Positions 1-23,185 of a stretch of DNA of 23,185 nucleotides are shown in pieces (position 1 is the stretch's first letter; each line of letters opens with the position of its first letter). Source of the stretch: a virus; the IMG/VR virus record IMGVR_UViG_3300022707_002225, positions 1 through 23,185 of that record; one strand, given 5' to 3'. The translations under genes were made by a program, and so were the position numbers. The notes below the pieces were generated by a model that ran no database searches, was not told where the DNA came from, and saw nothing but the letters and a program-made list of their open reading frames with translations.

Positions 1-2
1 AC

Positions 3-188
3 GACTACAGCACAGAAGAAAAGGTCAGTGTACAGATAAATGGTTATCAATCAGTGATGAACCAAGCCTATTCGAACATACTGAAGCACTCTAATAAGTT
101 CGGACTTAACCCAGGAGATAGGGAAAAGCTAACCCTGTTCTCAAAGAAAGAGGATAAATTACCTATCTTAACTAGCCCAATGGTTTAA
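3..188 (+). CDS. terS: Terminase small subunit, P27-like (3' part only)
   Basis: Open reading frame with no stop from the left edge to TAA at 186-188; 61 residues are visible and the start lies outside the window. The C-terminal part contains KFGLNPGDREKL (residues 32-43 of the visible part), which matches the 'FGLTP-x-x-R-x-K-L' signature near the end of P27-family small terminase subunits. In that family the protein binds packaging-site DNA and recruits the large subunit. Its place just ahead of the large terminase gene fits. Only the tail of the protein can be seen, so the DNA-binding part is not checked. Confidence 0.72.
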   Translation, partial: DYSTEEKVSVQINGYQSVMNQAYSNILKHSNKFGLNPGDREKLTLFSKKEDKLPILTSPMV

Positions 189-219
189 ATTTATAAGATA
201 CTGTTTAAACAAAAAAACG

Positions 220-405
220 ATGGATAACACATATTTTGAAAAAAAGTACGAGGAAATGATCAAACTAGCCACCAATAATCACATTTCTGCCCCTTTTAGA
301 ATGATAGAAATATTTAAAACCATCCATGAAGATGGTAAAAATGAAGGTCATGAAACCGGCTACGCAAAAGGATATGAGGATGCAACAAACGTTACATTGA
401 ACTGA
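220..405 (+). CDS. Small protein of unknown function between terminase genes
   Basis: 61 residues, starting at ATG 220 after an A-rich leader and ending TGA one base before the large terminase start at 407, so it is probably translated in the same operon. It is hydrophilic, with no membrane segment or signal peptide. The first half is predicted helical (YFEKKYEEMIKLA) and the second half has several Gly, His and acidic residues (EDGKNEGHETGY). I do not recognise a family. A small packaging accessory protein is possible from position alone. Confidence 0.6.
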   Translation: MDNTYFEKKYEEMIKLATNNHISAPFRMIEIFKTIHEDGKNEGHETGYAKGYEDATNVTLN

Positions 406-406
406 G

Positions 407-2074
407 ATGAACGAGGTCGAAATATACGCAAGAGACATAATCAAAGGAGCTATTATAGCACCCTCCTTGGTTGTTAAATCATGTGAAAGGTTTATTACCC
501 TCTGTAAACGTAATGACGTGTCCTACCGTCCAGAGATAGCCAATAAGAAGGTTGTATTCATTGAGACTCATGTATATCAGTGGGAAGGAGATTGGGAAGG
601 TGTGCCTTTTAGTTTGGAATTGTGGCAGAAGTTTATAATACACTACATATTTGGACTATTCAATAAGGAAGGTAGGCGGTTGATCACCAGGGCATACATA
701 CAGATCCCCCGGAAAAACGGCAAGACTGCATTTCTTGCAGCACTAACAAATGACCACCTATTTGCCGACCCGGTAAAGACACCTCAAATTCTAGTTGGTG
801 CCAACAATGAGGATCAATCCAAGATTTGTACCACGTCTGTGGCTAAGATGATTGAGGCTAGCCCAACACTTAATAAATACTATGAAGCTAAGATAGTTAG
901 AATATTCTCCTACAAGGGAAGAACATCCAGCATTGTTCATGACAAGAGAAATGGGATGGTATTAGCTATGAGTAGAGATATGAAGAGCAAGGATGGTTTT
1001 AATCCAAGCTTAGGTATCGTGGATGAATATCAAGAGGCTGATGACAGCCGATTACTCGATGTAATACGTTCGGGACAGGGATCAAGACCGGAACCTCTTC
1101 TTATAGTTATCACAACCGCTGGATTTAAAAAACAGGGACCATGTTATTCAATATTAAGACGAGTTTCGATAGACATCTTGAATGGTCTAAAAGAAGATGA
1201 CAGTCATTTTTCAATGATCTACGAACCCGATGAAGACGATGATTGGGAGGATATCGAAACGTGGAAGAAAGTTAATCCGAACTATGGTGTCAGCGTATTT
1301 CCTCACTATTTGGAGTCCAGATATAAAGAAGCGAAAAATGAAGGAGCACACAAAGAGGTTGATTTTAAGACCAAAAACCTCAACCTGTGGTCTAATTCAA
1401 GCGTGGTGTGGATGACTGATGAATTATGGATGAAAAATGATGCAACGCCTATTGTAGAGGGTAGACGGTGGTACGCTGGTCTTGACATGGCATATAAGAG
1501 AGATTTTACAGCGTTGGTATTGGTTAGCACGGCCGATGATGACGGCTATCATGATGTGCTGCCATTCTTTTGGATACCAGAGGACACAGTGGAATTAAAG
1601 TCTGAAAAAGACCATAGTAGTTTGCCTGATTGGATACGTGACGGGCTGGTGATGACCACCTCTGGAAACGTGACGGACCATACACAGATTACCGAGTTTA
1701 TAATCAATTTGAGGACCACACATGAAATCATTCAGCTTATAGCCGATCCAGCCTATGCCATCAGCACCATGAACGCATTAAACGCGGAGGGGCTGGAAAC
1801 TCTAGGATTGCCACAAACACCCGCGCGGTTAACACCTCCAACTACCATGTTGTATGAATTGGTAATGAAGAAGAAAATTCGCCACGGTGGTAACCCTGTA
1901 TTGAGGTGGATGTTATCGAACTGTTTACTGCATACTTATGCGAATGATTTGATCAAAATACGTAAGGAAGGTGATATAAACAGGATAGACGGTATTGACG
2001 CGCTCATTGATGCACTGGCACCGCTAGATATACCAATTGTAGCACCACCAACGCATGTAGCTGAATTATGGTGA
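407..2074 (+). CDS. terL: Terminase large subunit (HK97-type ATPase-nuclease)
   Basis: The DNA-packaging motor: it cuts concatemeric DNA and pumps it into the prohead through the portal using ATP. The 555 residues are full length for the family. The N-terminal ATPase shows a Walker A-type motif PRKNGKT at residues 101-107 (the Arg-Lys form typical of terminases), a Walker B motif LGIVDEY at 202-208 with the catalytic acidic pair, and an ITTAG coupling motif at 235-239. The C-terminal RNase H-like nuclease has its expected acidic residues at D360 (GLDMAYKRD), D447 (LIADPAY) and around D528-D531 (RIDGIDAL). The ATG at 407 follows the preceding stop after one base. Confidence 0.95.
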   Translation: MNEVEIYARDIIKGAIIAPSLVVKSCERFITLCKRNDVSYRPEIANKKVVFIETHVYQWEGDWEGVPFSLELWQKFIIHYIFGLFNKEGRRLITRAYIQIPRKNGKTAFLAALTNDHLFADPVKTPQILVGANNEDQSKICTTSVAKMIEASPTLNKYYEAKIVRIFSYKGRTSSIVHDKRNGMVLAMSRDMKSKDGFNPSLGIVDEYQEADDSRLLDVIRSGQGSRPEPLLIVITTAGFKKQGPCYSILRRVSIDILNGLKEDDSHFSMIYEPDEDDDWEDIETWKKVNPNYGVSVFPHYLESRYKEAKNEGAHKEVDFKTKNLNLWSNSSVVWMTDELWMKNDATPIVEGRRWYAGLDMAYKRDFTALVLVSTADDDGYHDVLPFFWIPEDTVELKSEKDHSSLPDWIRDGLVMTTSGNVTDHTQITEFIINLRTTHEIIQLIADPAYAISTMNALNAEGLETLGLPQTPARLTPPTTMLYELVMKKKIRHGGNPVLRWMLSNCLLHTYANDLIKIRKEGDINRIDGIDALIDALAPLDIPIVAPPTHVAELW

Positions 2075-2090
2075 TAAAACTAAAAATATT

Positions 2091-2363
2091 ATGAATACAT
2101 TAAATTTTATTTACAACGAAATTCCAAACAGCAGGGGGAATATTGATAAGTGTATAAAAATTACCCCAAATGAAATATGCTGCCTCCTCCTGAAATACTA
2201 CAGATGTAAGGCTAATTGGTATGGTAAGCGAATAGAGCTAACTACAAACCATAAAGAAATTACAGATGAGATGTTTTACCAACTACGGGAAGAGCTAGAA
2301 ATAGTAGAAAAGAAATTAGGAATCTCAATAGTACTAAGTGACATACATATAATGCCAAAATAA
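2091..2363 (+). CDS. Hypothetical protein, 90 aa
   Basis: Starts at ATG 2091, 16 bases after the large terminase stop, and ends directly against the next start (TAA then ATG at 2364), so it is in the same operon. It has three cysteines clustered in the first half (DKC, ICC, RC), several Tyr and Trp residues, and a helical, charged segment in the second half (DEMFYQLREELEIVEKK). No membrane segment or signal peptide. I do not recognise a family. It sits in an extra block between terL and the portal gene together with a sulfotransferase-like gene, so a link to that activity is possible but only by position. Confidence 0.6.
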   Translation: MNTLNFIYNEIPNSRGNIDKCIKITPNEICCLLLKYYRCKANWYGKRIELTTNHKEITDEMFYQLREELEIVEKKLGISIVLSDIHIMPK

Positions 2364-2567
2364 ATGAAAATACCAGAACACAAAATCCAGTTCACTATCG
2401 AAGGTTTCAATGAGACATTCGAATATTACATGTCATGCTCTACTTCTCAAATTGAAGCATATTATAAAACTGAGAATTTGCATGAGACTGTTTGTGGAGA
2501 GCAGCGGTATAGAAATCATAAATCGTTTACAACGAGCCGATCACACTATTTAAAGAAAAAGAAATGA
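2364..2567 (+). CDS. Hypothetical protein, 67 aa
   Basis: Begins immediately after the stop of the upstream gene and overlaps the next gene by four bases (ATGA at 2564-2567), strong signs of translational coupling. The 67 residues are polar, with many Tyr, Ser, Thr and Glu residues and a lysine tail (LKKKK). The N-terminal third (IQFTIEGFNETFEYYM) could form beta strands. No known motif is visible. The tight spacing on both sides supports a real gene in the same small cassette as the sulfotransferase-like protein; function unknown. Confidence 0.55.
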   Translation: MKIPEHKIQFTIEGFNETFEYYMSCSTSQIEAYYKTENLHETVCGEQRYRNHKSFTTSRSHYLKKKK

Positions 2568-3061
2568 CACGCTATTGGTTCAGCCGTAAATACGAGATCA
2601 ACTTCCTAGGCATTCCAAAAACAGGAGTCACATCTGTTTGTGCTATGTTAGACATTGACATAGACAAAGACTGGGCTCAAAGTCCGGTAAAGAATTACAG
2701 CATATTCACCGTGTTGCGCGAGCCGATAGATAGGGCCGTCAGTGCTTATTATGAAACATTGAGAAGGGGGACATTAGGCAGGGGCGCAACCATTGACGAC
2801 TTCATAACAAAAATTAATCGTTGCGGGTTTTTCGATAATCATTGCGAGCCTATGGTCAATTATTTTAAGGATTGTGACTATGTGTTAATCTTCGAGAAAG
2901 GACTTATTAACCAGCTTAAGGAGCTTATACCTGTAAGTTTGGTCAGGTATGCAGAGAATGTAACGCCTCAAGACAAAAAGATAATATTGAACAAAGAACA
3001 ACGCATAAGATTGGAAAAAATATACGCACACGATATTAAGCTTTACAATTCTTTTTTATAA
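2564..3061 (+). CDS. Sulfotransferase-like protein (Sulfotransfer_2-like, PAPS-dependent)
   Basis: Probably moves a sulfate group from PAPS to an acceptor such as a glycan. Two PAPS-binding signatures are in the right order: INFLGIPKTGVTSV at residues 12-25 matches the 5'-phosphosulfate loop (K19, T20, G21, T23, S24), and FTVLREPIDRAVSAYY at 48-63 matches the 3'-phosphate site (R52, R57, S60). Further family marks are DNHCEPMVNYF at 91-101 (compare 'H-x-x-P-Q-x-x-Y'), VLIFEK at 107-112 and IYAHDIKLY at 153-161 near the C-terminus. At 165 residues it is short for the family (usually above 200) but the core looks intact. It overlaps the upstream gene by ATGA. The acceptor cannot be read from sequence; a kinase of similar fold is less likely because the PKTG-type loop and RxPxxR motif are both present. 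Confidence 0.82.
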   Translation: MTRYWFSRKYEINFLGIPKTGVTSVCAMLDIDIDKDWAQSPVKNYSIFTVLREPIDRAVSAYYETLRRGTLGRGATIDDFITKINRCGFFDNHCEPMVNYFKDCDYVLIFEKGLINQLKELIPVSLVRYAENVTPQDKKIILNKEQRIRLEKIYAHDIKLYNSFL

Positions 3062-3074
3062 AACCCATAAATTA

Positions 3075-3107
3075 TTGACATCTAATACTTAGATAGTGTT
3101 TATTTTG
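3075..3107 (+). promoter_or_regulatory. Possible Bacteroidota-type promoter before the portal gene
   Basis: The 50-base gap ahead of the portal gene holds TTGACA (3075-3080) and TTATTTTG (3100-3107), which agrees at 7 of 8 positions with the Bacteroidota -7 element TAnnTTTG. The spacing after TTG is 22 bases, at the long end of that promoter class. TTGACA also looks like a sigma-70 -35 box. This is one of the few gaps in the late genes, but the short distance to the GTG start leaves almost no leader, so the call is weak. Confidence 0.25.
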
Positions 3108-3111
3108 TCGC

Positions 3112-4440
3112 GTGGCAAAGGTAGACAGCACTATATCGGGGTGGGTTAAAAAAGGTTTTAACAACCTGATTACCGCTGTACAAAAGAGATTCAATAACTT
3201 TACTATCTACACTAAGTCAGGATGGATAGAGGGATTACGATCCTTTACAACCGATAGCGGTGAGGTCGTAACTGTCCGTAGAGGAACCCGGATAGACACT
3301 GTTTTTTCATGCATAAACGTACTTGCTCAAGACGTTGCAAAACTACCTTATAATGTCAAACAAAAGACTGATAAAGGGGTAGAAATTTCCACAGGAACAA
3401 TTCAAACATTAGTACACACAAGACCAAATAGGTTTACTTCTGCGTTTAACTATCGTTATGATATAGTATATAAAATGCTTTCTTGGGGAAACGGATATGC
3501 TTTAATCCTTCGAGATGCAAGCATGAATCCAGTTGAAAAGACAGTCCTACCTAGTGATGAAGTCGAACCCTTAATAATAGCTGGTGAGCTTTGGTATAGA
3601 TTCAGAGGAGTATTAATTGCAGCTACAGACATGTTGCACTATAAATTATATTCTTTTGACGGTATTGTTGGTGTCAGTCCAATTACATGGGCCGCTGAAA
3701 CATTTGGATTGCGGCTGAAGATGGATAAGTACAGGGCTAGGGTATTGGGAGAACAGCCAGCGGGGCTATTGACATTTACTCAAGACTTAAACACTGAACA
3801 AACTAATCAAAATCGTGAAGCATGGCAAAGAATGAACCAGGGCGATGCCTTAGGAAAAACACCAGTGCTTAGTGGAGGAGCTAAATATACTCATTTTGGC
3901 ATTAATCCCGATGACGTACAAATGATTCAAGGGGCGGAATTGTCAGATGAAAGGATTACGGGTATTTATAGAGTACCTCCAACGTTGATTCAAGACTATA
4001 AAAGAGCCACTTTCTCCAACGCTGAACAACAAAACCTAGTCTATTTGCAAGGATTAACCCCTATTTTAACAGTTATAGAACAGGAAGACAGTTTTAAACT
4101 TTTTAAAGAAAGCAACAAAACGGCTACAAAGCCCTTTTTTACCAAATTTAACATTAAAGCACTGTTACGCAGTGATATAATGGCACAGATAGAATGGATG
4201 CGTTTCCAGCGACAAAACGTACTTATGAATGCAGATGAATTGAGGGCGTTGGACGATTTACCACCATTACCTGATGGATTGGGCGAAATGTATTTGGTGC
4301 AGGGAGCAATGGTGCCCATGCATTTACTGGAGCAGTTCTTTTTAGCAAAAGGAACGACACCAACGCAAAGGGAAATTGATATTGATGAATTATTAAAAAT
4401 GAAAGGTGAAGATCTGATTTTAAACGGACATAACAAATGA
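3112..4440 (+). CDS. Portal protein, HK97 family
   Basis: Forms the dodecameric ring at one capsid vertex through which DNA enters and leaves. The 442 residues are the usual length. The conserved N-terminal block RRGTRIDTVFSCINVLAQDVAKLPYNV (about residues 56-82) is typical of HK97-family portals, followed by the Pro-Asn-Arg region (HTRPNRFTSAFNYRYDI), a WGNGYAL segment and, in the clip/stem region, the ERITGIYRVPPTLIQDY block (about 281-297). Start is GTG at 3112, chosen because it gives the MAKVD start right before conserved sequence and no in-frame ATG is nearby. It overlaps the next small ORF by ATGA. Its place between terminase and protease/capsid genes agrees. Confidence 0.93.
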   Translation: MAKVDSTISGWVKKGFNNLITAVQKRFNNFTIYTKSGWIEGLRSFTTDSGEVVTVRRGTRIDTVFSCINVLAQDVAKLPYNVKQKTDKGVEISTGTIQTLVHTRPNRFTSAFNYRYDIVYKMLSWGNGYALILRDASMNPVEKTVLPSDEVEPLIIAGELWYRFRGVLIAATDMLHYKLYSFDGIVGVSPITWAAETFGLRLKMDKYRARVLGEQPAGLLTFTQDLNTEQTNQNREAWQRMNQGDALGKTPVLSGGAKYTHFGINPDDVQMIQGAELSDERITGIYRVPPTLIQDYKRATFSNAEQQNLVYLQGLTPILTVIEQEDSFKLFKESNKTATKPFFTKFNIKALLRSDIMAQIEWMRFQRQNVLMNADELRALDDLPPLPDGLGEMYLVQGAMVPMHLLEQFFLAKGTTPTQREIDIDELLKMKGEDLILNGHNK

Positions 4441-4559
4441 AATTATTAATAGCAATCTTTAAACTACCATTTAATTGGATAGTGTTGTTTGGAAGATATA
4501 TAGAAAGAGTTGACCACGATGTTAAAATGTATTTAAAAAGAAAAAAACGTGGCGGTTGA
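4437..4559 (+). CDS. Small membrane-like ORF, 40 aa
   Basis: A 40-residue frame whose ATG overlaps the portal stop (ATGA at 4437-4440) and whose end overlaps the next gene by 11 bases. It begins MKLLIAIFKLPFNWIVLFGRY, a hydrophobic stretch long enough for one membrane segment, and ends in a very basic tail (MYLKRKKRGG). The coupling to the portal stop and complete filling of the gap argue for translation. The short length and lack of a known family keep confidence moderate. No function is proposed. Confidence 0.45.
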   Translation: MKLLIAIFKLPFNWIVLFGRYIERVDHDVKMYLKRKKRGG

Positions 4560-4893
4560 TATAACAGGTTTAAATACTAAAACATCAACAAACTTTACAT
4601 TTGATGCCAAACGGGGAAGTATTACTATTTTTGAGCAGTCATTTGTGCGGTTTTTATTAGTGGTAAATATTACAAAAGGGCAAAATATATTTAATATTAA
4701 TGAGGTTCAATTTAAAGGTGAACAAGTAGGGAAAACATTAAATTTTAATTATGATGTAAAAAGTTTTAAGGGGGATAAATTACTTGTTATATATGAATCA
4801 ACTAATACAATTGAGTCAACTTTGAATGAATTATTACTTGAAGTTAAGGAATTAAATAAACTAGTAGAACTAGTAGTAGAAACAATAAGATAA
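4549..4893 (+). CDS. Probable virion protein, 114 aa, beta-rich with C-terminal coiled coil
   Basis: Starts at GTG 4549 (GTG GCG, giving MAVDITG) and overlaps the preceding small ORF. Residues 1-85 alternate hydrophobic and polar residues in the manner of a beta sandwich (FTFDAKRGSITIFEQSF, FVRFLLVVNI). Residues 88-113 form a heptad-like helix rich in Leu and Glu (ESTLNELLLEVKELNKLVELV), likely a multimerising coiled coil. No family is recognised. Position between portal and protease, next to two more beta-rich genes, suggests a head decoration or fibre component, which is an inference from context. Confidence 0.7.
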   Translation: MAVDITGLNTKTSTNFTFDAKRGSITIFEQSFVRFLLVVNITKGQNIFNINEVQFKGEQVGKTLNFNYDVKSFKGDKLLVIYESTNTIESTLNELLLEVKELNKLVELVVETIR

Positions 4894-4897
4894 AAAA

Positions 4898-5497
4898 ATG
4901 GCAACCATAGAAAACGGAGGAACAGCACCTAATAAAGTAGGGGTTAATGGAAACGGTGAAATTTTAGCATTGGCTAAATCTTTTAGTGTTGCTGAAGCTG
5001 CCACACAACGAGCAGACTCTTATAGTTTAAGTAGTGGAATAGTGACTTTAGGTGACGCAACTGAACAAGGCGTGTTTTTTCTAAAAAATAATGAAATTAG
5101 AGACTTAGTTATAAATCGAATTAGGGTTAATCTTGGTCCATCAACGGGAGGGGTAACAACTGACATCACTCATGTTAGGATTTATAAAAATCCGAGTGCA
5201 GGGACATTGATTTCAGAGGCAAATGCAGTGGAAGTAAATTCAAATCGTAATTTTGGATCTACTGTTGAGTTGGACGTTGATGAATTTAAAGGAGACGGCT
5301 CCAGTACTGTTACAGACGGAACAGTACATAATGAAACGTTTATATCTCCTGGTTCAGGCGGAACATTCTCCGCAGATGAAATATTGCCAAATGGAAAGAG
5401 CCTAGCGATCACAGTAGAGCCAAATGATTCCAATACAAACATGAAAGTACTGGTGAATATTGTTTGTTTTTTAACTGATCCTAATTCAAGTAGTTAA
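4898..5497 (+). CDS. Probable head-associated structural protein, 199 aa
   Basis: Starts at ATG 4898 behind an A-rich leader (ataaaaaa) with no Shine-Dalgarno site. Composition is that of a virion surface protein: rich in Gly, Ser, Thr, Asn and Val, no Trp, with repeated short beta-strand patterns such as DLVINRIRVNL, THVRIYKNP and KSLAITVEPND. It ends with a hydrophobic strand MKVLVNIVCFL. No signal peptide, so it is not secreted in the usual way. A decoration or head-fibre role is inferred from the position between portal and protease and from composition; no enzyme motif is present. Confidence 0.7.
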   Translation: MATIENGGTAPNKVGVNGNGEILALAKSFSVAEAATQRADSYSLSSGIVTLGDATEQGVFFLKNNEIRDLVINRIRVNLGPSTGGVTTDITHVRIYKNPSAGTLISEANAVEVNSNRNFGSTVELDVDEFKGDGSSTVTDGTVHNETFISPGSGGTFSADEILPNGKSLAITVEPNDSNTNMKVLVNIVCFLTDPNSSS

Positions 5498-5502
5498 ATA
5501 TA

Positions 5503-5934
5503 ATGGCAGAACAAAGAGTTATACTTACAGACGCTAAAACAGGTGCATACGCCAAGGTTACTCAAACTGGTCAATTAACTGTAGCTCCTTTTGATTATTC
5601 TGAAGTAGTATTTATAGTGTTAGAGGAACCTGATACAGCTTTTAATTTTTTCCGTCCAAAAGATAAACAACAATTTGTAATAACATCTATAAACGGCAAA
5701 GCCGATCAGGACGTAAGCGTTGTGGTTGATGCTTCTTTAGTTATATATGAAGCAAGTTCTTTCGATACTACAATAGTAGATAAAGTACTATGGGAGGATG
5801 CATTAATAAGAGGTGACAGAACAGGACTTTCACCTTTGAATATCTTAGTGAACAAAGGAAAGTATGTAAATGCAAAAACAACAGATGACGATATACATTT
5901 GATAATAACCGGATTTTACATTAATGAGTTATGA
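5503..5934 (+). CDS. Probable structural protein, 143 aa
   Basis: Begins six bases after the preceding stop and overlaps the protease start by four bases (ATGA, 5931-5934). The protein is beta-rich and acidic: TGAYAKVTQTGQLTVAPF near the start, a central hydrophobic stretch SEVVFIVLEEP, and DDDIHLIITGFYINEL at the end. There is no catalytic motif or membrane segment. It is the third of three consecutive genes of this type between portal and protease, which suggests a set of accessory head proteins. Function cannot be named from sequence. Confidence 0.7.
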   Translation: MAEQRVILTDAKTGAYAKVTQTGQLTVAPFDYSEVVFIVLEEPDTAFNFFRPKDKQQFVITSINGKADQDVSVVVDASLVIYEASSFDTTIVDKVLWEDALIRGDRTGLSPLNILVNKGKYVNAKTTDDDIHLIITGFYINEL

Positions 5935-6587
5935 AGAAGGATTATATACATAAAATAAGCGATAAGGCCGAAAGAAGGTATTTCAAAGTAGAGGCTAGAA
6001 CAGACGATGAGGGCAAAACGATTGAAGGAATAGCTGCGGTCGTCAATAAAACGACTGATTTAGGATGGTTTGAAGAGACCATAGCGTCAGGTGCTTTCGA
6101 TGATGTGTTAAGAGATGATGTGAGAGCATTGGTTAATCATGATCCTAATCTAATACTGGCCCGTTCCAACGATGGAAAAGGCACATTGGATTTAGGTATT
6201 GATGAAACAGGAAACTTAACTTATAGCTTTGAAACACCCAACACGACCATTGGCAATGATGCGCTTGAAAATATTCGTAATGGTAATATGACTCAAAGTT
6301 CATTTGCATTTACTATTAAAGAGGAAACGTGGGAATTTGCTAGGGCTGATAATAAGTTGGAAAAAGACAGAAGAACCATTGTTAAACTTGCTCAGCTTTT
6401 TGATGTTAGTCCGGTCACTTATCCAGCTTATGCAGATACTAGCGTTGCGGCTAGATCATTGGAGGGAGGCAAAGAAGGTGTTCAGGAGACAATAGAAGAA
6501 ATTGAAAAGGATTTAATAGCAAGGGATAAATATTTTAGAGGTAGAACAAAAATAATTAATAAACAAGATGAAACAGGAACAAATTAA
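5931..6587 (+). CDS. Prohead protease, HK97 family (peptidase U35-like)
   Basis: Serine protease that matures the capsid by cutting the delta region of the major capsid protein and itself. The 218 residues are of normal length. Family marks in order: RYFKVEARTDDEGKTIEGIAAVVN at about 16-39, the SGAFDDVL block (53-60), the catalytic His in LVNHDP (H70), the catalytic Ser in QSSFAF (S124 by alignment with the usual MSFGF), and VKLAQLFDVSPVTYPAYADTSVA at about 151-173. It overlaps the preceding gene by four bases and the capsid gene by 20 bases, a typical arrangement for protease-capsid pairs. Confidence 0.93.
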   Translation: MKKDYIHKISDKAERRYFKVEARTDDEGKTIEGIAAVVNKTTDLGWFEETIASGAFDDVLRDDVRALVNHDPNLILARSNDGKGTLDLGIDETGNLTYSFETPNTTIGNDALENIRNGNMTQSSFAFTIKEETWEFARADNKLEKDRRTIVKLAQLFDVSPVTYPAYADTSVAARSLEGGKEGVQETIEEIEKDLIARDKYFRGRTKIINKQDETGTN

Positions 6588-7944
6588 AAAGCTAAAAGAA
6601 GAAATAGCTGAAAGAAACGATAAGATTGATGTGATCGGAAAATCATGCGACACGGAGAACAGATACAGAACACCAGAAGAAAAAACTGAGTGGGAAAAAC
6701 TTGCTGATGAAGTTAAAGAACGTGAAGACAAGTTAGCTGATGCAAAAGTTCTTAATGAACGCACAGCGTCACTCAAAGCACGTGAATTGGAACAAAAAGC
6801 AATTGCAGCAGCAGCATCTGGTGGTAAAACTAATGAGGGTGAGGTTAAAGATCTTAACAAGATTGGTAGAAAATTCAGAATAACTAGAGCTATTCATCAA
6901 GTGAGATCGAACTCAAATCTTGAGGGGGTAGAGGCTGAAATGTATCAAGAATCTGAAAAAGAAGCACGCGAAACGGGTAATTTGCTTGAGGGCAATGTAG
7001 CTATTCCAGAGAAATTTGTTAAAATCTTAAGGAAAAAAGATTATCTGCCAAATGGAGAGAAGAGAGACTTTACGGTGGGCACCGAGGGCGCTGATGTTGT
7101 GGATCTTGACTTGAGAGGGTTGATCCCTATTCTTGCACCAGACCCTATTCTAGGTAGAATGGGAGCAACAATAATTACAGGTCTCAGAGGCGATCTACAA
7201 TTCCCTAGACATAATGGAGCGGTAACACTAACATGGGAAGGCGAAACCGATGCTGGTACAGAGGTTACTCCAACTACTGATAACGTTAAATTAACCCCTA
7301 ATAGATTGGGCGGGTTCACTGATATTTCTCAAACAATGATTCGACAATCAAGTTTTGATTCTGAACAATTTGTAAGAGGCGAATTAGAGAGAGCACTTGC
7401 AGAGGCATTGGATATTGCCGGGATAAACGGGGCAGGATCAGGCAATGAACCATTGGGTCTTTTAGGACAGTCAATTGGGACCTCTGATATTGGAACTAAT
7501 GGTGGAGCGGCTACATTCTTGGCTATCAAAGGCAATTATCAAAACGTTGAGAGCGCAAACGCGGGACGTGAAATGGCAGCGTTAACCCATCCACAAATCA
7601 AATATGAATTGATGGGTATTCCTAAACAAGGATCAGGCGTTGAAGGAAATTTTATAATTAACGACCAGAACAACCCTCTTCCTAATGTATTGGGCTTTCC
7701 TGTATTTAGTTCTACAAATGTTCCTAATGATTTGACAAAAGGAACAGGAACAGCACTTTCAGCTTATATTGTAGGTGTATGGAGCGAGTTGCTAATGGGA
7801 CAATGGGGAGGTATCGACTTGATTGTTGATCCATTCACTCAGGCAACTAATGGATTGCTTAGAATCGTTATAAATGGATACTTTGATGTTGATGTAAGAC
7901 ATGCGGCTTCATTTAGTGCAACTGATGATATAAGTGTTGTATAA
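6568..7944 (+). CDS. Major capsid protein, HK97 fold, with N-terminal delta domain
   Basis: Builds the icosahedral head. The 458 residues begin with a highly charged helical coiled-coil region (about 1-85, KKLKEEIAERNDKI and following), the delta or scaffold part that the upstream protease is expected to remove. The mature part shows the LLEGNVAIPEKFV arm (139-151), an E-loop region with LRGDLQFPRHNGAVTLTWEGE (206-226), the spine-helix region SFDSEQFVRGELERALAEALD (262-282), NGAGSGNEPLGLL (287-299), and a C-terminal domain ending in VDVRHAASFSA. No scaffold gene is seen, as expected when the delta domain does that job. The cleavage site cannot be fixed from sequence. Confidence 0.93.
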   Translation: MKQEQIKKLKEEIAERNDKIDVIGKSCDTENRYRTPEEKTEWEKLADEVKEREDKLADAKVLNERTASLKARELEQKAIAAAASGGKTNEGEVKDLNKIGRKFRITRAIHQVRSNSNLEGVEAEMYQESEKEARETGNLLEGNVAIPEKFVKILRKKDYLPNGEKRDFTVGTEGADVVDLDLRGLIPILAPDPILGRMGATIITGLRGDLQFPRHNGAVTLTWEGETDAGTEVTPTTDNVKLTPNRLGGFTDISQTMIRQSSFDSEQFVRGELERALAEALDIAGINGAGSGNEPLGLLGQSIGTSDIGTNGGAATFLAIKGNYQNVESANAGREMAALTHPQIKYELMGIPKQGSGVEGNFIINDQNNPLPNVLGFPVFSSTNVPNDLTKGTGTALSAYIVGVWSELLMGQWGGIDLIVDPFTQATNGLLRIVINGYFDVDVRHAASFSATDDISVV

Positions 7945-8150
7945 TGTACGTAGCTAAGCGAAACTTTCGAATAGGAAACCCTGGAGAAAAGGAGACTGAA
8001 TTTAAAAGGGGGTGGTCATATTCGACCGTTCCTATAGGAACCGAACATGAATTCAATTACTATCCTGATGAAAAAAAGAGCGTTGAAATTAACGAGCAAA
8101 AAGTGGAAACAGCAAGTTTTAAAAAACCTAAAAAAAGAAGAAGGAAATAA
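7944..8150 (+). CDS. Small basic protein after the capsid gene, 68 aa
   Basis: Starts in the TAATG overlap with the capsid stop and ends in the same kind of overlap with the next gene, so it is surely coupled. The N-terminal part is YVAKRNFRIGNPGEKETEFKRGWSY, resembling the short phage proteins that begin with a strand, 'G' turn and strand. The tail is strongly basic (FKKPKKRRRK), suggesting contact with DNA or an acidic surface. It lies where small head-tail joining proteins often occur in Bacteroidota phages, but no named family can be assigned. Confidence 0.65.
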   Translation: MYVAKRNFRIGNPGEKETEFKRGWSYSTVPIGTEHEFNYYPDEKKSVEINEQKVETASFKKPKKRRRK

Positions 8151-8998
8151 TGGGAGCATTAGCAACAGATACAATAGTAACACCATTCAAGGCTTTAGAT
8201 AGTAATGAGGGTGGTGTTGCACCAGTTGACATTGTCAAGTATCAGGACAATTGCATATTTTCATGTTTTGGAAAAAGCGATGCAGGAACGTCACCGACAT
8301 TAGATGTCAAGTTACAAGACTCTAATGAAAGTGCGCCTAATAATTATCGATTTGCCGATAGTTCAAATAATATCGATGTACAACTTAGGATTGCGTCAGA
8401 TGACAGTGTTTTATTAGCTGCCTCATTTGTACAAGCAGCAGTAGGACAGATCAAGAGCATTACAATTCCATTAAAAGAACGCGGTACAATTCCAGATGGA
8501 ACAAATTTAAGCTTGAACATTCAAGCTGATGATTCTGGTGATCCTGACGACACAGATATAGGGTCAACGGCAACGGTGGCATTGAGCGCGCTAACAAGTG
8601 GTTACATAGGCCATACTTTTACGTTTGACCCACCTGTTGAAGTGACGGCAGCTACGTTTTGGATGGTGTTAAAGTCTGATTATACGGTATCAGCTACAAA
8701 CAATGCGGCTTGGAACGGAGAAACCGGACTAACTTCTGGAGGTAACCAAAACATTGAAGATGGTACCTCTTGGACGGCAGATGCGGACGACTCACAATTA
8801 TTTGAGATGGTTCAATATGCTTTTGTAGATGTCACAGGCGGTGCGTTTGCTCAGCTAACTGCCACAGGGGTTATAGAGGATTTAACAATTAATGTTAACA
8901 ACCTTGATCGATTTATACGGGGTCATGTTACCATTGGAGGTACATCAACGCCAGCGTTTTACACGGGGGTTTCAATATTTGGACATAAAACGGAGTAA
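8150..8998 (+). CDS. Probable decoration protein with an inserted jelly-roll-like domain
   Basis: 282 residues, all beta-like. The two ends look like halves of one small virion domain: residues 26-60 (VDIVKYQDNCIFSCFGK, SPTLDVKLQDS) and 224-278 (AFVDVTGGAFAQLTATG, RFIRGHVTIGGTSTPAF). In ordinary members these run on directly as 'sptLdVkLQdS...FvDVtGaaF'. Here about 150 residues interrupt them (75-222). The insert resembles the jelly-roll module common in surface proteins: IKSITIPLKERGTIPDGTNLSL then SGDPDD, GHTFTFDPPVEVTAATFWMVL and a WNGETG turn, compare 'v-L-K-x-G-P-G-T-L-x-v-x-I-x-x-D-x-x-G-x-P' and 'w-x-x-F-x-F-x-x-P-v-x-l-x-a-G-x-x-Y-w-i-v-l'. It probably sits on the head surface; glycan binding by the insert is inference. 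Confidence 0.68.
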   Translation: MGALATDTIVTPFKALDSNEGGVAPVDIVKYQDNCIFSCFGKSDAGTSPTLDVKLQDSNESAPNNYRFADSSNNIDVQLRIASDDSVLLAASFVQAAVGQIKSITIPLKERGTIPDGTNLSLNIQADDSGDPDDTDIGSTATVALSALTSGYIGHTFTFDPPVEVTAATFWMVLKSDYTVSATNNAAWNGETGLTSGGNQNIEDGTSWTADADDSQLFEMVQYAFVDVTGGAFAQLTATGVIEDLTINVNNLDRFIRGHVTIGGTSTPAFYTGVSIFGHKTE

Positions 8999-9573
8999 TG
9001 AGCTATAAAAGAACGGTAGATAGCGCAACAGAGCTTATCTCTCTGCCAGATGCAAAATTGCATTTACGAGTTGATCATGATGATGATGATTCTCTTATTG
9101 ATGCTATACGCGCGTCTGCTAGAAAATGGGCTGAAAAATATGCAGAACGTTCTTTTTTTACTCAAACATGGGTACGGAATTTAGATGTGTTTCCAGATAG
9201 TTTAGATGTTATTGAGCTACTTAATGGTCCCGTTCAATCGGTGACAACGCTTAAATACTTTGATGAAGATGATGTGCAGCAAACTTGGGATGCATCCAAT
9301 TTTAGGGTTGATATAAACAGCCAAGTGGCGAGAATTGAAGCTGTCGATAGTTTCCCCGATACATTTGATCGGATAGATGCTATTGAAATTACTTATTTAG
9401 CAGGCGAGACAGATATTGCAGATGTTGATGAGGAGATAGTCACCGCTGTGAAGGTGTTTATTGCCGATTTGTACGAGAACCGCGAGAGTTTTATTAAAGG
9501 CACTCAGGTAAATATGATTGATATCGTTAAGATGTTGTTAAATCAATTTAAGGTGTACAATGTTATTAAATAA
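8998..9573 (+). CDS. Head-tail connector protein (gp6-like / phiE125 gp8-like)
   Basis: Ring protein that extends the portal at the neck. The 191 residues show the family's N-terminal pattern ISLPDAKLHLRVDHDDDDSLIDAIRASARKWAEKYAERSFFTQTW (about 14-58), where a strand is followed by helices, then the internal beta insertion, ITYLAGETDIADVDEEIVTAVKVFIADLYENRES (about 131-164) and a helical C-terminus. ATG at 8998 lies in a TAATG overlap with the upstream stop, and the protein is followed by head-closure and tail-completion genes in the usual order. Confidence 0.85.
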   Translation: MSYKRTVDSATELISLPDAKLHLRVDHDDDDSLIDAIRASARKWAEKYAERSFFTQTWVRNLDVFPDSLDVIELLNGPVQSVTTLKYFDEDDVQQTWDASNFRVDINSQVARIEAVDSFPDTFDRIDAIEITYLAGETDIADVDEEIVTAVKVFIADLYENRESFIKGTQVNMIDIVKMLLNQFKVYNVIK

Positions 9574-9925
9574 GACGCTCATTGGCAATATGGATTTTAG
9601 GCTATTGATCCAGGTCAATACACCGACCAACGATAGCACAACCAATGAAGAAATTGATGACTGGAATGATTTAACAACTGTTTGGGCAAAAAGGGAAGTG
9701 TCAGGGGGACGTGTGGCAGGTGCAGAAGTTTTTCAATCAGATCAGCAGGTGGCTATAAATACCGAAGAGTTTACAATCAGGTATTCGAGTGATGTTGATA
9801 GTGTAGATGCAACGATGAGAGTAGCAGAAAGCGGTACGACTAATTTCTTCTATATCATAATTGTAGAGGTTCAAAAGCGTCAGGGCTGGGTAAAGATAAC
9901 AGCGGATAAAAGGGATAATAGATAA
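9560..9925 (+). CDS. Head closure / head-tail adaptor protein (SPP1 gp16-like)
   Basis: Forms the stopper ring that closes the filled head. 121 residues with the family pattern: a short N-terminus IGNMDFRLLIQVNTPTNDSTTNEEIDDWNDLTTVWAKREV, then SGGRVAGAEVFQSDQQVAINTEEFTIRY (about 48-75), then the strand-rich end FFYIIIVEVQKRQGWVKITADKR. I prefer ATG 9560 over the internal ATG at 9590, because LIGNMDFRLLIQ matches the 'IG-x-x-x-x-R-I-x-I-Q' start of relatives. It overlaps the connector gene by 14 bases and the next gene by one. Confidence 0.82.
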   Translation: MLLNKTLIGNMDFRLLIQVNTPTNDSTTNEEIDDWNDLTTVWAKREVSGGRVAGAEVFQSDQQVAINTEEFTIRYSSDVDSVDATMRVAESGTTNFFYIIIVEVQKRQGWVKITADKRDNR

Positions 9926-10431
9926 TGGCGGCAGGAGGGTTCAACATAACGGTAAATGGGGATAAAGAGCTACAAAAGATACTTAGCAGGGCTAATGTAA
10001 CTTCGGGAGAGATTCGATCAATTTCGCGTAGAGCTGGAAACGTTATTAAAAACCAAGCCAGAAAAAATATTAAGAATTTTAATTTTAAAGACTCAACAGG
10101 ACAGTTAGCAGAAAGTATTGTTGTAAAAGGAAGTAAAAGATATGCTGGAGTTTGGGTTGGCCCCGCATATAGTGGAAAAGTATTCCAAGAAACTATATTT
10201 CAAGGAGAAATAGCAGGAACGTTTTTTAACGTAACAAGAGAAAAAACAGCATTTGGGAAACATTTTCATTTAGTGGCTTTTGATTTTATCAGAAGTGACG
10301 GGAAGCGGTCAACTTCCAATCCAATTGGGCAAGTAGTGCAAGAAGCCGCTGCATTAAAAAGAGCAGCAATCAGATCGACATTGGCTAAAGGATACGGTAC
10401 ATTGTTAAAGCGTAAATTAAGAAAATTATAA
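9925..10431 (+). CDS. Tail completion / neck protein, HK97 gp10-like
   Basis: 168 residues with the HK97 gp10-like layout: a short N-terminal strand (FNITVNGDKELQKILSR), a helix of paired basic residues (ISRRAGNVIKNQARKNI, residues 30-50), the TGQLAESIVVK motif at about 60-70, a strand pair AGVWVGP, and the HFHLVAFD segment with helical C-terminus (QEAAALKRAAIRSTLAKGYGTLLKRKLRKL). Members join head to tail during assembly. The order connector, closure, gp10-like, terminator agrees with this. The C-terminus is longer and more basic than in many relatives. Confidence 0.8.
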   Translation: MAAGGFNITVNGDKELQKILSRANVTSGEIRSISRRAGNVIKNQARKNIKNFNFKDSTGQLAESIVVKGSKRYAGVWVGPAYSGKVFQETIFQGEIAGTFFNVTREKTAFGKHFHLVAFDFIRSDGKRSTSNPIGQVVQEAAALKRAAIRSTLAKGYGTLLKRKLRKL

Positions 10432-10829
10432 TGGCGGCAGATATAGCGTTCATAGATGTTTTATTAAATGATGCTCCGGTTTCGGGTGTCGTTGGTGATC
10501 GTGTATTCCCAAATTTACGGCCTCAAAAAAACGTCTTCCCAGCTATTATGGTAAGAATAAATGATGTGGATCCAAGTGATACAAAGGACGGTGTTAGCAC
10601 ATTGGACCAGGAATTTATAGGTGTGTTTATTTATGCAAGGACTTATAGCGAAATTCTTGATCTGGCTACAAAAACAAGAACCGCACTTGATCGATATTCA
10701 GGAACCAATAAAGGTGTTGTTGTTCAAAGTTCACAGTATCAGGACACGAGTACTTTTAACTCTAAAATTGATAACGCGCCATTGTTTACCCAAGAAGATG
10801 AATATAAAGTAAGAATAATACGACCATGA
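10431..10829 (+). CDS. Tail terminator / tail completion protein, DUF3168-like
   Basis: 132 residues with the family features: an N-terminal helix (AFIDVLLNDAPVSGVVGDRVFPNLRPQ), the strand FPAIMVRINDVDPSDTKDGVSTLDQ, a strand EFIGVFIYARTYSEILDLATKTRTALDR and a C-terminal strand YKVRIIRP. Proteins of this kind cap the end of the tail tube and stop its growth. It starts in a TAATG overlap with the upstream gene and overlaps the next by four bases (ATGA). The position just ahead of the tail tube region is the expected one. Confidence 0.8.
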   Translation: MAADIAFIDVLLNDAPVSGVVGDRVFPNLRPQKNVFPAIMVRINDVDPSDTKDGVSTLDQEFIGVFIYARTYSEILDLATKTRTALDRYSGTNKGVVVQSSQYQDTSTFNSKIDNAPLFTQEDEYKVRIIRP

Positions 10830-11077
10830 GCATATTGAGATTTTTAAAAGACACGGAAACAGCGCGGAAAAACGGAAAGGTATTTAAGCGCGGGCATCAG
10901 TACATAATCACAAATGAAAAGTTTGTCAAACAATGTCTGAAAAAAAAAGAAGCCGTACTTGAAGATGTTCAACAACAAGACTTTAGCGAACTAATCCAGG
11001 AAGTGCAAAAAGAACAGCTCAAGGAACGAATTGAACAACGACTATTAAAAAAAGAACAAAAAAAAGATAAGAAATAA
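10826..11077 (+). CDS. Small lysine-rich protein in the tail block, 83 aa
   Basis: Overlaps the terminator gene by ATGA and the next gene by one base, so it is coupled within the operon. Residues 1-45 look folded (SILRFLKDTETARKNGKVFKRGHQYIIT), resembling the short 'G-k-x-Y-x-V-x-x-e' proteins found beside neck genes. Residues 45-83 are a highly charged helix rich in Lys, Glu and Gln (QEVQKEQLKERIEQRLLKKE) that could be a coiled coil. No function can be assigned. Confidence 0.62.
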   Translation: MSILRFLKDTETARKNGKVFKRGHQYIITNEKFVKQCLKKKEAVLEDVQQQDFSELIQEVQKEQLKERIEQRLLKKEQKKDKK

Positions 11078-11418
11078 TGGCAACATTGACAAGACAAGAA
11101 GTAACGGAATCAGGATTATTAGCTACTTACTCCGCAGCATCGGGGGGTGGCGATGATTTTATAAACACGGGTGTTGAATGGATACACATAAAGAACGCTA
11201 GTGGGGGTAATATTACGGTAACAGTAACAGCACAGAACACCGATGCGTCCAATGTGCCCTTTGGTGATTTAACAAAATCCAGTGCAGTGGTAGTAGTGGA
11301 TTTAGCAACAGAGCAATTTATAGGACCATTCCCACCTAATGCATTTAATTTAGCGGGAAGCGTCCAGATAACATATTCGGGGGTAACCTCGCTAACAATA
11401 GCAGTATTAACACTTTAA
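11077..11418 (+). CDS. Small beta-rich structural protein, 113 aa
   Basis: 113 residues almost entirely of strand-forming sequence with many Thr, Val, Ala and Ser residues (EWIHIKNASGGNITVTVTAQ, SLTIAVLTL). It contains a Gly-Gly-Gly-Asp turn (SGGGDDF) and a proline pair (FPPNAFNL). No signal peptide, membrane segment or enzyme motif. The composition is that of a decoration or tail-surface protein, and the place just before the tail tube gene suggests a virion part. The exact role is not clear. Confidence 0.65.
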   Translation: MATLTRQEVTESGLLATYSAASGGGDDFINTGVEWIHIKNASGGNITVTVTAQNTDASNVPFGDLTKSSAVVVVDLATEQFIGPFPPNAFNLAGSVQITYSGVTSLTIAVLTL

Positions 11419-11429
11419 AATAAAATAAT

Positions 11430-11840
11430 ATGCCTACAGGAGGAAAATTAAACGGAAGTTTATTTAAAATAACAAATGGAGGAACCTCAATATCTAACCT
11501 TTCATCAAATAGCGTTGAGTTTACAACCGCTACAAGAGATGTAACTACAAAGGATAGCGGTGGAGATTCTGAGTTTTTAGCGACCCTAAGAGGAGCGACA
11601 TGGAGTTATGAAGCAATAGTTGCCTTGGATGCAGCGGAAGGTCTTGAAGAAATTTATGACGATTTTAGGGTAGGAACAGCGGTCACAATAGTATTTACTA
11701 CAGCGGTGACGGGTGATGTACAATTTACACAACAAGCAATACATACTTCATTAAGTGTTTCGGCACCAATGGAGGATAATGTAACGATCACAGGAACAAT
11801 TTTAGGCACAGGAGCCGTAACCAAATCTGACGTAGCATAA
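11430..11840 (+). CDS. Major tail (tube) protein, TP901-1-like
   Basis: Stacks in rings to form the tail tube. The 136 residues match the TP901-1-type major tail pattern: GGKLNGSLFKITNGGTSISNLSSNSVEFTTATRDVTTKDSGGDSEFLATLRGATWSYEAIV, where strand, 'T-x-x-T-R-D-x-T-T-K-D-S' and a Trp strand are typical, followed by a helical insertion (EGLEEIYDDFRVG) and TITGTILGTGAVT at the end. It starts at ATG 11430 after an A-rich leader, and its stop overlaps the chaperone start (TAATG). Confidence 0.85.
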   Translation: MPTGGKLNGSLFKITNGGTSISNLSSNSVEFTTATRDVTTKDSGGDSEFLATLRGATWSYEAIVALDAAEGLEEIYDDFRVGTAVTIVFTTAVTGDVQFTQQAIHTSLSVSAPMEDNVTITGTILGTGAVTKSDVA

Positions 11841-12151
11841 TGAATAAAGTAACCATTCAAGGTAAAGAGTACCCTTATAAATTAACAGTAAGGGCTTTTT
11901 TAGAATATCAGGAAAATTTTGATAAGGACTTTTTAAAGGAACAAACAGAGGGCAGTGTAGGAATGAATGTAGCCGAAATGATGAGTATCATTTACTCATG
12001 CTTGGTGTCGGGGGCTAAACTGTCTGATAACAAACTAGAAATAGATCGCGATGACTTGCCTGATTTTTTAGACATGAAATCAATGGCTGACCTAGTAACT
12101 GTTGCTTTTAAAGATGTCGACAACGGGGAGGATAAAGATAAAAAAAAGTAG
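11840..12151 (+). CDS. Tail assembly chaperone, short form (gpG-like)
   Basis: The 0-frame product, 103 residues, of the chaperone locus that lies between tube and tape measure in nearly all long-tailed phages. It begins NKVTIQGKEYPYKLTVRAFLEYQENF and continues as helices, with an acidic and then lysine-rich end (DVDNGEDKDKKK) directly before the TAG at 12149-12151. Members hold the tape measure protein in a form ready for tube assembly and are absent from the finished virion. Most ribosomes should stop here, giving the more abundant form. Confidence 0.82.
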   Translation: MNKVTIQGKEYPYKLTVRAFLEYQENFDKDFLKEQTEGSVGMNVAEMMSIIYSCLVSGAKLSDNKLEIDRDDLPDFLDMKSMADLVTVAFKDVDNGEDKDKKK

Positions 12152-12465
12152 ACGCTTCAGATAGTGAACCGTTTAATCGTGACTATTTGGAGCAACTAGC
12201 CTTTGGGAAATTAAAGTTAAAGCCTACCGACTTTGATATCTTCAGCGTTCGTGAGCTTGTTAATACTCATAAGGGCTATTTACAGGAGCGTGAAGAGCTT
12301 GAAGCGTTGACGCGGCAGATCTGTTTTTACGTGGTCGCTGTCCAACAAGGGAAAGAAAGACCTATAAAAAAACCAGATGATTTATGGCAGTTATCAAGTG
12401 AAGTTGAAAAGAATGGGAAGAAAAAAATCAAATATGCTACAATAGAGAGGATTAAAAAAGAGTAA
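11840..12465 (+). CDS. Tail assembly chaperone, -1 frameshift fusion (gpGT-like)
   Basis: The downstream frame has no ATG; its first usable codon is TTG at 12187, but the frame stays open back to the slippery site A AAA AAG at 12142-12148, which is in the correct phase for a -1 shift. Slipping there joins residue K103 to VDASDSEPFNRDYLEQLAFG and onwards, giving about 208 residues. The T part has the typical features HKGYLQEREELEALTRQICFYVVAVQQG. The stop overlaps the tape measure start (TAATG at 12463). Frame, site, gene order and lack of a start all agree with the gpG/gpGT arrangement. Confidence 0.86.
12125..12148 (+). promoter_or_regulatory. Programmed -1 frameshift signal with SD-like stimulator
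   Basis: Heptamer A AAA AAG at 12142-12148, phased so that codons AAA and AAG are read in frame 0, with the TAG stop right after it. GGGGAGG, complementary to the anti-Shine-Dalgarno core, lies at 12125-12131, leaving exactly 10 nt to the heptamer. This is the arrangement known from dnaX. No strong downstream hairpin was evident by eye. Confidence 0.8.
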
Positions 12466-14453
12466 TGGGTACGCAAACCGAAAGAGTAAACGTCATAGTA
12501 AGCGGAGAGAGTAAACGCCTTCGTTCTGAAATGAGGCGCGCTCAAAATTCTCTAAGAGGGTTTCAAAAGACAGCCAAGGCGGTAGCTTCATCATTCGGTC
12601 TACTCTTTGGTGGTCAGCTTATAATTCGTGGTATTACCTCAAGCATACGGCTTATAGGTGACTTTGAAGAGCAGATGAGTAAAGTGCGCGCTATCTCGGG
12701 AGCAACAGAGAAAGAGTTTCGAAAATTAACTGCTAACGCATTAGACTTAGGACGGGTTTCAAAATTCACAGCTTCAGAAATAGCTGAAATGCAGGAAACT
12801 CTTGCAAGACTTGGCTTGTCTACCAATCAAATAATATTAACAACTGATGCTGTAAGACAATTAGCGACAGCAGCAGGAGAGGAATTAGCTCCGGCAGCCG
12901 AGGTGATGGTTAAAACAATGAACGCTTTCGGTTTACAAGCATCTGAAAGTACAAGAGTTGCTAATGTAATGGCTGAATCTTTTGCTGGTTCTGCTTTAAA
13001 ATTAGAGGATTTTGCCATATCCATGGGCAATGTTGGCGCAACAGGTAAAGCAGCCGGATTCTCGCTTGAACAAGTTACTGCATTACTTGGGATATTAACT
13101 ACCAGTGGAATTCAAGCTAGCAAATCTGGAACAGACTTGAGAAAAATATTCACTGAAATTTCACTTAATGGACTAACATTAACTGAAGCTTTAAATAAAA
13201 TTTTAGGTGCTCAAAATAAAGTCGTAGCAGGTTTCGAGCAATTTGGACAACGTGCGCAAACTTCAGGTATTATATTATCAGAAACACAACAAAAAATTGC
13301 TGACTTTACTGAATCATTGAGTGATGCTAATCAAGAAATGTCAAAGATGGTTAGGATTATGGAAGATAATCTTAACACAGATTTCAAATTATTAAACAGT
13401 GCATTCCAAGATTTAGTGTTACAAGGCAGTGCTTTAAATAAGGTATTTAGGGGCACGGTACAATTGTTAACAGAAATTGTAAAAGGAAATTTTAGTGCAC
13501 AACAATCTATTGACGATATTATTGAAACATTTGCAAAAAGAAGTGAAGTAGCAAAAGAAGCCGCGCGTATTCAGAGCACTGTCAATGCTGCATTTGCTAG
13601 TGGAGACATCGAAGCATATATTTCAGCACTTGACTCTACAATTAATAGAGAGGAAATAATTAACGAAATAAGGGAAAGGCAAGCAAGGTTATTAAAGGAA
13701 AACAATGAGCTTTTGCTAAAAGCAGCAGTGTTAGCAGCAGCAGCAACAGCGGAAGCAGAGCGCAAAGCTAAATTCGATGACCTTTTAAAATTAGAACCAA
13801 AAACAAAAGGAATAGAAGGATCTGCCGTATTCGCGGAAGGAGACACCAGTGTTATAGACGAACAGACCGCGGCCTTTCAAAGACTAAGCGAATCTGTAAG
13901 CGGTGTGTCACTGAGAAATGAAGAGTTGATAAACTCCTTCGCACTGATGGATGAGATCGCCTTGAGATTACAAGAAACAATAAGAGATGGTATTGGCGGA
14001 GCTTTTGAAGGATTGGCAGAAACAATTGGCGGAGCTATAAGTGGAGTGCCACTTTTTGGACAAGCTATACTGAAATCTGTTGCAGGGTTTATGAAGTCAT
14101 TTGGAAGACAATTAATTGCTATAGGTATAGCTAAGATTGGGCTAGACAAATTATTTGCAAGTGTGGCTGGCGGTCCGATTGCAGTAGCGGCCGGTGTTGC
14201 ACTCTTAGCTGTGGCATCTGCTTTGAGTTCTTCTCTGGCTAGTCAAGCGGCATCACTAAGCGGTGGCGGAGGCGGAGGCGGAGGTCGTGGTTCCTCTATC
14301 GCATCAGGCAGAACAGTTGGTCTAGAGAACCAAAGAAACCAAGAAATAAAAGTAGGCGGTGAATTTATATTGCAAGGAAATACTCTTGTCGCGCTTATCA
14401 ATAATCAAAATCAAACTAATTCACGCACAGGAGGGCAGACAGTAGGTGGCTGA
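12465..14453 (+). CDS. Tail tape measure protein (PhageMin_Tail type)
   Basis: Sets tail length and passes through the tube ahead of the DNA. The 662 residues begin with a basic helical region (SKRLRSEMRRAQNSLRGFQ) and a hydrophobic stretch (FGLLFGGQLIIRG, 44-56). Residues about 65-290 match the TP901-type tape measure core: FEEQMSKVRAISGATEKEFRKL, VSKFTASEIAEMQETLARLG, AAGEELAPAAEVMVKTMNAFGL, ALKLEDFAISMGNVGATGKAAG and GIQASKSGTDLRKIF. A long helical part follows, with a hydrophobic region at about 530-610, then eight consecutive glycines made by GGCGGA repeats (14263-14283). At the usual 0.15 nm per residue the tail would be near 100 nm, an estimate only. Confidence 0.92.
   Translation: MGTQTERVNVIVSGESKRLRSEMRRAQNSLRGFQKTAKAVASSFGLLFGGQLIIRGITSSIRLIGDFEEQMSKVRAISGATEKEFRKLTANALDLGRVSKFTASEIAEMQETLARLGLSTNQIILTTDAVRQLATAAGEELAPAAEVMVKTMNAFGLQASESTRVANVMAESFAGSALKLEDFAISMGNVGATGKAAGFSLEQVTALLGILTTSGIQASKSGTDLRKIFTEISLNGLTLTEALNKILGAQNKVVAGFEQFGQRAQTSGIILSETQQKIADFTESLSDANQEMSKMVRIMEDNLNTDFKLLNSAFQDLVLQGSALNKVFRGTVQLLTEIVKGNFSAQQSIDDIIETFAKRSEVAKEAARIQSTVNAAFASGDIEAYISALDSTINREEIINEIRERQARLLKENNELLLKAAVLAAAATAEAERKAKFDDLLKLEPKTKGIEGSAVFAEGDTSVIDEQTAAFQRLSESVSGVSLRNEELINSFALMDEIALRLQETIRDGIGGAFEGLAETIGGAISGVPLFGQAILKSVAGFMKSFGRQLIAIGIAKIGLDKLFASVAGGPIAVAAGVALLAVASALSSSLASQAASLSGGGGGGGGRGSSIASGRTVGLENQRNQEIKVGGEFILQGNTLVALINNQNQTNSRTGGQTVGG
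14429..14435 (+). promoter_or_regulatory. Shine-Dalgarno site fixing the GTG start of the hub gene
   Basis: AGGAGGG ends 10 bases before GTG 14446, inside the end of the tape measure gene. Such a strong site is unusual here, since most leaders in the window are A-rich without one, and it supports GTG 14446 as the start. Confidence 0.6.
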
Positions 14454-17229
14454 GACTAATATATTTAAATACACTTTATTACAAGATGTTAGTCCGTTTT
14501 CTGCTAATGACATTATACAAGTGCGGTGGGATGACGTTGCTGAAGCTATCGTTGTCTTTAGAAATGAGAGTTTAGAGTCATCAGGACCAGATTTAGGGTT
14601 ATTTGGGATTGACTTCGCTCTTAGAACCAGCAATTATACGTTTTGTGAGGGTCTGAATTTAGTTTTTTTCACCTTAACAAATAACCCTGAGTTTCCTTAC
14701 GCAATTAAAAATGAATCCATAGGAGATGCTGCATGTGTAGCTGTGGCTTGTGATTTATTTACTCAAATAATACGTATAACCAACGCAGATGAAGGATTAT
14801 CCAATGGGTTTTTGAGCGTGGTTGGTACGTCATCATTTCCTACTGTAGAATACGGATTAATAGACTTTATACACGGCACAGGACAAACAACGGGAGAGTT
14901 TATAAACTTAAGCGCTGGGGAATATACCGTGTGGGTGAGGGACGGTAACAACTGCCTTATCAAACAACCAGTTACTGTAGGTGTTGTATTAACACATGGC
15001 GTTTTACATAGGGCTGAGTGGGTTGACTTACAAGGTAACACCCATAGATTTGATATAGGAGAGAGGGATTATGTTGGTGGTGTAAATGAAAAGGACACAG
15101 GCGGAACCCCTTTTGTTTATTCCAAACCTTCCAAGGGGGTCAACAAGTTGTTCGAACAACCAATAGAACCCAGTAATACAACGGTCAACCTGATCAGTGA
15201 TACGGATTTTTTATACAGAGACTTATACACGCAAGACGAACGCAAGTATCGAGGTATATGGTCACTCAATCAAGGCGCGGGACTTGTAGAACAATGGAGA
15301 GGGTTTTTAATTCCTTCGGTGTTTCAAGAGCCTTATATTATAAAACCATATGTAACATCTCTCACTTTTACTGATGGTTTAGAAGACTTGAAAAAGATAG
15401 ATTATTTAGAAAGCGGTGAAGAGATTGAGGGAGTAGACAAGGCTATTAAAATAATTGCTAGAGTTCTTAATAAATTGGATTTAGGGTTAGGGATTAGGTG
15501 TGGAATAAACATTTATTCTGGCAGCATGAACACGGCCGCGTCTGATGACCCATTAGACCAAGCGAAAATAGATAATAAAACTTTTTTCCGGAAAGGTAAA
15601 GCCTTCAATTGTCATGATGTTCTTCGTAACATTCTTATTGATTTTGGAGCAAGAATTTTTCAATGGCAAGAATTCTGGTGGATTGCAAGAATGGAAGAGG
15701 AGAATAGTGCCAGCTATGATTATCGTGAATTTGATTCGTTAGGGGATTTTGTAACCAACTCTTCTCATTCCCCAAAAATAAACATTGATGAAGCCACCGT
15801 CACTAATAGACTGGTGTTTGCTGACCAAGATCAGAATTATGAAATATATCCTTCTTACGGTAAAATAACAGTAAATAATCAACTGCATGAAATCAACTTG
15901 GTTAGAAACGGCGATTTTGAAAATCTGCTTGATACAGGGTTTCGTTTTTGGGCCTTCATCCCAAATGGAGGAAACACGTCCTTAATACAAAAATCAACCC
16001 CTGATAATAATTTTTTAGGATTTTCTAATGTTGATTCAGTTACTAATGGTAGAGATGATTTTATAACCTCCATTGTTCAAAGTATAACAATATCACCTAG
16101 TGACAGACTTAAATTTTCATTTGATTTTGCCGTTGATAATATATCCTCAGATATTCCATATCTATCCGTATCCTATATTGTTAAGCTAACATTAGGGGGA
16201 ACAGACTTTTTCCTAAAGGATACGGGATCATGGTCTGAAGACGCATCATATATTTCGAAATTCAATGCCTCACCTACTAGCGACTTTCAAACTTATAAAA
16301 TAGAAATTGATTCGCCTCTAACAACAGGGGGAGAAGTAACAGGTACTTTTGAGATAAAAATACATAATTACCATTTAGCTACGGGTGATTTTGGTAACGA
16401 AATTGGTCAAAGTGGAGAGACACAATTAAGAGCTATAAACACCACTACAAGACCCACACCATATAAGATTGATGGCCGCACAACAACCGCATCAGTTATA
16501 AGACACAGGTTTTATACATTGACTTTTGGCACTGAAGCTGATAATTTTCCTGACGTAGTAAGGCCAGATGATTTCGATGACCCAGATAATACCGTCTTTT
16601 GGCAACTAACCACCACATTTTTTTTAGGTGTGGGAACTATTTCAGATGATAGTATAGTATCCAATGATGAGTTTTTTATTGATAATGTAATACTACAATT
16701 ATTACCCAATGGCTTTGCGCCATCTACCAAAGAAACATTATCAGTGCTAATAGATGATGATATCAATGAAAACTTAGAGATAGATATCGAGCTTGGGGAT
16801 GTTCAAACAGAACCAAATAGAATAGTGAACGACAAAAATATCTATGATGATTATTATAGGTTGGCAGACGGTATCCCTATCACAGATTGGTCCAGAGATA
16901 GTGTAAGTGAATCAGATACTATTCAAACAATATTATTAAAACAATTAAGCAGCCAGTTTTCAACCACCACAAATAAAATTACAGGGTCCGCTACTTCACT
17001 AGAAAGTGGAGGAGGAGGGATCTATCTGGGCCCTTTTAATGTATTGGTAGAAACCCATGATAGCGATAAAGTATATCATATAGATGGACTTACCATCAGT
17101 CCTAAGACCAATAGTTATAATTTGGAATTATTAGAGTTAAAAGACGTTGCTACCGGTGGAGGGGGTAGTTCTTTTAGCGGTGATTTTAATAATGACTTTG
17201 GCAATTCATTTGACACAATATTGAACTAA
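14446..17229 (+). CDS. Tail hub / baseplate protein with SprB-like and carbohydrate-binding-like domains
   Basis: 927 residues; GTG start supported by AGGAGGG. Residues about 100-178 resemble a SprB-type repeat, ending FINLSAGEYTVWVRDGNNCLI (compare 'gLxaGtYtvtVtDaNGC'). Residues 185-480 look like the hub core of Bacteroidota phages: HRAEWVDLQGNTHRFDI, YRGIWSLNQG, EQWRGFLIP and the SLTFTDGLEDLKKIDYL block (305-321), then FNCHDVLRNILIDFGARIFQWQEFWW. Residues 484-755 form an insert that starts NLVRNGDFENLLDTGFRFW and ends FFIDNVILQLLP, the pattern of CBM_4_9-like (galactose-binding fold) modules. The core resumes at 763 (ETLSVLIDD, EIDIELGDV). The C-terminus has two Gly runs. It probably forms the tail tip and touches the host; a fused Dit-Tal-like role is inference. 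Confidence 0.75.
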   Translation: MAETNIFKYTLLQDVSPFSANDIIQVRWDDVAEAIVVFRNESLESSGPDLGLFGIDFALRTSNYTFCEGLNLVFFTLTNNPEFPYAIKNESIGDAACVAVACDLFTQIIRITNADEGLSNGFLSVVGTSSFPTVEYGLIDFIHGTGQTTGEFINLSAGEYTVWVRDGNNCLIKQPVTVGVVLTHGVLHRAEWVDLQGNTHRFDIGERDYVGGVNEKDTGGTPFVYSKPSKGVNKLFEQPIEPSNTTVNLISDTDFLYRDLYTQDERKYRGIWSLNQGAGLVEQWRGFLIPSVFQEPYIIKPYVTSLTFTDGLEDLKKIDYLESGEEIEGVDKAIKIIARVLNKLDLGLGIRCGINIYSGSMNTAASDDPLDQAKIDNKTFFRKGKAFNCHDVLRNILIDFGARIFQWQEFWWIARMEEENSASYDYREFDSLGDFVTNSSHSPKINIDEATVTNRLVFADQDQNYEIYPSYGKITVNNQLHEINLVRNGDFENLLDTGFRFWAFIPNGGNTSLIQKSTPDNNFLGFSNVDSVTNGRDDFITSIVQSITISPSDRLKFSFDFAVDNISSDIPYLSVSYIVKLTLGGTDFFLKDTGSWSEDASYISKFNASPTSDFQTYKIEIDSPLTTGGEVTGTFEIKIHNYHLATGDFGNEIGQSGETQLRAINTTTRPTPYKIDGRTTTASVIRHRFYTLTFGTEADNFPDVVRPDDFDDPDNTVFWQLTTTFFLGVGTISDDSIVSNDEFFIDNVILQLLPNGFAPSTKETLSVLIDDDINENLEIDIELGDVQTEPNRIVNDKNIYDDYYRLADGIPITDWSRDSVSESDTIQTILLKQLSSQFSTTTNKITGSATSLESGGGGIYLGPFNVLVETHDSDKVYHIDGLTISPKTNSYNLELLELKDVATGGGGSSFSGDFNNDFGNSFDTILN

Positions 17230-19046
17230 TGGCAGTAAGAAGTAAATCAAATTATAAGAGCACCAAGGATGCAATAATAACAACTAATGGAGTTGGGGAT
17301 ATCTCTGGTGCCGATGTTAATAGCACCTTTGAAGATAGTGCAGATAGTTTTGTGTTCAACAACGGAACGAGTACTATAAATTCAGCTACCTGGGACGGAT
17401 CTTATACTTCTACCTCAGGAGTAGATACAAATCTAACAATACAGCCCACTGTAAACCAAGCAAGCGGCACAGGTGGGTCCACTGCGCTGAAAATAAATGT
17501 GATCACCACTACTTTAGGCTCTGGAGTTCATAACATTTTACAACTCCAGGACACGGGAACGGATAAGTTCTTAATAGACGTAGATGGTACGGTCACAGTC
17601 ACTAATAAAATAGTATCTGTATCTGACGGGGATATAGACATTGAACCTAATGGGACAGGTAATGTACTACTTGGAAATTTCACTTTCAACGCTGATCAAA
17701 CAGTAGGAGCCGGGCAGGATAATTTTGTACTCACTTATGATGATGGAACAGGGTTAATTAGTTTAGAGGTAGCTGCTGGTGGAGGAGGAGGAGCTTTTAC
17801 CGCTGATGGAGACACACAGATAACACCGACAACCCCAATAGTATTAGACCAGTCCACAGGGGATGAAATTGGTTTAGACTTATCACTAACGGTTAATAAA
17901 GCAACGAGTGGAAACTACACAGCCATCAAGTGTGATGTAACCGAAACTGCTGCTCCTGGATCATCTGATTTACTTTTGGATTTACAGGTTGGTGGCGTAG
18001 ATAAATTTAAAGTTGATAATACTGGGGCTATAACTTCTGCATCCGATATTAACTTTCAAACATCTGGCAATATACAATCAGGAGCTATAAATGCTATTGA
18101 AATAGATGCATCGCAAAATGTAACTATTTCTAATGGGGAATTACAAATTACAAATGGTGTTTTTAAGCTTGGTAGTGACATATTACTTTCTAGAGGTGGT
18201 GCTAATTTAGCAGAGTTTGGTTTTGGAGATATATTAAGATTTGGGCAATCTACCCAGAGAACAACCATAAGAGGAAATGTATTTGATGCTCCTGTAATTG
18301 GCGTGTCAGAGGCTTTTCAAGCAGGTCTAGGGTTTAACCAAGGAACGCCAACAACTAACATAGGTGTTGATCTTCATTATTATGATGGTGCTACTAAAAT
18401 AGGATTAGCTATTGACCCTGATAATGGTAATGTAACAATTGCTAACGGACAATTAAAAACAACTGCTTCAACTACTTTAGCAGCTATTAATGTAGGCTCT
18501 TTTGCTGGTGATCCATCGGCATTAGTGAATGGCGACAAGTGGTATAATAGCAGTACTGAAAAATTTAGAGCTCGTGAAAATGGAGCGTCAGTTGATGAGA
18601 TTGGACCAGGGTTTGATAATAACGCAGCTAACAATCAATTGGCAAAATCAGACGGAACTGATTTAATAGATAGTGGAATTACTGTACCTTCTTCCGGAGA
18701 TATTGATTTATCAGGTTCGTTTGGTATATTGAGCAATAGCACAACAGATGGAAGTATTGACATCCGCCCTGACGGATCAGGAGATATTCAATTAACCAGA
18801 ACAAACGATGCTAGTAGTAGATTGATTATGCAAAATGCATCATCAGGTATTTCATTTGAGTTTAACGCTACTGGTTTAGGGTTTTTTGGCACAACACCGA
18901 TAGCACAACCTTCTGCTTATACCAGAAATGCTACAATAGTAGAAGATAAAACATTATTGGCATCAGCATCTGCAACCACCATAAATAATAATAATGTATT
19001 GGCGGCTTTGATAAATGACTTACAATTATTAGGATTAGTAGCATAA
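17229..19046 (+). CDS. Tail fibre / receptor-binding protein with repeats
   Basis: 605 residues, starting in a TAATGG overlap with the hub stop. It consists of glycine-, asparagine- and aspartate-rich beta repeats: two related blocks at about 66-128 and 215-273 share 'TVN-x-A', 'LQ-x-x-G-x-DKF' and 'D-x-x-G-x-(V/I)T'; the motif DGDIDIEPNGTGNVLLG (133-149) recurs as DGSIDIRPDGSGDIQL (507-522); NVTISNGELQ recurs as NVTIANGQLK. A Gly5 linker (184-188) divides it. The end, GFFGTTPIAQP then a long Asn-rich turn and LAALINDLQLLGLVA (551-605), is the trimerisation tail common in phage fibres. The N-terminus probably attaches to the hub. Confidence 0.82.
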   Translation: MAVRSKSNYKSTKDAIITTNGVGDISGADVNSTFEDSADSFVFNNGTSTINSATWDGSYTSTSGVDTNLTIQPTVNQASGTGGSTALKINVITTTLGSGVHNILQLQDTGTDKFLIDVDGTVTVTNKIVSVSDGDIDIEPNGTGNVLLGNFTFNADQTVGAGQDNFVLTYDDGTGLISLEVAAGGGGGAFTADGDTQITPTTPIVLDQSTGDEIGLDLSLTVNKATSGNYTAIKCDVTETAAPGSSDLLLDLQVGGVDKFKVDNTGAITSASDINFQTSGNIQSGAINAIEIDASQNVTISNGELQITNGVFKLGSDILLSRGGANLAEFGFGDILRFGQSTQRTTIRGNVFDAPVIGVSEAFQAGLGFNQGTPTTNIGVDLHYYDGATKIGLAIDPDNGNVTIANGQLKTTASTTLAAINVGSFAGDPSALVNGDKWYNSSTEKFRARENGASVDEIGPGFDNNAANNQLAKSDGTDLIDSGITVPSSGDIDLSGSFGILSNSTTDGSIDIRPDGSGDIQLTRTNDASSRLIMQNASSGISFEFNATGLGFFGTTPIAQPSAYTRNATIVEDKTLLASASATTINNNNVLAALINDLQLLGLVA

Positions 19047-19060
19047 TAAACAAATAAATC

Positions 19061-19450
19061 ATGGCACAAAAAACAGTAAATCATGACGGCAAAGTTTTTA
19101 CCGTTGAAAATAGCGGCACTAAAAAGAGGGCTTTAAAATTTGAAGACCCTGACAACCCTACAGGGTCAACAATGCGCGCATTCAATACAAAAAAGCGAAT
19201 TATTGACGATGAAACGTTAGAATATGAAATACATTTTTCAGAAGTAGATACTATCGACTCAGAAAGTTGGGAGAGCAAAGCCAAGCACGGGAATATAGGA
19301 GTACAAGGAGTAATTGACCCTTCATGGATTGTTAGCGGAAAGCTGAACTTGCAGGCCTGGAAAATGGATGCAATCAATAAACTGTTTATAAGTAAGTTCG
19401 AAATCGAGCCCATGAACTTGGATGGAACAGTTAAACCAGAATTTCAATAA
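19061..19450 (+). CDS. Hypothetical protein after the fibre gene, 129 aa
   Basis: Begins at ATG 19061 after an A-rich leader (ataaacaaataaatc). It reads HDGKVFTVENSGTKKRALKFEDPDNPTGSTMRAFN, then DDETLEYEIHFSEVDTIDSESWESKAKHGNIG, and ends with a helix (LNLQAWKMDAINKLF). It is soluble, mixed alpha/beta and acidic, without a signal peptide. No known motif is visible. A place directly after the fibre gene suits a fibre assembly factor or small tail protein, but nothing in the sequence proves either. Confidence 0.68.
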   Translation: MAQKTVNHDGKVFTVENSGTKKRALKFEDPDNPTGSTMRAFNTKKRIIDDETLEYEIHFSEVDTIDSESWESKAKHGNIGVQGVIDPSWIVSGKLNLQAWKMDAINKLFISKFEIEPMNLDGTVKPEFQ

Positions 19451-19465
19451 ATTATAAACCAAAAC

Positions 19466-19672
19466 ATGAAACTAGAAAAAAACACCCTCAGCATTTTATC
19501 AGAGTACAACAACGAAATTAAGAGAGTCGAAGAACATCTTCAGATAAAGAAGAAAGCTTATAGCGATCTGATTTTGTTGACGCTTTCTAATAATAAACTA
19601 CCAACAGACAAGAAGTATAACTTGGATTTAGATAAAGGAACGATTACAGAGGATGACGGCAAAGGAAAATGA
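19466..19672 (+). CDS. Small coiled-coil protein, 68 aa
   Basis: Starts 15 bases after the preceding stop, with an A-rich leader. Residues 5-45 are a likely amphipathic helix or coiled coil (NTLSILSEYNNEIKRVEEHL, KKAYSDLILLTLSNN), followed by a short strand region (KYNLDLDKGTITEDDGKGK) that is acidic and ends with lysines. No membrane segment. The 'x-x-D-x-x-x-G-x-I' end is common in small phage proteins of unknown function. No role is assigned. Confidence 0.6.
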   Translation: MKLEKNTLSILSEYNNEIKRVEEHLQIKKKAYSDLILLTLSNNKLPTDKKYNLDLDKGTITEDDGKGK

Positions 19673-19726
19673 CGTAACGTAAGTAGCACAGAATTATGAG
19701 AATTGAAGCATTAAGATATAACGACA

Positions 19727-20188
19727 ATGAAAATGACTAATCATGAATTATTTAGATTTGAGAGCAAAATAATGCCAATTCCACAAACGGGATGTTGGGA
19801 GTGGATAGGAACAATTGTAAACGGATACGGACAATTTAGGTTAAAAAACAAAGGAGTTAGGGCTCATCGTGTGTCTTATTGTGCTTACGTATCTGAGTTT
19901 AATAAAAACCAATTAATCCTACATAAATGTGATAATAAAACATGTGTTAATCCAGATCATTTGTTTTTAGGAACTCATGAAGACAATATGAAGGACATGG
20001 TCATTAAAAACAGGCAGGCAAAAGGAACTAACAACGGGAGATCTAAACTAAAAGATAACCAAGTCATAGAAATAAGAACATTATATTCAACAAGAGAATA
20101 TAGTCAAAGACATTTAGCAAGAAAATATAAAGTTACTCATCGTAATATCTGGCAAATAATAAACAAAATAACATGGAACCACATTTAA
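19727..20188 (+). CDS. Free-standing HNH endonuclease (HNH_3 type)
   Basis: Homing-type nuclease that makes a nick or break in DNA lacking its own gene. In 153 residues: GCWEWIG at 22-28 and GYGQFRL (33-39), the first His in VRAHRVSY (H47), LILHKCDNKTCVNPDHLFLGTHEDN at 63-87 with H66, C68, C73, N75, H78, H84 and N87, and a C-terminal DNA-binding helix-turn-helix (SKLKDNQVIEIRTLY, SQRHLARKYKVTHRNIWQI). Start is ATG 19727; M3 at 19733 is an alternative. It sits between small tail-end genes and the endolysin, has no overlap with the next gene, and is likely a mobile insertion. Confidence 0.9.
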   Translation: MKMTNHELFRFESKIMPIPQTGCWEWIGTIVNGYGQFRLKNKGVRAHRVSYCAYVSEFNKNQLILHKCDNKTCVNPDHLFLGTHEDNMKDMVIKNRQAKGTNNGRSKLKDNQVIEIRTLYSTREYSQRHLARKYKVTHRNIWQIINKITWNHI

Positions 20189-20198
20189 AAGCTAAGTT

Positions 20199-20726
20199 AT
20201 GAACAATTCATTTACAGCCTTTGACGAGGCGTTTAAGCACACAATAGGCCACGAAGGGGGCTATGTTAACGATCCAGATGATAAAGGGGGTGAGACAAAA
20301 TATGGAGTATCCAAACGATCTTATCCTAATGTGGACATAAGAAATTTAACATTAGAAAGGGCTAAAGAAATCTATTACAATGATTTTTGGTTAAAACAAA
20401 GTTGTCATTTAATGGAAGGATTTGCAGATATTGCTATTGAAATTTTTGATACATCCGTGAATATGGGTAGAGGTAAGGGCGCAAAGATATTCCAAGAAGC
20501 ATTAAATCTATGTAACCGTAATGAAAGAGATTATAAAGATATTGCGGTTGATGGTGGTATCGGATCAAAAACAATTAGTACTTTCAGGGCTTGTAAAAAT
20601 AAAAGGCTTCTATATAATGTTATGAACGTCTTACAAGGTGAGTTTTATATTCACCTTATGAGAAATAATGAGGTGTATGAGAAATATATTGGATGGTTTG
20701 ACAGGGTTGATATTAAGAAAAAATAA
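20199..20726 (+). CDS. Endolysin, glycoside hydrolase family 108 muramidase
   Basis: Cuts peptidoglycan at the end of infection. The 175 residues match GH108: FDEAFKHTIGHEGGYVNDPDDKGGETKYGVSKRSYP covers the active site, with the catalytic Glu at E19 in HEGGY; NLTLERAKEIYYNDFW (49-64), EIFDTSVNMGRGKGAKIFQEALN (81-103) and VDGGIGSKTISTF (117-129) follow; the C-terminus has the family's WFDR motif (166-169). There is no signal peptide, so it should need a holin to reach the wall, and membrane proteins encoded downstream could provide that. The start follows the HNH stop by 10 bases. Confidence 0.92.
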   Translation: MNNSFTAFDEAFKHTIGHEGGYVNDPDDKGGETKYGVSKRSYPNVDIRNLTLERAKEIYYNDFWLKQSCHLMEGFADIAIEIFDTSVNMGRGKGAKIFQEALNLCNRNERDYKDIAVDGGIGSKTISTFRACKNKRLLYNVMNVLQGEFYIHLMRNNEVYEKYIGWFDRVDIKKK

Positions 20727-20858
20727 GTTTACGAATGAAAGATATCATAACACATTAACAATCAATACTATGAGTGACGGGATGAACGATTAGTAGAATA
20801 CCGCTATTTATTAGGTTGTTTTTTAGTCATATTTTTAGTACTATGCAAATAAAAAAGT

Positions 20859-21086
20859 ATGACTTTACTTGCCTCGTATTTGATAGCAGTAATGTTTCTG
20901 ATTTTGTTACCACTGTTATTAACTTTATGGACAGCACTTAAAAGACAACGATATATAAATCAATACATTACCGGTAGAAATTCGGAAATGACTGCCAAAA
21001 TTATTAACATGCAAAAAACAATTGAAGATTATGTCAAAGAAATTAAAGAACAAAAGCAAGGAAAAGGAACCAAAGAAGCCGGTTGA
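20859..21086 (+). CDS. Membrane-anchored coiled-coil protein, spanin- or holin-accessory-like
   Basis: 75 residues: a strongly hydrophobic N-terminal segment (LLASYLIAVMFLILLPLLLTLW, about 3-24) followed by basic KRQRYINQY and a helical, charged C-terminal half (MTAKIINMQKTIEDYVKEIKEQKQ). This topology, a signal anchor with a periplasmic or cytoplasmic coiled coil, is that of Rz-like inner-membrane spanins or XhlA-like accessory proteins. There is no lipobox. Being next to the endolysin supports a lysis role, but the family is not proven. Confidence 0.55.
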   Translation: MTLLASYLIAVMFLILLPLLLTLWTALKRQRYINQYITGRNSEMTAKIINMQKTIEDYVKEIKEQKQGKGTKEAG

Positions 21087-21174
21087 AGAATCTGAAAACG
21101 AACCTTCTACATCATCACATGAAGATGATCATGATGGAAATATAAATCCAGATCCTAAAGATCCACCAAACTAA
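21031..21174 (+). CDS. Nested/overlapping hydrophilic ORF, 47 aa
   Basis: ATG 21031 lies inside the preceding gene in the +1 frame and the frame stays open to TAA at 21172-21174, six bases before the next gene. The product is very charged and low in complexity: lysine-rich start (MSKKLKNKSKEKEPKKP), acidic and Ser/Thr middle, Pro- and Asp-rich end (INPDPKDPPN). It fills a 93-base gap that would otherwise hold nothing. The arrangement recalls Rz/Rz1 nesting, but no Cys for lipidation is present, so it is not a normal Rz1. Confidence 0.35.
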   Translation: MSKKLKNKSKEKEPKKPVEESENEPSTSSHEDDHDGNINPDPKDPPN

Positions 21175-21179
21175 TATTA

Positions 21180-21575
21180 ATGAGTTCATTAAAGTTAGTT
21201 TTTGTGATATTGGGATTATTAATAGTCTATAAGTTTATTCCTCATGACTTTGATAATCCTGTCTATTATAAACTATATCCGTTATCTGATATTGCAAATT
21301 CACCACGTGGATATGTAGCCACTTTGTGTAAGTGGTTGATTATGTTTATTTTCACAGTAGCGTTATATCTGAAGGAGAGTCATAAATATAAGCCCTATCT
21401 GTTTATATGTTGTATCATGTTTTTTGGGATATTTGTAGAAAACATACTTTCATTTAATGAGCCCTGGTTTTTATTACCAATGTTTGGGCAGTCTGTTGGG
21501 ATTGCTCTCGCTCATTTTTTTGTTATATTTGTTGGGTTAATGTTAGGACACGCACTATGGGAACAATCGAAATAA
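21180..21575 (+). CDS. Four-TM membrane protein, lysis region
   Basis: 131 residues with about four membrane segments (3-20, 45-64, 71-90, 102-124), short loops and few charges: LVFVILGLLIVYKF, LIMFIFTVALYL, YLFICCIMFFGIFVENIL, and FFVIFVGLMLGHALW. It starts six bases after the nested ORF and overlaps the next gene by 19 bases. Number of segments and place between the endolysin and a holin-like gene suggest a holin or antiholin, though no known family signature is seen. No cleavable signal peptide is obvious. Confidence 0.6.
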   Translation: MSSLKLVFVILGLLIVYKFIPHDFDNPVYYKLYPLSDIANSPRGYVATLCKWLIMFIFTVALYLKESHKYKPYLFICCIMFFGIFVENILSFNEPWFLLPMFGQSVGIALAHFFVIFVGLMLGHALWEQSK

Positions 21576-21781
21576 GTGAACTTTTAAGTTATGCAGTGCC
21601 ATTAATAATCGGGTACAATGTTTGGTTACACAATCAAATAGTTAAATCTCAGATTGAGATCGCTGTGAATACTTCTAAAGATGAGGACATTAGTAAGAGT
21701 ATTGATTTATTAAGAAGCTCAATGGATGCACTTACCGCAGAGGTGCATAGTATAAATAAAAATAGTAACAATGGGAAGTAA
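21557..21781 (+). CDS. Single-TM coiled-coil protein, XhlA-like or antiholin-like
   Basis: 74 residues: an N-terminal hydrophobic segment (SELLSYAVPLIIGYNVWL, about 7-24) and a helical, heptad-like C-terminal part (NQIVKSQIEIAVNTSKDEDISKSIDLLRSSMDALTAEVHSI). It overlaps both neighbours (19 and 11 bases), implying translational coupling among the membrane proteins of this cassette. The layout, one TM plus a cytoplasmic or periplasmic coiled coil, resembles hemolysin XhlA-like phage proteins in reverse order of parts. Family assignment is tentative. Confidence 0.55.
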   Translation: MGTIEISELLSYAVPLIIGYNVWLHNQIVKSQIEIAVNTSKDEDISKSIDLLRSSMDALTAEVHSINKNSNNGK

Positions 21782-22241
21782 AAAGAAATTTAGAGATACC
21801 AAATTCGGTAAACTACTCATTAATGTAATACCATCAGCGGGTCAATTGATAGGTAATTTATTACCTGATTCCGGAGTGCTAGGAATGGCTAAAAACCTAA
21901 TCACTAAAAGCAGTATTTCAAGTGCTGAAAAAGAAGCCCTATTACTTGAGCATGTCGAGCTTGAAAAGGAATACCTCAAAGATGTACAGAACGCAAGAGA
22001 TAATGAGACAGCGCGCGATATAGATCCCAACTCGAGCTGGCTAACAAAGAACATTCATGAAATTATAGCTCTTCAATTTGTGATTGGTTGGTTCCTACTA
22101 TTATGGTTTGTAATTAATAAATTCATGGCTGGAGAAGTTACCATTAATCAACTAGTTTTAATACTTGCCGCAACCGGATTAAAAGATATGGTGTTATTGA
22201 TTCTAGGATATCTATACGGTAGATCAAAACCTCAGAAGTAA
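21771..22241 (+). CDS. Holin-like protein (3TM-holin-like)
   Basis: 156 residues with an amphipathic N-terminal part (FGKLLINVIPSAGQLIGNLL), a helical stretch with DVQNARDNETARD (71-83), which resembles the conserved 'v-x-x-A-R' region of 3TM-holin-like proteins, and two clear membrane segments (about 97-117 IIALQFVIGWFLLLWFVI and 125-149 NQLVLILAATGLKDMVLLILG). Such proteins form holes that release the endolysin. The basic C-terminus (RSKPQK) is typical of holins. Its stop abuts the ATG of the nuclease gene. Confidence 0.7.
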   Translation: MGSKKKFRDTKFGKLLINVIPSAGQLIGNLLPDSGVLGMAKNLITKSSISSAEKEALLLEHVELEKEYLKDVQNARDNETARDIDPNSSWLTKNIHEIIALQFVIGWFLLLWFVINKFMAGEVTINQLVLILAATGLKDMVLLILGYLYGRSKPQK

Positions 22242-22538
22242 ATGCCCTTCACTAGAAAAAGAGGTAGAACAGATGGTAACCATACAGAAGTAATTGAAGC
22301 AATGCGCAACATCGGTGCTGTCGTTTATTCGGTGGCATCAATCCCAAACTTCACGGATACATTAGTAGGCTATAGAGGCCAATTATTCATTATAGAAATC
22401 AAAGACGGCACATTACCACCTTCAAAAAGAAAGCTAACGGACGGTGAAATCAAATGCAAAACAGACTTCGAGCGCGTAGGCGTTACGTATCATGTCGCAA
22501 ATTCTGTTGCCGAGGCTTTGAATATCATTTCAAAATGA
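22242..22538 (+). CDS. VRR-NUC-like PD-(D/E)XK nuclease
   Basis: 98 residues with the nuclease core: RTDGNHTEVIEAMRNIGAVVY (9-29), D39 in NFTDTLVGYRG, and E52-x-K54 in LFIIEIKDG, which are the D, E and K of a PD-(D/E)XK site; then PSKRKLTDGEIKCKTDFERVG (60-80) and a helical end (VANSVAEALNII). Single-domain VRR-NUC proteins may resolve branched DNA or make nicks. It starts directly after the holin stop, so it is co-transcribed with late genes, although a role in DNA metabolism or packaging is more likely than lysis. Confidence 0.78.
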   Translation: MPFTRKRGRTDGNHTEVIEAMRNIGAVVYSVASIPNFTDTLVGYRGQLFIIEIKDGTLPPSKRKLTDGEIKCKTDFERVGVTYHVANSVAEALNIISK

Positions 22539-22549
22539 TTACACTTCAT

Positions 22550-22591
22550 TTTAGTTGATTTTTTCATAGTAGTTGGGTATTTAGTTGATTT
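22550..22591. repeat. Direct repeat pair TTTAGTTGATTT
   Basis: The 12-mer TTTAGTTGATTT occurs at 22550-22561 and 22580-22591, with a 30-base period (nearly three helical turns), just after the nuclease stop and ahead of the terminator. It could be a binding site pair, but low complexity makes chance duplication possible. Confidence 0.55.
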
Positions 22592-22627
22592 AAAAGCCTT
22601 TCCAAAAAGTTGGATGGGCTTTTTTTA
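22592..22627 (+). terminator. Rho-independent terminator after the late operon
   Basis: AAAAGCC-TTTCC and GGA-TGGGCTTTT pair around the loop AAAAAGTT, leaving a stem of about 12 bp with one mismatch and one G-U pair, followed directly by a run of T residues. It ends the late unit after the nuclease gene. Confidence 0.75.
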
Positions 22628-22630
22628 TTT

Positions 22631-22695
22631 TCAGTCACATAAAAAACACCCTTCCTATGCCTTAAAGTAAGGCAGTAATTCGCTCAGTCACATAA
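22631..22695. repeat. Direct repeat pair TCAGTCACATAA flanking a hairpin
   Basis: TCAGTCACATAA is found at 22631-22642 and 22684-22695, 53 bases apart start to start. Between them TGCCTTA-AAG-TAAGGCA (22658-22674) forms a perfect 7-bp stem with a 3-base loop. No T run follows, so it is not an ordinary terminator. The layout suits an operator or an RNA structure; function unknown. Confidence 0.6.
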
Positions 22696-22799
22696 GAATC
22701 TATAATCTCATAGATAATATCTATTAACATTTCCTTGTATAGTTTCGCTGTTCCGAAAATATTAATGTAGATTGCGGTACATAAAAACAAAATACTATC

Positions 22800-23180
22800 A
22801 TGAAAATCAAGATCAATGTAAAAGAAAAGCACATCATTAATGGAAAATGTGTTACTCCAAGTGGATGTGCTATAGCATTAGCAGTAAGAGATATTATTCC
22901 AGAGGCATTAATTTATTATGATTCTATTCAAATAGATTCTGATAATATCATTGTATATAATGGTTGTATGCCAAAAGACGCCCGGGATAAAATGCATACA
23001 TTTGACACATTTGACCACTTTGAGCCGGTACAGATTGTCGGTAAAGCAAGATTAAAACACCTTAAGCCTTTTTCATTTGAAGTTGATGTTGATGAATCAT
23101 TACTCTTCCCTGATAAATTATTACAGGAAATAGAACAAATCATTGAGGGCTCAAATAATGTAGAACTGGTAACAGTATAA
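22800..23180 (+). CDS. Hypothetical protein starting a new unit, 126 aa
   Basis: Starts at ATG 22800 after an A-rich leader (ataaaaacaaaatactatc). The N-terminus reads KIKINVKEKHIINGKCVTPSGCAIALAVRDIIPEALIYYDSIQID, where Cys and 'AIALAVRD-x-P-x-A' form a short alpha/beta motif that I associate with unassigned Bacteroidota phage proteins. Hydrophobic strands and acidic stretches follow (SFEVDVDESLLFPDKLLQEIEQII). No membrane segment. It lies beyond the terminator and repeats, so it belongs to a separate transcription unit from the late genes. Function is not known. Confidence 0.68.
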   Translation: MKIKINVKEKHIINGKCVTPSGCAIALAVRDIIPEALIYYDSIQIDSDNIIVYNGCMPKDARDKMHTFDTFDHFEPVQIVGKARLKHLKPFSFEVDVDESLLFPDKLLQEIEQIIEGSNNVELVTV

Positions 23181-23185
23181 CTAAT

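Follow-up and report, generated by a model that had tools for sequence, protein, structure and literature searches.

The gene at 2564-3061 of the window (the whole stretch of DNA analyzed here, a linear virus record of 23,185 bases that may not cover the complete genome) is probably an acquired cargo gene (moron) for a minimal PAPS-dependent sulfotransferase of the type represented by Sulfotransfer_2 / phrog_3347. This reading is based on a family match, on the fold of a predicted model, on the donor residues that have been kept and on the variable slot in which the gene lies.

Gene and Genomic Context

The terminase, portal, protease, capsid and tape-measure genes of the window are in HK97 order. 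A Bacteroidota host is suggested by the 927-aa tail protein, whose only matches are in phages of Flavobacterium, Cellulophaga and Salinibacter, all of them Bacteroidota phages. The features that are relevant here are listed below; row counts refer to an alignment of 36 rows, one of them the window protein, and L099 (IMGVR_UViG_3300025687_006674) is the nearest viral relative found.

407-2074, + strand: terminase large subunit (terL), left border of the slot (PF20441, PF03354, phrog_9)
2091-2363, + strand: 90-aa ORF, putative second insert after terL (no family above threshold, no phage match)
2364-2567, + strand: 67-aa ORF, its stop overlapping the start of the sulfotransferase gene (weak identity, 18-25%, to the slot ORFs of loci L002, L003 and L004)
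2564-3061, + strand: sulfotransferase-fold gene, 165 aa (PF03567, 36.4 bits; phrog_3347; predicted model and fold matches)
2603-2635, + strand: 5'-phosphosulfate-binding motif FLGIPKTGVTS, residues 14-24, with K19 (K or R at this position in 36 of 36 rows)
2705-2749, + strand: 3'-phosphate-binding motif FTVLREPIDRAVSAY, residues 48-62, with R52 and S60 (R52, P54 and S60 invariant in the 36 rows)
2825-2851, + strand: GFFDNHCEP motif, residues 88-96, with H93 (H in 23 of the 26 rows that have a residue at this position; GFFDNH shared with L099)
3023-3049, + strand: C-terminal YAHDIKLYN, residues 154-162, with D157 (invariant in the 36 rows)
3112-4440, + strand: HK97-type portal protein, right border of the slot (PF04860, phrog_12)

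The gene is an intact ORF of 165 codons with an ATG start, which overlaps the stop codon of the upstream 67-aa ORF (ATGA, 2564-2567), and its end is separated by 50 bp from the GTG start of the portal gene. The other two forward frames contain 15 and 12 stops across the same region. In codon use the gene scores lower than the structural genes and only slightly better than shuffled bases; acquired genes often score low in this respect. The protein had been described as compact in the initial annotation. Indeed, none of the other 35 rows is as short (the 36 range from 165 to 294 aa, mostly 170 to 220 aa), and the linker between its donor motifs is among the shortest, but it is not far out of range: with viral relatives starting at 170 aa, its size is only mildly unusual. 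A search for a promoter of its own, which carries little weight, found no sigma-70-like site on the + strand between 2000 and 3300 and no excess of Bacteroidota-type promoter motifs. No Rfam families or tRNAs were found in the window.

Elsewhere in the window, three ORFs between the portal and protease genes (4549-5934) have neither a PHROG match nor a Pfam match above the cut-off, and an HNH endonuclease gene (19727-20188; HNH_3, phrog_59) directly precedes the Glyco_hydro_108 lysis gene.

The terL-Portal Slot

Both borders of the slot were confirmed; the gene lies between terL and the portal gene as initially described. The accompanying view that no such enzyme belongs there is unsupported, because the gap between terL and portal is a variable cargo position in related phages. 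Among 67 related loci in which terL and portal could both be read, the spacing ranges from -49 to 4048 bp; it is 20 bp or less in 31 loci, at least 150 bp in 35 and at least 600 bp in 14. The cargo of relatives includes ParB-DNA methylase and PAPS-reductase-domain proteins (Pfam-confirmed) as well as transposase and others (judged by eye only). Genes with a PAPS-reductase domain (PF01507) fill the slot in L026 (2425-3198) and L070 (7570-8352). These are probably unrelated to the sulfotransferase; the common PAPS theme is curious. Cellulophaga phage phi12:1 and Flavobacterium phage 11b have the portal gene directly next to terL.

Among the TerL relatives that have an ORF in the slot, the three closest carry only one of 67-95 aa there, and these ORFs weakly resemble the 67-aa ORF of the window. 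The slot of the window therefore looks like the small-ORF arrangement of its relatives into which two genes, the 90-aa ORF and the sulfotransferase gene, may have been inserted.

A survey of related phages for a sulfotransferase gene in the same slot, as proposed in the initial annotation, yielded no further case. The scan with alignment A6 covered 48 records, 47 of them TerL relatives, and the only positive was the window itself, which served as the positive control. When 40 TerL relatives were scanned for Sulfotransfer_2, no matches were obtained, and the controls of that scan were silent too. None of 32 sulfotransferase contigs has an HK97-type portal gene. A sulfotransferase in the terL-portal slot is thus so far unique to the window phage; the kind of event is ordinary, and the cargo status of the gene is well supported.

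Family Assignment and Relatives

The sulfotransferase family named in the initial annotation is backed by Pfam, by PHROG, by relatives and by structure comparison. The profile search that had been called for gave 36.4 bits (E 8e-9) for PF03567 (Sulfotransfer_2), which exceeds the curated cut-off of 22, with an alignment that covers residues 41-67 only. The phrog_3347 profile matches residues 32-114 (E 4.4e-8). With these values, the resemblance to sulfotransferases is far above chance. A profile built from 35 relatives, with the window protein left out, scored 99.2 bits on the window protein (aligned residues 6-163), while the best of 2000 shuffles reached 9.9 bits. Because the 35 relatives were chosen by similarity to the window protein, independent evidence comes from the Pfam score.

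Annotated phage records contained no close relatives at E 0.01 or better; the best match there, encoded by a 462-kb phage, has 26% identity across 95% of the window protein. Single-protein scans of viral and genome contigs found no close relatives, a portal-based scan of viral contigs found no relatives, and a scan with a two-sequence alignment (A4) gave no matches. The search with a four-sequence alignment returned 32 viral and 11 cellular loci, several of the latter from Bacteroidota. The tree has long branches and gives the window protein no firm placement. Sulfotransferases in phages have already been reported, with a role described as unclear (PMC10580990). The window protein is a new, divergent and small addition to these.

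One member of phrog_3347 ("Galactose-3-O-sulfotransferase", moron/AMG) is PSSM7_018 from the T4-like cyanophage P-SSM7 of Prochlorococcus. It shares both donor motifs and HxxP with the window protein, at 21% identity, but is longer (196 versus 165 aa), and its gene follows gp5 rather than terL. L099 encodes a protein of 202 aa with 27% identity over the full length. Like the window protein, it has the GFFDNH motif and lacks a histidine in the linker between the donor motifs; in contrast to the window, its gene is part of a GDP-sugar/glycosyltransferase cassette, and the contig is devoid of an HK97-type portal gene.

Sulfotransferase-like domains were also seen in fusion proteins, where they follow an N-terminal phage domain (L087, 4533-5360; L092, 4608-5399; L098, 4581-5372). 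The fused domain is phrog_7759 in L087 and L092, both of which score slightly below the Pfam cut-off, and the gene in L092 is flanked by apparent tail-fibre or tailspike genes. All three fusion proteins are devoid of the linker histidine.

Predicted Structure

An AlphaFold2 model computed with the 36-row alignment reached a pLDDT of 92.9 and a pTM of 0.86. The quality of the model depends on the relatives, since a single-sequence model had a pLDDT of 34 and was unusable. When compared with solved structures by VIA-align, the best match was HS6ST (Z 10.6, 151 residues, rmsd 3.1), further matches being HS2ST (Z 8.8), 3-OST (8.7) and NDST (8.4); all 50 of the 50 matches listed are sulfotransferases. 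Foldseek against the PDB gave a bacterial sulfotransferase as the sole match under 0.001, and the top matches in a viral structure library are phage and giant-virus sulfotransferases. The best of these, the protein from Synechococcus phage ACG-2014f (A0A0E3HI70; TM 0.73 on the query), has 207 aa and 18% identity to the window protein in the structural alignment; its gene adjoins a family 6 glycosyltransferase gene. A sulfotransferase fold is thus well supported in this predicted, alignment-dependent model.

The structure check proposed in the initial annotation did not return a non-sulfotransferase P-loop fold as the best match, and such a fold was rejected on the Foldseek and VIA-align listings. 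It is accordingly very improbable that the protein belongs to a different class of P-loop enzymes (nucleoside or adenylate kinases, for instance) and resembles sulfotransferases in two motifs by chance. Uridine-cytidine and adenylate kinases do occur in the Foldseek list, though only with E above 0.1, and the Pfam alignment is short. However, the Pfam score exceeds its cut-off, the profile of the relatives aligns nearly end to end, R52 and S60 are invariant, and the VIA-align matches listed are uniformly sulfotransferases.

Donor Site and Active Site

Both PAPS-binding signatures that had been noticed in the initial annotation are present (IPKTGVTS at residues 17-24 and LREPIDRAVS at 51-60), and with them the lysine for the 5'-phosphosulfate (K19) and the arginine and serine for the 3'-phosphate (R52, S60). 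The later family marks hold up as well, these being H93 with P96 (consensus HxxPQ, here HCEPM) and Y154/D157.

A histidine between the two donor motifs is found in 29 of the 36 rows, but the window protein has none between residues 24 and 52. Six of the 35 relatives lack it too, L099 being one of them. In a profile alignment, the linker histidine of the relatives falls into the histidine-containing linker of HS2ST/HS6ST, at the catalytic histidine of HS2ST. The H142A mutant of HS2ST keeps PAPS binding but has less than 1% activity (PMC6094399). Heparan sulfate 6-O- and 2-O-sulfotransferases (PDB 5t03, 3f5f) share the fold and the donor-site motifs with the window protein; they are, however, larger enzymes of the eukaryotic Golgi with a catalytic histidine in the linker. 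The window protein is therefore not classed as HS2ST/HS6ST, the common ground being fold and donor site only. Two further positions deviate from the majority: position 16 (G, versus H in 26 of 36 rows) and position 97 (M, versus Q in 30 of 36 rows).

Since the donor residues are kept while the aligned catalytic histidine is missing, PAPS binding, as predicted from sequence, is better supported than sulfate transfer, which we nevertheless consider likely. It is conceivable, but considerably less probable than an active enzyme, that this is a sulfotransferase-derived protein that has kept its PAPS site and lost sulfate transfer; the gene might be cargo in decay, or the protein might bind PAPS/PAP in a different role. 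The changes at the catalytic histidine, H16 and Q97, the shortest length among the rows, the low codon score and the precedent of HS2ST H142A, which binds PAPS while inactive, fit such a loss. Low codon scores are, however, common among acquired genes, the ORF is intact, and H93 and D157 are kept together with the donor residues. In addition, the loss of the linker histidine is shared with other relatives, and L099, which also lacks it, retains its ORF within a sugar cassette. If the protein is active, another residue would have to act as the base; H93, D30, D32 and D36 are suggested as candidates.

Acceptor and Proposed Role

The two closest viral relatives, L099 and L085, are flanked by genes for GDP-sugar enzymes, aminotransferases and glycosyltransferases. 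L085 contains two different sulfotransferase genes within 5 kb (211-810 and 4968-5624) in its sugar cassette. The sulfotransferase genes of L082 and L084 adjoin glycosyltransferase or sugar genes. Because the nearest relatives are found in glycosyltransferase/GDP-sugar cassettes, a glycan rather than a protein is the likeliest acceptor. No glycosyltransferase or nucleotide-sugar genes were recognized among the window proteins searched, the window being a 23-kb linear fragment. In Cellulophaga phage phi12:1 (L130, 2546-4218), a Methyltransf_24 gene and one glycosyltransferase-like gene are located within the head module, flanked by the genes for minor capsid protein and prohead protease.

The initial annotation also mentioned virion proteins as acceptors. 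That a virion protein or a small molecule is sulfated instead of a glycan, the place in the packaging operon reflecting a role in particle assembly, is unlikely. It would agree with the position between terL and portal, with the start-stop overlap to the upstream ORF, and with the fusion in other phages of sulfotransferase-like domains to a phage-specific N-terminal domain, among tail genes. The slot position says little about the role, however, because relatives carry all kinds of cargo there; moreover, the nearest relatives reside in sugar cassettes, and carbohydrate sulfotransferases head the structural matches.

For the cargo sulfotransferase that we favor, the protein would be made along with the terminase and head proteins, would bind PAPS made by the host, and would transfer the sulfo group to the hydroxyl of a sugar, either in a surface polysaccharide or in the precursor of one. 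Sulfation may change the host receptor of the phage, so that rivals are excluded or progeny is kept off debris. Alternatively, it may decorate a glycan attached to the phage. The choice between host glycan, phage glycan and virion protein, and the benefit that would follow, are our interpretation. It is tempting to speculate, though improbable in this specific form, that a Bacteroidota phage makes a minimal sulfotransferase without linker histidine together with its packaging proteins, and that this enzyme sulfates either the particle of that phage or the receptor it uses and thereby sets the surface sulfation of phage or host during assembly.

With its 165 aa, near-minimal donor site and missing linker histidine, the protein is a handy test of whether such proteins transfer sulfate, and onto what. 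If active, it would connect phage infection with the sulfated glycans of Bacteroidota.
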